A model generated the notes under the pieces. The model ran no database searches. It was not told the origin of the DNA and saw only the letters and a program-made list of their open reading frames with translations. From assembly GCF_002234535.1 (NCBI RefSeq), contig NZ_CP022521.1, forward strand, positions 5,998,001 to 6,062,000: a DNA stretch of 64,000 nt, read 5' to 3'. The DNA is from Actinoalloteichus hoggarensis. GTDB lineage: Bacteria > Actinomycetota > Actinomycetes > Mycobacteriales > Pseudonocardiaceae. A program made the position numbers and the translations under genes. The number at the start of each line of letters is the position of its first letter. The stretch's first letter is position 1. Below are positions 1-64,000 of this stretch, one piece after another.

Positions 1-252
1 GGAGCATGGTGGCGCACCGGATAGCGCCGGACGAGGTGGCGGTGTTCCGATCCGGTCTTCGACGGATGAGCGTGCAGCCGATGCCGAGAACGAAACCAGT
101 CGAATAGCGGCCGATCGAACCGCCGCGCAGCGCCTCCCGTCGCGGCGACCGCGGGCAGGACTCGACCACCGCGCGCTCCGACGGTACGGGAGACGGCGGC
201 GCGGCCTGCTCGGGCCGCATGGTCGACCGTCCCCGGCTCGATGTCCGGCGCG

Positions 253-1050
253 CTACCGGTCGAACACGACCGTGACCGGGGCGTGGTCCGACCAGCGCTG
301 CTCATGAGTCTCCGCCCGCTCCACCACCGCCGACACCGCGGTCGCAGCCAGCTCGGGCGTCGCGCACGCCAGGTCGATCCGCCAGCCGCTGTCGTTGTCG
401 AACGCCCGACCCCGATAAGACCACCAGGAGTACGGCCCGGGGCCCTCCGGATGCAGGGCACGCATCACATCGACGTAACCGGCCTCGTCGTACACCCGGC
501 TGAGCCAGGCCCGCTCCTCCGGCAGGAAGCCCGCCTCCTTCTGGTTGCCCCGCCAGTTCTTCAGGTCTATCCGCTGATGGGCGATGTTCCAGTCGCCGCA
601 GATCAGCACCTCACGGTCGTCGGCGGCGGCCTTGGCCCGCAGTTCGACGAGATAAGGCAGGAACGCCGCCATGAAGCGCTCCTTCTCCGCCTGCCGCTCG
701 GTGCCGACGTCCCCGCTGGGCAGGTAGAGGCTGCCGACGACCAGCCCGGGCAGTTCCACCTCGACGTACCGGCCGGACTGCTCGAACTCCTCGACGCCGA
801 AGCCCACCCGCACCGCCGTCGGCTCCACCCGGGTCAGCAGTGCGACGCCTGCCCGGCCCTTGAGCGAGCTGGGTGCCGACACGATGTGCCAGCCCGCGGG
901 CTCGCGCAGCGCGGCGGGCAGCTGCGCCGGTTCTGCCCGGACCTCCTGGAGACAGACCACGTCCGCCGAGGTCGCGGCGAGCCACTCGACGTAGCCCTTC
1001 TTCGCTGCGGCCCGCAGGCCGTTGACGTTCACGGTGGAGACGGTGAGCAC
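253..1050 (-). CDS. xth: Exodeoxyribonuclease III (AP endonuclease family)
   Basis: A 265-residue protein of the exonuclease III/APE1 metal-dependent nuclease family, which cleaves DNA at abasic sites and removes 3' blocking groups in base excision repair. Visible motifs in order are NVNGLR near residue 8, LQEVRAE with the metal-binding Glu at about residue 36, GDWNIAH with the catalytic Asp, the substrate-loop WRIDL region, and SDHAPVTV at the C-terminus carrying the catalytic Asp-His pair. Length matches the family (about 260). The ATG used begins directly with the first beta strand. It is convergent with nothing and lies alone; the 252 bases before it to the window edge show no gene I recognise. 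Confidence 0.93.
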   Translation of the reverse strand: MLTVSTVNVNGLRAAAKKGYVEWLAATSADVVCLQEVRAEPAQLPAALREPAGWHIVSAPSSLKGRAGVALLTRVEPTAVRVGFGVEEFEQSGRYVEVELPGLVVGSLYLPSGDVGTERQAEKERFMAAFLPYLVELRAKAAADDREVLICGDWNIAHQRIDLKNWRGNQKEAGFLPEERAWLSRVYDEAGYVDVMRALHPEGPGPYSWWSYRGRAFDNDSGWRIDLACATPELAATAVSAVVERAETHEQRWSDHAPVTVVFDR

Positions 1051-1218
1051 GGCCCGAGCCTAACCGCGCCGGTCAGGGGTCCCCCTCGGGCCGCGCTGTG
1101 TCGTCGCTCTCACAGCACTCGCCGTCGGAGTCGGGCTCGAGGTCCGGCCTCGAAGTCACCGACGGCATCGGTGGTCGAGACGGCGTCGGTTCGCTCACTC
1201 GAACGGGCGGTCCGGCGT

Positions 1219-1224
1219 TACCCT
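1219..1224 (+). promoter_or_regulatory. Candidate -10 element for a leaderless DUF1707 mRNA
   Basis: The hexamer TACCCT lies exactly 7 nt before the ATG at 1232 and there is no Shine-Dalgarno sequence. This is the spacing expected when transcription starts at the start codon, as is common in actinobacteria. No clear -35 box was identified. Confidence 0.45.
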
Positions 1225-1231
1225 TGCCCTC

Positions 1232-1879
1232 ATGGATGCGAACGCCGAAGGCAGTGCAACGGGGAACGCGGGTCAGCCCATCTCGATCCGCGCGTCCAAC
1301 GCGGAGCGGGAGACCTTCGCCGTTCGCCTTCAACAGGCCTTCGCGGAGGGCAGGCTCGACGTCGGCGAGCTCGACGAGCGGCTTGCCCGCGCCTACGCCG
1401 CCAAGACGATCGACGAGCTGACGCCGCTCGTCGCCGATCTGCCTCCCACGGCCGGGTCGCCCGCCGTCGCGGGTCAGGCACTGCCCGCCCGCCCGCAGCC
1501 CGCCTCGCTCGCTCCGAACGTCACGGGCCCCGCCGAGGTCCGTCTTCAGGCGAGCGCGATGGGGCTGGAACGGACCGGGAGCTGGCTGGTGCCCGCGCGG
1601 CTGATCGTCGAGTCGAAGTACGGCTCGGTCAAGCTCGACCTGACGGCGGCGACCATCCCGACCCCGGAGGTCGAGCTGGTGCTGGACGTCAAGTACGGCG
1701 GTGTCGAGGTGATCCTTCCGGCGGAGGCGACCGCCGACCTGGACGGCTTCCATTCCCGGTGGGGCTGGCAGTCGCTGAAGGTCCCGTCCGTCCGCACCGG
1801 TCGGACGCTGCACGTCGCGATCACCGGCGCCAACAAGTACGGCCCGGTCACCGTCCGGTACTCCCGCTGGTTCCGCTGA
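1232..1879 (+). CDS. DUF1707 domain protein with LiaF-like C-terminal domain
   Basis: A 215-residue protein. Residues about 15-67 form a DUF1707 domain: it starts RASNAERE, followed by LQQAFAEGRLDVGELDERL and a TIDEL-x-PLVADLP ending, a short helical module common in actinobacterial membrane and cell-envelope proteins. A proline/alanine linker follows. The last about 100 residues (ESKYGSVKLDL, DVKYGGVEVILP, NKYGPVTVRY) resemble the beta-rich LiaF/cell-wall-active-antibiotic response domain. No membrane segment or signal peptide is visible, so it is probably cytoplasmic or peripheral. The ATG at 1232 has no ribosome binding site but sits 7 nt after a TACCCT box, consistent with a leaderless mRNA. 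The precise role is unknown. Confidence 0.8.
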   Translation: MDANAEGSATGNAGQPISIRASNAERETFAVRLQQAFAEGRLDVGELDERLARAYAAKTIDELTPLVADLPPTAGSPAVAGQALPARPQPASLAPNVTGPAEVRLQASAMGLERTGSWLVPARLIVESKYGSVKLDLTAATIPTPEVELVLDVKYGGVEVILPAEATADLDGFHSRWGWQSLKVPSVRTGRTLHVAITGANKYGPVTVRYSRWFR

Positions 1880-1952
1880 TCCGCACGGCCGCTCCCCCGA
1901 CAAGGCAGGCGATCCGCGTGGTCGGTGCCGATGATCCTCGGCGGCGGACGGC

Positions 1953-2270
1953 TCAGCGGCAGAGTTCACCAGAGATGTGCCGAAGCGCGCCCGCGGGCAC
2001 CCAGCGGTCCCTGCCCAGCTGCCGGTAGCCCTCCTGCTCGACCTGGTGGGCGCCGATCACCATCCCCGACGTGAGTTCGCCGATCACGGGGTGATTCGCG
2101 GCGGGGCCCGCGTGCACCGGGACCGCGGCATCGATCACCTCGAAGTCGCACGGGGTGCCGAACAGGGGCGCTCTCGGCGCGTCGTCCGCCTCGGACGGCT
2201 CCTGGCGGTCGACCAGATAGGCGAGGCCGATCACCGCCGCCGCGATGATGATCAGAGTTCGCTTCGGCAT
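1953..2270 (-). CDS. Small exported SH3-like protein
   Basis: A 105-residue protein. Residues 1-20 (MPKRT, then a run of Ile, Ala and Leu) form an uncleaved signal anchor or signal peptide, so the rest is probably outside the membrane. The remainder contains PVHAGPAANHPVIGELTSG and RDRWVPAGALRHI, a pattern typical of bacterial SH3-like domains that bind envelope polymers; two Cys residues (in GTPCDF and GELCR) could form a disulfide. The start at 2270 was chosen because a GGGGTGG Shine-Dalgarno lies 7-8 nt upstream, and because the in-frame sequence further upstream is arginine-rich and looks non-coding. Function not known; family assignment is tentative. Confidence 0.65.
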   Translation of the reverse strand: MPKRTLIIIAAAVIGLAYLVDRQEPSEADDAPRAPLFGTPCDFEVIDAAVPVHAGPAANHPVIGELTSGMVIGAHQVEQEGYRQLGRDRWVPAGALRHISGELCR

Positions 2271-2478
2271 CCGCCGTCCACCCCCGGTCCGTGCCTCGCC
2301 TGGTAATCCCGAAATCGAGTCCAGATATAGAACGGCAGGGGCGGAGACGAAGAACCGAAGCGCCCGAGACCACCCGGCCAGGTGACAAACGACCTCAATG
2401 TGGGGGAGGCGTGGGCCGGGACGCCGACGACGAGTCATCAGCGTGGCCGTGGCGGCGCCTGGGCGAGATCGGTGGGGC

Positions 2479-3099
2479 TCAGCGCGACGCGAACCGCTCC
2501 GACAGGCGCGCACGGACCGCCCCGGCGGGCAGCCCGTATCCCTCGGCGAGGCCGGGAACGACGGTCTGGAAGAACAGCTCCACGTCGGCGTGGGTGCGCA
2601 GGACGAAGCGCTCCCGGTCGAAGCGACCCCGGAACCGCCGTCCTCGGGTGTCGCGGGACGCCACGTGCGCGATCTCGACCGGCCATCGCGCCCAGCCGAG
2701 ATGTCGAGCCGCCTGAAACAGCGGAATGGTGATCAGCAGCAGCAGCCGTTCGGCCAGATAGAGCGGCATGCAGCAGAGCCATAAGAGGAACCGCAGCAGG
2801 AGACCGAGGCCGTACACGAACTCGACGATCCAGGCCGCGACCAGCAGGAAGGGCAGCAGCAGCACGGTGCCGACGCCTGCCAGGATCGTCTCGCCCGCGC
2901 CTCGACGGCGCTCGCGCCGCTCCCGACGCCGGTCCCGACGTCGGCGGTAGTCCTCTCGCGGCGCGACGCGGTCCCCGCCGCCTCCGAACCGCGCGCCCGC
3001 GATGGCGACGGGCCGGATCACCGGCTGCCAGCCGCCGAGCATCCGGCGCACCGTCCACTCTCGGCCTCTCGGATCGGTGATCCGCACCGTCGCACTCAT
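2479..3099 (-). CDS. Hypothetical membrane protein
   Basis: A 206-residue protein of unknown function. The N-terminus (MSATVRITDPRGREWTVRR) looks like a small beta structure. A strongly basic stretch of Arg-rich residues follows at about 55-75, then a hydrophobic region at about 80-130 (ILAGVGTVLLLPFLLVAAW and RFLLWLCCMPLYLAERLLL) giving two membrane segments. The C-terminal 80 residues are soluble and basic (RRFRGRFDRERFVLRTHADVELFF). Clustered arginines before the first membrane segment suggest a cytoplasmic N-terminus. I do not recognise the family. It lies downstream of icd on the same strand but is separated from it by a hairpin terminator, so it is probably transcribed on its own. Confidence 0.7.
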   Translation of the reverse strand: MSATVRITDPRGREWTVRRMLGGWQPVIRPVAIAGARFGGGGDRVAPREDYRRRRDRRRERRERRRGAGETILAGVGTVLLLPFLLVAAWIVEFVYGLGLLLRFLLWLCCMPLYLAERLLLLITIPLFQAARHLGWARWPVEIAHVASRDTRGRRFRGRFDRERFVLRTHADVELFFQTVVPGLAEGYGLPAGAVRARLSERFASR

Positions 3100-3159
3100 C
3101 GTCTCCCCCAGCGTCGATCGAGGTCTCGGGGCCGACGCGCCCGAGAACAGCCGAGGAGC

Positions 3160-3184
3160 CCCCGACGTCCGCCAGACGTCGGGG
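3160..3184 (-). terminator. Hairpin terminator of icd
   Basis: A perfect 10-bp inverted repeat, CCCCGACGTC and GACGTCGGGG, separated by a 5-nt loop, lies 35 bases beyond the icd stop codon on the minus strand. There is no long T-run, as is usual for high-GC actinobacterial terminators. Confidence 0.75.
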
Positions 3185-3218
3185 CGCCCCTCGACAGGAT
3201 CGCGGCCAGGCGGTGGGC

Positions 3219-4436
3219 CTAGGCCAGCTTCTTCGCCAGATTCTCGTCCAGGCTCGCGAGGAACTCCTCGGTGGTCTGGAAGGCCTGGTCCTTGCCGACC
3301 AACAGGGCGAGGTCCTTGGTCATCTTGCCGCTCTCGACGGTCTCGATGACGACCTGCTCCAGGCTCTGGGCGAACCCGATCACCTCGGGGGTCGAGTCGA
3401 GCTTGCCCCGGTGCGCCAGACCCCGGCTCCACGCGAAGATCGACGCGATCGGGTTGGTCGACGTCGGCCTGCCCTGCTGGTGCTGCCGGTAGTGCCGGGT
3501 GACCGTGCCGTGCGCGGCCTCGGCCTCGACCGTGCGGCCGTCCGGAGTCATCAGCACCGAGGTCATCAGGCCCAGCGAGCCGAAGCCCTGCGCCACGGTG
3601 TCGGACTGCACGTCACCGTCGTAGTTCTTGCAGGCCCAGACGTAGCCGCCCTCCCACTTGAGCGCGGCCGCGACCATGTCGTCGATCAGCCGGTGCTCGT
3701 AGGTGAGCCCCTGCTTGTCGAACTCGGCCTTGAACTCCTTCTCGAAGATCTCCTCGAACACGTCCTTGAACATGCCGTCGTAGGCCTTGAGGATGGTGTT
3801 CTTGGTGGACATGTAGACCGGGTAACCGCGCTGGAGACCGTAGGCCAGCGACGCCCGAGCGAAGTCCTCGATCGACTTCCGGTAGTTGTACATGCCGATG
3901 GCGACGCCGCCGCCCTCGGGGAACTGCGCGACCTCCAGCTCCAGCGGCTCGCTGCCGTCGGCAGGCGTGTAGCTGATCGTCACGGTGCCCGGGCCGGGGA
4001 CCTTGAAGTCGCTGGCCTTGTACTGGTCACCGTGCGCGTGCCTGCCGATGATGATCGGCTTGGTCCAGCCGGGCACGAGCCGAGGGATGTTCTCGATGAT
4101 GATCGGCTCGCGGAAGACGACGCCGCCGAGGATGTTGCGGATGGTGCCGTTGGGGCTGCGCCACATCTTCTTGAGGCCGAACTCCTCGACCCTGGCCTCG
4201 TCCGGCGTGATGGTGGCGCACTTCACGCCGACGCCGTGCTTCGCGATCGCGTTGGCCGCGTCGATGGTGATCTGGTCGTCCGTGGCGTCGCGGCTCTCGA
4301 TGCCGAGGTCGTAGTACTCCAGGTCCACATCGAGATAGGGGTGGACCAGCCGGTCCTTGATGAACTGCCAGATGATCCTGGTCATCTCGTCGCCGTCGAG
4401 CTCGACGACCTTGCCCTGTACCTTGATCTTGCCCAT
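3219..4436 (-). CDS. icd: NADP-dependent isocitrate dehydrogenase
   Basis: A 405-residue enzyme converting isocitrate plus NADP+ to 2-oxoglutarate, CO2 and NADPH in the TCA cycle. The sequence belongs to the homodimeric, eukaryote-like class: it starts [21 protein letters not shown], and has [12 protein letters not shown], the substrate-binding [15 protein letters not shown] loop, [13 protein letters not shown]-type helices, [11 protein letters not shown] with metal-binding aspartates, GSLGLMTS and the cofactor segment [17 protein letters not shown]. The longest reading frame would start at 4511, but the ATG at 4436 matches family N-termini and has a GGAGTG ribosome binding site (GAGGAGTGCC) just upstream. 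Divergent from the DUF457 gene. Confidence 0.95.
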
Positions 4437-4536
4437 GATCGCGGGCACTCCTCTCCCGATCCGTGCGAGGACGCAAGCGGTACAAGCGTACTGGTAACTA
4501 CTTGGGATCACTCACATCCCACGGATTTGCAAGGTC

Positions 4537-4542
4537 TACCCT
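4537..4542 (+). promoter_or_regulatory. Candidate -10 box for the DUF457 gene
   Basis: TACCCT lies 28 nt before the ATG at 4570. It would give a short leader carrying the GGAGGGG Shine-Dalgarno. Identical in sequence to the candidate box before the DUF1707 gene; no convincing -35 hexamer is present. Confidence 0.35.
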
Positions 4543-4569
4543 CCTTCCGAGTGATCTTGGAGGGGCGGT

Positions 4570-5373
4570 ATGGCTACAGGGCCGACACATGCGATCAGTG
4601 GGCTGGCGGCCTGGGCCGCCGTCACCGCGTTAGCCAGCGATGGAACCGTCGGACAGCTCTCCCCGCAGAGCTGGGTGATCGGCGCGACGCTGGCCTCCGG
4701 AGCCGCGCTGCTGCCCGACATCGATCACCCCAGCTCCACCGTCACCCGCACCTTCGGCGCCATCAGCCAGGGGCTGTCGAAGGCGGCCGTGACGTTCAGC
4801 TCCTTCATCTACAAGCTCACCAGGACGAAGAAGGACTCCGACCGCGACGGCGGCCACCGGGGATTCACCCACACCATCGTCTTCGCGCTGCTGATGGGCC
4901 TCGCCGTCACCGCGATCGTGCAGGCCAGCAACGGCACCGCGACGGCGGTCGTGATGTTCTTCTACGCGGGCCTGGCCATCCGCGGGATCATGCACAAGTG
5001 GTGCCCCAAACGCGACGCGATGCTGATCGCGGGTGCCTCGCTGGTCCTGACCGTCCTCTGCACCTGGTGGGCCGGGGGCGAGGAGCACAACGCCGCGATC
5101 TTCGGCATCGCGGTGATCATCGGCTGCGTCGCCCACTTCCTCGGCGACGCGATCACCTCGCAGGGCTGCTCGATGCTCTGGCCGATCCCGATCGCGGGCA
5201 AGACCTGGTATCCGATCCGCCCACCTGAGGCCATGCGGATGAGCACGGGCGGCAAGGTCGAGATGAAGGTCCTCCTGCCGTTGCTGACCGGGGCCGCGGT
5301 GATCTTCTCGGCCGTGGTCGCCTACCGGGTCGGCGCCGCGCCCTGGCTGGCCGAGATCGGTCTCATCTCCTGA
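4570..5373 (+). CDS. Membrane-bound metal-dependent hydrolase, DUF457/YdjM-like
   Basis: A 267-residue polytopic membrane protein. The family signature is visible: N-terminal MATGPTHAISG with a conserved His, LPDIDHPSS with the DxDH metal site at about residues 49-54, and HRGFTHT (about residue 97), followed by repeated hydrophobic segments and a late HFLGDAITSQG. These conserved His/Asp residues cluster as in inner-membrane YdjM/YbcI-like hydrolases, whose physiological substrate is not settled. A GGAGGGG ribosome binding site precedes the ATG. Divergent from icd with about 130 bp between starts. Confidence 0.85.
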   Translation: MATGPTHAISGLAAWAAVTALASDGTVGQLSPQSWVIGATLASGAALLPDIDHPSSTVTRTFGAISQGLSKAAVTFSSFIYKLTRTKKDSDRDGGHRGFTHTIVFALLMGLAVTAIVQASNGTATAVVMFFYAGLAIRGIMHKWCPKRDAMLIAGASLVLTVLCTWWAGGEEHNAAIFGIAVIIGCVAHFLGDAITSQGCSMLWPIPIAGKTWYPIRPPEAMRMSTGGKVEMKVLLPLLTGAAVIFSAVVAYRVGAAPWLAEIGLIS

Positions 5374-5433
5374 TCCGCCTGCCCGGCTCGGCTTTCCACG
5401 ATCGGGTGATCCCCATCGGGAAGATCATCTCCG

Positions 5434-5439
5434 TAGCAT
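5434..5439 (+). promoter_or_regulatory. Candidate -10 box for the lipoprotein gene
   Basis: TAGCAT lies 42 nt upstream of the ATG at 5481, leaving room for a leader with the GAGGAG ribosome binding site. A GGAAGATCATC word just before it also occurs upstream of the aldehyde dehydrogenase gene near 63255. Confidence 0.35.
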
Positions 5440-5480
5440 GGACCGGTATCCCCACCCTTGCCGCGAGGAGCTGATCGACG

Positions 5481-5879
5481 ATGGCCACTCGACCATCCAC
5501 CCTGCGTGTCGCCCTGGCAGGGGCGTCGCTGTGCGTGCTTCTCGCCGGGTGCTCGGAGGCGGAGAACCTCCGTGACGAACTCGGCCAGGCGGGTGAGGGT
5601 CTGAACCGGGTACAGGTCTGCGCCGAGGCACTCGGGCTCGCCGACTTCAATCCGCAGGTGCCGACCGCCGAGGAGGCCGCCCAGGCCGCTCGGGACCGGA
5701 TCGACGAGCTGGAGCGCCTCGCCACCGAGACCACCGACGCCGACGTCGCCCAGGGTCTCCGGGACATGGCCGCATCGCTGGAGTCGGTGGCGAACACGGA
5801 GATCAGCGCCGAAGACGTCGAGGGCTGGGCGCAGCAGCAGGCCGACCGGCTGGCCGAGCTTCAGGAGATCTGCACCTGA
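5481..5879 (+). CDS. Small lipoprotein of unknown function
   Basis: A 132-residue secreted lipoprotein. Residues 1-24 form a lipoprotein signal peptide ending in the lipobox LLAGC, so the protein should be lipidated at Cys and held on the outer face of the membrane. The mature part is acidic and almost entirely helical (EEAAQAARDRIDELERLATETTDADVAQGLRDMAASLE and similar), without a recognisable enzyme motif; it may form a helical bundle. A GAGGAG Shine-Dalgarno lies before the ATG. It is a single gene between the DUF457 gene and an empty stretch. Confidence 0.8.
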   Translation: MATRPSTLRVALAGASLCVLLAGCSEAENLRDELGQAGEGLNRVQVCAEALGLADFNPQVPTAEEAAQAARDRIDELERLATETTDADVAQGLRDMAASLESVANTEISAEDVEGWAQQQADRLAELQEICT

Positions 5880-6308
5880 GGAGACCAGGCCGGGTGACGC
5901 CGTCTCGGGCGGTTCGGGCCCGGCGCGCCGCGTGCCGCCGGACCGGCGACGGGTGCGCGCCGTCGCCCGGCCCGCTGACAAGTGACGTCGCCGAGCCGTG
6001 CCTCGGCCCACCGAGCGGCCACGACGCTCACCGGCCCCGCCGACCACTCGCAGATCGATGACCGGCCCCGTCTCAGACTCATCGACGATCGGTCTGGGTG
6101 CGCCGCATGCCGCCGCTTCCGCTGGACGCCGCCGGGTTCCCCCGGATGCCCGCGCGGACTCGGACGGCGCCGTCGACCGGTCCCGGCGGGGAGCTCGTCC
6201 CGACCGCTCGTCTTGGCAGCGGGCCTGCCCCGGCAGGGCATGGGCGTCTCCGGCGACGGGACCCGGCCCGGCGGCCCTCGGCCCCGGCGTGGGCCACGAC
6301 CACCGGTG
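5880..6308. other. Intergenic, no gene recognised
   Basis: About 430 bases between the lipoprotein stop and the 3' end of the convergent inositol-phosphatase gene. Reading frames here are arginine/proline-rich shadows without family motifs. No convincing promoter or terminator was identified. Confidence 0.6.
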
Positions 6309-7262
6309 TCAGTCCGTCGTGTCAGCCGCCCCGATCTCGTCGATCAGCTCCCCCGCCAGCTCCTCCGTCGCGGCGACGATTCCCGACCAGCGCAGGCTCA
6401 GGTCCGGATTCAGCTCCAGCGGTCTGCCGAGGGCATCGACGACCACCCCGCCCGCGGCGGGCACGATCACCATCGCGGCGGCCAGGTCCATGATCCGATG
6501 CACCCCCGCGCCGACATCGGCGAAGGCGTCGATCGACCCCTCGGCGACCAGCACCGCCTCCAGGCAGGTCGTGGACAGCACCCGGACCCGGCCCGCCCGC
6601 AGCGCCACCCGCTGCCAGGTCCGCACGGTCTCGGGCCTGGGACGCAGCAGACACACCTCGGCCCCGGTGAGGCTGGTCCGTCCGGTGGTCCGGAAGGGCG
6701 TGGGCGTGCCCGCCACGGCGTGCCAGGCTCGGCCGGTGTCCAGCCACGTGGTCACCGCCTCGGTTCCGACACCATCGATCGCCAGGACGCCCGCGAAACA
6801 GGACAACGGGACCCCGGTGGCCGCATTGCTCGAACCGTCGACCGGATCGACCACCATGGTCACCGCCGAGGAGTTGTCGACGAATCCCGCCTCCTCGCTG
6901 AGGAGATTGACGCCGTGTCTGTGGGCGACGTCGGCCACCGCTTCCTCCACCAGCCGGTCGAGGAGCATCGTCGGGGTGCCGTCGGCGCCCATGGCGACCT
7001 CGGTGCCCAGCTCCGCACGGGTGTGCCGCCGTCGGGCCGCTCCGTAGGCCGCCGAGGCCGCACGAGCGGCGTCGGCCAGCACCGGGTGCACCGCCGCGGG
7101 CAACGCGGGCTCCGGTATCGGCCAGTCGATCAGCGCCGAGCCGCCTGCACGACCGCCCGACCGCCGTTCCGCGCCCGACCTCTCCGTACCCGGCTCCGCT
7201 GTGCCGGACTCCTGCCTGCCGGACTCCTGCCTGCCGGACTCGTTCACGATGGACCTGTTCAC
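6309..7262 (-). CDS. Inositol monophosphatase family protein
   Basis: A 317-residue member of the Mg2+-dependent inositol monophosphatase/fructose-1,6-bisphosphatase fold. Motifs: LLSEEAGF (metal-binding Glu), then VDPVDGSSNAATGVP, the diagnostic DPxDGxxN core, and a late DLAAAMVIVPAAGGVVVD replacing the usual WDxAAG; the Trp-Asp of the family is shifted to MDLAAA, with Asp retained. Substrate is not predictable; inositol phosphate or another sugar phosphate is likely. The start chosen is the GTG at 7262, 9 nt after GGGGAG. Its N-terminus has a repetitive GRQES stretch encoded by a 15-bp DNA repeat, and is likely unstructured before ALIDWPIPEPALP. A later GTG at 7247 is an alternative. Confidence 0.8.
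   Translation of the reverse strand: MNRSIVNESGRQESGRQESGTAEPGTERSGAERRSGGRAGGSALIDWPIPEPALPAAVHPVLADAARAASAAYGAARRRHTRAELGTEVAMGADGTPTMLLDRLVEEAVADVAHRHGVNLLSEEAGFVDNSSAVTMVVDPVDGSSNAATGVPLSCFAGVLAIDGVGTEAVTTWLDTGRAWHAVAGTPTPFRTTGRTSLTGAEVCLLRPRPETVRTWQRVALRAGRVRVLSTTCLEAVLVAEGSIDAFADVGAGVHRIMDLAAAMVIVPAAGGVVVDALGRPLELNPDLSLRWSGIVAATEELAGELIDEIGAADTTD
7206..7240. repeat. 15-bp tandem repeat in the 5' end of the phosphatase gene
   Basis: The unit GGACTCCTGCCTGCC occurs twice followed by a third partial copy. On the minus strand it encodes repeated Gly-Arg-Gln-Glu-Ser residues near the N-terminus, a place where copy number could vary without harming the fold. Confidence 0.85.
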
Positions 7263-7414
7263 ACCAGACTTCTCCCCGGGGGCCACCCGCGCACCGTAGC
7301 CGGCGGCACCGACGTGGTCGAGCACGACCGGCCGGGCGCGGCCGGACCGATCGGCACGTCCAGAGGTTTTCCCCACGCGCCGGGTGGATAAGCCAGGGGT
7401 TGGAGGTGAGGCCG

Positions 7415-7612
7415 ATGCACGCCGCAGTCGGAGATCAGATTCATCTGCACGGCCGGGTCGTCGGACAGCCGGACCGGTTCGCCGAGATCCGAGAGGTACG
7501 CGGCTCGAACGGCGAGCCGCCGTACCTGGTGGTCTACCCGGACGGCACGGAGGCACTCGTGTACCCCGGGCCGGACTGCGAGATCGAGCAGCGCGGCTCG
7601 ACGCCCGCCTGA
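7415..7612 (+). CDS. DUF1918 domain protein
   Basis: A 65-residue protein of the small actinobacterial DUF1918 family: MHAAVGDQIHLHGRVVGQPDRFAEI, then a REVRGSNGEPPYLVVYPDGTEALVYPGPDCEIE core. The fold is a small SH3-like beta barrel; its function is not established. The ATG at 7415 is preferred over an earlier TTG at 7400 because GGAGGTGAGG ends 3-6 nt upstream and the family begins with this Met. It is divergent from the phosphatase gene with about 150 bp between the starts. Confidence 0.85.
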   Translation: MHAAVGDQIHLHGRVVGQPDRFAEIREVRGSNGEPPYLVVYPDGTEALVYPGPDCEIEQRGSTPA

Positions 7613-7952
7613 ACCGCACGGCCGGGCCGACGAACGAGGCCGCGAGAACGGACGCGCCGCGGGTCGCGACGCCGACCGAGGCAGGTCCGAGCGGAATGGC
7701 TTCGAGCGAGTCGGGGCTGACCGGCGCGACGATCCGAGGCCGCCGCGGATCGTCGATGCACCGGGCAGCGTGCTGGCGCTCCGATGCGGCTCCGACTCGT
7801 CCCGGGATGCGCCCCGCAGGCAGTCGGGCCCGCCCGGGAGACAGCAGCGGTGGCAAGGACAGCGGTCTCGGAGGCGGCGGGCACAGGGGCCGGCAGTCCC
7901 GCACGGCGCTCGGCGGGAGACGGTGCCACGGAGGCGGCGGCTGCCCGGAGAC
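7613..7952. other. Intergenic with one hairpin
   Basis: No gene is recognised. A perfect 9-bp inverted repeat, GACGATCCG at 7728-7736 and CGGATCGTC at 7746-7754 with a 9-nt loop, lies 116 bases after the DUF1918 stop and could end its transcript. Confidence 0.5.
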
Positions 7953-7991
7953 GGTGCCGCCCGGATCGCCTGAGGCGATCCGGGCGGCGCC
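7953..7991 (-). terminator. Strong hairpin terminator of mdh
   Basis: An 18-bp stem with a single G-T wobble and a 3-nt loop: the arms at 7953-7970 and 7974-7991 have the core CCGCCCGGATCGCC and GGCGATCCGGGCGG. It starts 50 bases past the mdh stop codon on the minus strand. Confidence 0.85.
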
Positions 7992-8040
7992 ATGCCGTGG
8001 TCCTCCGGTACCGAGCGCGGCCGAAGACGGCCCCGCGGGC

Positions 8041-8997
8041 TCAGAGGCTCTGGACGTCGGCCTGCTTCGCGCGGACGGCCTCGGCGGCGGCCTTGAGCTC
8101 GGTCAGCTCCGCGTCGGTGAGGTCGCGCTCGACGACCTTGCGGATGCCCTCACGCCCCAGCTCCGCCGTGACGCCCAGGTAGACGCCGGAGATGCCGTAC
8201 TCGCCGTCGACCCACGCGCAGACCGGCAGCACCGTGCCCGCGTCCTCATGCACGGCCTTGGCCATCCGGGCGGCCGCCGCGGACGGCGCGTAGTACGCGG
8301 AACCCGTCTTCAGCAGCGCCACGACCTCGGCGCCGCCGTTGCGGGTGCGCGTGACCAGCTCGTCGATCTTCTCGGCGGGCAGCACCTCGGACAGGGGCTT
8401 GCCGTCCACCGACGAGGCCGAGGGCACCGGGACCATCGTGTCGCCGTGCGAGCCGAGCGTCAGCGTGGTGACCGACGAGACGGGCACCGACAGCGCCTCG
8501 GCCACCGAGTTGGTGAAGCGGGCGGTGTCCAGGATGCCCGCCTGGCCGAGAACGCGGTTCTTCGGGAAGCCCGTCGCCAGCTGCGCGAGCGCGGTCATCT
8601 CGTCCAGCGGGTTGGACACCACGATGACCACGGCCTCGGGCGCGTGCTTCGCGACGTTCTCCGCGACCTGACGAACGATCTTCGCGTTGGTCTCGATGAG
8701 ATCCATCCGGCTCATGCCGGGCTTGCGCGGCAGGCCCGCGGTGATGACGACGATCTCGGAGCCCGCCAGGACCTCGTAGCCCGAGCCGTCGAGGCCGGTG
8801 GTCTTGCCGACGACCGTGGTCTCGAAGCCCTCGACCGGGCGCGACTGGTTCAGGTCGAGAGCCAGCCCCTCGGCCTTTCCGTCGATGATGTCGGTCAACA
8901 CCACGGTCTCGAAGATGTCGTACTCGGCCAGCCGCTGAGCGGTGGTCGAACCGTAGAAACCGGCGCCGACGACGGCGACCTTGCCGGAACGTGCCAC
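8041..8997 (-). CDS. mdh: Malate dehydrogenase, LDH-like type
   Basis: A 318-residue NAD-dependent enzyme interconverting malate and oxaloacetate in the TCA cycle. N-terminal Rossmann motif VAVVGAGFYGS (the usual GAGNVG has Phe-Tyr here), acidic residue at the end of beta 2 (LTDIIDGKAEG), substrate loop AGLPRKPGMSRMDL with the two catalytic-loop arginines, NP motif VVSNPLDEMT, GILDTARF and the catalytic His in LGSHGDTMVP. The GLPRKPGMSR loop and length place it in the LDH-like MDH group rather than the E. coli or cytosolic groups. GTG start with GGGAGGA 8 nt upstream. Single gene, ended by a strong hairpin. Confidence 0.93.
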   Translation of the reverse strand: MARSGKVAVVGAGFYGSTTAQRLAEYDIFETVVLTDIIDGKAEGLALDLNQSRPVEGFETTVVGKTTGLDGSGYEVLAGSEIVVITAGLPRKPGMSRMDLIETNAKIVRQVAENVAKHAPEAVVIVVSNPLDEMTALAQLATGFPKNRVLGQAGILDTARFTNSVAEALSVPVSSVTTLTLGSHGDTMVPVPSASSVDGKPLSEVLPAEKIDELVTRTRNGGAEVVALLKTGSAYYAPSAAAARMAKAVHEDAGTVLPVCAWVDGEYGISGVYLGVTAELGREGIRKVVERDLTDAELTELKAAAEAVRAKQADVQSL

Positions 8998-9586
8998 TGG
9001 ACGGGTCCTCCCTGATCACAGGCGGAATGGTCCTGGGCGCGGCGAAGGTCTGGAGAAGGCAGGAGCGTGGAGATCACCTGTCGGCGACGGCCACGGCACC
9101 GGGACCGCTTCGTCGGGCGGCTGCCCGACGCGGCGAGGTTATCAAGGCGGCCTGCTCCCCGACCGCATCTGGTGAGCAGGCTCTCTCCCGGCGCGGTCGG
9201 CGTCGTCGGCACGGCTCGCGAGGCCGCCTGCGTGTCGCCGGACCCGGCCGCCGTCGGGGGCGGGCGGGGCGCGCCGCGCGGCCGCCCGCAGCCGTCGCCG
9301 ATCGCAGGCGTACGACCGATCGAGCGGCGACCCCCGAAGTCGACCGGATCGAGCCATCCCGCCGCAGTCGCCCGAATCGCCGTGCTGACCTGCGACGGTC
9401 GTCCCGGCGGCGGCACGAGGACGCCGACCCGAACCACGCTCACGACCCCTGCGGATCACGGAGCGAGTCGGTCTCGTCGGGCAACACCACCACTCCGCGA
9501 CACCCAGATCACCTGAATGGCCCAGCTCACTCCACTCGGGACTCAGCAGTAGGACCGTGACGGCTCCCTGTCACGACAGACCGAGC
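8998..9586. other. Intergenic, no gene recognised
   Basis: About 590 bases between the divergent mdh and acetyltransferase genes. It must hold the mdh promoter. Frames on both strands lack recognisable motifs or good ribosome binding sites. Confidence 0.6.
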
Positions 9587-9616
9587 CTGACATCCGAACG
9601 GGCGAACGTTTACCGT
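9587..9616 (+). promoter_or_regulatory. Promoter of the GNAT gene, leaderless
   Basis: CTGACA at 9587-9592 and TACCGT at 9611-9616 are separated by 18 nt, close to a vegetative sigma promoter. The -10 box ends 7 nt before the GTG at 9624, so transcription would begin at or next to the start codon. Confidence 0.6.
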
Positions 9617-9623
9617 GTCGCGC

Positions 9624-10247
9624 GTGGAGACGACTCAGCCGAAGCACCCTCCGAAGATGTCCATCCGGGCTCTCACCCTCGCCGATGTCGAGACGGCACA
9701 GGCGATCCTCGAGATTCAGCGCGCCGCGTACCAGGTCGAGGCCGAGCTGATCGGCTTCGAGGCCATCCCCCAGCGCACCGAGACGCTGGAGGAACTCCAG
9801 AACAGCGGGGAGAGCTTCCTCGGCCTTTACAACGAGGACGGACTCGCGGCGGCGGTGTCCTGGACGCGCCCGTTCGACGGCACACTCGACATCCGCAGGC
9901 TGGTCGTCTCACCGAGCGCCTTCCGCCGGGGCTACGCGACAGCGCTCCTCGACACGCTGGAGGCCGTCGAGCGTCCACGACGGACGATGGTCACCGTCGC
10001 CGAGGCCAACGCCCCGGTCCTGGCCCTGTACGAACGCAAGGGCTTCTCCCCGACCAGGACCGTCGAACACGTGCCCGGACTGCGCCAGGTCTACCTGGAA
10101 CGGCGCTCCGCGTGGCTCGGCTCCGACAGCCCCATCCTGCGGATGATGATGGCCGCGGCCTCCCGTGAGCAGCCCGCTCCCGGCACGCCGCCCCGGCGAC
10201 GCAGGTCAGCCGAAGGGACCACCCTCGATGGTCAGCGCCACGAATAG
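9624..10247 (+). CDS. GNAT family N-acetyltransferase
   Basis: A 207-residue protein with a GNAT fold: IRALTLADVETAQAIL (beta 1-alpha 1), a central FDGTLDIRRLVVSPSAFRRGYATALL with the acetyl-CoA pyrophosphate loop (R-x-x-G-Y-A/G), and ALYERKGF, the standard C-terminal helix motif of acetyl-CoA-dependent acyltransferases. Substrate unknown. The GTG at 9624 is preferred to GTG 9615 because it sits 7 nt after the TACCGT promoter box; ATG 9657 also possible. The basic tail ([10 protein letters not shown]) overlaps the convergent DUF3017 gene by 42 bases. Confidence 0.8.
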   Translation: METTQPKHPPKMSIRALTLADVETAQAILEIQRAAYQVEAELIGFEAIPQRTETLEELQNSGESFLGLYNEDGLAAAVSWTRPFDGTLDIRRLVVSPSAFRRGYATALLDTLEAVERPRRTMVTVAEANAPVLALYERKGFSPTRTVEHVPGLRQVYLERRSAWLGSDSPILRMMMAAASREQPAPGTPPRRRRSAEGTTLDGQRHE

Positions 10248-10496
10248 CACCAGGCTGCCCAGCACGCCGTAGCAGAGCATGTCGACACCGGAGCCTCGGA
10301 TCTTCAGCAGTCCGGCCTGCTCGTCCGACAGCAGGACTCGCAGGCCCGCAGCGAGCAGGAGGGCGAAGCCGACCAGCGCCGCGCCCTCCCGCCAGTAGCC
10401 CATCGTCACGCGGACGAAGCCGAACACGACGATCGCCAGCACCAGGAGGAAGGAGAGCTGGGAGGTGCCGACGTGATCGCGTCCTCGGCTGTTCAC
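10206..10496 (-). CDS. DUF3017 membrane protein
   Basis: A 96-residue protein with three hydrophobic segments: [36 protein letters not shown] and [17 protein letters not shown], with [17 protein letters not shown] between the second and third. This matches the DUF3017 family that sits next to folD in many actinobacteria; its function is not known. The GTG start overlaps the folD stop as GTGA, indicating translational coupling. The gene runs into the convergent acetyltransferase gene for 42 bases. Confidence 0.85.
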
Positions 10497-11359
10497 GCCG
10501 AACGCACCGCCCGCTCGGCGGCCTCGACCACATTGGTCAGCAGCATCGCCCTGGTCATCGGGCCGACACCGCCGGGCATCGGGGCCACGAAGCCCGCGAC
10601 CTCGCGGGCCGCCGGCGCGACGTCTCCCACCAGGCCCTGCTCGGTGCGCGTGATCCCGACGTCGAGGACGGCCGCGCCGGGCTTGACCATGTCGGCGGTG
10701 ATCAGGCTCGGCCTGCCCGCCGCCGCGACCACGATGTCGGCGCGCCGCACCTGTGCGGCCAGGTCCTTCGTCCCGGTGTGACACAGGGTCACGGTCGCGT
10801 TCTCGCTGCGCCGGGTGAGCAGCAGGCCGAGCGGGCGGCCGACGGTGACGCCTCGTCCGACCACCACCACCTCGGCCCCGTCGATGGCGACCTCGTAGCG
10901 GCGCAGCAGCTCGACGATGCCGCGCGGCGTGCACGGCAGCGGGCCCTGCTCGCCGAGCACGAGCCTGCCCAGGTTCACCGGGTGCAGACCGTCGGCGTCC
11001 TTGCTCGGGTCCATGCGTTCGAGCAGCGCGCCGGTGTCCAGGCCGCGCGGCAGCGGCAGCTGGACGATGTAGCCGTGGCAGGCCGGGTCGGCGTTCAACT
11101 CGTCGATCGCCGCCGCGACCTGCTCCTGCGTCGCGTCGTCCGGCAGATCGCGACGCAGCGAGGTGATGCCCACCTTCGCGCAGTCTCGGTGCTTGCCGCG
11201 GACGTAGGCCGCCGATCCGGGGTCCGCGCCGACGAGCACGGTGCCCAGTCCAGGTCGCACGCCCGCGTCACCCAGCGCGGCGACCCTCGTGCGGAGGTCG
11301 TCGTAGATCGCGTCTCGGGTGGCCTTGCCGTCAAGAATGGTCGCGGTCACGGATGTCAT
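10493..11359 (-). CDS. folD: Bifunctional methylenetetrahydrofolate dehydrogenase/cyclohydrolase
   Basis: A 288-residue cytosolic enzyme that oxidises 5,10-methylene-THF with NADP+ and hydrolyses the methenyl product to 10-formyl-THF, the donor used by PurN and PurH. Catalytic Lys56 is in [35 protein letters not shown], the nucleotide-binding [17 protein letters not shown] and the C-terminal [14 protein letters not shown] are all present. Start ATG at 11359 agrees with family N-termini. It is third in the leftward run MFS-DMT-folD-DUF3017: 16 bases separate it from the DMT gene and a 4-nt overlap links it to DUF3017. Confidence 0.95.
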
Positions 11360-11375
11360 CGTCCCAGACGGGCCG

Positions 11376-12392
11376 TCAGGCGCGTCGGCGGCCGGGCAGC
11401 ATCGCGAGCACCACGGCCACCAGGGTCAGTCCGCTTCCCACCAGCGTGCTCGCCGTCAACTCGGCTGCGGAGGACGGCACGAGGAGGTCCAGCAGGACGG
11501 CGCCGATGAGCTGGCCCGCGATGGAGCTCAGCCCGAGCAGCAGCACGCCGATCCTGGCCACCACCATCGCGCCGAGGGCGATGAACAGCACGCCGATCAG
11601 TCCGCCCAGATACAGCCACGGCTCGCGGGGCAGCTCGGCGGGCAGCCCCGTGATGAGCGTCGAGATCAGGAAGGCCACGATCAGGATCACCGTGCCCACC
11701 GCGAAGTTCACCAGCGTCGCGGGCATCGACGCGCCCGCCGCGGCGCGCACCCGGCCGTTCACGGCCTGCTGCCAGGCGATGCCCACACCCGCCAGCGCGG
11801 GCAGCACCGCGAGGATCAGCGTCCGCGGATCACCGATGCGGCCGGACACCGCGATCAGCACGGCGAGCACCGCGACCACGGCACCGGCGATTCGCAGGTT
11901 CGTGATGGCACGCACCCCGCCGGGGCCGATGCCGAACCGGTCCACCAGCAGGCCGCTGGCCACCTGACCGCCCACCACGGCGACGGTGAACATGGACACG
12001 CCGATCGCGGCGGCCGTGAGCCCCTGACTGAGGACGAGGAACGCGCCGCAGGCACCGCCGAGGCACTGCCAGGGCCGGAGCACGGGTCCCGCCGACTCGT
12101 CGCGGGCACGCAGCGCGGCGGCGATCCGACGCATGCCCCGCCGCCCGGACGGCAGCACGAGGACCAGGAGCCCGACGAAGACCAGGCCGACGCCGAAGGA
12201 GATGAGGGCCGCGGTGAAGCCGCTGCCGACGCGGTCGGCCAGTTCGCCGTTGATCCGCGTCTGCGCCGCGACGGCCCCGCCCGAGACCACGGCGGCGATC
12301 AACGCGGGAACGGCCGCCATGGGCCGGGCCGCGATGCTCGCTAGCTCGTCGGGACCCCGCGGTGGGGCGGGCTGGTTCCGCTGTCCGGTCAC
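11376..12392 (-). CDS. DMT family transporter, DUF606/YdcZ type
   Basis: A 338-residue protein with about ten membrane segments and an internal duplication typical of fused YdcZ/DUF606 permeases of the drug/metabolite superfamily: first half [25 protein letters not shown], second half [29 protein letters not shown], each with an N-G-x-(L/V) helix near its start. Substrate cannot be read. A much longer in-frame reading is possible, but the GTG at 12392 overlaps the upstream MFS stop as GTGA and fits the family length. Coupled to the MFS gene, with folD 16 bases beyond its stop codon. Confidence 0.85.
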
Positions 12393-13768
12393 GTCACGAC
12401 ATCCTGCGCCCCGGACGGCGACGCAGCAGGCCTGGCCGGGATCTGTAACGCGACTAACACCGCCAGGACCCCGAAGACCGAGGACGCCCCCGCCGCCATG
12501 CCGAGCGAGCCGACGTCGAGCACCCAGCCGATGAGGGTGGCGGCCAGCGCGGAGCCCGCGGTGGAGGCGGAGGCCAGCCAGCCGAAGGCCTCGGCCCGCC
12601 GGTTCGTGGGAGCGAGTTCGCCGAGCCTGCTGTTGGCGGCGCCGAAGGCCGGGGCGATCGCGGCGCCGCCCGCGGCGAGGACGAGCCCGACCAGCCAGAC
12701 CGAGGGCTCCGGCGAGACCGGCGGGAGCACGGGGATGAGTGCGCTGAGTCCGAGGGTCACCAGTGCCATGCGCAGCACAAGATTCGGCCTGCGGCGCAGC
12801 CCGCCGGCGATCAGGCCGCCCACCAGTGAGCCCGCCGCCCACACCGCGACGAGGATCCCCGCCAGCTCGGGAGTCCCCCGTTCCCTGGCCCAGGCGATGA
12901 CGACCAGGTCCACGGCGATCAGCGCGGCGACGATCATCATCGCCATGACGATGGTGGGCAGCACGCCCGGCGCACGCAGCACGAACTCCGTGCGCAGGAC
13001 CGTCGACGGGCCTGCGACGGCCGTGGCGCCCGGCCCGGCCGCGGCGTCGGCGACCCGCGCGGTCGCGCCTGCGGCGGTCGCGGCGGCGTCGGCATTGGTG
13101 TCGGTCTCGGCGGCCGGGTCGGTCTCGGGGGACTGCGCCGGCTCGTGTTCCGCGGGCATCGGCCGCAGCTCGGAGCGCGCGAGGGCGGCGGCGAAGCCGA
13201 GTGCGCCGGTGACCGCGAACAGCCCGCACAGCACCACGGCGGCAGGCGGGCTGACGAAGGCCACGGCCAGCGAGGCCAGCATCGGCCCGACCATGAACAG
13301 CAGCTCCGTCAGCGTCGCCTCGACGGCGTAGGTGGCGTTCCTCGCAGGCTCCGGCTCGACCTTCGCCCACACCGACCGGCTCACCTGGCTGACCGGCGGC
13401 ATCGACAGTCCGGTCAGGAAGGCGATCACCGGCGCCGCGAGCCACAGGCCGCCCGGCAGCGCCGCCAGCAGGAAGAGGCCGCCGCCGTAGCAGACCCCCG
13501 TCACCACCAGCAGTCTCGTCACCGACTTCCGGTCGGCCGCGCGGCCGCGCAGCGGGCCGGCGATGCCGGTTCCGATGGTCAACGAGGCCGCGACCACCCC
13601 GGCGAGGGTGTACGAACCGGTCCAGTCGGTCACCAGGAAGGTCAACGCGAGCGCGGTCGCGGTGGTGTGCAGCCGCCCGAACAGGGACCAGAAGAGCAGT
13701 GTCGGCAGGCGCCCGACGGAGGCGAGCAGACGGTAGGGCGTGAACACCAGCACAGTCTGCCCGTCCAT
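12389..13768 (-). CDS. MFS transporter
   Basis: A 459-residue polytopic membrane protein of the major facilitator superfamily with about 12 helices. The loop 2-3 motif is PLRGRAADRKSVTR (a G-x-x-x-D-R-x-x-x-R type signature). A long acidic, Ala/Thr-rich cytoplasmic loop (about residues 205-250, ETDPAAETDTNADAAATAAG-like) separates the halves. The N-terminal PYRLLASVGRLPTLLFWSLFGRL resembles actinobacterial efflux permeases. Substrate unknown. First gene of the leftward run with the DMT transporter and folD; the stop overlaps the DMT start. Confidence 0.85.
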   Translation of the reverse strand: MDGQTVLVFTPYRLLASVGRLPTLLFWSLFGRLHTTATALALTFLVTDWTGSYTLAGVVAASLTIGTGIAGPLRGRAADRKSVTRLLVVTGVCYGGGLFLLAALPGGLWLAAPVIAFLTGLSMPPVSQVSRSVWAKVEPEPARNATYAVEATLTELLFMVGPMLASLAVAFVSPPAAVVLCGLFAVTGALGFAAALARSELRPMPAEHEPAQSPETDPAAETDTNADAAATAAGATARVADAAAGPGATAVAGPSTVLRTEFVLRAPGVLPTIVMAMMIVAALIAVDLVVIAWARERGTPELAGILVAVWAAGSLVGGLIAGGLRRRPNLVLRMALVTLGLSALIPVLPPVSPEPSVWLVGLVLAAGGAAIAPAFGAANSRLGELAPTNRRAEAFGWLASASTAGSALAATLIGWVLDVGSLGMAAGASSVFGVLAVLVALQIPARPAASPSGAQDVVT

Positions 13769-13837
13769 GCCGACACTTCCGATCGATTGACGGCGCTGTT
13801 CACGTTCTCGGCCGGGCGGAGGTTCACCTCCGGCACG

Positions 13838-13843
13838 TAGGCT
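13838..13843 (+). promoter_or_regulatory. Candidate -10 box upstream of the YezG-like gene
   Basis: TAGGCT lies 43 nt before the ATG at 13886, leaving space for a leader with GAGGAGGGG. It is in the divergent gap between the MFS gene and the possible toxin/immunity locus. Confidence 0.4.
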
Positions 13844-13885
13844 CGATCACGGACGACCGTCACTCCCTGACGAGGAGGGGACGAC

Positions 13886-14374
13886 ATGACCGAACACCGC
13901 ACCAACACCACGTCGCACTCCGCGGAACACGCGGAGATCGTCCGGGAGATCGGCCGGGCGCTGCGTGCGTCGGCACCACCCGACTGGCAGGAGATCAGAC
14001 TCCACTACCGTGCCACGGTGGAGATCGGCGAAGCCGACCTGGAGGCCACCGCCACCACGGGCGAGGTCATCCGTTGGGATCACCCGATCGAGTGCGTCAT
14101 GTTGTTTGATCACCTGCGGGAGGGGATGAGACGGGCAAAGGAGGGAACATGGTTCACGGCAAGTTGTGTGATCAACCGATCAGGTAATTGCACAATGGAG
14201 TTTGATTACAATTCCGCGCCTTCCTGGCGGACCCCCATCCCCCCTTCGGCTTATCTCCTCGATCTCCAGCGTTTCCCGAGGTCGGAAGAACACACGCCGC
14301 CCTGGCTCCGTGAGCAGCGCGATACCGCCCGTAGTCAGCGCGTTCGTCGGCTCGACGGCATCTCCACCGCGTAG
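13886..14374 (+). CDS. YezG/DUF600-like protein, possible immunity protein
   Basis: A 162-residue soluble protein. Its first 130 residues align with the N-terminal domain of the TNT protein next door: shared IGxAL, APPxWQxIRxxYRA, LFxxLRxxM, EGTW, and PPLPPxA-(Y/F)-x-x-x-L-x-R-(F/Y)-PR with PPW near the end. The pattern also resembles the YezG/DUF600 immunity-like family; this was judged by eye and is not certain. A GAGGAGGGG ribosome binding site precedes the ATG. The segment 14100-14220 is visibly AT-richer than its surroundings, with rare codons such as TTT, AAT and TGT, hinting at acquired or unadapted sequence. It may protect against the neighbouring toxin, or be a partial duplicate of its N-terminus. 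Confidence 0.7.
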   Translation: MTEHRTNTTSHSAEHAEIVREIGRALRASAPPDWQEIRLHYRATVEIGEADLEATATTGEVIRWDHPIECVMLFDHLREGMRRAKEGTWFTASCVINRSGNCTMEFDYNSAPSWRTPIPPSAYLLDLQRFPRSEEHTPPWLREQRDTARSQRVRRLDGISTA

Positions 14375-14439
14375 TGTCTGGTACCGGTTTTCCCGCGCCC
14401 CGTCCCCACGATCCAACGTCCGTCAGAGAGGATGTGGTC

Positions 14440-17400
14440 ATGTCCCGTCCGACGGCGAACAGTCCGGAAGATCAGGCAGTACTCGCTCGTGACATCGGCA
14501 TGGCGTTGCTGCAGGCCGCACCGCCAGGGTGGCAGCAGATCCGTGTGGAGTACCGAGCCATGGGCGGCTTCACCGACTCGGTGGGCAAGGTGATCAGCGA
14601 GGACGGCTCGTCGTCCCCGTGGGAGCCCCCCGCCGACTGTGGGCCGCTCTTCGAGCGACTGCGCCAGAACATGTACGACCCCGAGAAGGGCACCTGGCTC
14701 TCGGCGCTGTACGTGGTGGAGCGCCCGTCGAACTACCGGATCGACGTCAACCTCGACAAGCAGGTCCCGTGGGAGCCGCCGCTGCCGCCGACCGCCTTCG
14801 AGGAGGAGCTGAGCCGGTACCCCCGGCCGGAGAAGCGCATCCCCCCGTGGTTCTGGCACGCGATGGGCAGGCCGGAGCGGCAGCCCGCCGACTTCGACCG
14901 GGGCGAGGGCGGCTTCCCGGAGGATCAGTTCGCCACGCCGTCCCGACCCGATCCCTCGATCCGACGGCAGGGACACGACGACGAGGCGCACACGGACTAT
15001 CTGCCGGAGATGCCCTCGGACGGCCCCGTGCCCGGGCACGGCGGCGCGGGCGCGAACGGCGCCGAATTCGACCGGGCGACCGGCGAGGACGCGGACTTCC
15101 ACCCCGACCGCTTCGACGGCGCGGGCCAGGAGTCCTATCCCGCGCAGCAGTACTCACCGGAGTTCGACGGCGACTTCCCGCCGCAGCCCGAGTCCTATCT
15201 GGACGAGAACGACTACGACTACACCGACGATGACGACGTCGACCAGCAGGCCGCGCCCGACTTCCAGCTCGCGAGGGTCTTCGACGGCACCCGTGAGGAC
15301 GGCAGGCCGCTGATCAACCGGCCGTCGGTCGATCCGGGCGAGCGGGAGAAGCTCGTCGGCTATCTGCGGACCGCCCCCGTCGTGCTGTCCTCGCAGGGCC
15401 TCGCCGCCGATCCGTTCGTGAGCGAGGGCAGGCCGTCGGTCCCGATCAGCTGGCACACGGACGGATTCTGGATCTGGCCTGCCGCCGTCGGATACCACCT
15501 GGCAAGACACGGCGTCCCGCCGATGCCGGAACTGGTGGAGCACATCAGGGCCCAGGAGTTCCGGCTGCCCGGCGTCCACCAGGAGACCCGGGACGCCGCG
15601 ACGGACCTGCTGTATCAGGTGCTCCCCGACCCGCGCGGCGAGCGGCAGAACGGCACGGCCGTGCAGGCCTCCGCCGCCGTACCGCAGCCGGACGTCGAGG
15701 ACCCCTACGACTCGCTGGCGAGCGACGTGACGGGCGTGCTTCCCGCCGCCGTCGACCTCGACGACGAGCCCGGCCGGGCATCCACCGACGTCGAGGCGTC
15801 CGCGCGGCAGGGCAGGGCGGGCTGCCCGCCGTCGCAGGACCACGTGCACGAGGACCTCGGCGTCGTCGACGACCGGCAGGCGTACTCCGACGGCTACTAC
15901 GACGAGGGGTACCGCGAGCAGCCCGGCTACCAGGAGGAAGCCGGATATCCGGAGGAGCCCGGTTACCAGGACGGGCCCGGATACCAGGACACGTCCGCCG
16001 AGGAGGGCCGCTTCGGGACTGCGATCGGCGACGCGGCAGGCGTGCGAGAGGCGGACGTTCGAGACCCGCACGACGGCCGAGGTCTCCGTCCCGGTCGCAC
16101 CGCCGCAGACGATCTCGGTCAGCACGGTGAGACCGGTTACGCCGCGGAACAGGATCACCCTGTCGAGCGGGGCTATCCCGAAGCACAGGGCTATCCGGAA
16201 GAGCGCGGCTACGCCGCAGGCCGGGGCTACCCGACGGAACAGGACTACCCCGACGAACGGGGCCTCTCGGGAGAGTCGGACTACTCGGCGGACCAGGGCT
16301 ACGCCGGGGAGCGCGGGTACTCCGACGACCACGACCGATACTCCGACGACCACGTCGACGGTCGACCCGGCCCGGCAGGAGACCCGGCCGTCGAGGACCA
16401 CGACGGCCGGCCGAACGCGAGCAGTCGCTACGCCGACTATCCGGACGAGGGTCGTCTCGGTCGGGATGACATCGCCGAGGCCACCGAGGAGGTGGACCAG
16501 GCCAGCCTGGAACAACTCCGCGAGCGGCTCGCCGACCTCGGCGTCGACGAGTCGGCCTACCGCATCGGCGGCACCGAGGACGACGTCTGGTGTCTGCTGA
16601 GAGAAGGCCGGAACTGGTCGGTCTTCTGGTCGGAGCACGGCGAACGCTACGACGAGATCAGCTTCGATCAGTCCAATCAGGCCTGCGCGTACCTGCTGGG
16701 CGCGCTGCTGATGATGCACCCGTCCGATGCGGCCTACTCGCCTGCGCCGGAGGAGCAGCCCGCGAGCCGTTCCCGCGAGGACCGGGCATTCGCCGAGGCC
16801 GAGTACGCCGAGCCGGACTACACAGGGTCGGATCGCCCGGAGCCGCACTACGTGGGCTCGGATCACTCCGGCTCTGACTATGCGGGCTCGGACTACACGG
16901 GGCCGGACTACACGCAGCCCGACTACGCCGACGACATCATCGCCGACGCCTCGTCTGCCGAGCAGACAACCGGATACCGGGAGCCCGCTCCGGCGGCCGA
17001 GGCGCCGATCATCAGGCCGCCGAGGGCGATGGACGATGAGGAGGTCGCCGACCTCTTCCGCAACGGCGGGCTGGTGCTCCCGCCGTCCCGTCCCTACGCC
17101 GACGACCACGAGAACGACGCCTATCCGGCGCAGGCCGCCTACGAGTCCCCGGGGGCCGAGGCCGAACCGGAGTACGACCAGCGGCAGGCGACGGACTACG
17201 CGGAGTCGGCCGCGGGCGACCATCACGCCCGGTCCGCCGGATACGAGCCGGAGCAGCCCGCGCAGACTCGCGCGCCGAGCAGGCCGGGCGGCCGACGTCG
17301 CGCGGCCGAACGCCCCGCCGAGCACGAGCCCTACGAGCAGCGGCCCGCATCCGAGGCGAATCGACCGGTCTACCGGGACGAACCCGAACACGACGGGCAG

Positions 17401-18744
17401 GACGCCGACAACCGACAGGACGACGCGGACTACGGTCGGTCGGTCGCCGACTACGCGGACCCGAGCGACGGCTACGACCGCCGCAGACAGCCGGAGCCCG
17501 AGCAGCCTCGGCAGGAGGAGCCCGAGTACGGGCGCAGGGCCGCCGCGGAATTCGCCCAGTCCACCGTGATCGACCACCGCAGGCCCGCCGCCGAGTACGC
17601 CCGGCAGGGGACGGCCGACTACGCCCAGCAGGCCGGAATGGAGTACGCGGGAACGCGGGACTCCGCCGACCACGGCTACGACACACGGCAGATGAACGCC
17701 GTCGAGATCGACGCGGAACTCGACGACGACCGGCCCGCTCAGCGGAGCGCGGGCACGCGGGACGACTACCAGCCCGCCGCCTACCAGGACGCGCCGTATC
17801 ACCAGGACACGTACCAGGACGCCCAGTACCAGTCGGGCGGCTACGACCACGGTTCGTACGAGCGGGACTCCTATGGGGGCGACGATCACCACGACGGCGT
17901 GATCGGCTCGGACGGCGCCGCGATCCCGGACGTGCATGATCGGCGATTCGATCCGGATGGCAGGCACGACTCCTACCTGGACGAACGGCCGCACGGCGAC
18001 CAGTACCAGGACGACCAGTACCAGGACGAAGACCGGTACCAGGACGACCGGTACCAGGACGGCGGCCGGTACCAGCACGACCAGTACCAGGACGAACGAG
18101 ACGCGGGTGTGCGGCCCGACGTCGCCGCGGAGCTCGACGCAGGCCTGCCGCCGCTGCAAGCCGGCCGACGTGGTGCGGTCGACCCCGAGCCGAGGCAGCC
18201 GAACGGCTTCGACGCGAGGTCGGCCGAGGAGCACGAGCCGAGGCAGGGCGGCAGGCGAGCGTCCGCCCCCGAACCCGGTGGGCCGGAGGACTACGAGGTG
18301 GGCGCCGACCTCGGCACGTCGCCTCGACGACAGGCCTCGGCCGACCAGCCCGTACCGGCGGCCCGGCCCGCACAGTCCGCGGAGCAGCAGAGCATGGTCC
18401 GTCCGCTGCCCGGCGAACCGCCGTTGACCCTCTTCCGCGAGCGCAGGCTGCTGATGCTCCAGGCGGGGACCGAGGTCGACCGCTTCGGCGATCCGAACGG
18501 CAACGTGACCTATGCCGCGGGAACGCCGTACAGCAGGCGATCGCTGCCGCCGCAGTGGATCAAGCGCGGCTATCACACCTATCGGCTGCTCCGGCCGTTG
18601 CAGGTGCTCACCGGCATCGCGGTGCCGTGGTTCGAACAGCCTGGCGGCGGCGTCTCCTACGTGCTGCCCCGATCGATCACCGACCTGATCGAGGACGGCG
18701 CCCTAGCGGAGATGACCGATGTGGAGCCGCCCGGTGTGGAGTGA
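14440..18744 (+). CDS. Large multidomain protein with C-terminal TNT (NAD+ glycohydrolase) domain
   Basis: A 1434-residue, acidic, Tyr/Asp/Glu/Gln-rich protein. Residues about 1-140 match the YezG-like neighbour. Two further folded islands are at about 278-394 (PLINRPSVDPGEREKLVGYLRTAP ... GFWIWPAAVGYHLARHG) and 686-762 (LRERLADLGVDESAYRIGG ... WSVFWSEHGERYDEISF). Between them are long disordered stretches with tandem Tyr repeats such as YPEERGY, YPTEQDY and YQDDQYQDE. The last 110 residues form a TNT domain as in M. tuberculosis CpnT: GTEVDRFGDPNGNVTYAAGTPY, RRSLPP, YHTYRLL, VPWFEQPGGGVSYVLP; the Gln in EQPGGG matches an essential TNT Gln. No signal peptide is seen. ATG 14440 has GAGAGGA upstream; GTG 14374 is less likely. 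Likely an NAD+-depleting toxin. Confidence 0.8.
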   Translation: MSRPTANSPEDQAVLARDIGMALLQAAPPGWQQIRVEYRAMGGFTDSVGKVISEDGSSSPWEPPADCGPLFERLRQNMYDPEKGTWLSALYVVERPSNYRIDVNLDKQVPWEPPLPPTAFEEELSRYPRPEKRIPPWFWHAMGRPERQPADFDRGEGGFPEDQFATPSRPDPSIRRQGHDDEAHTDYLPEMPSDGPVPGHGGAGANGAEFDRATGEDADFHPDRFDGAGQESYPAQQYSPEFDGDFPPQPESYLDENDYDYTDDDDVDQQAAPDFQLARVFDGTREDGRPLINRPSVDPGEREKLVGYLRTAPVVLSSQGLAADPFVSEGRPSVPISWHTDGFWIWPAAVGYHLARHGVPPMPELVEHIRAQEFRLPGVHQETRDAATDLLYQVLPDPRGERQNGTAVQASAAVPQPDVEDPYDSLASDVTGVLPAAVDLDDEPGRASTDVEASARQGRAGCPPSQDHVHEDLGVVDDRQAYSDGYYDEGYREQPGYQEEAGYPEEPGYQDGPGYQDTSAEEGRFGTAIGDAAGVREADVRDPHDGRGLRPGRTAADDLGQHGETGYAAEQDHPVERGYPEAQGYPEERGYAAGRGYPTEQDYPDERGLSGESDYSADQGYAGERGYSDDHDRYSDDHVDGRPGPAGDPAVEDHDGRPNASSRYADYPDEGRLGRDDIAEATEEVDQASLEQLRERLADLGVDESAYRIGGTEDDVWCLLREGRNWSVFWSEHGERYDEISFDQSNQACAYLLGALLMMHPSDAAYSPAPEEQPASRSREDRAFAEAEYAEPDYTGSDRPEPHYVGSDHSGSDYAGSDYTGPDYTQPDYADDIIADASSAEQTTGYREPAPAAEAPIIRPPRAMDDEEVADLFRNGGLVLPPSRPYADDHENDAYPAQAAYESPGAEAEPEYDQRQATDYAESAAGDHHARSAGYEPEQPAQTRAPSRPGGRRRAAERPAEHEPYEQRPASEANRPVYRDEPEHDGQDADNRQDDADYGRSVADYADPSDGYDRRRQPEPEQPRQEEPEYGRRAAAEFAQSTVIDHRRPAAEYARQGTADYAQQAGMEYAGTRDSADHGYDTRQMNAVEIDAELDDDRPAQRSAGTRDDYQPAAYQDAPYHQDTYQDAQYQSGGYDHGSYERDSYGGDDHHDGVIGSDGAAIPDVHDRRFDPDGRHDSYLDERPHGDQYQDDQYQDEDRYQDDRYQDGGRYQHDQYQDERDAGVRPDVAAELDAGLPPLQAGRRGAVDPEPRQPNGFDARSAEEHEPRQGGRRASAPEPGGPEDYEVGADLGTSPRRQASADQPVPAARPAQSAEQQSMVRPLPGEPPLTLFRERRLLMLQAGTEVDRFGDPNGNVTYAAGTPYSRRSLPPQWIKRGYHTYRLLRPLQVLTGIAVPWFEQPGGGVSYVLPRSITDLIEDGALAEMTDVEPPGVE
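15900..16345. repeat. Degenerate Tyr-rich coding repeats in the TNT gene
   Basis: Repeated short units encode variants of GY-P-E-E-x-GY (for example QPGYQEEAGYPEEPGYQDGPGYQ and YPEAQGYPEERGYAAGRGY). A second block at about 17,995-18,095 encodes DQYQDD/RYQDD units. These are imperfect 15-24 bp repeats likely to lie in disordered linkers. Confidence 0.75.
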
Positions 18745-18751
18745 CGACGGG

Positions 18752-19357
18752 TCAGTCGTCGATGACGAGCCCGTGCGCGGCGGAGAAGGCCATCGCCAAT
18801 GCCAGATCCGCCCGCGCACCCCACAGCTTCACCTGGCGAAACGACTTGGCGTCGATCCGGGCACCCCGAAGATCGGCCTCTTCGAGGTTCGCCTCCGTGA
18901 GCCGTGCCCCGGTGAGGTCGGCCTCGCGCAGGTCGGCACGACGTAGATCGGCTTCGAACAGATCGACCTCCCGCATCCGCAGGCCGGACAGGTCCAGCCC
19001 CCGCAGGTCGGCCGCAGGCAGGGCGACCAGGGTGAGATCGGTCTCTCGGATGGTCGACGGTCGAAGTCTGGCCTGCCGAAAACGCGAGCCGATCAGCGTG
19101 CAGCCGTCGATCACCGCGCTCGCGAGCACGGTGCGCTCGAAGGTGCAGTTGCGGAAGGCGGTGGCGGTGTGCCGGGAGCCGCTGAGGTCGGCTCCGGTGA
19201 AGTCGCAGTCGGTGAACGTGACATTGTGCGTCCGCATGCCTGCGAGGTCGGCGTCGGTGAAGTCGCAGCCGTGCAGGCTCCGTCCCCGCCAGTCGGCACG
19301 GGCCAGCACCGCGTCACTGAAATCCTCGCCGACCATCTCGTCCTGGGTGTCCACCAC
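18752..19357 (-). CDS. Pentapeptide-repeat protein
   Basis: A 201-residue protein made almost entirely of A(D/N)Lxx-type pentapeptides: FSDAVLARADWRGRSL, CDFTDADLAG, CDFTGADLSG, VDLFEADLRRADLREADLTGARL and TEANLEEADLRGARI. Such repeats build a right-handed quadrilateral beta helix; some relatives (MfpA, Qnr) mimic DNA and protect gyrase, but many have unknown roles and there is nothing here to tell. The last 25 residues (LWGARADLALAMAF-x-x-AHGLVIDD) are non-repeat. Two adjacent GTG codons form the start. The gene converges on the TNT gene with 7 bases between stops. Confidence 0.88.
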   Translation of the reverse strand: MVDTQDEMVGEDFSDAVLARADWRGRSLHGCDFTDADLAGMRTHNVTFTDCDFTGADLSGSRHTATAFRNCTFERTVLASAVIDGCTLIGSRFRQARLRPSTIRETDLTLVALPAADLRGLDLSGLRMREVDLFEADLRRADLREADLTGARLTEANLEEADLRGARIDAKSFRQVKLWGARADLALAMAFSAAHGLVIDD

Positions 19358-19440
19358 GGCACCCTAGCCGGCGTCTCCGACGGAACGCGGGACCCGTCGC
19401 CGCCTGCCTCCGGACCGCGGCGGGGCTGACGAGCCTGGGT

Positions 19441-19480
19441 CCGGCGGCTGGGGTTGGCGGCCGGCGACTGGGGTTGGTCG
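19441..19480. repeat. Direct 20-bp G-rich repeat, two copies
   Basis: CCGGCGGCTGGGGTTGGCGG and CCGGCGACTGGGGTTGGTCG follow each other directly with 3 mismatches. Confidence 0.8.
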
Positions 19481-19552
19481 TTGCCGGCTGACGGTTGCCG
19501 ACTGGTGGGTGGCGGGTGGTGGGTGTGGTTGACGGCCGGCGGTGGCCGGTTC

Positions 19553-19624
19553 GCGCGCCCCCTCGCCGTCGCGCGCCCCCTCGCCGTCGCGCGCCCCCTC
19601 GCCGTCGCGCGCCCCCTCGCCGTC
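19553..19624. repeat. Perfect 18-bp tandem repeat, four copies
   Basis: GCGCGCCCCCTCGCCGTC occurs four times without a mismatch. It lies outside any gene I accept, about 210 bases past the dnaE2 stop codon. Its period matches the 18-bp repeat inside dnaE2, though the sequences differ. Confidence 0.92.
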
Positions 19625-19836
19625 GGGAGGCTCCTCGATGTCGGGCCGTCTCGAGTCGCGGTGTCGCCTTCGACGCCCGTCGTCGGTGACCACCGAGCTC
19701 CCGAGGCGATGGTGATCGACGGCTGCGATGACACCCGAGACCGCATCCCGTCCGCGACCGGGTCGCCGCGGCTGCCGATGAGCGGGCACCGGCATCCCTC
19801 CTGAGGGAGGGGCGTGACGATCTGCCCGAACCGACG

Positions 19837-22800
19837 TCATCGGAAGTCCCGTGATCGCCCGGCGATCCGCATCGGCAGATGGGTCAGGCGATCGGCCTGG
19901 AGGGTCACCACCGTGCCGTACCGCTCCACGACCCCCCGCACCAGCAACGCCGGGCTGTTCCGAGCCACTCGCCGGTATCGCGCCCACAGCGTCGGGGTGC
20001 AGACCACGTTGATCATGCCGGTCTCGTCCTCGATGTTCAGGAAGGTCACTCCGCCTGCGGTCGAGGGCCGCTGCCGGTGAGTCACCGCACCCCCGATCAG
20101 GACCCGGCGCCCGGCCTCGACGGTCTTGAGCGCCTCGGCGGGCAGCGCACCCAGCTCATTCAGTCGATCCCGGACGAACTCGGTCGGATAGCTGTCCGGC
20201 GAGACCCCGGTGGCCCAGACGTCGGCGGCGGCCGTCTCGACCTCGTCCATGCCAGGCAGCGTCGGCGGCTGTCCCGCGGTGGAGAGGCCGGGCAGCCGGT
20301 CCGCCGTCTCGCCCGCGACCGCGCCTGCGGTCCACAGCGCCGCACGTCGGCTCATGCCGAAGCACTCGAAGGCGCCCGCCGTGGCCAACGCCTCCAGCTG
20401 GGTGACGGTGAGCCGCCGACGACGCGCCAGGTCGGCCATGTCGACGTAGGGCCCGTTCGCGGCCCGCTCCGCGCAGATCGACTCGGCGAGTTCCGTGCCG
20501 ATGGTGCGAATCTCACCGAGCCCGAGCCGCACTGCCGCGGCGGCGGCCGGCTCGGGCTCAGCCGTCGACCCCGTCGCCGGCGGGCAGGCGGAACGACTCG
20601 GGCCGCCAGAATCGCTCGGGCCGCCAGAATCGCTCGGGCCGCCAGAATCGCTCGGGCCGCCAGAGCTGCTCGGTGCGGCAGAAGCGACGCGGTCGGGCAC
20701 CTCCTGTTCCAGGGTGGCGTGCGGCAGGCTCGCGTTGATGTCCGGCCGCAGCACTCGGACACCGTGCCGCCGCGCATCGGCGATCAACGACTGCGGCGAG
20801 TAGAAGCCCATCGGCTGCGCACGCAGCAACGCGGCGCAGAAGGCGGCCGGGTAGTACAGCTTGAACCAGGCGCTGGCGAAGACGAGCAACGCGAAGCTCA
20901 GCGCGTGACTCTCCGGGAAGCCGAAGTCCGCGAAGGCCAACAGCCTGCGATAGATCTTCTCCGCCAGCTCGCCGGTGATGCCGTTCGCCCGCATCCCGTC
21001 GAACAGTCGCCTGCGCAACCGCTCCATCCGGCTGCTCGACCGTTTGGAGCTCATGGCTCGCCGCAGCTCGTCGGCCTCCGAGGCGGAGAAGTCCGCCACG
21101 TCCGCCGCGAGCTGCATCATCTGCTCCTGGAACAACGGCACGCCCAGCGTGCGCTGCAACGCGGGCTTCAGCCGAGGGTGCTCGTAATCCCACTCCTCCA
21201 GCCCGTTCCGTCGCCGGATGTACGGATGCACCGACCCGCCCTGGATCGGCCCCGGCCGGATCAGGGCCACCTGGACGACCAGGTCGTAGAACTCCCGAGG
21301 CCGCAGCCGGGGCGAGGTCGACATCTGTGCGCGACTCTCGACCTGGAAGACCCCGACCGTGTCGGCGCGACGCACCATCTCGTAGACCCGATCATCGCTC
21401 AGGTCCAGACCACCGAGGTCGACCTTCCTCCCGTGATGCTCGGCGACCAGGTCGATCATGTAGTGCAGCGCGGACAGCATGCCGAGCCCCAACAGGTCGA
21501 ACTTGACCAGATTGATCGAGGCGCAGTCGTCCTTGTCCCATTGCAGCACCGACCGGCCAGGCATCCGCCCCCACTCCACCGGGCAGATCTCGCTCACCGG
21601 CCGATCGCAGATCACCATCCCGCCGGAGTGGATGCCGAGGTGGCGGGGGAAGCCCTCCAACTGGGCCGCCAGCTCCAGCACCGGCCCGGGGATGTCGGTG
21701 TCGTCGGCGGTGCCGTTCAACGGCCCCCAACGTTCGATCTGGCTGCTCCAGGCATCCTGCTGTCCCGGCGAGAATCCCAGCGCCCTGGCGACGTCGCGTA
21801 CGGCGGAGCGGGCCCGATAGGTGATCACGTTGGCCACCTGCGCCGAATGGTCTCGCCCGTACCGTCGGTAGACGTACTGGATCACCTCCTCTCGTCGGTC
21901 CGACTCGATGTCGAGGTCGATGTCGGGCGGCCCGTCCCGCTCCGGCGCCAGGAATCGTTCGAACAGCAGCCCGAATCGGACGGCGTCGACGTTGGTCACG
22001 CCGAGGGCGAAGCACACCGCCGAGTTCGCCGCCGAGCCCCGCCCCTGACAGAGGATGTTCTCGCGCACGCAGAACCGCACGATGTCGTGGACCACCAGGA
22101 AGTAGCCGGGAAACCCGAGTTCGGTGATCACCGTCAGCTCGTGCTCGATCTGGCGCAGGGCGGCGGGCAGGTGCTCCGCGCTGTGCCTGCCCGCCGCGCC
22201 CCGCAGGGTCAGCTCGCGCAGATAGCTTGCCTCGGTGTGCCCGTCGGGGACGTCGAAGGGCGGCAGTTCCGGCGCGACCAGCCGCAGGTCGAAGGCGCAC
22301 TCCTCACCCAGTCGGGCCGCCGCCGCCACCGCCGCCGGATACCTGCCGAATCTGGCCGCCATCTCGCGGCCGGATCGCAGGTGCGCGGACCCCGAGGCGG
22401 GCAGCATGCCGTCCATCTCGTCCAGGCTGCGCCGGGCCCGCACCGAGGCGATCGCCGTGGCGAGTCGATGGCGAGAGGGGGTCGCATAGTGCACCGCATT
22501 GGTCGCCACCACCGTCAGGCCGAACTGCTCGGCCAGCGCGGCGAGCGCGTCGTTGATCTCGCTGTCGGCGGGCAGACCGTGGTCGACGAGTTCCACCACC
22601 ACGTTCGCCGCGCCGAACAGACCGATCAGCCGATCGAGCTCCGCCGCCGCCTGTTCCGGGCCGCCCTCGGCCAGCGCCCGGCGCACCGCCCCCTTGCGGC
22701 AGCCGGTCAACACCACCCAGTGGCCGTTCGCATGCTCGGCCAGCCGCTCCAGCCGATAGACCGGCCGTCCCTTCTCACCGCCCGCCAGCTGCGCCTCGCT

Positions 22801-23334
22801 GATCGCCCGGCACAACCGGTGATAGCCCGCCGGATCGCGGGCCAGCACCAGCAGATGGGTGCCCTCCGGGTCGGCCGCCCCGTTCTGCGGTCCGGTGAGT
22901 CCCAGACTCAGCTCGGCGCCGAAGACCGTCCGCACCCCGTGTTCGGCGGCGGCCTCGGCGAACCGCACCACGCCGTACATGCCGTCGTGATCGGTGAGCG
23001 CCAGCACTCCCACCCCGAGCCTGGCGGCCTCCGCCACCAGTTCCTCCGGGTGGGCGGCGCCGTCGAGGAAGCTGAAGTTGGAGTGACAGTGCAGCTCCGC
23101 GTAGGGTACCACGGCGGGCTCGGTCGACTCGGGTGGATCGGCGGGCCCGAGCCCGTCTCGCGCGGCGCGGGAATCGTGGTGCTCCTCGATGACGGCGGTC
23201 AGCAGACTGTCGCGAGTCCGTCTCCGTCGCCTGCTCCAGGGCGGCTGCTCCGCCGCGGGCGCCGCCTCCCGTGTGTCGCCGGTGAGCCTGCGCTCCAGCT
23301 CCGACCAGGGGACCGGCGGATTGTTCCAGCCCAT
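19837..23334 (-). CDS. dnaE2: Error-prone DNA polymerase III alpha subunit
   Basis: A 1165-residue C-family polymerase of the DnaE2/ImuC type, the catalytic subunit of damage-induced mutagenic translesion synthesis with ImuA' and ImuB. Seen: N-terminal PHP domain (AELHCHSNFSFLDGA, ALTDHDGMYG), the palm PDIDLDIESDRREEVIQYVYRRYGR with catalytic aspartates, HLGIHSGGMVI, VVQVALIRPGPIQGGSVHPYIRR, GVPLFQEQMMQLA, FPESHALSFALLVF, and a C-terminal OB fold (VLIGGAVTHRQRP, FLNIEDETGMINVV). Residues about 889-915 contain an inserted Ser/Gly repeat (SGGPSD units) absent from typical relatives. Start ATG 23334 (GWNNPP-x-PW is the family start) lies 2 nt from the imuB stop. SOS regulation is inferred from the LexA box before imuA'. 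Confidence 0.95.
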   Translation of the reverse strand: MGWNNPPVPWSELERRLTGDTREAAPAAEQPPWSRRRRRTRDSLLTAVIEEHHDSRAARDGLGPADPPESTEPAVVPYAELHCHSNFSFLDGAAHPEELVAEAARLGVGVLALTDHDGMYGVVRFAEAAAEHGVRTVFGAELSLGLTGPQNGAADPEGTHLLVLARDPAGYHRLCRAISEAQLAGGEKGRPVYRLERLAEHANGHWVVLTGCRKGAVRRALAEGGPEQAAAELDRLIGLFGAANVVVELVDHGLPADSEINDALAALAEQFGLTVVATNAVHYATPSRHRLATAIASVRARRSLDEMDGMLPASGSAHLRSGREMAARFGRYPAAVAAAARLGEECAFDLRLVAPELPPFDVPDGHTEASYLRELTLRGAAGRHSAEHLPAALRQIEHELTVITELGFPGYFLVVHDIVRFCVRENILCQGRGSAANSAVCFALGVTNVDAVRFGLLFERFLAPERDGPPDIDLDIESDRREEVIQYVYRRYGRDHSAQVANVITYRARSAVRDVARALGFSPGQQDAWSSQIERWGPLNGTADDTDIPGPVLELAAQLEGFPRHLGIHSGGMVICDRPVSEICPVEWGRMPGRSVLQWDKDDCASINLVKFDLLGLGMLSALHYMIDLVAEHHGRKVDLGGLDLSDDRVYEMVRRADTVGVFQVESRAQMSTSPRLRPREFYDLVVQVALIRPGPIQGGSVHPYIRRRNGLEEWDYEHPRLKPALQRTLGVPLFQEQMMQLAADVADFSASEADELRRAMSSKRSSSRMERLRRRLFDGMRANGITGELAEKIYRRLLAFADFGFPESHALSFALLVFASAWFKLYYPAAFCAALLRAQPMGFYSPQSLIADARRHGVRVLRPDINASLPHATLEQEVPDRVASAAPSSSGGPSDSGGPSDSGGPSDSGGPSRSACPPATGSTAEPEPAAAAAVRLGLGEIRTIGTELAESICAERAANGPYVDMADLARRRRLTVTQLEALATAGAFECFGMSRRAALWTAGAVAGETADRLPGLSTAGQPPTLPGMDEVETAAADVWATGVSPDSYPTEFVRDRLNELGALPAEALKTVEAGRRVLIGGAVTHRQRPSTAGGVTFLNIEDETGMINVVCTPTLWARYRRVARNSPALLVRGVVERYGTVVTLQADRLTHLPMRIAGRSRDFR
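20597..20668. repeat. 18-bp tandem repeat within dnaE2
   Basis: CTCGGGCCGCCAGAATCG occurs three times exactly and a fourth time with changes at the end. On the coding strand it gives repeated Ser-Asp-Ser-Gly-Gly-Pro units between the finger and OB regions of the polymerase, in frame. Confidence 0.92.
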
Positions 23335-23336
23335 GA

Positions 23337-25292
23337 TCAGTACCTCCCCTCGACGAACCAGCCGCCGTGCTCCCTGGCCAGCAGATAGGCGTCGCCGCCC
23401 GCATCGCCCCGACCGGCGTCGGTGATCACCTGAAGCCGTGCGACCCGGCGAGCGCCTGCCTCGGGTCGGCCGGGACTCACCGGCATGGAGGCGTCGTCGA
23501 AGGCCGTCGTCCACCATCGCTCCTCCACCGGCCACGGCCCGGCCCAGGCCAGCACCTCCATCGGCGGGCCGGCCCCGATGAGCAGGCGAGCAGGCGGCGC
23601 GGTCAGGACATAGCGGCCGCTGACGCCGACCGGTTCGCCCGCCGCGTCGAACAGCCGGGCCGACGTCGGCGGATCGGGCAGCCACGACGGCGACGGAGCA
23701 GGCAGCCTGCCCGGCCACGGCTGGGTCGGGTCGAGGCCGGGGGCGGGTTCATCTCCCCAGGGCACCAGCCGCACCTGTTCCCGAGGCCCCCGGCCGCCGC
23801 CGAGCACCGGAGTCAGCACCGAGTCGGGGCCGAGCAGCCCCTGCACCCTGACCAGCGCACGGCCCGCACGCTCCGCCGCCGTGCCCGCCCGGTCGCCCGC
23901 GCTGAACAGATCGAGCTGCAGGCGGCCCGCGCCCACCAGCTCCGCGGGCTCCAACCGCAGCATGACCAGCCCGGCCGTGGGACCGTCCTCGACGAGGTCG
24001 TCGCGCGCACCACTGCGGAGACCGGCTCGGAGACCCGCCCGGGCTCCGGGAACGTCCTCGGGGCCACGGCGACCGCCCGTACGACGCAGCCAGCCGTCGA
24101 GCTGCCAGCGAACCCGATCGGCGATGCCCGCCGAGGTGAGCGGCTCGGCACAGCGCCACAACCTGGTGAGCTCCTCGCCATGCTCGGTCCGAGCGACGAT
24201 GCCGAGGCGCGTACAGGCCAGACCGCGTTCGACGAGATCGGCATACAGTCGCTCGGCCAGTGTTCGCGCGGCGAAGGCAGCCGCGTCGACCCGCTCCACC
24301 GGCGGATCGAACTCCTGGGTGACCGAGGAGTCGACGGGCGCCCGGCGCATGGCGAGCGGGCGTTCCTCCACCCCCCTGGCCAGTCGATGCGCGAGGACCG
24401 CGTCGACCCCGAACCGGGAGGCCACCTCGGCGGCGGTCAGCGCGGCGAAGTCGCCCAGCGTGCGCAGCCCGAGCCTGCGCAGCAGATCCACCAGTCGCTC
24501 CCGTTCCTCGCGGCGATCCGCCGGGTCGATCAGCTCCCCGGCGGGGAGCGGCGCCAGGAAGTCAGGAGTGGCTCCGGGCGGGATCAGCTGCCCTCGGCGG
24601 GCGGCCAGCGTGGCGGCGAACAGTCCGTCGGCCACCCCGACCTGGCATTCCACACCCGCCCGAGCGGCGACGGCGTCGACGAGCTGCTCGGCGAGCGGCT
24701 CCTCGCCGCCGAAGTGGTCCGCCGACCGCGCGACGGGTATCGCGAGCACGCCGGGCCGCACGATCTCCACCGCGACGACCAGCTCCTCCACCGCCGAGGC
24801 GATCGGCTCGAACAGCCGGGCGTCCCGCGCCTCGTCGGCGGGCAGGACGACGAGTTCCGGACAGCGTGACTGCGCATCGCGCTTCCGGGCGCCTCGACGC
24901 ACACCGTCGGCACGGGCCGCCGTCGAGCAGGCGACCACTCGGTTGGCGGCGAGCACCGCCGCCGGTGTCTCCGGCGGCAGCCGCGCATCGACGCAGGCCG
25001 CCACCACCGGCCAGTCCGGACACCAGAGGACGAGCATGCGCAGCGGTGTGGCGGCGGCAGGCCCGGTGGGCTGCGCGGTGGACGGCGCGGTGAGCTGTCT
25101 GGTGGACGGCTCGACCCCGGAGGCCGCCGCGACGTCAGGCGCCGACCCGGCCTCCCGACCAGCCGCAGGATCGGCCGCGGGGCTCACGACGGACAGCGGC
25201 CTCGAAGCCGGGGGCCCCGCCGAGGACCGATCGTCGAGCGCGGCCCCCGGCGGGAGCACGACCGGCGTGGGGGTCTCGGGTGCGTCCGGCAT
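23337..25292 (-). CDS. imuB: ImuB-like Y-family polymerase homologue
   Basis: A 651-residue protein related to Y-family polymerases but lacking their catalytic acidic residues, as in ImuB, which serves as the bridge between ImuA', the beta clamp and DnaE2. The polymerase-like part starts about residue 85 (RMLVLWCPDWPVVAACVDARLP), with PAAVLAANRVVACS, ARADGVRRGARKRDAQSRCPELVVL, the helix-hairpin-helix LGLRTLGDFAALTAAEVASRFG and a little-finger-like DSSVTQEFDPPVERV. The first 84 residues are a Pro/Ala/Ser-rich tail; the ATG at 25292 has AGGAGGA upstream, so this extension is probably real. Ends 2 nt before dnaE2. Confidence 0.9.
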   Translation of the reverse strand: MPDAPETPTPVVLPPGAALDDRSSAGPPASRPLSVVSPAADPAAGREAGSAPDVAAASGVEPSTRQLTAPSTAQPTGPAAATPLRMLVLWCPDWPVVAACVDARLPPETPAAVLAANRVVACSTAARADGVRRGARKRDAQSRCPELVVLPADEARDARLFEPIASAVEELVVAVEIVRPGVLAIPVARSADHFGGEEPLAEQLVDAVAARAGVECQVGVADGLFAATLAARRGQLIPPGATPDFLAPLPAGELIDPADRREERERLVDLLRRLGLRTLGDFAALTAAEVASRFGVDAVLAHRLARGVEERPLAMRRAPVDSSVTQEFDPPVERVDAAAFAARTLAERLYADLVERGLACTRLGIVARTEHGEELTRLWRCAEPLTSAGIADRVRWQLDGWLRRTGGRRGPEDVPGARAGLRAGLRSGARDDLVEDGPTAGLVMLRLEPAELVGAGRLQLDLFSAGDRAGTAAERAGRALVRVQGLLGPDSVLTPVLGGGRGPREQVRLVPWGDEPAPGLDPTQPWPGRLPAPSPSWLPDPPTSARLFDAAGEPVGVSGRYVLTAPPARLLIGAGPPMEVLAWAGPWPVEERWWTTAFDDASMPVSPGRPEAGARRVARLQVITDAGRGDAGGDAYLLAREHGGWFVEGRY

Positions 25293-25928
25293 GGCGTCCT
25301 CCTCGTTCCGGTGTCGTGGCGGTCGTTTCGTAGACCCCGTTCTCGTCCGTCCGCCGGCCCGATCAGCCCGTCAGCCCAGCCGGTGCAGCCGGCCCACACC
25401 AGCCACGTCGACCTGTCAGTCGCGCCAATCCACCAGCCACGCCGACCGATCGGCCACGTAGGCCCATCAGTCCAGCCGGCCCGTCGGCCACGTCAGCCCA
25501 CCAGCCCGGCCTGCTCTTCAGCCCGGTCGATCCATCGGTCCGGCCGGCTCGGCACCGCCCGTGCCATGTCGTCGAGCGCGGGCAACCCGAGCGGGCACCT
25601 TGCCGCCAAGGCCGCGGCCACGGCCTGACTGCCGAGGCGTCCGCTCGGATCGCGGGCAGGCGCGGCGACGAGGTGGTGCCCCGCCTGCCGTCGGGCGACA
25701 GGCCGATCTGCCGCCTGTCCGACGCCTCATCGCGAGCTGTGGTGATGCGGTCTTTCGATGTTCGACCGCGCGCCGCCGCGTCTCTCGTGCCGTGCCCGCC
25801 TGCGGACCACGACCTTCGTCATCGCAGGGCCCACGGCCTCCGTCTCTCGGAACCCGCTCAGAGCAGCAGACCGCTCACCGCAGACCCCCAGCTCCGACCA
25901 TGCCGTCCCGAGCCGCGGCGACGCCCGC
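25293..25928. other. Large gap inside the mutasome operon
   Basis: 636 bases separate imuA' from imuB, although these genes are usually close. No gene is recognised. Bases 25340-25560 contain many degenerate copies of CAGCC-, CCACG- and GGCC-based words (for example CAGCCCGTCAGCCCAGCCGG), giving Pro/Ser/His-rich nonsense in all frames, so this looks like expanded low-complexity DNA. Confidence 0.6.
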
Positions 25929-26645
25929 TCAGCCCGCGCTCGTCGCCGGGGACGGTCGGCCGGAGAACCGATCGCCCGATCCCGCAGGCCTGGTAAGCCG
26001 ACCGTCGCCCCCGACGAGAGGCATCCGTGCCGACCTCGGCCGAGCAGCGGCTCCCCGTCCGACCACGCGCACCGTGGCCTGACAGTCGCGTACTCGGCCT
26101 TCGCCCCGCCCCGGCCCGCTCCAGACCTGTTCGACGCAGCTCACGTCCAGATCAGGCGCGGGCCAGTCGTCGAGCCGCCCGGTGGGAAGCAGCACCGCAC
26201 CACGCTGTCTGGCCCTGGCCGACAGGCTTCTGGCCTCGGTCGACCGCAGTCCCGGTGTGTCCGCGACGACGATCAGATCGAGGCCGTCGATCAACGAGGC
26301 GACCACCGCCGCCGGATCCCTACCTGGATGAGGGACCAGAACGAGACGCTCCACCGCGACGCCTGCCTCGGCGGCGGCGAGCACGCCCAGCCCGGCCATC
26401 CCCACCACTGCTGCCCAGGAACCGGCGGCGGTGGCCTCGGCGATCAACGCGAAGAGCAGCATGGCGGACCCGCGCACCGCCACCGTGCTGCCCCGGCGAA
26501 GACCGCCCCAGGGGAGTAGCGCACCCAGTTGCTCCCGGACCGGCAACACCTGTCGAGCTGCGAAGTCCGCTGTGCCCACGGCCATCCCCGACGCCGTGAC
26601 CACCCCGTCCAACGCTGCCAGCGTGGTGACCGCAGCCCGGGACAC
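25929..26645 (-). CDS. imuA': ImuA'-like protein of the mutasome
   Basis: A 238-residue protein, the first gene of the mutasome set. It resembles the RecA-like core of ImuA': REQLGALLPWGGLRRGSTVAVRGSAMLLFALIAEATAAGSWAAVVGMAGLGVLAAAEAGV, then LVLVPHPGRDPAAVVASLIDGLDLIVV. The usual Walker A lysine is absent (VRGSAMLL), which is normal for actinobacterial ImuA'. It is an accessory factor for DnaE2-dependent mutagenesis. Start GTG at 26645 has AAAGGGG 7 nt upstream; upstream in-frame codons are proline/arginine-rich and not credible. A perfect LexA box lies 58 nt before the start. Confidence 0.87.
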   Translation of the reverse strand: MSRAAVTTLAALDGVVTASGMAVGTADFAARQVLPVREQLGALLPWGGLRRGSTVAVRGSAMLLFALIAEATAAGSWAAVVGMAGLGVLAAAEAGVAVERLVLVPHPGRDPAAVVASLIDGLDLIVVADTPGLRSTEARSLSARARQRGAVLLPTGRLDDWPAPDLDVSCVEQVWSGPGRGEGRVRDCQATVRVVGRGAAARPRSARMPLVGGDGRLTRPAGSGDRFSGRPSPATSAG

Positions 26646-26702
26646 CGGCTTCCCCTTTCTTCCTGCGATGTAGCAGGCCCCCGACACCGGCCACACCACT
26701 GA

Positions 26703-26718
26703 TCGAACGTTTGTTCGA
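26703..26718 (-). promoter_or_regulatory. LexA (SOS) box controlling imuA'-imuB-dnaE2
   Basis: TCGAACGTTTGTTCGA fits the actinobacterial SOS-box consensus TCGAAC-N4-GTTCGA exactly. It sits 58 nt upstream of the imuA' start, where LexA would block transcription until DNA damage activates RecA. Confidence 0.93.
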
Positions 26719-27471
26719 TGACATGTCCCAGTAAAGCCGTCGCGAAAGAGCCCGTCAAGGGTGGGGGACGCCACGACCGGGTGAAATGCGGCCGGGGCCG
26801 CTCCGGTGGGCCCGCCCGCGGCCGGGCACCACCTCGCCGTGCTGCCGGATCGGCACTGCCCGACCGACAGGGCCGCCGATGGACCGGAGGTCGCCGATCG
26901 ACGGGCCGCCGATCGGCAGGAACCGCCCGCGCCGCGGCGACCGGAGACAGGCGGACGACGGAGTCCGCCGGTGCGAGACGTCGACCTGAGGATCGGCGGG
27001 CTTCGGCGGCGGAACGGGCCAGATCGACCGTGGACGGATGCGAGGAGGACCGGCCGTCTCGCCCCGGGATCAGGTGGGAGGAGCCGAGGAGTTCGAACAG
27101 GAGCCGGGGCTCGGACAGAGGCAGCCGGTTCCAGCGGAGGCGGGCGTGCAGGCGAGGGCAGGCGTTCCTGCGAAGCCGGGGATGGCGGCAGAAGCTGGAT
27201 CAGGCATATCGCCCCGGAGAACGGCCCTGCCGAGGTGCGATCGCGCTTCTCCGGCCGGAAGCGGCGGTGCGCGGCGCCAAGTGCCCGACACGGGCCGGGC
27301 GACACGCGCGTCGAGCCGGGTCGGTCGGACGGCGAAAGCGCAGGCGCCGCCGTGCGAACGGGCCGTCCGCCGCCCATGGCGTGCCCGTGCCGCCCGAGCA
27401 CCGTGACACAGAGCAGACCGCCTCGTCGACGCTCGACGAGGCGGCTCGCCGCTCAGCGCGGCGGATCGAGC
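26719..27471. other. Intergenic, no gene recognised
   Basis: About 750 bases between the LexA box and the end of purH. Frames on both strands are arginine/alanine-rich without motifs. A low-grade repeat of GGTCGCCGATCGACGGGCC-like words occurs at 26,880-26,920. Confidence 0.6.
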
Positions 27472-29091
27472 TCAGTGCGCGAAATGCCGCGTGCCGGTGA
27501 GGAACACCGTGACGCCCGCCGCCTCCGCCGCAGCCAGCACCTCGGCGTCGCGCACCGAGCCGCCGGGCTGCACCACGGCCCGCACGCCCGCGTCCAACAG
27601 CACCTGAAGGCCGTCGGGGAACGGGAAGAACGCATCGGACGCGGCCACCGAGCCCTTCGCCCGGTCGCCCGCCCTGGCGACCGCCAGCCGCGCGGCGTCG
27701 ACCCGGTTGACCTGGCCCATGCCCGCGCCGACGGTCGCCCCGGCGTCGGCCAGCAGGATCGCGTTCGACTTCACCGCACGGCAGGCACGCCAGGCGAAGG
27801 CGAGATCGGCCAGTGTCTGCTCGTCGACCTCGGCGCCCACCCGCGTCCAGTTCGCCGGATCGTCGCCCTCGGCGTCGATCGCGTCCGCCGTCTGCACCAG
27901 CAGGCCGCCCGAGATCGCCCGCGACTCCGCTCCGCCGCGCACCGGCGGCTCGGCCTCGAGGATGCGGATGTTCTTCTTCCTGGTCAACACGTCGACCGCC
28001 CCGTCGTCGAACGCGGGTGCGATGATCACCTCGGTGAAGATGTCGACCACCTGCTCGGCCATCTCCACCGTGACCGGCCGATTCGCGGCGATCACCCCGC
28101 CGAAGGCGCTGACCGGGTCACAGGCATGTGCCCGACGATGCGCGTCGGCGATGGCGCCGTCGCCCGCGAGCGCCGAGACCGCGATGCCGCAGGGATTGGC
28201 GTGCTTGATCACGGCGACACAGGGCAGCTCGTGGTCATGGGCCGATCGCCAGGCCGCGTCGGCGTCGACGTAGTTGTTGTAGGACATGCCCTTGCCGTGC
28301 AGCTGTGTGGCGCCTGCCAGCCCCGTCGCGGCCGTGTCACCGTCCCGGTAGAGGGCGGCCCGCTGGTGCGGATTCTCCCCGTAGCGCAGCACCCGCTCCC
28401 GTTCCCAGCTCCGGCCGAGCCAGTCCGCGAATCCGGTCGTCTGCTCGTCCGAGACCAGTGTCTGCCCCATCCACGAGGCCACGGCCATGTCGTAGGAGGC
28501 GGTGTGGCGGAACGCGGCGGCGGCCAGCGCCTGCCGTTCGGCGAGGGTGAACCCGCCTGCCGTGACGGTGGCCAGCACCGACTCGTACCGGGAGGGCTCC
28601 ACCACGACGGCGACGTTGGCGTGGTTCTTCGCCGCCGCCCGCACCATCGCCGGACCGCCGATGTCGATCTGCTCGACGCAGTCCTCCGGTGCCGCGCCCG
28701 AGGCGACCGTCTGAGTGAACGGGTAGAGGTTCACCACCAGGAGGTCGAACGGCGCGATGTCCAGGGTCCGGAGCTGCTCCTCGTGTTCCGTGCGGCGCAG
28801 GTCCGCCAGCAGACCCGCGTGGACGCCGGGGTGCAGCGTCTTGACCCTGCCGTCGAGACACTCGGGAAAACCGGTCACCTTCTCGACCGGCGTGACCGGG
28901 ATGTCGGCCTCGGCGATCCGCGCGGCGGTCCCGCCGGTGGAGACGATCTCCACTCCCGCGGCGTGCAGGCCCCTCGCGAACTCGATCAGGCCCTCCTTGT
29001 CCGACACGGCGATCAGCGCGCGGCGCACCGGGCGACGGGCGGCGCCGTCGGGGGCGGTCTGATCCGAACCGTCGGTCACGGGGTCGGTCAC
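27472..29091 (-). CDS. purH: Bifunctional AICAR transformylase/IMP cyclohydrolase
   Basis: A 539-residue enzyme for the last two steps of IMP synthesis: 10-formyl-THF-dependent formylation of AICAR and ring closure. The N-terminal IMP cyclohydrolase domain ([74 protein letters not shown]) is followed by the transformylase domain ([25 protein letters not shown] with the catalytic Lys-His, [24 protein letters not shown]) and the C-terminal GTRHFAH. GTG start at 29091 overlaps the purN stop as GTGA, with GAAAGGTGA as ribosome binding site, so the two purine genes are translationally coupled. Confidence 0.96.
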
Positions 29092-29747
29092 GGGATTGTC
29101 ACCTTTCGTCCGGTCACGGTGCAGCCCTCGCGGGCCAGCCGGGCCACCACGTCCACGAGCAGCCGACGTTCCACCGTCTTGATTCGTTCGTGCAAGGTCT
29201 GCTCGGTGTCCGAGGCCAGCACCGGCACCGCCTCCTGCTGGAGGATCGGTCCGGTGTCCACTCCGGCGTCCACCAGGTGCACGGTGGAGCCGGTGACCCG
29301 CACGCCGTAGCGGATGGCCTCGGCCACCGCATGCGCGCCGGGAAAGGCGGGCAGCAGGGCCGGGTGCGTGTTCACCACGCGCCCGTCGAACCGCGCCAGG
29401 AAGTCGGGCCCGAGGATCTTCATGAATCCCGCGGAGACCACCAGGTCCGGGCGATGCGCCGCGACCTCGTCCGCCAGCGTCCGATTCCAGTCGGCCCGAT
29501 CGGGATGATCGGCCAGCCGCACGGCGAACGTCGGCAGTCCTGCCTGCGCGGCGCGCGCGAGTCCGGCCGCGCCGGGGCGGTCCGAGCCCACCGCGACCAC
29601 CTCCGCGGGGAAGTCGGGAGCCGCCGCGGCGTCCAGCAGCGCCTGCGCGAGAGTCCCGGCGCCCGAGAGCAGCATGACGACGCGGGCGGGAACGGGAAGT
29701 CGAAGCCGGGAGGAGTCGGGTCCTGCATCCGGTGGTGAAGCGCTCAG
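29088..29747 (-). CDS. purN: Phosphoribosylglycinamide formyltransferase (probable CTG start)
   Basis: A 219-residue enzyme transferring the formyl group of 10-formyl-THF to GAR. Motifs: [18 protein letters not shown], then [36 protein letters not shown] with the catalytic Asn-His (N-T-H-P), [22 protein letters not shown]. Between the upstream in-frame TAG and the ATG at 29675 there is no ATG, GTG or TTG. The ATG would drop the first residues of beta strand 1 (ARVVMLLS) and has no good ribosome binding site. A CTG at 29747 has CAGGAG six bases before it and gives a normal N-terminus, so I place the start there. The stop overlaps purH; DUF6350 precedes. Confidence 0.85.
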
Positions 29748-29871
29748 CGTGATCTCCTGACGAAACCGGGGAGGAGTGGCCCAAGCCTAGGTCTCGCCGG
29801 TTCGATCACCGCAGCCAGGGCGATAGGCGACCCGATCGGTTGATCTTCGTCGCCGTGGCGACGGATCTCGG

Positions 29872-31803
29872 CTACGCGCGGGGTGCGTCCGGATCTTCCT
29901 GCGGCCAGTCCTCGACGGCCTCGTCGAGCGTGCCGCGCGGCTGCGGCATCGCAGCCGCCTCGGCGACGGGCGACGGCAGGACGACGCCGCCGACGTCGGC
30001 CGACCGGACGGTGAGGTGATCCCACGTCGCGGCCGGCCCGCGACCTGCGGATCTCGCCCCGGGCTCCGTCCCGGAGTCGACGGCGGGATTCCGTCGGGGA
30101 GCGGGCACGTGGAGGGCGACCGGCCGGTCCGTGAGCCGGTGGGCGGCGGCGTCCTCGACGACCTCGATCCGCTCGATCACGCCGTCGCCGCCCGCGGCCG
30201 GCCTCGTCCGCGACGTCTCGACGGACGGCTGCGGGGCTGTGGAGCCGCCGTCGTCGCTCCGGGCTCCGTCGGTCCGGTGTGCGTCGGCTCGGGCGCCGTC
30301 GGCGTCGGCTCCATCGGGCACGACGTCATCGGGCACGACGTCATCGGGCACGACGCCATCAGGCACGACGCCATCAGGCACGACACCGTCCGGATCGGCG
30401 GAGGACGTCCCGCCGCGCCGACCCGCATTCGCCGCCTCGACGGCGGGCCGTGCCGCGACGGGCCTCGGGTCCTCGGCGTCACAGGCGACCGGGGCGTCCC
30501 CGTCGGGGTCCGTCCCGGCAGGCACGGCGTCCCCCTCCCCGGCGTCCCCCTCCCCGGCGGCCGCCTCGCCGTCCACGGCGGCCTCCCCGGAATCCCGGAC
30601 GACCTCGATCTCCCCGGTCTCGGCGTCCTCGTCGAACTCGCGGTGGGCCGCCCGCTCGGCGACGGCGCCCTCCCCCGCCGCCCGACGCGGCCCGCCGAGC
30701 AGCGCCACCAGGACGGCGGGCGTCCCGACGAGGACCAGGACGGCCGTCGCCAGTCCCGTCGCCGGGACGTGCACCGGGTCGAACGCACCGCTGCCGAGTC
30801 GGCCGCCCGCCACGGCGGCGGCGATCGAGACGATCGACGCGGCGAGCCCGACCCCCACGAGTACGTCGCGCAACCGCTCTCGCCGCGATCGCGCGCCGGC
30901 GCGGAACCCACCGAGCAGCAGGCCCGCGGCGATCGGCAGGAGCAGGGTCAGCGCCCACCACGGGCGGGCGGCCGCGTCCGGCAGGGCGGCCAGCAGCGGA
31001 AGGTCCAGCTCCGGTCCCGGTCGGGATGCGAAGGGCGTCGCCACCGCATGACCGAGGGAGAATCCCGAACCCGCGGCGAACGAGAGCCCCGCCACCACCG
31101 CGTTGGGCAGATAGGCCAGCGAACACGCCAGGAGACCGAGCGCGTCGGCGAGGCGATCCCGAGTGAACGACTCGACGATCTCCGGTGCCGCGACCAACAA
31201 TCCGAACAGGGTCACCGAGGCGCCCACCGCCAGCAGCAGGGCCGCGCCGAGCAGTCCGACCCTGACTCCGTCCCGGAGGAACGCGGGCAGCCGGCCGGAC
31301 CACGTGAGCGGCATTCCGCAGCGCAGCACGCCGACCCCGGCGGCCGTCGCGGCCAGCAGCGCGGCCGTCACTCCGGCGCTCGACGGGAACACGATGACGA
31401 GCCCCTCGCTGCCGCCCGTCGCGATCTCGGCGAACGCGACGGCGAGCACCCCGTGGCCCGCGCCGGTCAACGCCACGAGCAGCAGCGCGGTCCATGGCGT
31501 GCCGCCCAGTCTGCGCAGCGTCGAAGCGACGCTCGTGGCGATCAGGAAGAACAGGATCAGGGTCGGCAGCAGCGGCAGGACGCCCAGCGGCTCGCCGAGA
31601 ATCACCAGCGGCACCTGGTGAGCCGCGAGCCACGCAGGCACCGACAGACTCGCCACGGCACCGAGGGACAGCGCGTCGTCACCTGCGGTGGCCAGGATCA
31701 GGACCGTCAGGGCGATCACCGTGAGGCAGCCGAACACCAGCGAGTTCAGGACCGACGTCACGAGCGCTCTGGCCCGCTCCAGCCGGGCTGCCTCCGGGAT
31801 CAT
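29872..31803 (-). CDS. DUF6350 family polytopic membrane protein
   Basis: A 643-residue protein. The N-terminal about 390 residues contain 8-10 membrane helices (LVTSVLNSLVFGCLTVIALTV, IILGEPLGVLPLLPTLILF, and later FLRDGVRVGLLGAALLLAVGA, LACSLAYLPNAVVAGLSFAAGSGFSLG). The C-terminal about 230 residues are acidic and disordered, with a GVVPD-type repeat. This matches the DUF6350 proteins that precede purN-purH in actinobacteria, and related proteins have been tied to cell division (PerM-like); that link is inferred. ATG at 31803 directly precedes IPEAARLERARALV; GTG at 31848 is an alternative. Downstream gap to purN is 124 bases, probably one operon. Confidence 0.82.
   Translation of the reverse strand: MIPEAARLERARALVTSVLNSLVFGCLTVIALTVLILATAGDDALSLGAVASLSVPAWLAAHQVPLVILGEPLGVLPLLPTLILFFLIATSVASTLRRLGGTPWTALLLVALTGAGHGVLAVAFAEIATGGSEGLVIVFPSSAGVTAALLAATAAGVGVLRCGMPLTWSGRLPAFLRDGVRVGLLGAALLLAVGASVTLFGLLVAAPEIVESFTRDRLADALGLLACSLAYLPNAVVAGLSFAAGSGFSLGHAVATPFASRPGPELDLPLLAALPDAAARPWWALTLLLPIAAGLLLGGFRAGARSRRERLRDVLVGVGLAASIVSIAAAVAGGRLGSGAFDPVHVPATGLATAVLVLVGTPAVLVALLGGPRRAAGEGAVAERAAHREFDEDAETGEIEVVRDSGEAAVDGEAAAGEGDAGEGDAVPAGTDPDGDAPVACDAEDPRPVAARPAVEAANAGRRGGTSSADPDGVVPDGVVPDGVVPDDVVPDDVVPDGADADGARADAHRTDGARSDDGGSTAPQPSVETSRTRPAAGGDGVIERIEVVEDAAAHRLTDRPVALHVPAPRRNPAVDSGTEPGARSAGRGPAATWDHLTVRSADVGGVVLPSPVAEAAAMPQPRGTLDEAVEDWPQEDPDAPRA
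30312..30386. repeat. 15-bp tandem repeat in the DUF6350 tail
   Basis: Five copies of CATCGGGCACGACGT with 0-3 changes. On the coding strand they give repeated Asp-(Gly/Asp)-Val-Val-Pro, in frame, in the predicted disordered C-terminal tail. Confidence 0.9.
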
Positions 31804-31848
31804 CACCCGATCCGCGTCGTCGTCGCCGTCCGCTCGGAGCGTGATCAC

Positions 31849-32221
31849 GCGGGCAGGGTCGCACCGCGAACGCGCGGTTCCGGCCAGCCGCGCCGTTCTC
31901 GAACGGGTGAGGACGGTGGGCGACCGCCGGAGGAGCGTCGTCCCTCGACGACACGTGTTCCGCTGCCCGGCCGACGAACCACGTGCCCGGCCGCGAACCG
32001 AGGCCGCCGGGCACCGGTCCACGAGGGGCGAGACCCGCCGGCGGCGGGCGCCCCGATCGCCTGCGGCACGGAACCCGTGAGAGGGGTGTCCGGCGGAGGT
32101 CCGACACAGCGGGGACGTGCGGAGACGGCGACGCGGTTCGGCACCGGCGGCCGCTCAGCCGCTCGCCGACGGGCGGGCCGCTGGAACGCGACCCGGCCCG
32201 CGGGAACGGCCGGGCGCTCGA
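31849..32221. other. Intergenic, no gene recognised
   Basis: About 370 bases between the DUF5336 gene end and the DUF6350 gene start, both leftward. It should hold the promoter for DUF6350-purN-purH, but no convincing -10/-35 pair was found. Confidence 0.55.
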
Positions 32222-32914
32222 CTACTGGCCGTAGCCGCCGGGTGGCGGGGTGGTGCCGGGCTGCTGGCCGTACTGACCGGGCTGCTGCGTACCGCCGAAC
32301 ACCTCAGTGCCCTGGGAGTACGGCGCCGCCTGGGCCGGCTGCCCGCCGGTTCCCGGGTTCTGCTGCGCGTACTGCTGCTCCGCCTGGCCGTACTGGGCCT
32401 GCTGACCGAACTGGCCCTGCGGGGTCTGGCCGTACTGGCCGGGCTGCCCCGCCTGCGGGTTCCAGTTGCCCTGCGGATAGGCGGGTTTGGGGGTGACCTT
32501 GAGGATCTCCGCGTTGAACAGCCACGCCGTGACCAGCGCACCCGCCTCGACCAGACCGACGATCAGCGCCACGATCGCCAGGACGGACACGTCGCCCGGC
32601 CAGTGGACGACCATCTGCAGCAGGCCGAGCACGCCCGCCACCGAGAGGAAGGCGAACAGCAGGTGCAGCTGCGGGCCCTTGGGCAGCAGCGAGACGCCCG
32701 CGAGCAGACCCGCGAGCAACAGCAGCGAGACCGACGTCCCCGTGCCGCCGCCGATGCCGAAGGTCGGGGCGAGCTGTGACTCGCCGAAGGCGAGCAGGTA
32801 GATGATGAGGCCGAGCCCGGCTCCGACGAGAGCAAGGATGGACGGAAGGCTGAAACCTCCCGCAGGCGCTGGACTGCCTGCCTGCTGTTGAGGTGCGCCG
32901 TAGGGCACGGACAT
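32222..32914 (-). CDS. DUF5336 family membrane protein (34-kDa antigen-like)
   Basis: A 230-residue protein. After a short Gln/Pro-rich N-terminus come four membrane helices (LPSILALVGAGLGLIIYLLAF, VSLLLLAGLLAGVSLLP, LLFAFLSVAGVLGLLQMVV, VLAIVALIVGLVEAGALVTAW), and the C-terminal 85 residues are Gln/Gly/Tyr/Pro-rich (GQYGQ, GQFGQQAQYGQ units). This is the architecture of DUF5336 proteins such as the mycobacterial 34-kDa antigenic protein family, whose role is uncertain. A GGAGGAGGAGA ribosome binding site precedes the ATG. It stands between the DUF6350-purN-purH run and the sucC-sucD genes. Confidence 0.85.
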   Translation of the reverse strand: MSVPYGAPQQQAGSPAPAGGFSLPSILALVGAGLGLIIYLLAFGESQLAPTFGIGGGTGTSVSLLLLAGLLAGVSLLPKGPQLHLLFAFLSVAGVLGLLQMVVHWPGDVSVLAIVALIVGLVEAGALVTAWLFNAEILKVTPKPAYPQGNWNPQAGQPGQYGQTPQGQFGQQAQYGQAEQQYAQQNPGTGGQPAQAAPYSQGTEVFGGTQQPGQYGQQPGTTPPPGGYGQ

Positions 32915-33290
32915 GGCGGGGTCTCCTCCTCCACCGGATGCAACATTGCCGTTATCGGGCAGTCGGAACGCTAGCCGATCGCCCGGATAGGACGAATGTC
33001 GGTCTCACAGCGTTCCGTTGATCCCCCTGGTTTCGTGATCCCCCGGGACAGCGTGCACCACGATCACTCTGTCGAGTAGAGATTCCGCACTTTCCGTGAC
33101 GATGGACTCGTCCGGTGCGCGGAGCATGCCGTGCCGATCGGTCCTCATCAGCCCCGGGGGAACGGGCGATCCTCGTCAGCCCGTGGAACGGGCTCCGATC
33201 TCATCCGACCGTCCGCACGGCCCGGCCGCCCGTCGACGGCCCGATCGCCAGTGCCCGCGGCGCGATCGGACCGCACCGGTCGGCGAGACG
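32915..33290. other. Intergenic, no gene recognised
   Basis: About 375 bases between the DUF5336 start and the sucD terminator. The part 32,940-33,110 is relatively AT-rich for this genome and likely holds the DUF5336 promoter. Nothing else is recognised. Confidence 0.55.
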
Positions 33291-33332
33291 ACAGCAGGCC
33301 GGACATCCGCAAGGAATGTCCGGCCCTGCTGT
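33291..33332 (-). terminator. Terminator of sucC-sucD
   Basis: A 16-bp stem with one bulged base and a 9-nt loop: ACAGCAGGCCGGACAT at 33291-33306 pairs with ATGTCCGGCC-C-TGCTGT at 33316-33332. It begins 12 bases beyond the sucD stop codon on the minus strand. Confidence 0.85.
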
Positions 33333-33344
33333 GAGTACGGCCGA

Positions 33345-34238
<894 letters not shown>

Positions 34239-34244
34239 CTGGTG

Positions 34245-35423
34245 TCACGCCCCCTGCGCGGCGAGTTCGGCGGCCTTGGTGGCCGCGTCGTCCATGGTGT
34301 CGACCTGGACCAGACCCGGCAGGGCCGCCTCGGTGAGGATGCGCCGCCCTTCCTGGGCGTTGTTCCCGTCGAGCCGAACGACGATCGGCCTGGTCACGGC
34401 CTCGCCCCTGCTGTCGAGAAGCGCGAAGGCCGCGACGATGCCGTTCGCGACCGCGTCACAGGCGGTGATGCCGCCGAAGACGTTGACGAAGACGGACGTC
34501 ACGTCCGGGTCGGAGAGGATGATCTCCAGCCCGTTGGCCATGACCTCCGCGGAGGCACCGCCGCCGATGTCGAGGAAGTTGGCGGGCTTGACGCCGCCAT
34601 GCTTCTCGCCCGCGTAGGCCACCACGTCGAGCGTCGACATCACCAGGCCCGCACCGTTGCCGATGATGCCCACCTGGCCGTCGAGCTTGACGTAGTTGAG
34701 GTCCTTGGCCTTGGCCGCGGCCTCCAACGGGTCCTCGGCGCCCTTGTCGACCAGTTCGGCGTGGTCGGCGTGCCGGAACGCGGCGTTCTCGTCCAGCGTG
34801 ACCTTGCCGTCGAGAGCGATGATCCTGCCCTCGGGGTCGCGCACCAGCGGGTTCACCTCGACCAGCGTGGCGTCCTCGCCGACGAACGTGGCCCAGAGCT
34901 TCACGATCGAGTCGGCGACCTGGTCGGCGACCTCGGCCGGGAACTTCGCGGCCTCGACGATCTCGCGTGCCTTCGCGGAGTCGACGCCCGCGATCGGGTC
35001 GATCGCGATCCTGGCGAGTGCCTCCGGCTTGGTGGCCGCGACCTCCTCGATGTCCATTCCGCCCTCGACCGAGGCCATCGCCAGGAAGGTGCGGTTGGTG
35101 CGGTCGAGAAGGAAGGAGAAGTAGTACTCCTCGGCGATGTCCGAGGCGGGGGTCACCAGCACGCGATGCACCGTGTGGCCCTTGATGTCCAGGCCCAGGA
35201 TGGCCTCGGCCTTCTCCTGGGTCTCGGCGGGGTTCTCGGCCAGCTTCACGCCGCCCGCCTTGCCTCGCCCGCCGGTCTTCACCTGGGCTTTGACCACGAC
35301 CGGGACGCCGAGTTCCTCGGCGGCACCGCGAGCCTGGTCTGGGGTAGTGGCGACCGTGCCCGGGAGCACCGGAACGCCGTATTTGGCGAAGAGGTCCTTC
35401 GCTTGGTATTCGTACAGGTCCAC
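34245..35423 (-). CDS. sucC: Succinyl-CoA synthetase beta subunit
   Basis: A 392-residue ATP-grasp subunit that binds nucleotide and succinate and, with SucD, makes succinate and NTP from succinyl-CoA. Motifs: [42 protein letters not shown] (nucleotide-binding loop), [39 protein letters not shown] (metal site), [54 protein letters not shown] and [19 protein letters not shown] start with AGGAGA 6-7 nt upstream. First gene of sucC-sucD. Confidence 0.97.
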
Positions 35424-35734
35424 TCGAGTCTCCTGCGACGTCGGTGTCGGACTCCGCAGACCTTAACGACCTGCGATGACGGCGGGCACGTCGCATCCGG
35501 TGAGGTCAATCACCGCGTGACCTGCGTCGCAGAGATCCGCTTGGGATTCGGCGTCGCGACGACGGGGGGCCGTCCGCACGTCCGCCGCGCGTCGCCCACG
35601 ACGCGCCGTCGGACCTCGCCGATCCGCCCGACGAGCGGGCGCTGATCACTCGATCGGCGAGCGGCCGAGAGACGACCGAACCGACGACTGTGACGACCGT
35701 CTCAACGCCCGACGTCGTCCGCACGTGGAGCGAC
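35424..35734. other. Intergenic, no gene recognised
   Basis: About 310 bases between the sucC start and the end of the B12-binding gene. It should contain the sucC promoter; no clear sites were identified. Confidence 0.55.
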
Positions 35735-36142
35735 TCAGGTCCCGGCGGGCTGGGCCACGTTGCTGCGGACCCAGTCGACGATCTCGTGGGTCGGCGCGCC
35801 GGGGGTGAACACCTTGGCCACGCCGAGTTCGGCGAGCTTCGGCAGGTCCTCCTCCGGGATGATGCCGCCGCCGAAGACGACGACGTCGTCGGCCTCCCGA
35901 TCCCGAAGCAGCGCGACGACCTTCGCGAACAACGTCATGTGGGCTCCGGAGAGCACCGACAGACCGACGGCGTCGGCGTCCTCCTGCAGGACGGTCTCGA
36001 CCACCTGTTCCGGCGTCTGATGCAGGCCCGTGTAGATGACCTCCATGCCCGCGTCGCGCAGCGCTCTGGCGACGACCTTGGCACCTCGGTCATGACCATC
36101 GAGGCCCGGTTTCGCCACGACCACCCGGATACGACCGCTCAC
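35735..36142 (-). CDS. Cobalamin B12-binding domain protein
   Basis: A 135-residue single-domain protein with the base-off/His-on cobalamin fold: [25 protein letters not shown] carries the DxHxxG motif whose His coordinates cobalt, then [31 protein letters not shown], and [29 protein letters not shown] for the nucleotide tail. It matches the C-terminal domain of methylmalonyl-CoA mutase and the small subunit of related acyl-CoA mutases, so it may be the B12-carrying subunit for a mutase encoded elsewhere. It is upstream of sucC; mutase product succinyl-CoA would feed SucCD, an inference from position. GTG start with GGGAGGA upstream. Confidence 0.9.
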
Positions 36143-36303
36143 GGCTTCCTCCCACCTGGGCGTCGCGGCCCTTCGAGACCTGGATCGACAGGCTCGCGCG
36201 GCATCGGCGACGACCCGTCATACGACGACGTTGTCGATGTCCCGCAGTCACGCGGAACACGAAGACCGCTCGCGGGTTCGCGGGCGGACTCGCTGATCGC
36301 AGA

Positions 36304-38220
36304 CTAGTCCCTCGGAGTGGGGTCGGCGGAGCGTCGGGTGGCGCGGAACACCACGCCCGCGCCCACCGCCGACACGGCCACTCCGCAGAGCCCGAGCCAG
36401 AGGCCGGGGCCCGGCGCCGCATCGGCCACGCGGTCCGAGGTCAGCGGGTACTCCAACACCCGCAGCAACAGCAGTGCCGCGGCCCCGAGGAACAGTCCGG
36501 CCGCCTGCGCGGGCCGGGAACGGGGGGCCAGCGCCACGGCCACGACCACGCCGAGCAGGCCGAGCACCTGGCTCCAGGAGGCGATCTGGAAGTTCGAGAG
36601 GATCCCCGCCGGACGCAGCTCCTCCGACTCCAGCACCGGCAGGGCGAAGGCACCCAGCGCCCACAGCGCCACCATCGCCGCCGGGATCACCGACGGCAGG
36701 TCGGCGGGCCATTCGGAGAGGTCGACGTCCTCGCGCTCCACCGCGCCCGCCGTCCAGGCGAGGAAGCCGCCCGCCCCGGCCAACGGCACGGCGGCCATCA
36801 CCAGCCAGGCACCGGCGCCGAGTCCCGCCCCCACGAGCTGGTTGGCGGCGAAGACGACGTCCAGGGACACCGCGGCGACCATCGGGGCGGCCAGCCAGCC
36901 GACGACGAGGGCTGGTCGAGCGACGGTGGAGCTCACGGACACCAGCAGTCCGACGCCGAACAGGATCAGCAGCACCGCGGCAGGCACGAGCAGACCCGCC
37001 TGGTGGTTGACCGGCGCCGCGGTCAACCGATCGGTGGGGGCGAGGCCCGGCAGGACGGCGCCCCCGGCCAGCGCGAGGCCCGCGAGCAGCGCGGGCACCC
37101 CCGCCGCGCGTCGCAGCCGCCGGGCGCCGGGCAGCCGGACCTCGTCGACGCCCTCGGCGGTCGTACGACTCGACGGACGCGGTGTGATCCGCAGTGCGAG
37201 CAGCGCGAGGACGAACGCCGCGACGAGCGCGAACACCGGTCCGGCGGTCGTCTTCAGCTCGGCGGCGAACAGTCCGGCGGCGACGGACGGCGCCGCGAGC
37301 GCGAACACCAGCAGCGCGGTGCCGAGCAGGCCGCCCAACGCCCGATCACCGTCGGTGTCCCTCGCCGCCGTGGCGAGCAGGGTCGAGACGACGAGGCCGA
37401 GGAAGGCCGCCACCCAGCCCCCGAGCACGAGGCCGTCGGCGTCCAGCACCGCCTTCGACAGCAGATACGGGTCCTCGGAGGAGAACGGGGCGCCTGCCAG
37501 CCCCAGACAGGCGGCCACGATCACGAACAACGCCGTGATCGCCGTTCCCTGTCGCCGCCCGGCCTGCACGGGCGCGGCTCGATCCGGGATGCCGGACAGT
37601 CGCTCCACGTCGTCCGAATCCGCGGAGGCCGCGCTGGAGCCCGTGTCGAGCCCCGGGCCGGGTACCGCGCCGAAGGCGATGCCGTGGCTCGGACCTGCGT
37701 CCACCCGGCTTCCGACGTAGGCGATCACGCCGGCGCTCAGCGCGGCGAGATGCGCGACCACGAGCAGGACGGCGCCGAGTCCGGGCCCGGTCGGTTCAAG
37801 GGTGGCGAGCCGGATCAGTTCCGGGCGCACCGCCGAGGCCGCGTCGACGAGGAGCACGCCGTCGGCGAGCGCCCGGCCGGGCGCCACCAGCGCCGAGGCG
37901 ATCAGCAGGCCGACGGCGACGCCCGGCCTGCCTCGGACGGCGAACAGCGCGGCGAGCGTCGCGGGCAGCAGGTGGATCAGGGCCGTGAGCGGCCACGAGG
38001 CGAATCCAGGCGCCGAGGCGGGTGTGGTGAGGCCCGTGAGCGGGGCGAGCGTCGCGAGCAGCGCACCGCCGCCCGCCACCGCGATCGCGATCCACAGCCG
38101 GGAGTCGTCGTCGGGGAGGGTCGTGGAACTCGATCCGCCGTCTCGCGGCGCCCGCCGGGCCGCGGGTCGGGCCGGTTCACCGGAGGAACCGCCCGCGATC
38201 GATCCAGTCCGCGCATTCAC
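36304..38220 (-). CDS. Large polytopic membrane protein, unknown family
   Basis: A 638-residue protein with about 15 hydrophobic segments of roughly 20 residues spread along its whole length, including RLWIAIAVAGGGALLATLAPLTGL, WPLTALIHLLPATLAALFAV, GLGAVLLVVAHLAALSAGVIAYV, IGTAITALFVIVAACLGLAG, VFALVAAFVLALLALRI and LLVPAAVLLILFGVGLLVSV. There are no transporter signature motifs that I recognise. The start is uncertain: ATG 38400 is possible, but GTG 38220 (NARTGSIAGGSSGE) lies 7 nt after a TAGCGT -10-like box and begins a credible protein, so I choose it as a leaderless start. The stop is TAG. Role unknown. Confidence 0.65.
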   Translation of the reverse strand: MNARTGSIAGGSSGEPARPAARRAPRDGGSSSTTLPDDDSRLWIAIAVAGGGALLATLAPLTGLTTPASAPGFASWPLTALIHLLPATLAALFAVRGRPGVAVGLLIASALVAPGRALADGVLLVDAASAVRPELIRLATLEPTGPGLGAVLLVVAHLAALSAGVIAYVGSRVDAGPSHGIAFGAVPGPGLDTGSSAASADSDDVERLSGIPDRAAPVQAGRRQGTAITALFVIVAACLGLAGAPFSSEDPYLLSKAVLDADGLVLGGWVAAFLGLVVSTLLATAARDTDGDRALGGLLGTALLVFALAAPSVAAGLFAAELKTTAGPVFALVAAFVLALLALRITPRPSSRTTAEGVDEVRLPGARRLRRAAGVPALLAGLALAGGAVLPGLAPTDRLTAAPVNHQAGLLVPAAVLLILFGVGLLVSVSSTVARPALVVGWLAAPMVAAVSLDVVFAANQLVGAGLGAGAWLVMAAVPLAGAGGFLAWTAGAVEREDVDLSEWPADLPSVIPAAMVALWALGAFALPVLESEELRPAGILSNFQIASWSQVLGLLGVVVAVALAPRSRPAQAAGLFLGAAALLLLRVLEYPLTSDRVADAAPGPGLWLGLCGVAVSAVGAGVVFRATRRSADPTPRD

Positions 38221-38620
38221 CGCGCCGACGCTAGCAAGGGGTGCGTGTGCTCCGAAGGATGTCACCGTGATCGCGGGTCGGCGGCGGTGAGTCGGCAGCG
38301 GCCGAGTGCCCGCCGGACCGGCGGCAGGCGACGGGCCGGACGCCGCTACCGACGAGTACGGCATTCGTGGCAGCGACCATTCCCGAGGTTGCAGTGACAT
38401 ATATCACATCAAATCGCCGTTTGAATCCCGGCGGACTGAGGACGGAGTAGATCAATTGGGCCGGCCGGAGCATTGATCGTTACGGCCCGTCCGCCCCAGT
38501 GACCAGGAAGCCCGCTTCTCAAACCTCTTCGGCCGAAAAAGTCAACAACACAGACGGTCACACTTCTCCGACCAGGGCCGGAAGCCGCCCCCCATTCGGC
38601 AGAGCGTGATCTCAGGGAGT

Positions 38621-38650
38621 TGCCCTTAGGGGTCTCGCCCCGTTACTGTC
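38621..38650 (+). promoter_or_regulatory. Candidate promoter of the first M23 gene
   Basis: TTGCCC at 38621-38626 and TACTGT at 38645-38650 are 18 nt apart. If used, transcription starts near 38657 and leaves a leader of about 120 nt before the TTG start. The leader contains GC-rich inverted repeats and could hold a regulatory RNA, but I cannot match it to a known riboswitch. Confidence 0.45.
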
Positions 38651-38775
38651 CCCCGGTCCGTTGTCACGGTCTGATCACGAACACATCGCTGTCGGCGAGA
38701 GCCGATCAGCGAGCCGGGAATCCCCCGCCCGGACGTTCGTTCCAGACTCCCCGAGGCGGAACGGAAGGGCAGGCT

Positions 38776-39591
38776 TTGTCTCAACACCGCTCACCCGGCG
38801 GCCAGAGCTCCCCCGAGGTACGTGATGCCGCGCGGCGACGCGCGGCGACACGGAGTCGCGGAGCTCACCGGCTCAGTACGCCTTCTCCAGCACTACGTGG
38901 TCGCTTCGTCATCGCGGCCGTCGCGGCAGGCGCCTTCGTCGCCGCAGGCCAGTCTACGCAGTTCGGTCTTGACTCCGACGGCGGACGGGCGTATGGCGCC
39001 GAGACGACCCACCTCGCCGCGGGCTCCGACGCGGCACCGGCCGCGTCCGCCCCGAGCCACTCCGGCGTCGGCGGGACGATGATCGCGCCCGAGGTGCTGC
39101 CGATCGCGCAGGACGCCGACCCCGGCACCGCGGTCAGTCAGATCGTCAAGGGCCAGCAGATGGAGGTCGAGACCGCCGCCGCCGAGGCGGAGGCCGCTCG
39201 CCCCAAGTTCTGGGCGCCGGCCCAGGGCACCTACACCTCGGGTTACGGCGCGCGCTGGGGCACGACCCACTACGGCATGGACATCGCCAACGCCATCGGC
39301 ACGCCGATCCTCGCCGCGCACGACGGCGTCGTCATCGAGACCGGCCCCGCCAGCGGCTTCGGCCTCTGGGTCCGGGTGCAGGCCTCCGACGGGACCGTCA
39401 CCGTGTACGGCCACATCGACTCCTACTCCGTTCGCCCCGGCCAGCAGGTCAAGGCGGGCGAGCAGATCGCCCGGATGGGCAACCGAGGCTTCTCCACCGG
39501 GCCGCACCTGCACTTCGAGGTGTGGGCTCCCGGCGACGGCAAGAAGATCAACCCCGCGACCTGGTTGCAGGAGCGCGGCGTCCAGTTCTGA
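38776..39591 (+). CDS. Secreted M23 family metallopeptidase
   Basis: A 271-residue exported LytM-type endopeptidase. Residues about 45-63 (FVIAAVAAGAFVAAGQS) are a signal sequence or anchor after a long basic N-region. The peptidase domain spans about 145-271: TSGYGARWGTTHYGMDIANAIGTPI (first His and Asp zinc ligands), VYGHIDSYSVRPGQQV and HLHFEVW (His-x-His). Such enzymes cut peptide cross-links in peptidoglycan. The TTG at 38776 starts MSQHRSPGG, corresponds to the second copy's TTG, and follows GGAAGGG; the frame stays open upstream but without another good site. First of two tandem paralogues. Confidence 0.88.
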   Translation: MSQHRSPGGQSSPEVRDAARRRAATRSRGAHRLSTPSPALRGRFVIAAVAAGAFVAAGQSTQFGLDSDGGRAYGAETTHLAAGSDAAPAASAPSHSGVGGTMIAPEVLPIAQDADPGTAVSQIVKGQQMEVETAAAEAEAARPKFWAPAQGTYTSGYGARWGTTHYGMDIANAIGTPILAAHDGVVIETGPASGFGLWVRVQASDGTVTVYGHIDSYSVRPGQQVKAGEQIARMGNRGFSTGPHLHFEVWAPGDGKKINPATWLQERGVQF

Positions 39592-39766
39592 TCGACCGCT
39601 CGCGGCGCGGTGCCCTCGGCGTCCTGCCGGGCGTCAGCACGCCGCGAACAGCTACTACAGACGGCCCGCGAGGGCCGAGACCGCAGTGCAGACAGGACAT
39701 CTCGCCGGTACCCCGACCGGCGGGCCGGAGACCCCCTATCCGGTGTCCTCGAAGAAAGGTCAGGCG

Positions 39767-40576
39767 TTGTCTCGACATCGCACCGCAGGCGGCTCCAACC
39801 CGTCGTCCCCGGTACTCGACAGGGCACTGGAAGAACGCTCCCCGCGCCCCCGAGGCTCGCACCGTCTGCCGCCGCCGCCGTCCATGCGGGGCAAGCTGGT
39901 CGTCGCCGCCGTCGCAGCGGGTGCCTTCGTCACGGCAGGCCAGTCGGCGATGCTCGGCAGCGAGCGCGATGACCACCAGACGGTCGACGAGGTGGCCCCG
40001 CTGGCCGCGGGCGGCGCGAGCGCGTCGTTCAACGGTGTCGGCGGCACGATGCCCGCCCCCGAGGTCCTCCCCATCGTCCAGGACGTGACCCCGGACGCGA
40101 CGGTCGGCCAGATGGTCAAGAGCACCCAGATGGAGGTGGAGATCGTCGCCGCGGAGGAGGAGGCGGCCCGCCCGAAGTTCTGGGTTCCCTCGGTCGGCAC
40201 CTTCACCTCCGGTTACGGCCTTCGCTCCTTCGGGAGCCGCTTCAACGAGAACCACCTGGGCATCGACATCGCCAACGCGATCGGCACGCCCATCTACGCC
40301 GCCCACGACGGCGTCGTCACCACGGCGGGGTCCGCGAGCGGCTTCGGCCTGTGGGTCAAGGTGCAGGCCGCGGACGGCACGACGACCGTCTACGGTCACA
40401 TCGACTCCTTCTCCGTGCGCCCCGGCCAGGTCGTCCAGGCAGGCGAGCAGATCGCGGTGATGGGCAACCGAGGCGACTCCACCGGGCCGCACCTGCACTT
40501 CGAGGTCTGGGCGCCGGGCACCAACCAGAAGATCGACCCGCAGGCCTGGCTGGCCGAGCGCGGCGTCTATCTCTGA
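39767..40576 (+). CDS. Secreted M23 family metallopeptidase, second copy
   Basis: A 269-residue paralogue of the preceding gene with the same plan: basic N-region (MSRHRTAGG), signal segment LVVAAVAAGAFVTAGQS, a variable linker with NGVGGTMPAPEVLPIVQD, and a LytM domain with SGYGLRSFGSRFNENHLGIDIANAIGTPI, VYGHIDSFSVRPGQVV, and HLHFEVW. All zinc ligands are kept. It has a few more residues between the first strands of the catalytic domain than its neighbour, which could alter cleft shape. TTG start with GAAAGG 7-10 nt upstream. A 175-base gap separates the two, so they may have separate expression. Confidence 0.88.
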   Translation: MSRHRTAGGSNPSSPVLDRALEERSPRPRGSHRLPPPPSMRGKLVVAAVAAGAFVTAGQSAMLGSERDDHQTVDEVAPLAAGGASASFNGVGGTMPAPEVLPIVQDVTPDATVGQMVKSTQMEVEIVAAEEEAARPKFWVPSVGTFTSGYGLRSFGSRFNENHLGIDIANAIGTPIYAAHDGVVTTAGSASGFGLWVKVQAADGTTTVYGHIDSFSVRPGQVVQAGEQIAVMGNRGDSTGPHLHFEVWAPGTNQKIDPQAWLAERGVYL

Positions 40577-41169
40577 GCGCGCGCCGATCGGACACGGGCG
40601 CGGTCGTCCCGCGCCGCCGGTCGCCTCGGTCGCTTCGATCACGTGATCCAGTCAACACCAGACCCCCGACAGGATCGAACATCGGTTCGAACGCCGGCTG
40701 GCGTTCCGCCGGTCCCGAGGTCGGCCGCCGCAGACCGACCGGTCTCCGCGTCACCGCGGGCGGGGCGGCTCTCCGACGCGCGCCCCGGTGATCACCGCCA
40801 AGGCGCCCGCATCGGGTCGAGGCCGCCCGCCCCGCCCGCCTGACGACTCTCCGTCTCGAGGCACTGGGTAGGGCAGGCCGCCGCAGCCGGACCGAGCCAG
40901 GGGCCGGGCGCGCAGCCTGACACTCCACGGGCCCGGCTGGATTCGGCCCGGCCAGTCGCTGCGCATCGACGCGGCACCACGAGCGGCGACGAGCCAGGCA
41001 GGCCGACCGACCGACCACACCGGACACCGGGAGCACCGGAGACCGGACGGGTTCGGACACCGACCACGTCGGACTCCCGGGAACAGGGCAGGGCCCCTTG
41101 CCCAGGAGTTCACCGGCTGTTCGAGGGCTGTCACCGCGGCCTGCCCACGACGACACCGACCGCCCCGGC
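40577..41169. other. Intergenic, no gene recognised
   Basis: About 590 bases between the second M23 gene and the end of the convergent MFS gene. Frames show no motifs or credible starts. Repeated CGACC, GGCC and CCGG words occur but no clean tandem repeat or hairpin was found. Confidence 0.55.
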
Positions 41170-42570
41170 TCAGGGCCGTCGCTCGGCGGCCCGTCCGCCC
41201 GAGGCCGCACCGTCGTTCGAGGCCGCACCGTCCGACCCGTCCTCATGGGAGTCGGTTCCGAGCGGGTGCACCGCTTCGCCGTCATCCAGGCCCGTGGCAT
41301 CCGACTCCTCCGGCGGAGCCAGGTTCTCCAGATCGACGTCCGGCCGGCGGACGAGCAGCCAGAACGCCGCCGCGATCACCAGCTGAGCGATCCCGCTCAC
41401 CAGATACACCGTGCGAAGCCCGGCCATCGCGGCGATCACCCCGCCGAGCAGCCCGCCGAAGGGCATCAGGCCCCAGACCACGGTCCGCCAGGCGCCCTGG
41501 ACTCGACCGAACAGGTGGGCCGGGATGAGCGCCTGACGCAGCGACATCGTGATCACGTTGAACAGCACGATGGACAGTGCGCTGACCGCCAGCATGACCG
41601 CGGCCCACAGCGGCACCGGGATCAGACCCACCGCCAGCAGGCTCAGGCCCGTCACGGCCAGACTGGACACCAGGACGGCGGCGCGCGGCAGCAGTCGGGT
41701 CACCGCCCCCGCCGTCAACCCGGCCACCAGGCCGCCGACGCCCATGGCGAGGGCGAAGAGACCGAAGATCGCCTCACTGAGGTTCAACTCGTCGACGACC
41801 AGCAGCACCACCATCGCCATCGACGCCTCCAGGGCGACGGTGACCAGACCGGTCAGCAGCATCAGGGCACGGAGCAGTCGATGGCCCCAGAGCCAGCGCA
41901 GGCCCTCGCCGATCTCCCTGCGCAGCGACCTCTTCGCGGGCCCGTCGGCCGAGGCGGGCCCGGCCTCGTCCGGCGCCGCGGGCTCCCGCGTCGCCCGGTA
42001 TGAACCCGGCAGGGCGAAGAGCAGCAGCGCGGCGATCAGGAAGCCCGCCGAATTGGCCAGGAAGGGTCCGGCCGCGACCAGGACGAACAGCACGCTGCCC
42101 AGCGGAGCACCGACGAACTCCTGGCTGACGACCTCGGAGGCCTCCATCCGGCCGTTCCCGGTCTCCAGCTGATCGCGATCGATGACGGCCGGAAGCATGG
42201 CCCTGGCCGCGCTGTCGTACAGGGTCTCGGCGGCGCCGAGCAGGAAGGCGGCGATGTAGAGCATCCAGACGGCCGCCGAGCCGGTGAGCACCACCAGGCC
42301 CAGTGCTCCGACGATCACGGCGCGGATCAGGTTGGCGCCGATCATCGCCTTCCTGCGATCCATCCGATCGACCAGCGCCCCACTGAGCAGGGCGAACAGC
42401 AGCCACGGCACGAAACTGAACGACACGAGGCTGCCGACGAGCACCGGATCGCGCGTCAGGGTGGCGGCCAGCAGGGGAAGCGCCACCCGCCCGATGCCGT
42501 CGCCGAGATTCGAGATCGTGGTCGCGCTGAACAGAGTCCAGAACCGCGACCCGAGCCGCGCCGCGCTCAC
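41170..42570 (-). CDS. MFS exporter, EntS-like family
   Basis: A 466-residue transporter with 10-12 helices. The MFS motif A in loop 2-3 is GALVDRMDRRKAMIGAN. FWTLFSATTISNLGDGIGRVALPLL at the N-terminus and LGAAETLYDSAARAMLPAVI are typical of the MFS_3/enterobactin-exporter-like group common in actinobacteria. The C-terminal 55 residues are acidic and probably cytoplasmic. It is closely related to the MFS gene at 43021, with long stretches of near identity in the first 200 residues, so the pair arose by duplication. GTG start with GGAGGAG upstream. No regulator is adjacent to this copy, unlike the other. Confidence 0.87.
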   Translation of the reverse strand: MSAARLGSRFWTLFSATTISNLGDGIGRVALPLLAATLTRDPVLVGSLVSFSFVPWLLFALLSGALVDRMDRRKAMIGANLIRAVIVGALGLVVLTGSAAVWMLYIAAFLLGAAETLYDSAARAMLPAVIDRDQLETGNGRMEASEVVSQEFVGAPLGSVLFVLVAAGPFLANSAGFLIAALLLFALPGSYRATREPAAPDEAGPASADGPAKRSLRREIGEGLRWLWGHRLLRALMLLTGLVTVALEASMAMVVLLVVDELNLSEAIFGLFALAMGVGGLVAGLTAGAVTRLLPRAAVLVSSLAVTGLSLLAVGLIPVPLWAAVMLAVSALSIVLFNVITMSLRQALIPAHLFGRVQGAWRTVVWGLMPFGGLLGGVIAAMAGLRTVYLVSGIAQLVIAAAFWLLVRRPDVDLENLAPPEESDATGLDDGEAVHPLGTDSHEDGSDGAASNDGAASGGRAAERRP

Positions 42571-42895
42571 CGACGATCTCCTCCGCCGCTGTGCGAGATC
42601 GACCGGAACGACGGGGAGACAGGCACCATGCGAGACAAGTTACCGTGCGCTATCTGACGATTACAGGGGTCCGGGCGAATCCAGGGCGCGACGTCGTCAC
42701 ACCGCATAGCGCGTCCTCGGCAGGCATCCTGACAGAGACCGCGGCGGGCAACCGCGGCCATCGCCCGGCAGCGAGCACTCCAGCGCCGCGAGGCCCGGCC
42801 ATCCGACGGCGGACCGGACCGAGGCCGCCTGCCACAGCCGCGCCTGTGGCGCCGCGGGGCCTACGGCTCGGCGGCTCGATCGCGCCAGGACGTCA

Positions 42896-42932
42896 GGTGC
42901 GGCCCCGGTCAGGAGGGGACCGGGGCCGCACC
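42896..42932 (-). terminator. Terminator of the ArsR-MFS operon, first hairpin
   Basis: A perfect 15-bp stem with a 7-nt loop: arms at 42896-42910 and 42918-42932 (core CGGCCCCGGTC and GACCGGGGCCG). It lies about 90 bases past the stop of the MFS gene at 43021 on the minus strand. The 450-base space 42571-43020 holds no gene. Confidence 0.87.
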
Positions 42933-42936
42933 GCCT

Positions 42937-42957
42937 GCCGCCGATCAGATCGGCGGC
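42937..42957 (-). terminator. Second hairpin of the same terminator region
   Basis: GCCGCCGATC and GATCGGCGGC separated by a single base form a near-perfect palindrome, closer to the MFS stop than the longer hairpin. It may act together with it. Confidence 0.6.
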
Positions 42958-43020
42958 GGTCAGGGGTTGTGCCCGGCGGGGTTGCGCTGAGCACGGTTAT
43001 GCCTGACAGCGGGATGACGA

Positions 43021-44427
43021 TCAGGGAGTGGGCGTCCGCACGGCGGTGTCCCCGTCGGCACGGCGCTCCTCATCCCGGACCGTGTCGTCGGCCTCGGCCG
43101 GCTCCTCGCCTGCCCCGGCGTGCCGGGCGGAATCGCGTGCTCCCCGTTCCTCGGCGTTCGCCTCCGTCCGCGCCGCCCAGTCCAGGTCGTCCAGCTCGTC
43201 GATCTCCTGCCCTCGGGCCTTCAGCAGCAGGGCGAGGACCACGGCGACGACCAGCCCGACGATCCCGCTGACGAGGAACACCGTCGGCACGTCGGTGATC
43301 CGGGCGAGCAGTCCGCCCAGCACTCCGCCCACCGGCAGCAGTCCCCAGGCGATGGTGCGCCAGACGCCCTGCACCCGGCCGAAGAGGGGCGCCGGAACGA
43401 GCGCCTGCCGCATGGACATCGACACCACGTTGAACATCAGCACGGCCATGCCCGTGAGGAAGAAGGCCGCCGCGGTCAGAGCGGGCACCGGCAGGAGGCC
43501 GACCAGCAGGAAGGCCAGGCCCATGATCGCCTGTGAGACGACGAGGACGGTCCGGCGGCGGAATCGACGCAGGAGCACGGGGGCGCTCAGCCCGCCGAGG
43601 AGGCCGCCGACGCCGAGCAGCACGGCGAAGAATCCGTAGGAGACCTCCGGCAGTGCCATCACGTCGACGATCAGCAGGACCACCAGCGCGGTCGAGGCCT
43701 CCACCGCCGCCGCACTGAAGGCCGCGACGAAGACGAACGGCCGGAAGACGCGATGCCCCCACAGCCAGCGCATGCCCTCGGCCATCTCCCGGCGGAGGTT
43801 CGGGCGCACGGTGGGCGTGTCGGCGGCAGGCGCGTCGGCGGCGGGTACGGCCCGATGGCTGCCCGGCAGCAGGAGCAGCAGCAGCGCGGCCACCAGGAAG
43901 CCCGCCGAGTTCGCCAGGAACGGGCCTGCGGCCACCAGCACGAACAGCGAACTCGCCACCGGGGCGCCCAGGAAGTTCTGCGCCACCACCTCGCCCGCCT
44001 CCAGGCGCCCGTTGCCTGCCGCGAGCTGATCGCGGCGGACCACGCCCGGCAGGATCGCCCGCGCCGCGCCGTCGTAGAGCGTCTCGGCGGCGCCGAGGAG
44101 GAAGGCGGCGACGAAGAGCATCCAGACGGCCGCCTGCCCGGTGAACACGGCGACCGCGAGCGCCCCGACCACGACCGCCCGGAAGGCGTTGGCCGCGATC
44201 ATCACCTTCCTCCGGTCCATCCGGTCCACCAGCGCGCCGCTGAGGAGGGCGAACAGCAGCCACGGCACGAAGACGAAGGAGGCGAGGGAACCGATCAGCA
44301 GCGGGTCGCGTGTCAGGGTCGCCGCCAGCAGCGGCAGGGCGACGCGGCCGATGCCGTCACCGAGGTTGGACACCGTGCTGGAGACGAACAGCGTCCAGAA
44401 GGGTCTGCCTAAGCCGTTCGCGCTCAT
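43021..44427 (-). CDS. MFS exporter coupled to an ArsR-type regulator
   Basis: A 468-residue paralogue of the transporter at 41170: FWTLFVSSTVSNLGDGIGRVALPLL, motif A GALVDRMDRRKVMIAAN, LGAAETLYDGAARAILPGVV, PLFGRVQGVWRTIAWGLLPVGGVLGGLL. The C-terminal tail (about 60 residues) is very acidic and polar. Its ATG overlaps the stop of the upstream ArsR-type gene as ATGA, so it is translated by coupling and transcribed from the same operator-promoter. Likely a drug or metabolite efflux pump induced by the ligand of the regulator; substrate unknown. Confidence 0.88.
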   Translation of the reverse strand: MSANGLGRPFWTLFVSSTVSNLGDGIGRVALPLLAATLTRDPLLIGSLASFVFVPWLLFALLSGALVDRMDRRKVMIAANAFRAVVVGALAVAVFTGQAAVWMLFVAAFLLGAAETLYDGAARAILPGVVRRDQLAAGNGRLEAGEVVAQNFLGAPVASSLFVLVAAGPFLANSAGFLVAALLLLLLPGSHRAVPAADAPAADTPTVRPNLRREMAEGMRWLWGHRVFRPFVFVAAFSAAAVEASTALVVLLIVDVMALPEVSYGFFAVLLGVGGLLGGLSAPVLLRRFRRRTVLVVSQAIMGLAFLLVGLLPVPALTAAAFFLTGMAVLMFNVVSMSMRQALVPAPLFGRVQGVWRTIAWGLLPVGGVLGGLLARITDVPTVFLVSGIVGLVVAVVLALLLKARGQEIDELDDLDWAARTEANAEERGARDSARHAGAGEEPAEADDTVRDEERRADGDTAVRTPTP

Positions 44428-45131
44428 CTGGTCTCGTCCTTCGCTTCGTCTGCGTCGCGGTGGGAGGTCTCGGGCGCGCCCGCGGAGTCGGCAGGCGGCG
44501 TGGCGTCGTCGTGCAGGGGCGGGTTGGGGAAGGCGTTGAGCTGGATCTCGACGGACTCGGTGCCGGGGCGGGCCTGGCGGCCTCGATAGCGATCGATCAC
44601 GGCGCCGAGCTCGGTCACCAGCTCATGGAGTTCGGCGGCGTCGAGCCGCATCATCATCACGCCGTCGATCGAGGCTTCGATCCACTCCTGGCTCCACTGC
44701 TGGTAGGTCTCCATCCAGCGCTGCAGCCGTTCGTCCTTGCCCCGCTGGAACTCGCGGATGACGAGCTGCGCGGCGGCCCTGGTGTCCTCGCGTCGCAGGA
44801 ACTCGTGGCCGTGCAGCCTGATGCCGCCCTCTCGGTGTCGCCACCACCGCTCCCGCCCCGAACCCTGTCGTTCGTCGTCCTCGATGAGTCCGTGCCGCGC
44901 GAGCTGCCGCAGGTGGTAGCTGGTCGACCCGCTGGTCTCGCCCAGCCGACGGCCGAGTTGCGAAGCGGTCGCGGGCCCGTGCAGCGAGAGCTGATCGAGC
45001 AGTTCGATCCGCAGCGGGTGAGCGAGGGCGCGCAGGCCGGAGACGTCGATCGTCTTACGGGCAGGGAGCTCCGGTGGCGGCGGTGGGGCCGAGGGCTCCG
45101 GCGAGGCGGCGGGTTCGGACGGCTCGATCAT
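44424..45131 (-). CDS. ArsR-type winged-helix transcriptional regulator
   Basis: A 235-residue repressor-like protein. After an acidic and Pro-rich N-terminus (about 25 residues) it has a winged HTH: LRALAHPLRIELLDQLSLHGPATASQLGRRLGETSGSTSYHLRQLARHGLIEDD and a wing with GRERWWRHREGG. A long helical C-terminal part (AQLVIREFQRGKDERLQRWMETYQQWSQEW, MMMRLDAAELHELVTELGAVIDRYRG) resembles the effector region of helix-turn-helix_20-type regulators. No CxC metal site is visible. ATG 45131 follows TACTTT by 6 nt, so the mRNA should be leaderless; the longer frame to 45197 would run through the operator. It probably represses itself and the coupled MFS gene. Confidence 0.87.
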   Translation of the reverse strand: MIEPSEPAASPEPSAPPPPPELPARKTIDVSGLRALAHPLRIELLDQLSLHGPATASQLGRRLGETSGSTSYHLRQLARHGLIEDDERQGSGRERWWRHREGGIRLHGHEFLRREDTRAAAQLVIREFQRGKDERLQRWMETYQQWSQEWIEASIDGVMMMRLDAAELHELVTELGAVIDRYRGRQARPGTESVEIQLNAFPNPPLHDDATPPADSAGAPETSHRDADEAKDETR

Positions 45132-45134
45132 GAG

Positions 45135-45180
45135 TGCAAAGTATCCTTTGCACAGGATGCTTTGCAAGCTTTTCTTTGCA
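45135..45180 (-). promoter_or_regulatory. Operator array of the ArsR-type regulator
   Basis: Four copies of the heptamer TGCAAAG/CTTTGCA occur in 46 bases. The first is inverted relative to the others, forming the palindrome TGCAAAG-TATC-CTTTGCA (45135-45152); the next CTTTGCA copies begin at 45160 and 45174, exactly 14 bp apart from each other and from the palindrome arm at 45146. On the minus strand TACTTT (45138-45143) is a likely -10 box, so bound repressor would cover the promoter. Confidence 0.85.
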
Positions 45181-45215
45181 TTCTGACGAGGACCCACCCG
45201 CGAGGGCAGGCACCG

Positions 45216-45539
45216 CTACCGGCGCGCCCGCCTACGGGTCTCGGTGATCACGTCGAGCAGCCGCCAGACCGAGGTGGACGGGTTGTCGCCGGACGCTCCG
45301 GAGGGCAGCGTCCGGCGAGCACGATCGACGGCGATCACATGCGCCTCGACCGGAAAGTCCGGTGCCGCCTTCTTGGCGTAACCAGGCAGGTGTCGACGCA
45401 GGGCGCGCTCAGCCTGCTTCGCGGTCGGATACGCGTGCTGATCGCCGAAATGCAGGAGCAGCCATAACTCGAAGCACGGCGTCGAGACAGCGATGTCCAT
45501 CTCGTTGCGGCGGACGTAGTGGAGGGCGTCGTCACGACA
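45216..45539 (-). pseudogene. RloB C-terminal fragment
   Basis: About 107 codons match the C-terminal half of RloB proteins: CRDDALHYVRRNEMDIAVSTPCFELWLLLHF (usual form AISNPCFELWLLLHF), a conserved GYAKK region and the end DNPSTSVWRLLDVITE. A full RloB has about 200 residues; the N-terminal catalytic-like half is missing and homology stops right after the pcrA gene. An ATG at 45500 could give 94 residues but has no ribosome binding site. RloB usually accompanies RloA, an ABC-type ATPase, in restriction-linked phage-defence loci; no RloA is nearby. This is best read as a remnant of a lost defence island. Confidence 0.75.
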
Positions 45540-45583
45540 GGAACCTTCGTGACACGTCAGTTGGATGCATCCGCTGCGCGGTC

Positions 45584-48064
45584 CTACAGCTTCGTCATGG
45601 GGGCGTTGCCGATGAGCATCAGCTTCACCCGGCCCGCCGTGCCGAAGTCGATGGTCGCGGTGGTCCTCGGGCCGCTGCCGTCGGTGGCGACGACCTTGCC
45701 GAGCCCGTACTTGTCGTGGCTGACGCGGTCGCCGACGTCCAGTTTCATCGGCACCGCGTTGGCGGCCCCGCCTCGGCCGAAACCGCCGAATCCCGTGGTC
45801 CGCATGCCGCTCTGTGCCACGGAGGCCTGCGCGGAGTCGGAGCCGAAGGCGGCGCCGGACCGACCGCCCCAGCGAGTCGCCACGCTGGGCGCGGTGCGAT
45901 CCGGCGCGATGCGGCGCCAGTCGACCAGGTCCGCCGGGATCTCCTCGAGGAACCGCGACGCCGGGTTGGTCATCGGCTGCCCCCAGGCCGAGCGGACCAG
46001 CGCGCGAGAGAGATACAGCCGCTCCCGCGCCCGGGTGATGCCGACGTAGGCGAGCCTGCGCTCCTCCGCCGCCTCGGCGGGGTCGCCCAGCGCCCGCAGA
46101 TGCGGGAAGATCCCGTCCTCCCAGCCGGTGCAGAACACCACGGGGAACTCCAGGCCCTTGGCGGTGTGCAGGGTCATCAACGTGACCACGCCGTCCTCGG
46201 ACTCCGGCACCGAGTCGGAGTCGGCCACCAGCGCGACCCGCTCCAGGAAGGCGGCCAGCGAGCCTGCGGGCGGCCCCTCCTCGACGTCGACGTCGACGTC
46301 CGCCGGTGTGTCCGCCTCCTCGGCCGGGACCGTCGCATCCTCCGCCGCCAGCGCCTGCTGCACGAACTCTCGCGCCACCGTGACCAGCTCGGTCAGGTTC
46401 TCCACTCGCGAGGCGTCCTGGGGGTCGTCGCTCTCCTCGAGCGTGGCGCGGTAGCCGGTGCGTTCCAGCACGGCTTCGAGGATTTCGGCGACGTCGCGGC
46501 CCGCCTCGAGTTCCGCACGCAGCTCGTCCATCAACGCCACGAAGCCCGCGACGGCCTTCTGCGACCGCGAGTTGAGCAGCGCGACCCGACCCTCGGCCGC
46601 CGCGCGCAGGGCCGAGGCGAAGCCGATGTCCTGCTGTTCGGCGTACACCGAGACGACGGCCTCCGCCCGATCGCCGATGCCGCGCTTCGGGGTGTTGAGG
46701 ACGCGCCGCAGGCTGACGGCGTCGTCGGGATTGGCCAGCGCCCGCAGGTAGGCCAACGCGTCGCGGACCTCGCGGCGCTCGTAGAACCGGACGCCGCCGA
46801 CCACCCGATACGGCAGGCCGAGCCGGATGAAGATCTCCTCGAAGACCCGTGACTGATTGTTCGTCCGGTAGAAGACCGCGATGTCGCCGTTGGCCACCTC
46901 GCCCGCGTCGACGAGCCGGTCGATCTCCCTGGCGACGAACGCCGCCTCGTCGTGCTCGTTGTCCGCGACGTAGCCGACGATCTTCTCGCCCTGGCCGGAG
47001 TCGGTCCACAGCCGCTTGTCCCGCCGATCCGGGTTGCGGGAGATCACGGCGTTCGCCGCGGAGAGGATCGTCTGCGTCGAGCGGTAGTTCTGCTCCAGCA
47101 TGATCGTCCGGGCGTCCGGATAGTCTCGCTCGAACTCGACGATGTTGCGAATCGTCGCGCCTCGGAAGGCATAGATCGACTGATCCGCGTCGCCGACCAC
47201 GCACAGCTCGGCGGGCGGCACGGCGGGGCCCTGGTCTCCGGTCGCGGCGCCGACCAGCTCCCGCACCAGCACGTACTGCGCGTGATTGGTGTCCTGGTAC
47301 TCGTCGACCATGACGTGCCGGAAGCGGCGTCGGTAGTAGCCCGCGACGTCCGGGAACCGCTGCAACAGCTCGACCGAGCGCAGGATCAGGTCGTCGAAGT
47401 CCAGGGCGTTGCTGGAGTGCAGTCGGCGCTGGTAGGCGGCGTAGACCTGCGCCACCCGTCGTTGCAGCTCGTCGGCGGCCTGCTCGGCGGCCTCGGCCGG
47501 GCCGATCAGCTCGTTCTTGAGATTGGAGATGTGCACGGCCAGCGTCCGCGCCGGATACCGCTTGGGGTCCAGCTCCAGGTCGCGGGCGACCTGGGTGATC
47601 AGCCGCTTGGCATCGTCACCGTCGTAGATGGAGAAGTTCGAGTTGGCGGTGCCCGCCGAGTCGTCGTCGCCCGCCAGCAGCTCGCGCAGCGTCCTGGCCT
47701 CACGTCGGAGCAGTCGCGCGCACATCGAGTGGAAGGTCGACACCCACATCAGATTCGCCCTGGGGCCGACGAGGTCCGCGACACGCTCCTTCATCTCCGC
47801 GGCGGCCTTGTTGGTGAAGGTGATCGCGAGGATCTGACCGGGATGAACGCCGCGGTCGGCGAGCAGATAGCCGATGCGGCTGGTCAGCACCCGTGTCTTC
47901 CCCGAGCCCGCGCCCGCCACGACCAGCAGCGGACTGCCCTCGTGCGTCACGGCCTGATGCTGCTGCGGATTGAGCCCGGACAACAGGGACGCCGAGTCGA
48001 CGGCGTGGCGGGCCGGAGCCGAGGTGGACGTCGCGTCTGGGGACAGCTCGAACAGGGTGTTCAT
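45584..48064 (-). CDS. pcrA: ATP-dependent DNA helicase PcrA/UvrD
   Basis: An 826-residue superfamily 1 3'-5' helicase used in nucleotide excision repair and replication restart. Motifs: LNPQQHQAVTH (Q motif), VVAGAGSGKT at 48-57 (Walker A), ITFTNKAAAEMKERV (Ia), VMVDEYQDTN (Walker B/II), VVGDADQSIYAFRGA (III), LEQNYRST (IV), VTLMTLHTAKGLEFPVVF (V) and YVGITRARERLYLS (VI). The C-terminus has the Tudor-like GDRVSHDKYGLGKVVATDGSG region, a RNA polymerase interaction domain. ATG 48064 is preferred over GTG 48070 because GGAG lies 5 nt before the ATG. No LexA box was seen. Confidence 0.95.
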   Translation of the reverse strand: MNTLFELSPDATSTSAPARHAVDSASLLSGLNPQQHQAVTHEGSPLLVVAGAGSGKTRVLTSRIGYLLADRGVHPGQILAITFTNKAAAEMKERVADLVGPRANLMWVSTFHSMCARLLRREARTLRELLAGDDDSAGTANSNFSIYDGDDAKRLITQVARDLELDPKRYPARTLAVHISNLKNELIGPAEAAEQAADELQRRVAQVYAAYQRRLHSSNALDFDDLILRSVELLQRFPDVAGYYRRRFRHVMVDEYQDTNHAQYVLVRELVGAATGDQGPAVPPAELCVVGDADQSIYAFRGATIRNIVEFERDYPDARTIMLEQNYRSTQTILSAANAVISRNPDRRDKRLWTDSGQGEKIVGYVADNEHDEAAFVAREIDRLVDAGEVANGDIAVFYRTNNQSRVFEEIFIRLGLPYRVVGGVRFYERREVRDALAYLRALANPDDAVSLRRVLNTPKRGIGDRAEAVVSVYAEQQDIGFASALRAAAEGRVALLNSRSQKAVAGFVALMDELRAELEAGRDVAEILEAVLERTGYRATLEESDDPQDASRVENLTELVTVAREFVQQALAAEDATVPAEEADTPADVDVDVEEGPPAGSLAAFLERVALVADSDSVPESEDGVVTLMTLHTAKGLEFPVVFCTGWEDGIFPHLRALGDPAEAAEERRLAYVGITRARERLYLSRALVRSAWGQPMTNPASRFLEEIPADLVDWRRIAPDRTAPSVATRWGGRSGAAFGSDSAQASVAQSGMRTTGFGGFGRGGAANAVPMKLDVGDRVSHDKYGLGKVVATDGSGPRTTATIDFGTAGRVKLMLIGNAPMTKL

Positions 48065-48457
48065 CGACACTCCACGGTACAGGCCGGAGTGGGTCCATCC
48101 CTCCAGCGCTCAGGCAGGCCGATCCTGCCTACCGCATCGCCCCGACAGGGGAACGGGCGCCCCGGCCGTGATCGCCGCGGCAGCCGACACGACGGTCACC
48201 CTCCACTCGTGAACACCTACGCTCCGTGATCGGTTCGCGGAGGTCGCCGCTTCCGGGGCCGCGCCGACCATTCGCACGCCGTCGGGGCGGCGTGCGACCG
48301 CTCAGGGAAGACCCGGACGACTCCCCCACCACGGTGTGGGGGTCGTTCCCGATGTCCCGGGCAGCCGTCGCGGCACAAAGTGGGTAGAACCAATCGGTAG
48401 GGAGCCGAACGTGCGGCATGACCAGCCCGGCCCCGCGGGGAAGGAACACGGTGCTCG
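48065..48457. other. Divergent intergenic space with a hairpin
   Basis: About 390 bases between pcrA and dedA. A hairpin at 48318-48345 (CCCCCAC and GTGGGGG, 6-nt loop, bulged lower stem) lies 113 bases before dedA. It could end a leader transcript or stabilise one; no gene seen. Confidence 0.5.
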
Positions 48458-49105
48458 ATGCCCGACTTCGTGAACGGAATCGTCTCGTACCTGACCTCGC
48501 TCGACCCCGCCGTCTTCCTGATCGGCCTGCTGGTGATCATGATCCTGGAGACGTCGTTGCTGGTGGGGCTGGTGGTGCCCGGCGATGTCGCCGTCCTCGT
48601 CGCCGCCGCGACGCTGGGTTGGGAGTACGGCCTGTGGATCGTGCTGATCAGCTTTCTCGGGACCCTCGTCGGGCAGTCCGGCGGCTATCTCCTCGGCAGA
48701 CTGATCGGCGACCGCATCCGGCGAGGCTGGATCGGCCGCAAGATGGGTGACAGGAGGTGGGCGGAGGCGGAGTCGATCGCCACCGGGGACGGCGCCCGCG
48801 CCATGATCACCACTCGGTTCGTCGCCGTCGTCCACTCGATGGTGCCGGTCGTCGTCGGATCGCTGGGCCTGAGCTACCTGCGTTTCATCCGGCTGGCCAC
48901 CCTCGGGGCCGCGCTCTGGGCGGTCGCCTGGACCGGATTCGGCCTGTTCGTCGGCGGTGCGGGCCGGGCGATCGGACACCAGTGGGGCACCCTGGGATTC
49001 GGCGTGCTGGGCATCCTGGTGTCGGGCGTGGTGCTGTGGCGCTCCCTCAGCAAGCGCCGCCGAGAACACGCCCGTGCGCAGGAGGCGGAGCAGCAGACCG
49101 GTTGA
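48458..49105 (+). CDS. DedA family membrane protein
   Basis: A 215-residue membrane protein of the DedA/VTT family, which scrambles or flips polyprenyl-phosphate or phospholipids. Key points: FLIGLLVIMILETSLLVGLVVPGDVAVLVAAATLG, with the family E-x8-PG pattern; GQSGGYLLGRLIG; and TTRFVAVVHSMVPVVVGSLGLSYLRFIRLATLG, with a family arginine before a Pro/Gly turn. Five hydrophobic stretches are visible. The last 20 residues are charged and likely cytoplasmic. Start ATG 48458 has GGGGAAGGA 12-18 nt before it, somewhat far. The gene ends 24 bases before the leader peptide of chorismate mutase, and may be partly co-transcribed with it. Confidence 0.87.
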   Translation: MPDFVNGIVSYLTSLDPAVFLIGLLVIMILETSLLVGLVVPGDVAVLVAAATLGWEYGLWIVLISFLGTLVGQSGGYLLGRLIGDRIRRGWIGRKMGDRRWAEAESIATGDGARAMITTRFVAVVHSMVPVVVGSLGLSYLRFIRLATLGAALWAVAWTGFGLFVGGAGRAIGHQWGTLGFGVLGILVSGVVLWRSLSKRRREHARAQEAEQQTG

Positions 49106-49129
49106 CGAGTGTTGTGGCAGACTGAAGCC

Positions 49130-49186
49130 GTGTTCACGCACCGCTACTTTGCTCACGGGTACCGGACTCCGGCGTCCGTGGTCTGA
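49130..49186 (+). CDS. Leader peptide of chorismate mutase, candidate
   Basis: An 18-codon reading frame starting with GTG: MFTHRYFAHGYRTPASVV. It has Phe at 2 and 7 and Tyr at 6 and 11, together four aromatic residues in 11 codons, which fits a Phe/Tyr sensor in front of the first enzyme of the Phe/Tyr branch. It has no Shine-Dalgarno, but CAGACT lies 6 nt before the GTG, so it could be leaderless. The codons CGG-ACT-CCG-G form one arm of an alternative RNA pairing with the terminator downstream. Confidence 0.6.
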   Translation: MFTHRYFAHGYRTPASVV

Positions 49187-49243
49187 ACACGATCAGCCAC
49201 CACCTAAGCCCCGGAGTCCAGGCGGACCCGGGGCCTTCTCGGT
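49164..49243 (+). promoter_or_regulatory. Candidate transcription attenuator before chorismate mutase
   Basis: A terminator-like hairpin at 49208-49234 has arms GCCCCGGAGTCC and GGACCCGGGGC with one bulged A and a 4-nt loop. Its 5' arm (CCGGAGTCC, 49211-49219) is perfectly complementary to GGACTCCGG at 49164-49172 within the leader peptide codons. The two pairings exclude each other: a ribosome stalled at the Tyr-Phe codons would leave 49164-49172 free to block the terminator, while a ribosome reaching the TGA at 49184 would cover it and allow termination. This is classical attenuation logic, inferred from base pairing only. Confidence 0.6.
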
Positions 49244-49286
49244 TCCGGGCCGCAGGACCCCGACGTCTCGTCAGAGGAGAACCGAG

Positions 49287-49592
49287 ATGAACGTGGCCAG
49301 CTCCGACTCGGCGACGGCAGGACCCGGCGAGCCAGCGCCCGAGGAGATCGCCGAGCTGCGCAAGGAGATCGACTACCTGGACAGCGAGATCCTGCGGCTG
49401 GTCCGCAGGCGTATCGAGGTGTCCCAGAAGGTCGGCAAGGCGCGCATGGCGGCAGGCGGGCCGCGCATCGTCACCAATCGTGAGATGGCGGTGCTGGCCA
49501 GATACCGCGAGCTGGGTCCGGACGGCCGTGAACTGGCCATGGCGTTGCTGCGGCTCGGGCGTGGCAGGCTGGGCGGCGAACGCTCCGAGTGA
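49287..49592 (+). CDS. Chorismate mutase, AroQ-delta type
   Basis: A 101-residue all-helical enzyme that converts chorismate to prephenate, the entry to phenylalanine and tyrosine. Visible are EEIAELRKEIDYLDSEILRLVRRRIEVSQKVGKARMAAGGPRIVTNREMAVLARYRELG and the C-terminal LLRLGRGRLGG. Active-site Arg and Lys positions of the AroQ fold are present (R in RRRIEVS, K in VGKAR). The RLGRGRLG tail is shared with the M. tuberculosis enzyme, which is stimulated by binding DAHP synthase, so this may be similarly controlled. AGAGGAG 6-8 nt before the ATG. Upstream is a candidate leader-peptide attenuator. Confidence 0.93.
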   Translation: MNVASSDSATAGPGEPAPEEIAELRKEIDYLDSEILRLVRRRIEVSQKVGKARMAAGGPRIVTNREMAVLARYRELGPDGRELAMALLRLGRGRLGGERSE

Positions 49593-49594
49593 CC

Positions 49595-49628
49595 CGCCGC
49601 CCTGCCGGGCGGCGTGCCCTGGGGCACG
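49595..49628 (+). terminator. Double hairpin terminator of chorismate mutase
   Basis: CGCCGCCC and GGGCGGCG (49595-49614) with a TGCC loop are followed at once by CGTGCCC and GGGCACG with a TG loop (to 49628). They start 3 bases after the stop codon. The rest of the 340-base space up to the next gene holds no gene I recognise. Confidence 0.8.
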
Positions 49629-49920
49629 CGAACCCGACGCCCTCGGCACACGTGGTCGCCGGCGGTCGCGGCAGTGCGGCGATCCCGCGGTCGCGGCAGT
49701 GACGGCGATCCCACAGCCGCCGCCCGGTCGAACGGGCACGACCCGAGCGGATCGGGCGATCCGGCAGCCCGGTGCCTTCGGCGCACCCGTCCGGCGCCGA
49801 ACGCTCGCACCCGGCGAACGCCACGCCGAGGTCGTCGACGCGCGGCCTCCCGATCCCGCCCATGGACGCTCCCTAGGTCACATCCGGGAAACCACTGATG
49901 TCACGGGTCTGGAAAACGGG

Positions 49921-49926
49921 CAGACT
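49921..49926 (+). promoter_or_regulatory. Candidate leaderless promoter box CAGACT
   Basis: CAGACT lies 7 nt before the ATG at 49934. The same hexamer stands 6 nt before the leader peptide GTG at 49130, suggesting a shared type of -10 region. Confidence 0.35.
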
Positions 49927-49933
49927 GGACCGT

Positions 49934-50242
49934 ATGGACTCGGTGATCCACTTTCTGGCCGTCGTCGTCACGCTGCTCGGCCTGGTGGCCGCCGTCGGCA
50001 ACGGCGGGTACCTCGCGATGCTCAACACCGCGGCGAAGAAGCGAGCGGGCGGCGGCCCGGTCACGGACTACGTCAAGGGAAAGCTCCCGCAGGCGGGTGG
50101 CCTGGCCGCCGCCGCGCTGCTGGCGCTGCTGTTCACCAACGGCGGTGTGCCGATGGACATCCTGGCGATCATCGTCGGAGCGGGCAGCGGTGTGGCCGCG
50201 ACCAACGCGCTGAACGCCACTCGAAAGCGTTACCAGTCCTGA
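49934..50242 (+). CDS. Small membrane protein, unknown function
   Basis: A 102-residue protein with an N-terminal hydrophobic segment (VIHFLAVVVTLLGLVAAVGNGGYLAML), a basic polar loop (NTAAKKRAGGG-x-VTDYVKGKL) and a second hydrophobic region (AGGLAAAALLALLFTNGG, ILAIIVGAGSGVAATNAL), ending in a short basic tail. Two or three membrane segments are likely. I do not recognise the family. The ATG at 49934 is preferred over one at 49898 because of the CAGACT box 7 nt upstream. Followed by a hairpin terminator. Confidence 0.7.
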   Translation: MDSVIHFLAVVVTLLGLVAAVGNGGYLAMLNTAAKKRAGGGPVTDYVKGKLPQAGGLAAAALLALLFTNGGVPMDILAIIVGAGSGVAATNALNATRKRYQS

Positions 50243-50250
50243 CCCGTTAA

Positions 50251-50281
50251 GCCGCCGCAGACGATCACGCTCTGCGGTGGC
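50251..50281 (+). terminator. Terminator after the small membrane protein gene
   Basis: GCCGCCGCAGA and TCTGCGGTGGC pair over 11 bp with one G-T wobble and a 9-nt loop, then a pyrimidine-rich stretch (GTTCACTCCTTTC). It begins 9 bases after the stop codon. Confidence 0.8.
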
Positions 50282-50363
50282 GTTCACTCCTTTCGGGTGG
50301 CAGTGCTGCCCGGCGTGGCAAACCAAGGTCATTCTCGCCCGCCCCCGCCCTACGCTTGCCCTC

Positions 50364-51113
50364 GTGACCATCACATCCGGTCCCTCCGCCGACACCGCGA
50401 GACGAGTGCTGGTGGTCACGGCGCATCCCGACGACGTCGACTTCGCCGCCTCGGCCACCATCGCGCGCTGGACCGCCCACGGCGTTCACGTCACCTATCT
50501 CGTCTGCACCGCGGGCGACGCGGGCGGGTTCGACGAGACGCCGCGCACCGAGATGGCCGCGCTTCGACAGGCCGAACAGCGGGCCGCCGCAGCTGCGGTG
50601 GGCGTCACGGAGGTCCGTTTCCTCGGTTATCCGGACGGTCGCGTCGTCGAGTCGCTCGAACTCCGCCGGGACATCACCCGGGTGATCCGCAGGGTGCGCC
50701 CCGATCGGGTCGTGACGCACTCTCCGGAGATCGACTGGCGACGCATCGCCGTCGCCCACCCCGATCACCGTGCCGTCGGAGCAGCCGCGGTCGCGTCGGT
50801 GTATCCGGATGCCCGCAATCCCTTCGCCCACCCCGAGCTGGACCGCGACGGTCTCGAACCATGGACGGTGCGGGAACTGTGGCTGGTGGGCAGCCCGGCC
50901 GAACGGATCAATCACGCGGTCGACGTCACCGACACCTTCGATCGCAAGGCCGCCGCGCTCGCCGCGCACCGTTCCCAGACCGCGCATCTCCCGGAGCTCG
51001 TCGAGGAGCTGCGCGCCGTCATGGCGGAGGCGGCGGCCGAACTGCTGCCGGCGTCGGCGAGCCCGGGCGGGCCGCGACTGGCCGAGACATACCAGGTGGT
51101 CGACACCGCATGA
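50364..51113 (+). CDS. PIG-L/LmbE family deacetylase
   Basis: A 249-residue zinc deacetylase of the PIG-L family, which removes acetyl groups from N-acetylglucosaminyl compounds; relatives include MshB and Mca of mycothiol metabolism. Zinc motifs are AHPDDVDF (residues about 18-22) and HPDHRAVGAAA later; the loop RRVRPDRVVTHSP precedes the second motif. The length is shorter than MshB (about 300), so the substrate remains open. GTG start 7 nt after TACGCT (50351-50356), suggesting a leaderless mRNA. Its TGA overlaps the ATG of the next gene, so the two are coupled. Confidence 0.88.
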   Translation: MTITSGPSADTARRVLVVTAHPDDVDFAASATIARWTAHGVHVTYLVCTAGDAGGFDETPRTEMAALRQAEQRAAAAAVGVTEVRFLGYPDGRVVESLELRRDITRVIRRVRPDRVVTHSPEIDWRRIAVAHPDHRAVGAAAVASVYPDARNPFAHPELDRDGLEPWTVRELWLVGSPAERINHAVDVTDTFDRKAAALAAHRSQTAHLPELVEELRAVMAEAAAELLPASASPGGPRLAETYQVVDTA

Positions 51114-52258
51114 CCGACTTCGACCGTGAGAACCCGCACGTCCCCGGCGGGGCCGGCTCGTGTCGGCGTGCGGAGGCCGTGCCACCCGGCACACCGGGGC
51201 GGGAGTCGGGGCGTCATCGGCGGGGTGGCGAACCGGGGCGGACCCGGTTCGAGGCGGCGGCGGAGCCCTCGCCCGCGCCGTACCGCGCCGCGTCGCCGCC
51301 ACTCGGCCCGCGCCCGGCGGCGTCCGATCCGGTGTCCTCCTTGTCGGCGGCGCCGAGCGAGGACCGGGGTGCGGACGAGCCGGGCGCGGGCCGCACCGCC
51401 GCCTGGGCACCGTCCGCCGTCGAGCCCGATCCGCTCGTCGACAGCGACGCCGTCGGGCTGCGCAAATTCGACCTCGGGATGGTGCCCGCCTCGGTGACGC
51501 CGCCGAGGAGCTGGCGGAACGCGGCCTGGTTCACCGTGACGACCTCCATGACCGCCCTCGCCGCGCTCCTGGCCACGACGGCGTTGTTCCTCGGCCCCGA
51601 TCCGCATCGCAGGCCGCCGGACTCCCTGCCGGTCTTTCCCAGCGGCACTCGGCTGCCCGCGCCGCAGGAGACGACCACGACGGTGCCCACCATCGGCGCC
51701 CCGCATCTGCTCGCCGCGCGGGACTCGACGACGGCGACCGCCCCCGCCGAGTCCGGCCGGGACGACTCCGGAGCCTCGGGCGGTCATGGCCGCCTGTCCG
51801 ACGCCGCGTCGGAGCAGCGGACACCCGACGGCGCCACCGCCGGGGCGGACGCCACGCACCCCGCCGGGGCGGCGTCGACGACGACCGTCGCCCCCACGAC
51901 CTCGGTGCCCTTCGTCACGGTCGGCGAAGGCACTCCAGTGGTGAGCGCGACGGAGATCAAAGATCAGACGGTCGCGTTCTTCAACGCCATCGGCCCGGAC
52001 GTCGACTCGGCGTTCAAGCTGGTCACCGGGGAACTGGCCGAGGCCGGGCTTCCCGTGTTCGCCCAGTTGCATGATGACGTCGCGATGGTCGAACTTCGGC
52101 ACATCACCGTCGATCCGGTCAAGGGGATCACGATCTCCACCGTCGTGGTCACTCATGACGACGGCACGCAGTCGACGGAGTATCGCGAACTGCGGTTCGA
52201 GCCGTCGGCCGAGCCCTTGATCACCGTCGACCGAGTGATCCCGCGTTCACAGTGGTAG
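51110..52258 (+). CDS. Single-pass protein with extracytoplasmic NTF2-like domain
   Basis: A 382-residue protein of unknown function. Residues 1-130 are a cytoplasmic, Pro/Arg/Glu-rich disordered region. One membrane helix lies near 145-165 (FTVTTSMTALAALLATTALFL). A long Ser/Thr/Pro-rich linker follows. The last about 100 residues (TEIKDQTVAFFNAIGPDVDSAFKLVTGEL ... ELRHITVDPVKGITISTVVV) look like an NTF2-like fold on the outer face, similar in order to the C-termini of the following protein and the Ser/Thr kinase. ATG overlaps the deacetylase stop (ATGA), so they are translationally coupled. Confidence 0.75.
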   Translation: MTDFDRENPHVPGGAGSCRRAEAVPPGTPGRESGRHRRGGEPGRTRFEAAAEPSPAPYRAASPPLGPRPAASDPVSSLSAAPSEDRGADEPGAGRTAAWAPSAVEPDPLVDSDAVGLRKFDLGMVPASVTPPRSWRNAAWFTVTTSMTALAALLATTALFLGPDPHRRPPDSLPVFPSGTRLPAPQETTTTVPTIGAPHLLAARDSTTATAPAESGRDDSGASGGHGRLSDAASEQRTPDGATAGADATHPAGAASTTTVAPTTSVPFVTVGEGTPVVSATEIKDQTVAFFNAIGPDVDSAFKLVTGELAEAGLPVFAQLHDDVAMVELRHITVDPVKGITISTVVVTHDDGTQSTEYRELRFEPSAEPLITVDRVIPRSQW

Positions 52259-52423
52259 ACACGGACCGTAGCGATGACGCCGCACGTCAGACCGGAATGC
52301 CTCTCATCTTGTGGGAACGACCGTTTGACGCCACGTAAGAACGAACTTCGCGCAACCCCTGGCGCTACGACCGTCACTCACGGTACGAGTTCTGGCGAGC
52401 ACCGAGGGTACGGAGGCAGGGAC

Positions 52424-53242
52424 GTGGGGCGTTCCACAGACGGTCGACGACGCAGCCGAGCCGGTTCCATCACCGTCGCCGAGCTGGTCAGGCGTCAACC
52501 GAAGACGGCGCGAGCGCGCATGCGCGCGGAACCGCCATGGGAGCACGTCCCGACGCACTCCGACCCGCCGGAGCCGGCCGTCGTCCCCGAGCCGGACGAT
52601 CCGGGCGCGTTGTTCCGCACCGCGCCGATGCGCACGTTCGCCTTCGTGGCGGGCGTGGTGGTGTTGTCCAGCTCGATCCTGGCCACCGGGTTGGTCACCA
52701 GCGCACCGGGAGCCGATCTGCCCGGCGGACCGGAGCTGTCGCCGATCGCGCTCGCCGGACCGCTGGTGATGCGCCCGGACGTGCTGACCGCGTATCTCGC
52801 CCGACCCGAGGCGGCGCCGCTGCCGCTCGCCGAGCCCACCGATTCGGGCGACGTCGACGAGCCGCTCTCCGGACGTGTGCCGCCCGGCGAACAGCAGGTC
52901 GTCGTGGGCGCGCCGCCCATGGCGGAGACCGACCGTGAGCTCGTCGAACAGTTCTTCAGCCTGCTCGACGACGATCCGAACGCGGCCGCGAGCCTGCTCG
53001 TTCCCGAGCTGCGCGGCGGTGGCCGCGACGGGTTCGCCGAAGCGTGGGACGACGTGCGCGGTGTCGAGGTGGTGACCATCGATGAAGGGCAGGCCGGTAC
53101 TGTGGTGGCGACCGTGGCCATCGATGAAGCCCACGGCGGGCGGCTGTATCTCACCCAACGACTCGTGGTCGGCGAGACTCCCAGGCGCATCACCGGAGTC
53201 ACACTGTTGGACGCTCAGCAGAACGAGACGCATCAGAGCTGA
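52424..53242 (+). CDS. Single-pass protein with extracytoplasmic NTF2-like domain, second copy
   Basis: A 272-residue protein. N-terminal basic part with SITVAELVRRQPKTARARM, one membrane helix at about 72-94 (FAFVAGVVVLSSSILATGLV), an outside linker, and a C-terminal domain from about 175 (ETDRELVEQFFSLLDDDPNAAASLLVPELRGG ... DVRGVEVVTIDEGQAGTVVATVAI) of the same style as the kinase C-terminus. GTG at 52424 has GGAGG 7 nt upstream and is preferred over the upstream ATG at 52274, whose extra codons look non-coding. Separated from the kinase gene by 265 bases with no gene. Confidence 0.72.
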   Translation: MGRSTDGRRRSRAGSITVAELVRRQPKTARARMRAEPPWEHVPTHSDPPEPAVVPEPDDPGALFRTAPMRTFAFVAGVVVLSSSILATGLVTSAPGADLPGGPELSPIALAGPLVMRPDVLTAYLARPEAAPLPLAEPTDSGDVDEPLSGRVPPGEQQVVVGAPPMAETDRELVEQFFSLLDDDPNAAASLLVPELRGGGRDGFAEAWDDVRGVEVVTIDEGQAGTVVATVAIDEAHGGRLYLTQRLVVGETPRRITGVTLLDAQQNETHQS

Positions 53243-53472
53243 CGTCGGGTCCATGCTCGTCAGGACCGGGTTCGTGATCGGGTCGCGACTGCGGACCTGC
53301 TCGCGATCGTCGTTCGGACCTGCTTCGTGACCCGAGCCGAGGTCGTCGTCAAGGTCGACGGCGTGTCTCGATCCGCCGTGGCACCGCGTCGGTGGCCGAT
53401 GAGCAGAAGTACCGCGCAGGAGCGAGGCCGCTCGGAGGACGACACGGATTTCGCCGTGCTGAAGCCGCGTCC

Positions 53473-53511
53473 TACCCTGAAGCCGTGAGCAGAACCGGGA
53501 GCCGCCAGTGA
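53473..53511 (+). promoter_or_regulatory. Promoter and short upstream frame before the Ser/Thr kinase
   Basis: TACCCT at 53473-53478 precedes a GTG at 53485 by 6 nt. That GTG opens an 8-codon frame (MSRTGSRQ) whose TGA at 53509 overlaps the kinase start GTG at 53508. The kinase start also has GGGAG upstream, so the small frame might couple translation or simply be the 5' end of the transcript. Confidence 0.4.
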
Positions 53512-55160
53512 GCGACGAGGGTCGCTTGGTCGCAGGACGCTATCGACTCGATCGGCGCATCGGCAGCGGCGCGATGGGCGTGGTGTGGCAGGGCACCGAC
53601 GATCGACTCGGCCGGGTCGTGGCGATCAAGCAGCTGTTGCTCCAGCCCGGCCTCAGCCCGGCGGAGACCGAGGAGGCCCGGCAGCGGGCGATGCGTGAGG
53701 GCCGGATCGCCGCCCGCCTCCAGCACCAGAACGCCATCGCGGTCTACGACGTGGCCGAGGACGACGGCCAGCCGTGTCTGATCATGGAATACCTGCCGTC
53801 GGACAGTCTGGCTACCGCGTTGACCGAGCGCGGCCCGCTGCCGCCCACCGAGGTCGCCAGGATCGGCGCCAGCGTCGCGGGCGCCCTCGCCGCGGCGCAT
53901 GCGGCGGGCATCGTGCACCGCGACATCAAGCCGGGCAACATCCTCTTGGGGCACAACGGCGAAGTCAAGATCACCGACTTCGGGATCTCGCGGGCGACCG
54001 GCGACGTGACGGTCACCAAGACCGGGATGCTCGCGGGTACGCCCGCGTACCTGGCGCCCGAGGTCGCGAAGGGCTACGACCCCGGCTTCGGCGCCGACGT
54101 CTTCTCGCTGGGCGCGACCCTGTACGCGGCCGTCGAGGGCGAGCCGCCGTTCGGCACCCATGAGAACACCCTCGCGCTGCTCCACCTCGTCGCCGCGGGC
54201 CGGATCAACCCGCCGCGCCAGGCGGGGCCGCTCACGGCGCTGCTGATGCGGCTGCTGCGGGCCGAGCCGATCGAGCGGCCGACGATGGCGCAGGCCCGCG
54301 AGGGCATGCAGGCCGTCGCGGCGGGTCGGCCGGCGCCGGGTCCGCCCATGCCCGCCGGCCCGCCTCGGCCGACCGCGGGCCACGGTGCGGCGGCGCCGAA
54401 GCCCGCCGCCGGGCCCACCCCGACCCGCCTGGACGCCCGGCCGGTGACCGACCGGCCGGAGCAGGCCAGGACGGTCTCCACCGCGGCACAGCAGCCGCAG
54501 GCGGCCCAGCAGCCCAAGCCGCCGGAGCCGCGTCCCGCACGCAACGATCCGGAGGCGGGCTTCCGGGGCCGCGCCGTGCTGCTGACGGCCGTCGCCGTGG
54601 TCGCGGCGGCCTTGATCGGCGTGCTGATCGCGGGAGTGTTCTTCACCGAGAACAACGGCGCCGCCCGCGAGGACGGTGCGGGCGGCAGCCCGGCCGCGTC
54701 CGAGTCCGTGGAGACCACGACGGAGGAGCCCCCGACGGAGGAGTCGGCACCGCAGGTCGACACTCCGCAGCCGTCGATTCCCCGTGAGGAGCCTCCGCCG
54801 CTCGACGAGGACGATGACGAGGACGAAGAGCAGGACGAGGAGGACGAGCGGCCGGAGCAGAGTCGGCCGGAGCGCAGCGAGGCGCTGGTCGCCCAGTACT
54901 TCGACCTGCTGCCCGACAACTACCCGCAGGCCTATCACCTGCTCGCCCCGGATTTCCAAGGCAGCTACGACGACTATGAGGCCTGGTGGGGCGACACGGT
55001 CGCGGACGTGACGATCACGGAGGGACCGGAGTTCCACGGCGGCCGGGTGCGCGTCAAGCTGCGCTTCGTGCGTGAGGACGGGGCCAGGGTGAACGAGCGG
55101 TGGCACATCCACATCGAGGGCGGGGGCCACGACCTCCGCATCGGCAAGGTCGACAAGTAG
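53508..55160 (+). CDS. Transmembrane serine/threonine protein kinase
   Basis: A 550-residue Pkn-type kinase. Kinase domain at about 8-265: GSGAMGVVWQG (Gly loop), catalytic Lys41 in VAIK, HRDIKPGN with Asp139, DFG at 157-159, activation-loop threonines 168-172 and YLAPEV. A Pro/Ala-rich juxtamembrane stretch runs to about 345. One membrane helix is at about 352-373 (AVLLTAVAVVAAALIGVLIAG). The outside part begins with an acidic Glu/Asp-rich linker and ends in an NTF2-like domain (SEALVAQYFDLLPDNYPQAYHLLAPDF ... DVTITEGPEFHGGRVRVKLRFVREDG) instead of PASTA repeats. A sensor role for this domain is inferred. The two preceding genes encode similar C-terminal domains. Confidence 0.92.
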   Translation: MSDEGRLVAGRYRLDRRIGSGAMGVVWQGTDDRLGRVVAIKQLLLQPGLSPAETEEARQRAMREGRIAARLQHQNAIAVYDVAEDDGQPCLIMEYLPSDSLATALTERGPLPPTEVARIGASVAGALAAAHAAGIVHRDIKPGNILLGHNGEVKITDFGISRATGDVTVTKTGMLAGTPAYLAPEVAKGYDPGFGADVFSLGATLYAAVEGEPPFGTHENTLALLHLVAAGRINPPRQAGPLTALLMRLLRAEPIERPTMAQAREGMQAVAAGRPAPGPPMPAGPPRPTAGHGAAAPKPAAGPTPTRLDARPVTDRPEQARTVSTAAQQPQAAQQPKPPEPRPARNDPEAGFRGRAVLLTAVAVVAAALIGVLIAGVFFTENNGAAREDGAGGSPAASESVETTTEEPPTEESAPQVDTPQPSIPREEPPPLDEDDDEDEEQDEEDERPEQSRPERSEALVAQYFDLLPDNYPQAYHLLAPDFQGSYDDYEAWWGDTVADVTITEGPEFHGGRVRVKLRFVREDGARVNERWHIHIEGGGHDLRIGKVDK

Positions 55161-56206
55161 GGCGCGTCTCGGGCGGGCGTTCGGCGTTCGCCGCCGGATC
55201 CAGTGCGGAGCCTGCTCGACGTGGGGCACGAATCGAGGCAGGCCGGGACCCCGTCGTCTCGAGCACGGGCCTCCGATCGCGGGCCCTGGCGAGGCCTCTC
55301 GGCCCCGGCCCTCGCGACGCGGGCGGCCCCGAGGTGGGCGACTTCGAAGTACTCGTCTCCGGAGTATGCGGCTCCGTCGAGGCCCGCACGCTCGCATCTC
55401 GCCCGCACCAGTCGAACCCGCCCGCCGTCTCGTCTCGCCGGCCCCGCCGCTGACCAGCCCGTCGACTCGGCGGCGCGGTCCCGGAACACCGAGGCCGGTC
55501 GCCGCATGGCGGCCCGGCCCTCGTCGGGCTGAGCGGGGCGCTCGACGCGGCCGCTCCGCTGTAGGCACCGGGCTCGCGGTGCCCTTCGGACACCGGCGTC
55601 GGGTGACGGGCGGGAACGTTCTCGGCGTGCTCGCGGATTTTCACGGGCGTCGTCCGGCCGCAGGCACCCTGGCAACGAGGCGAGGCGCACCTGCTGGAAG
55701 CCGCCCAGTGCCTGACCCTCGCCGCGTCCTACGCGGTCGGCTACGTCTGACGCCGGGCGTCTCCTCAGCGGATCCGAACCTCCGGCCGCCGGCTCGCCTG
55801 CATGCAGCTCATCACGGGCAGCGGCGTGGGGTTCGTGCTGAATCACCGACTGATCGCCGACGAGGGCGGGGCGGCCGCCCCGCGGTCGGCCTCCTGCTGC
55901 CGCTGGCGTCCGTGCTGCCGCTGGGCGTCGGCCTTGCCCGACATCCTGGCGGGCCGCCCGAAGAGAGGGCCGGGCCTGCGGCACCGGCACGCGAGCCCGC
56001 ACCGGATGCTCCTGTCGCCGAACGGCCGGACACGGGAGCGGTCGCCGTCGCACCGGCTCGCGATCGAGAGGCCTCCGCCGAACCGACGGCGGGAGCCGGG
56101 TGTGCCGAGCCGCCGACGGCGGGAGGCGCGACCGGCCGCGAGTCCGCGGACCACTGACCCGCGAGACGCCGACGGGCGACGCCCGCGCGGCCTCGCACCG
56201 GGGCGA
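55161..56206. other. Long stretch without a credible gene, possibly decayed
   Basis: About 1045 bases between the kinase and the response regulator. Several frames are open but lack ribosome binding sites, and protein-like fragments change frame: near 55680-55750 one frame reads EAHLLEAAQCLTLAASYAVGYV before a stop, and near 55800-55960 hydrophobic runs (GLLLPLASVLPLGVGLA) jump frame. This may be a degraded gene; I cannot name it. Confidence 0.45.
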
Positions 56207-56917
56207 TCAGATCAGTCGGCGGTCGGTCGCCCAGCGGGACAGTTCGTAGCGGTTGGAGAGCTGGGTCTTGCGCAACACGCTGGACACGTGAGTCTCGACC
56301 GTCTTCACCGAGATGAACAGCTCGGCGGCGATCTCCTTGTAGGCGTAACCCCTGGCCAGCAGGCGGAGGACGTCCCGTTCCCTCGGGGTGAGCAGGTCGA
56401 GTTCCGGGTCGTTGATGGGCGCGGCGCCCGGGCGGTCGGCGAAGGCGTCCAGCACGAAGCCGGCCAGCCGGGGAGAGAACACCGCGTCGCCGTGGTGCAC
56501 GCGCACGACCGCGTCCACCAGCTCCCGCGCCGAGATCGTCTTGGTGACATAGCCCCGGGCGCCCGCCCGGATCACGGCGATGACGTCCTCCGCCGCGTCG
56601 GACACCGACAACGCCAGGAACACGACGTCGGGATGGGACTTGCGGACCCGGCGCAGCACCTCGGCGCCGCCGCCGTCGGGCATGTGGACGTCGAGCAGGA
56701 CCACGTCGGGCTGAAAGTGGCCGATGCCCGCCACCGCCTCACCCACCGAACCGGCTTCGCCGATCACCTCGACGACGCCCGTCGCGTTGGACAGCTCGGC
56801 CTTGGCCCCGGTGCGGAACAGAGCGTGGTCGTCGACCAGGAAGACCCGTACCGGCCGGGCCTGCGTCGCCTCGGTGTCGTTCACTCCGCCGCCTGCCTCG
56901 ATGTGTCCGTCATCCAC
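56207..56917 (-). CDS. LuxR-family response regulator
   Basis: A 236-residue NarL-type regulator. Receiver domain: VFLVDDHALFRTGAKAEL (acidic pair), PDVVLLDVHMPDGGG with the phospho-accepting Asp, LALSVSDAAEDV and YVTKTISARELV with conserved Lys. C-terminal HTH: LTPRERDVLRLLARGYAYKEIAAELFISVKTVETHVSSVLRKTQL. It pairs with the PspC-kinase gene upstream. The start is uncertain: GTG 56917 has AGAGGG at good distance; a TTG at 56941 would overlap the kinase stop as TTGA and add eight residues. Probably senses envelope stress through its kinase. Confidence 0.9.
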   Translation of the reverse strand: MDDGHIEAGGGVNDTEATQARPVRVFLVDDHALFRTGAKAELSNATGVVEVIGEAGSVGEAVAGIGHFQPDVVLLDVHMPDGGGAEVLRRVRKSHPDVVFLALSVSDAAEDVIAVIRAGARGYVTKTISARELVDAVVRVHHGDAVFSPRLAGFVLDAFADRPGAAPINDPELDLLTPRERDVLRLLARGYAYKEIAAELFISVKTVETHVSSVLRKTQLSNRYELSRWATDRRLI

Positions 56918-56937
56918 TCGTACCCTCTTCTGTCGCG

Positions 56938-58296
56938 TCAACGCTTGTCGGCGGTGCGGGGCAGCCGCAAGGCGACCTCCGTTCCCTCACCGGGTGCGGT
57001 GCGCACGCGCACCGTGCCCCCGTGACGCTCCATCCTGCCGTGAATCGAGTCCGCGAGGCCATGCCGGTCCCCGGGAACGGCCGAGGTGTCGAAGCCCTTG
57101 CCTCGGTCGCGGACGAACAGCTCCACCTGCGCGGGCTCCACCTCGACGAACACGCTCACCTCGCCGACCTCGGCGTGCTTGGCCGCGTTGACCATCGCCT
57201 CCCTGGCCGCCCACACGGCGGCCAACACCCGGTCGTCCACCTCGCAGTCGCCCACGACGACCTGTTGGACCTTGATGGCGAAGGTGTCCTCGACCTCGCC
57301 GCACACCTCGCTGATCAGCTCCGCCAGAGTGCGGGCCGAGGTCGCCGCGCCCGCCACCGGCGGACTCTGGGCGTCGGGCTCCGCGGTGGCCCTGCCCGAC
57401 CCCCCGTAGCCGGTCGCGCCGTACAACCAGGTGCGCAGCTGCCGCTCCTGGCTTCGCGCGAGCCTGCGGACCTCCTTGTCGTTCTCCGCCTGCTTCTGGA
57501 TCAGCGCAAGCGTCTGAAGCACCGAGTCGTGCAGGTGGGCGGCGATCTCGGCGCGCTCCTCGGTGCGAATCCGCACCCGGCGCTCCTCGTCCAGGTCGCG
57601 GACCAGCCGCAGCCACCACGGCAGGGTGAGTACGGCCGCGCCGACGAGCGTGACGAGCACGGACAACAGGGCGAACTGGAGTCGCGCCAGCGACAGGCTG
57701 TTGGCGAGCAGCACGATGATGCCGGTGAGGACGAGGGCGGCGCCGGTCAGGCTGCGGACGACCGCGCCGCGACCGCCGTTGCCGATGAAGACCTCCGCGA
57801 CGCCCGTTCTGGCGCCCTGCGCCCAGCGACGACGCTGGGTCTCGTCGGCCTCCCGCCAGACCAGGAAGGCACCGATCAGGCCCACCGAGGCGGGGAAGAA
57901 CAGCCGTCCGCTCCAGCCGTCGCCGAAGGACGTGGTCGCCACGACCAGACCGAAGCCCAGCACCACCAGGCCGAGCGCCTGGGTGCGCTGTCGGGGATTC
58001 ACCGTCTCGGGGACGTCGACCGGGCGCTGCGGCACCACCGCCCACAGCGCCGCGTAGAGCACGACGCCCAGCCCGTCGACGCCCGCCAGCAGGGTGATGA
58101 CGACCCGGACCCAGAGCACGTCGACCTTCAGGTGGTCGGCGAGTCCGCCCGCGACACCGGCGACCACCCGAGACGATCGACGTCGACGCAGGGTCGGCCG
58201 CGGCGTGCTCTCGCCCGCGCCCCTCGGATCGCGCCTGGTCGAGGTCACCCGTTGGGTGATGCGATGCGAGTCGTCCACCGGAGCGCCGTCCGGCAC
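56938..58296 (-). CDS. PspC-domain sensor histidine kinase
   Basis: A 452-residue NarL-family kinase. An N-terminal PspC domain (SRVVAGVAGGLADHLKVDVLWVRVVITLLAGVDGLGVVLYAALWAVVP) is followed by about four more membrane helices (LGLVVLGFGLVVATTSFG, LFFPASVGLIGAFLV, ALVLTGIIVLLANSLSL, FALLSVLVTLVGAAVL). The dimerisation/phosphoacceptor part has AHLHDSVLQTLALIQKQ with the His, and the ATPase domain ends with DRGKGFD and GHGGTVRVRTAPGEGTEVALRLP. The GTG at 58296 has GGGGAGG 5-6 nt upstream; ATG 58368 would add 24 residues with no good site. Divergent from a second PspC gene. Confidence 0.92.
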   Translation of the reverse strand: MPDGAPVDDSHRITQRVTSTRRDPRGAGESTPRPTLRRRRSSRVVAGVAGGLADHLKVDVLWVRVVITLLAGVDGLGVVLYAALWAVVPQRPVDVPETVNPRQRTQALGLVVLGFGLVVATTSFGDGWSGRLFFPASVGLIGAFLVWREADETQRRRWAQGARTGVAEVFIGNGGRGAVVRSLTGAALVLTGIIVLLANSLSLARLQFALLSVLVTLVGAAVLTLPWWLRLVRDLDEERRVRIRTEERAEIAAHLHDSVLQTLALIQKQAENDKEVRRLARSQERQLRTWLYGATGYGGSGRATAEPDAQSPPVAGAATSARTLAELISEVCGEVEDTFAIKVQQVVVGDCEVDDRVLAAVWAAREAMVNAAKHAEVGEVSVFVEVEPAQVELFVRDRGKGFDTSAVPGDRHGLADSIHGRMERHGGTVRVRTAPGEGTEVALRLPRTADKR

Positions 58297-58500
58297 GGGC
58301 CGCCTCCCCTCGTGATCAGTCTGTACTGCCACGATGCCATCGTCACACGCCCGTGCACCGGGCGTCATCAGGGAGCGCCCCGGACGCCGGGGTGCCTCGG
58401 CGGGGGCAGAGCTCAGGGGTTACCCCGATGGCGTGGCGCTCGGATCGGGTCATGCTGGACTGGCGATCGGACGTGCTCAGGTTCGGATCGGCGCGGCGAC

Positions 58501-58545
58501 GACCAGGTCGGCAGCGACCAGGTCGGCAGCGACCAGGTCGGCGAG
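58501..58545. repeat. 15-bp tandem repeat in the divergent promoter region
   Basis: GACCAGGTCGGCAGC occurs twice exactly and once with a changed end (GACCAGGTCGGCGAG), about 110 bases before the second PspC gene start. The 358-base space between the two PspC genes has no gene I accept. Repeats here could be binding sites for the response regulator, or just low-complexity DNA. Confidence 0.85.
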
Positions 58546-58654
58546 CGAACCCGGTGGCCACGAGGTCCGCGACCACGGGGCCGGCGACGGAGGACACGGC
58601 CGACCAGGAGCACGGACCGCAGGCAAGCCGAGACGGCGTGAACGGTGGGATGGG

Positions 58655-60049
58655 ATGGACGCAGCAGGCCAGGACGGGCCGAGCGGGGCGACTTCGACCG
58701 CACGCCCGCGCTTCGAGGACACGATCAAGGACCTCTGGCGGACCCGACCCGTTCGGTCGAGCGAAGGGCGCAAGATCGCGGGCGTGGCCGTCGGCGTCGC
58801 CCGTCGGTACGATCTCGATCCGACATTGATCCGCGTCGTCCTCGTCGTGACGTCGTTCTGGGGCGGCTGCGGTGTGCTGCTCTACCTGCTCGGCTGGCTG
58901 CTGCTGCGGCAGGAGGGCGAGTTGTCCTCCCCTGCCGAGGCGCTGGCCGGTCGGGGCCGGGACGAGTCGGCGGGTCAGCTGTCGACGGTGGTGCTGCCCG
59001 CGCTGCTGGGCATCGCGATGGTCCCGGTCGTCCAGTGGGTGTTGAACGGCGCGTTCACCAGCGCGGTGTGTCTCGGTGGTTCGGGAGTGGCGCTCTATCT
59101 GCTGCACGCCAATCGGGGACACAGCACGCCGCGCACGGTCAACTGGCCGGAGACGCAGCGTCCCGGTTTCGAGACGACCGAGGAACCGCGGCCAGGTACC
59201 GGCAGGACCAACGTCGAGGCGACCACGACGGCGTTCGGCTGCGCCACGGGACCGGCACCCGCCCCGGGCCCGGACGCCGCTTCGGACGCCGCCTACTTCG
59301 CCTCCAACCCGGACGGGCTTTCGGAACCGCCGACGCCGCCGGCCTGGGACCCGCTGGGCGTCGCCCCGTTCGCCTGGGACCTCCCCGACCCGGTCGGCCA
59401 GCGGCCCGCGGAGCCGCCGGAGTCGCACCCCGGACGTCGAACCCGGTCGCGGGTCACCCCGGTGACCGCGGCCCTGGCCCTGCTGACCTTCGCGGCGAGC
59501 CTGCCGCTCGTGCACCCGGGCAGCGGCCTCACCCCGCCGAGGATGCTGGCACTGGTCCTGGCCGTGCTGGGCGCGGGCATGGTGATCGGCGCGCTTCGCG
59601 GGGGCGGTCGCGGGCTGATCTGGCTGACCACCCCCGTCGCCGCGCTCACGTTCCTGCTCGGGCTCCTGCCGCTGCACGAGACCGGCGGCTGGCACGGTGC
59701 GGGGGCATACGAGCTGCGCGTGACCGATCCGAACCAGCTCCAGGACTCCTATCGGCTCTCGGCGGGCGTGATCCTGCTCGACCTGACCGAGCTGGAGATA
59801 CCCGCAGGGGAGACCCTGCGCAGCAGCGTGATCATGAACCTCGGCGGCGACATCGAGGTCATCGTGCCGCCGGATCTGCCGATACGGGTGAACTGTGAGA
59901 CGCGGATCGGCGGATCGTCCTGCCTGGACCACGATCACTACTACGAGGGATCGACCAGCGTCACGAGCATCCCCGAGGAGTCGGACAGCGGCGTGCTGGA
60001 ACTCGACATGTACATGGGAGCGGGACAGTTGGAGGTCCGGTATGGCTGA
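58655..60049 (+). CDS. PspC-domain membrane protein with LiaF-like C-terminal domain
   Basis: A 464-residue membrane protein. An N-terminal PspC domain (DTIKDLWRTRPVRSSEGRKIAGVAVGVARRYDLDPTLIRVVLVVTSFWGG) is followed by several helices (VLLYLLGWLLL, LPALLGIAMVPVVQWVL), a polar central segment, another membrane block (VTAALALLTFAASLPLVHPG, MLALVLAVLGAGMVIGAL, LIWLTTPVAALTFLLGLL), and a beta-rich C-terminus (SAGVILLDLTELEIPAGETLRSSVIMNLGGDIEVIVPPDLPIRVNCETRIGG) of the LiaF type. Start ATG 58655 lies after GGTGGGATGGG. It is divergent from the kinase and so likely a target or negative regulator of that system. Confidence 0.87.
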   Translation: MDAAGQDGPSGATSTARPRFEDTIKDLWRTRPVRSSEGRKIAGVAVGVARRYDLDPTLIRVVLVVTSFWGGCGVLLYLLGWLLLRQEGELSSPAEALAGRGRDESAGQLSTVVLPALLGIAMVPVVQWVLNGAFTSAVCLGGSGVALYLLHANRGHSTPRTVNWPETQRPGFETTEEPRPGTGRTNVEATTTAFGCATGPAPAPGPDAASDAAYFASNPDGLSEPPTPPAWDPLGVAPFAWDLPDPVGQRPAEPPESHPGRRTRSRVTPVTAALALLTFAASLPLVHPGSGLTPPRMLALVLAVLGAGMVIGALRGGGRGLIWLTTPVAALTFLLGLLPLHETGGWHGAGAYELRVTDPNQLQDSYRLSAGVILLDLTELEIPAGETLRSSVIMNLGGDIEVIVPPDLPIRVNCETRIGGSSCLDHDHYYEGSTSVTSIPEESDSGVLELDMYMGAGQLEVRYG

Positions 60050-60266
60050 GCATGCCGACAAGCCCAAGGCCGCCCGACGGCGCAGCCCGATGGATCTGCT
60101 GACGCTGATCTGCGGAGTGATCGCGCTGCTGGTCGCCGTGTACACCTTCTCCGACGGCAACGACTGGCTCCCGCTGCTGAACCTGCGGTGGGTGCTGGCC
60201 GCGGGCGCGGTCACCATCGGTCTGGCGCTGCTCGCCGGTTCGCTGCGCTCCCGTCGGCAGGACTAG
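60042..60266 (+). CDS. Small membrane protein linked to PspC
   Basis: A 74-residue protein with two hydrophobic segments (LLTLICGVIALLVAVYTF and WVLAAGAVTIGLALLAGSL) joined by a short loop, with basic ends (KAARRRSPMD and LRSRRQD). The ATG overlaps the stop of the PspC gene by 8 bases and has GGAGG upstream in that gene, so the two are coupled. Likely a partner of the PspC/LiaF-like protein; the function is not known. Confidence 0.8.
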   Translation: MAEHADKPKAARRRSPMDLLTLICGVIALLVAVYTFSDGNDWLPLLNLRWVLAAGAVTIGLALLAGSLRSRRQD

Positions 60267-60378
60267 GACACACCTCGGACAGCCGGCTGAGCTGAAGCGG
60301 CCGGGTGACCGCCGAGACGGCCGAGGCGTCGACGTTCACGGGCACCGGCGGCACCGACGACGGGCGGATCGGCACTAG

Positions 60379-60384
60379 TAGGCT
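60379..60384 (+). promoter_or_regulatory. Candidate -10 box of the LacI-type gene
   Basis: TAGGCT lies 23 bases before the GTG at 60407, with GGGGAG in between. It is identical to the box before the YezG-like gene at 13838. Confidence 0.35.
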
Positions 60385-60406
60385 TCCCAGGGAGGTGCGG
60401 GGAGCG

Positions 60407-61438
60407 GTGTCGACACAGACGCAGGGGGAGCATCGACCCACGCTGGAGGACGTCGCCGCGCTGGCGGGCGTCTCGCGGGCGACCGTGTCCAGGGTGGTCA
60501 ACGACTCGCCGAGGGTCAGCCCGGAGGCCAAGGAGTCGGTGTACTCCGCCATCAGGGAACTGGGTTACGTGCCCAATCGTGCGGCGCGGACGCTGGTGAC
60601 GCGCCGGACCGGCGCGGTCGCCGTGGTGATCTCGGAACCGGAGTCGAAGATCTTCGACGATCCCCGATTCGCCACGGTCGTGCGGGCGGCGGCGGGCAGG
60701 CTCGGGGAACTCGACGCGGCCATGGTGCTGATGCTGGTCCACTCGCCTGAGGACGAGGCCCGCACCGAACGCTTCCTGCTGGGCGGACACGTCGACGGCG
60801 CTCTGCTGTTCACCCCGCATCGTGGCGATCCGCTTCCCTCGGCCATGGCGACGCTGCCGATCCCCGCCGTCTTCGGCGGCAGGCCGTGGGCGGCCGACCA
60901 TCGGCTGCACCTGGTGGACACCGACAACCGGGAGGGCGGCCGGATCGGCAGCCGCCACCTGATGGACCTCGGTCGGCGGCGGATCGTCAGCGTCACCGGC
61001 CCGCTGGACGAGCACGCCGCCATCGACCGGCTGGACGGCTGGCGGCTGGCCACCGGCGCGAACGAGGCCGAGACCGCACTGTTGACGGAGTCCGGCCACT
61101 TCGCCAGGCAGGGCGGCGAGCGAGCCATGCGCGCGCTGCTGGACCGCGTCCCCGACCTCGACGGAGTGTTCGCCGCCAGCGACCTGATGGCCGCGGGGGC
61201 GATCGACGCACTGCGCATGGCGGGTAGACGAGTGCCGGAGGACGTCGCCGTCGTCGGATTCGACGATCAGCCCGCCGTCGCCCCGCACACCAGTCCGCCG
61301 CTGACCACGATCGCGCAGGACGCCTCCGAGCAGGTCCGCCGGATGGTGCACCGGCTCACCCGGCTCATCGCGGGCGAGGACGTCCCGCCCGGTCGGGAGG
61401 TCCTGCCCGTGCACCTGGTGCGTCGGGGTTCGGCGTGA
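60407..61438 (+). CDS. LacI/GalR family transcriptional regulator
   Basis: A 343-residue regulator. N-terminal HTH with TLEDVAALAGVSRATVSRVVNDSPRVSPEA and the hinge ELGYVPNRAARTLVTRRTGAVAVVI, then a periplasmic-binding-protein-like ligand domain (FATVVRAAAGRLGELDAAMVLML, HLVDTDNREGGRIGSRHLMDLGRRRIVSVTGPLD, DGVFAASDLMAAGAIDALRMAGRRVPEDVAVVGFDD, AVAPHTSPPLTTIAQ). It probably controls a sugar-use operon not in this window. GTG 60407 has GGGGAG close upstream; GTG 60395 is also possible. The gene ends 103 bases before the stop of guaA on the other strand. Confidence 0.92.
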   Translation: MSTQTQGEHRPTLEDVAALAGVSRATVSRVVNDSPRVSPEAKESVYSAIRELGYVPNRAARTLVTRRTGAVAVVISEPESKIFDDPRFATVVRAAAGRLGELDAAMVLMLVHSPEDEARTERFLLGGHVDGALLFTPHRGDPLPSAMATLPIPAVFGGRPWAADHRLHLVDTDNREGGRIGSRHLMDLGRRRIVSVTGPLDEHAAIDRLDGWRLATGANEAETALLTESGHFARQGGERAMRALLDRVPDLDGVFAASDLMAAGAIDALRMAGRRVPEDVAVVGFDDQPAVAPHTSPPLTTIAQDASEQVRRMVHRLTRLIAGEDVPPGREVLPVHLVRRGSA

Positions 61439-61541
61439 CGTGTCCCGCCGGGCGAGGCGATCGTTCCTCGGAGGAGGCCGATCGCCCTCCGTGCCCGGCG
61501 GCTGATCGGCGTGCGTGGTCAGCCGCGCGAGGCCGCCGAGG

Positions 61542-63116
61542 TCATTCCCACTCGATGGTGCCCGGCGGCTTGCTGGTGACGTCGAGCGTCACCCGGTTCA
61601 CCTCGGCGACCTCGTTGGTGACGCGGGTCGAGATCCGCTCCAGCACCTCGTAGGGCAGCCTGGTCCAGTCCGCGGTCATGGCATCCTCACTGGACACCGG
61701 GCGCAGCACGATCGGATGACCGTAGGTGCGGCCGTCGCCCTGCACCCCGACCGAGCGGACGTCGGCGAGCAGGACCACCGGGCACTGCCAGATCTCCCGG
61801 TCCAGGCCTGCGGCGGTCAGCTCCTCACGGACGATGGCGTCGGCGGCGCGCAGGGTCTCCAGTCGCTCGGCCGTCACCTCGCCGATGATGCGGATGCCCA
61901 GGCCGGGGCCGGGGAACGGCTGCCGCGCCACGATGGTCTCGGGCAGCCCCAGTTCGAGGCCGACTCGGCGCACCTCGTCCTTGAACAGCGCCCGCAGCGG
62001 CTCGACGAGGCCGAAACGCAGGTCGTCCGGGAGCCCGCCCACGTTGTGGTGGCTCTTGATGTTGGCGGTGCCGGTGCCGCCGCCGGACTCGACCACGTCG
62101 GGGTACAGGGTGCCCTGGACGAGGAACTCGACCTCCTCGCCGTGCTCGCCCGCCTCGGCCTGGAGATCGCGGGCGGCCTGCTCGAACACCCGGATGAACT
62201 CGCGGCCGATGATCTTGCGCTTCTTCTCGGGGTCGGTCACGCCTGCCAGGGCGGCGAGGAAGCGATCCTTCGCGTCGACGGTGACCAGGCGGACGCCGGT
62301 GGCGCCGACGAAGTCACGCTCCACCTGGGCTCGCTCGCCCGCCCGCAGCAGGCCGTGATCGACGAACACGCAGGTGAGCTGGTCGCCGACGGCCCGCTGC
62401 ACCAGGGCCGCGGCGACCGCCGAGTCCACCCCGCCGGATAGCGCGCAGATGACGCGACCGGTGCCGACCTGCTCTCGGATCAACGCCACCTGCTCGTCGA
62501 CGATCGACGCGGTGGTCCACGCCGGGCCGATGCCCGCGATGTCGCGGAGGAACCGCCGCAGCACCTCCTGTCCGTGCGGCGAGTGCGCCACCTCGGGGTG
62601 GTACTGCACGCCCGCGAGTCCGCGCTCGACGTCCTCGAAGGCCGCGACGGGGGCACCGGGGCTGGTCGCGGTGACCGTGAAGCCCTCCGGGGCCTTCGTC
62701 ACCGCGTCGCCGTGGCTCATCCACACCGGGTGGTGCTCGGGCAGCTCGGTGTGCAGCACGCCCGTGGCCGACTCGAGATCGAGATCGGTCCGCCCGTACT
62801 CACGAGTGCCGGTCCGCTCCACGGTGCCGCCGAGGGCCTGGGCCATGACCTGGAAGCCGTAACAGATGCCGAACACCGGCACGCCCGCGGACAGCAGCTC
62901 CGGATCCAGACCGGGGGCGCCGTCGGCGTAGACGCTGGACGGACCGCCGGAGAGCACCACGGCGGCCGGATCACGGGCGAGCAGCTCCGCCGTCGACGTC
63001 GAGTGCGGCACCACCTCGGAGTACACCTGCGCCTCACGGACGCGGCGTGCGATGAGCTGGGCGTACTGCGCGCCGAAGTCGACGACGAGCACCGGCCCCT
63101 TCGCACTGCTGGGCAC
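61542..63116 (-). CDS. guaA: GMP synthase, glutamine-hydrolysing
   Basis: A 524-residue enzyme that aminates XMP to GMP with glutamine and ATP. The N-terminal glutaminase has [25 protein letters not shown] with catalytic Cys85, and [11 protein letters not shown] with His and Glu. The ATP-pyrophosphatase domain has [22 protein letters not shown] and [13 protein letters not shown], then [52 protein letters not shown] and C-terminal [11 protein letters not shown] start with AGGAGG 7 nt upstream; a longer ORF to 63161 lacks a site. Purine link with purN-purH upstream in the window is by pathway, not by operon. Confidence 0.96.
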
Positions 63117-63269
63117 TGGCGAACCTCCTGGACGAACGAGACCTCGGGGTGACCCCCACATCGTCCCAGGTGAGACCGGCCGGTCGACCGGCGGTCTCGG
63201 CTTCCCCCGGCCGAGTGAGTCTCAGGCCACACCCTCCCGAGGTCGACATGATCCGGAAGATCATCCGCA

Positions 63270-63275
63270 TACGGT
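63270..63275 (+). promoter_or_regulatory. Candidate leaderless promoter box of the aldehyde dehydrogenase gene
   Basis: TACGGT lies 6 nt before the GTG at 63282, and there is no Shine-Dalgarno. A palindromic TGATC-CGGAA-GATCA just upstream might be an operator. Confidence 0.45.
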
Positions 63276-63281
63276 GTCGCT

Positions 63282-64000
63282 GTGGACATCACGAGCAGCC
63301 AAGACGGCGGAGTGGACGCCTTCACACCTACCCCGCGGCCCTGTTGGATCGCGGGGAGACCGGAGTCGAGCGAGGGCAGACAGGCGATCCGGCATCCCTA
63401 CGACGAGACCGAGGTGGCGACCGTCTGCGTGCCGGACTCCGACCAGGTCTGGCGTGCCGTGCGCGGGGCCGCGGCCGCGCGACACGAGGTCGCGGCCTGC
63501 TCCCGGCGGTCGGTGTCCACGGCCCTGACGTCGCTGGCCCACGGGCTGGCCGACCGCGCCGAGGAGTTCGCCGAGATCATCACCGCCGAGAACGGCAAGC
63601 CGCTGCGGTGGGCGGAGATCGAGGTCGACAGGGCGGCGTCGGTGTTTCGGCTGGCCGCCTCCTCGGTGGACGCCGACGCGGGCGAACCGGATCGCTGGGC
63701 GGACGTGTCGACACGGCGAGTTCCCCGCGGCCCGGTACTCGCCCTCACCTCGGCCGACTACCCGTTGTACACGGCCGCACGCCAGGCGGCGGCCGCGCTC
63801 GCCGTGGGGGCGCCGGTGCTGATCAAGCCCTCGCCGCGCACTCCCCTGTCGGCGCTGATGCTCGGCGAGCTGTTGGCCGAGGCCGATCTGGCCGAGGGCA
63901 CGTTCTCCGTGCTGCCGCTGGACGACGAGGCCGCGCAGGCTCTGGCGGGGGACGAACGGGCCGCCGTGGTCTCGCTGACCGGCTCACGCCACACCGCCGC
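63282..64000 (+). CDS. Aldehyde dehydrogenase family protein, 5' part
   Basis: The first 239 codons of a gene that runs off the window end, with no stop yet. The frame encodes ALDH features: a short N-terminus, an AEIITAENGKPLRWAEIEVDRAASVFRLAA block, the cofactor segment RGPVLALTSADYPLYTARQAAAALAVGAPVLIKPSPRTPLSALMLGELL (KP-SPRTP loop with the catalytic-fold Lys), EADLAEGTFSVLPL and the start of the SLTGS Rossmann loop. The catalytic Glu and Cys are beyond the end. NAD(P)+-dependent aldehyde oxidation is the expected reaction; the substrate is not determinable. GTG start without a ribosome binding site, 6 nt after TACGGT. Confidence 0.88.
   Translation, partial: MDITSSQDGGVDAFTPTPRPCWIAGRPESSEGRQAIRHPYDETEVATVCVPDSDQVWRAVRGAAAARHEVAACSRRSVSTALTSLAHGLADRAEEFAEIITAENGKPLRWAEIEVDRAASVFRLAASSVDADAGEPDRWADVSTRRVPRGPVLALTSADYPLYTAARQAAAALAVGAPVLIKPSPRTPLSALMLGELLAEADLAEGTFSVLPLDDEAAQALAGDERAAVVSLTGSRHTA

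Follow-up and report, generated by a model that had tools for sequence, protein, structure and literature searches.

In E. coli, the pheL-pheA system controls a chorismate mutase (CM-PDT) through a leader peptide with Phe codons and alternative hairpins. Chorismate mutase is the branch point that feeds only Phe and Tyr; DAHP synthase supplies all three aromatic amino acids, Trp as well as Phe and Tyr. In the actinobacterium C. glutamicum, an aroR leader before aroF was reportedly described by Neshat et al. in 2014. The accessible parts of PMC11802643, PMC4046766, PMC6892785, and PMC7356990 likewise place an aroR leader peptide before C. glutamicum aroF; the first of these, which also names pheL-pheA, gives aroR as responsive to Phe limitation and not to Tyr. 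A 2005 survey predicted trp, ilv, leu, and cys elements in actinobacteria and, in the text available to us, reports no conserved RNA structures upstream of Phe and Tyr operons in the actinobacteria studied (PMC1262725). Eight Streptomyces leaders, several of them leaderless and none for Phe or Tyr, are presented in the accessible portion of PMC8079986.

Here, we describe an element in the window (the whole 64,000-nucleotide stretch of Actinoalloteichus hoggarensis DNA that was analysed) that is likely a ribosome-mediated transcription attenuator, which would set chorismate mutase expression according to the charging of tRNA-Phe and tRNA-Tyr. Compared by description, it resembles E. coli pheL-pheA in having Phe codons in the leader, alternative hairpins, and a chorismate mutase as the proposed controlled gene, and differs from it in phylum and enzyme type, in a leaderless-type start, in a core of both Phe and Tyr, and in a rare TTT codon. 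It shares with C. glutamicum aroR (whose peptide has Phe-Tyr-Phe, according to the source as available) an actinobacterial leader peptide and the aromatic pathway. Unlike aroR, which lies before the DAHP synthase gene aroF, the window element precedes a chorismate mutase gene (again compared by description); related leaders elsewhere do precede DAHP synthases of the TIGR01361 type. The trp, ilvB, and leuA leaders of Streptomyces and Corynebacterium, as presented in the accessible text of PMC1262725 and PMC8079986, also combine a leader peptide with antiterminator and terminator hairpins, but concern other amino acids and other genes. We found no description of the element in the open-access literature searched, though an earlier one may exist in subscription journals; it is absent from the available parts of PMC13236596, PMC1173090, PMC2965389, PMC12125101, PMC6429828, and PMC4833913. 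There are no Rfam matches at the gathering score in the window, and the five matches between 49050 and 49350 all lie far below that score.

The features of the locus are collected in Table 1. The protein encoded at 49287-49592 scored above cut-offs with Pfam CM_2 and with NCBIfam TIGR01808 and NF005894, which bears out its earlier assignment as a chorismate mutase. Its best solved relatives are Rv0948c-type enzymes, including 5hub, the C. glutamicum-type enzyme; it is of the AroQ-delta type. As expected of an attenuator, the proposed controlled gene makes the amino acids that would be sensed. The upstream neighbour is a DedA/VTT-domain gene with its stop at 49105.

Table 1. Features of the putative attenuator and of the gene that follows it (positions in the window)
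Feature	Position	Strand	Basis or remark
Extended −10-like element, TG-G-CAGACT	49115-49123	+	6 nt, then GTG; putative start site
Leader peptide frame, MFTHRYFAHGYRTPASVV	49130-49186	+	Direct reading and translation; counterpart in 154/162 loci
Control codons Tyr6 (TAC) and Phe7 (TTT)	49145-49150	+	TTT kept at the Phe7 codon (148/154)
1:2 protector hairpin, inside leader frame	49154-49180	+	−12.9 kcal/mol, z −1.79
Segment 2, antiterminator 5′ strand, GGACTCCGG	49164-49172	+	Direct reading; 2:3 covariation
3:4 terminator-type hairpin, weak T tract here	49208-49234	+	−22.3 kcal/mol, z −4.75
Segment 3, antiterminator 3′ strand and part of terminator 5′ arm, CCGGAGTCC	49211-49219	+	Direct reading; 2:3 covariation
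4:5 hairpin competing for terminator 3′ arm, role uncertain	49227-49249	+	Swap test weak
Shine-Dalgarno region of chorismate mutase gene, AGAGGAG	49273-49279	+	Direct reading
Chorismate mutase, AroQ-delta type, 101 aa, proposed controlled gene	49287-49592	+	Profile matches

The leader frame has 18 codons, from GTG at 49130 to TGA ending at 49186, and its translation contains Phe2, Tyr6, Phe7, and Tyr11; on re-reading and translation, the frame with four Phe/Tyr codons given in the preliminary description proved exact to the base. A second possible opening is the in-frame GTG at 49109. GTG 49130 is favoured because of its distance from CAGACT, a −10-like hexamer at 49118-49123: the spacing equals that expected for transcription beginning at the start codon, which suggests a leaderless start at this GTG. 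Among the 154 leaders, 133 have a −10-like hexamer that ends 6 nt (91 leaders) or 7 nt (42 leaders) ahead of an in-frame start, a count made without a shuffled control and by a script that permitted 5-9 nt and preferred 7. The leader promoter looks like one of the extended −10 type. TTGACG at 49102 was considered as a −35 element and rejected; it is only 10 nt from CAGACT, a bad spacing, and shares bases with the stop codon of the gene upstream. A sigma-70 scan of the region reported no promoter. The suggestion made earlier that the leader may itself be leaderless fits this spacing, but such a start would not be unusual, since several actinobacterial attenuators are leaderless according to the accessible text of PMC8079986.

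The alternative pairing between GGACTCCGG (49164-49172) and CCGGAGTCC (49211-49219) is a perfect 9 bp and was confirmed as exact on re-reading. The stretch that contains it (2:3, 49164-49219) folds at −27.5 kcal/mol (z −4.41), and one of 200 shuffles was equally good. The 3:4 hairpin (49208-49234), which none of 200 shuffles equalled, is also exactly as first described; its label "terminator-like" applies to the hairpin alone, as the T tract is weak (the hairpin is followed by the T-poor GGGGC CTTCTCGG) and a pattern scanner found neither a terminator nor a T-run at the window's hairpin. The 1:2 hairpin (49154-49180), absent from the preliminary description, was matched by 10 of 200 shuffles. 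A 4:5 stretch (49226-49250) folds at −16.9 kcal/mol (z −3.60). An RNA ending at the 3:4 hairpin (49130-49234) folds as 1:2 plus 3:4, and the whole region (49102-49292) adopts at equilibrium the antiterminator 2:3 together with 4:5, not the terminator form; the order of synthesis must therefore matter. The leader, the predicted pairings, and their position before the gene are established at the level of sequence.

The start site, ribosome positions, termination, and response to starvation are what we infer from this arrangement. Polymerase would start at or beside the leader GTG, with a ribosome following immediately. When Phe or Tyr is scarce, the ribosome would stall at Tyr6/Phe7 and cover segment 1; segment 2 (49164-49172) could then pair with segment 3 (49211-49219), so that 3:4 would be blocked and polymerase would read through into the enzyme gene. 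When both amino acids are abundant, the ribosome would reach the stop codon and cover segment 2, and 3:4 (49208-49234) would form and end transcription. If the leader is left untranslated, 1:2 would form first, again leaving 3:4 free. Given the usual footprint, a ribosome stalled with Tyr11 in its A site would cover 49164-49172. Since a stall there would thus favour termination, Tyr6 and Phe7 are the likely control codons; of the two stall positions proposed earlier, Tyr6-Phe7 is retained and Tyr11 appears unlikely, as the ribosome would cover the antiterminator strand.

Conservation of the leader was examined in relatives. In a sample of the window's family, the enzyme was present in 149 of 150 genomes. 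Upstream DNA was taken from 120 of these 149 (30 + 90 loci) and from named relatives, 40 loci picked by hand in other families, within the order and the class, were added, and 162 upstream regions were left after six duplicates (L032, L034, L035, L036, L037, and L038) had been dropped. A strict search for frames of 10-40 codons with the motif [FY].?[FY]G, confined to 330 nt, was positive in 149 of the 162 regions, L146 being counted through a wrong short frame, versus 8 of 1620 dinucleotide shuffles; on the reverse strands of the same 330 nt it was positive in 1 of 162. With variants and the cases set by hand (the leader frames of L105 and L146), a Phe/Tyr leader is present in 154 of 162 loci, so that the leader and its Phe/Tyr codons are conserved in the alignment of relatives. 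The loci that carry it include those of Actinoalloteichus caeruleus, Actinokineospora enzanensis, Goodfellowiella coeruleoviolacea, Kutzneria viridogrisea, Gandjariella thermophila, and Solihabitans fulvus. The usual core is FFYG. In the window's own genus (L001-L003) the core has diverged to RYFAHG or RYFARG, with fewer control codons than FFY; other variants are L081 (RFAHG), L152 (leader further upstream), and L146, whose core is degenerate (FLLG). No leader was visible upstream of the enzyme in L133, L137, L138, L139, L140, L163, and L171, and the leader of L126 looks frame-broken, being one base short. Of the 154 leaders, 148 have TTT as the third codon before the Gly. This codon is rare: in four genes of the window, TTT occurs once and TTC 40 times.

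For the analysis of pairings, 55 of 63 chosen sequences were aligned; L003, L095, L046, L097, L020, L157, L169, and L170 were dropped as long or as having an apparently misassigned stem, and L012 was trimmed. Standard pairs made up 88.2% of cells in 1:2, 89.1% in 2:3, and 87.3% in 3:4. Cells changed on both sides numbered 25 in 1:2 (shuffled mean 8.4), 30 in 2:3 (8.0), and 35 in 3:4 (16.0), and none of 500 shuffles was as high in any of the three; the shuffles ignore relatedness, and the counts favour the tested structure because it was read from the same sequences. Slid registers, a control that keeps relatedness, scored lower for 1:2, 2:3, and 3:4 in cells paired, in both-side cells, and in covariation score. 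When pairs with both-side changes were counted, none of the helices exceeded shuffles (169/500 for 1:2, 121/500 for 2:3, and 137/500 for 3:4). Further pair types exceeded shuffles in 1:2 (9/500) and 2:3 (1/500) and did not in 3:4 (149/500). RNAalifold recovered from the alignment only an outer 1:2 and a lower 3:4 stem; the absence of 2:3 is expected because this pairing excludes both of the others. By eye, 2:3 could be followed, with one mismatch or G-U pair each, in L135 (GGTCCGCGG/CCGCGGTCC), L150 (GAGTCCGG/CCGGGCTC), and L147 (TCGTCCG/CGGGCGA). When strands were swapped between families, a locus's own strands were better in 1290 of 1520 trials for 2:3, in 1233 for 3:4, and in only 938 for 4:5, with 1210 of the 1520 trials starting from the window's family and with L166 and L167 excluded because their terminators were unclear. 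In other families, the margins were often small, and swapped strands did better in f5 (2:3) and in f2 (3:4). A 4:5 pairing as a conserved third state was rejected: the pairing potential exists, and co-change is weak. Compensatory changes are thus present in both pairings of the preliminary description (2:3 and 3:4) and also in 1:2, and together with the conserved leader they support the attenuation proposed there. Two features expected of an attenuator appear to be present: a putative antiterminator and terminator that are mutually exclusive and both conserved, and a predicted 1:2 protector that overlaps the leader.

The weak T tract is common to the window and its family: in the 10 nt counted from the last stem base, the mean number of T was 3.8 in the window's family and 4.2 in f16, versus means of 5.0-6.7 in f8, f4, f15, f13, f5, and f2 (at least two loci each), a few of the family stems probably being still misassigned. 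A Rho-dependent or U-independent terminator is therefore possible. In a variant that overlaps the preferred reading, the leader and the antiterminator would act as above, and early termination in the window's family would depend on Rho or on a protein, the hairpin mainly pausing polymerase. Streptomyces leader attenuators that lack a typical intrinsic terminator are presented in the accessible portion of PMC8079986. The G+C-strong hairpin, kept by compensatory changes, and the T-runs of sister families nevertheless fit plain intrinsic termination, and we consider the variant unlikely.

The weak T tract would also suit translational attenuation, in which a stalled-ribosome switch between 3:4 and 4:5 governs access to the enzyme gene's ribosome-binding site; the AroR peptide is termed a translational regulatory leader peptide in the part of PMC7356990 available to us. 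The window's 4:5 hairpin is strong, and in a fold of 49235-49292 CTCGGTTC (49238-49245) can pair with GAACCGAG (49279-49286) to give 8 bp beside the start codon, but the z of this fold is only −1.03. With the terminator formed, accessibility of the Shine-Dalgarno sequence fell below that of the locus's shuffled control in 76 of 118 loci of the family, markedly so in L003 (0.06 vs 0.47). The mean effect was nevertheless small (unpaired probability of 0.40, and 0.43 when the upstream part was shuffled; n = 118), the window itself gave 0.34 vs 0.37, and L002 behaved in the opposite way (0.46 vs 0.19). The little co-change of 4:5 in the swap trials and the T-runs in relatives of other families also argue against such a switch, which we regard as distinctly improbable.

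Typical leader peptides are RFFYGTRTPAPVIA in the window's family, QRRFFYGYRPAVPVV in f8, RQFYFGYRIPVPVSG in f4, RFYFYYGTGSPAAVGRA in f15, and SFFYGHRDPVSVTAG in f16. Arrest peptides with R-x-P motifs exist, and FFYGxRTPAPV is strikingly conserved within the window's family, so that the peptide itself, with its conserved R-x-P-x-P-V end, might act through nascent-chain arrest or as a trans-acting small protein. The peptide end, however, differs between families (GTDRPSRRSSR in f15, GHRDPVSVTAG in f16), while the pairing is kept by compensation; RNA pairing therefore explains the conserved end, and an action of the peptide itself is very unlikely.

Transcription attenuation by a translating ribosome thus remains the preferred reading, and the spread of the element was followed with a covariance model. 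In the window's genome, the model gave one strong site of 72 bits, the next match scoring 19 bits. Second copies in this genome were considered and rejected, there being only one strong match. A pattern search of the same genome gave one exact match and one with 3 mismatches, against one per strand in a backward control. No FFYG-like leader was seen just upstream of the type II DAHP synthase (L271) or the prephenate dehydratase (L272) of this genome. The frame MTVMFSIWLFGPVGA is found farther out, 373-421 nt upstream of the L271 match. Across the window's order, sites were found in 259 of 298 genomes at E ≤ 0.01 (training genomes included). Coordinates were compared for 85 genomes among the strongest matches listed; in all 85, the site and the enzyme match share a strand, and the site lies upstream at a distance of 30-326 nt. 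Hairpins arise readily in G+C-rich genomes, and the window's 1:2 was matched by 10 of 200 shuffles, but a chance short frame beside ordinary G+C-rich hairpins, with no regulation at all, is contradicted by the leader controls (8/1620 and 1/162), by the compensatory changes, and by the 85 of 85 placements at the same gene among the strongest matches listed, and can practically be dismissed. The enzyme of f8/g53 differs from Rv0948c at 8 of 78 aligned residues, and this genus is therefore probably close to Mycobacterium.

In the class, the model matched 103 of 296 genomes, a figure that overstates the spread, because weak matches are partly false. Twenty class-level loci were inspected: 11 had an aromatic leader before a DAHP synthase gene, 2 lay before a chorismate mutase gene, and 7 had no convincing leader; eight of the proteins downstream of these loci were identified as DAHP synthases by TIGR01361. 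In a sample of the phylum, 18 of 198 genomes had a match at E ≤ 1e-4. Eight of these genomes lay outside the class, and seven of the eight had an aromatic leader, e.g. GDWFFYGGRGPA, before a DAHP synthase gene, the identity of the enzyme having been checked for six of the seven proteins.

A further class sample was drawn by the TIGR01361-type protein; it consisted of the 30 best loci and shared four genomes with the 20 class-level loci. One locus was unanchored and one had only 28 nt upstream. An aromatic leader preceded DAHP synthase in 16 of 29 anchored loci (counted without a shuffled control), and in most of 21 loci examined the hairpins followed the same plan. Trp stood in or beside the core in 12 of 16 DAHP-synthase leaders versus 1 of 154 chorismate-mutase leaders, a comparison biased in that direction because the DAHP-synthase search accepted Trp and the chorismate-mutase search required Phe/Tyr. 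The presence of Trp fits the pathway as outlined above, in which DAHP synthase serves Trp as well and chorismate mutase does not. The model matches suggest a common descent of the two sets of leaders. It is plausible, if somewhat short of probable, that one ancient attenuator family tracks the aromatic control point across the phylum, with Trp, Phe, and Tyr codons (SFWYG, FWRFYG, and WFFYGG) before DAHP synthase in many lineages, a core reduced to Phe and Tyr (FFYG) where the window's order and some other families have it before chorismate mutase, and retention of the rare TTT at the stall site, where it would serve sensitivity.

The element thus points to a widespread and apparently unlisted control of the actinobacterial Phe/Tyr branch point, absent from Rfam, whose range includes a genus with an enzyme ca. 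90% identical to Rv0948c. It also offers a comparative set, with families of strong and of weak T-runs and with Phe/Tyr and Phe/Trp/Tyr leaders, which could be used to probe attenuation with a leaderless leader, the retention of a rare codon at a stall site, and the shift of control between the first enzyme of the pathway and the branch-point enzyme.

TTT, a rare Phe codon, occupies the putative stall position in 148 of the 154 leaders found upstream of chorismate mutase genes. This conservation may reflect tuning of sensitivity, or may serve a U-rich unpaired stretch. The two ends of the leader frame can form 7 bp in the window fold, GTGTTCA at the start with TGAACAC at the stop, and L002, a locus of the same genus, has the same letters. 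Further downstream, the 3′ arm of the terminator is contested by a strong 4:5 hairpin, part of which is able to pair with a segment adjoining the chorismate mutase start codon. The chorismate mutase frame itself contains no stop through the attenuator and far 5′ of the gene, so automatic annotation could wrongly lengthen the protein.

Features in window coordinates, and loci with leaders preceding DAHP synthase
Feature	Window positions	Loci
Open chorismate mutase frame	48957–49592	
GTGTTCA, leader start	49130–49136	
TTT at putative stall position	49148–49150	
TGAACAC, leader stop	49184–49190	
4:5 hairpin	49227–49249	
4:5 stretch/start-codon segment	49238–49245/49279–49286	
DAHP synthase leaders, set 1		L221–L227, L229–L231, L238
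DAHP synthase leaders, set 2		L241–L245, L255, L256, L258–L261, L263–L266, L269
DAHP synthase leaders, set 3		L273–L277, L279, L280

In genome G057 (locus L126), the leader is seemingly frame-shifted near the core (TTTTTACGGG vs. TTTTTCTACGGG in relatives), while the hairpin sequences are kept despite the apparently out-of-frame leader. Inspection of upstream regions revealed no leader in some genera, at four loci of family f8 (the pair L138 and L139, and the pair L137 and L140). At two of these, the enzyme seemingly starts directly after a −10-like box; the other two have a long upstream region of a different kind.

At L271, the type II DAHP synthase locus of the window's own genome, a short frame with several aromatic codons, MTVMFSIWLFGPVGA, lies 373–421 nt 5′ of the enzyme match, and may be due to chance. 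Elsewhere, DAHP synthase is preceded by Phe/Tyr leaders, often with Trp added (MRTAWSFWYGDGPVR, MQRNFWRFYGYRP, and GDWFFYGGRGPA). The loci concerned belong to other families, including ones that lie outside the class, and most of these leaders share the hairpin plan seen before chorismate mutase.
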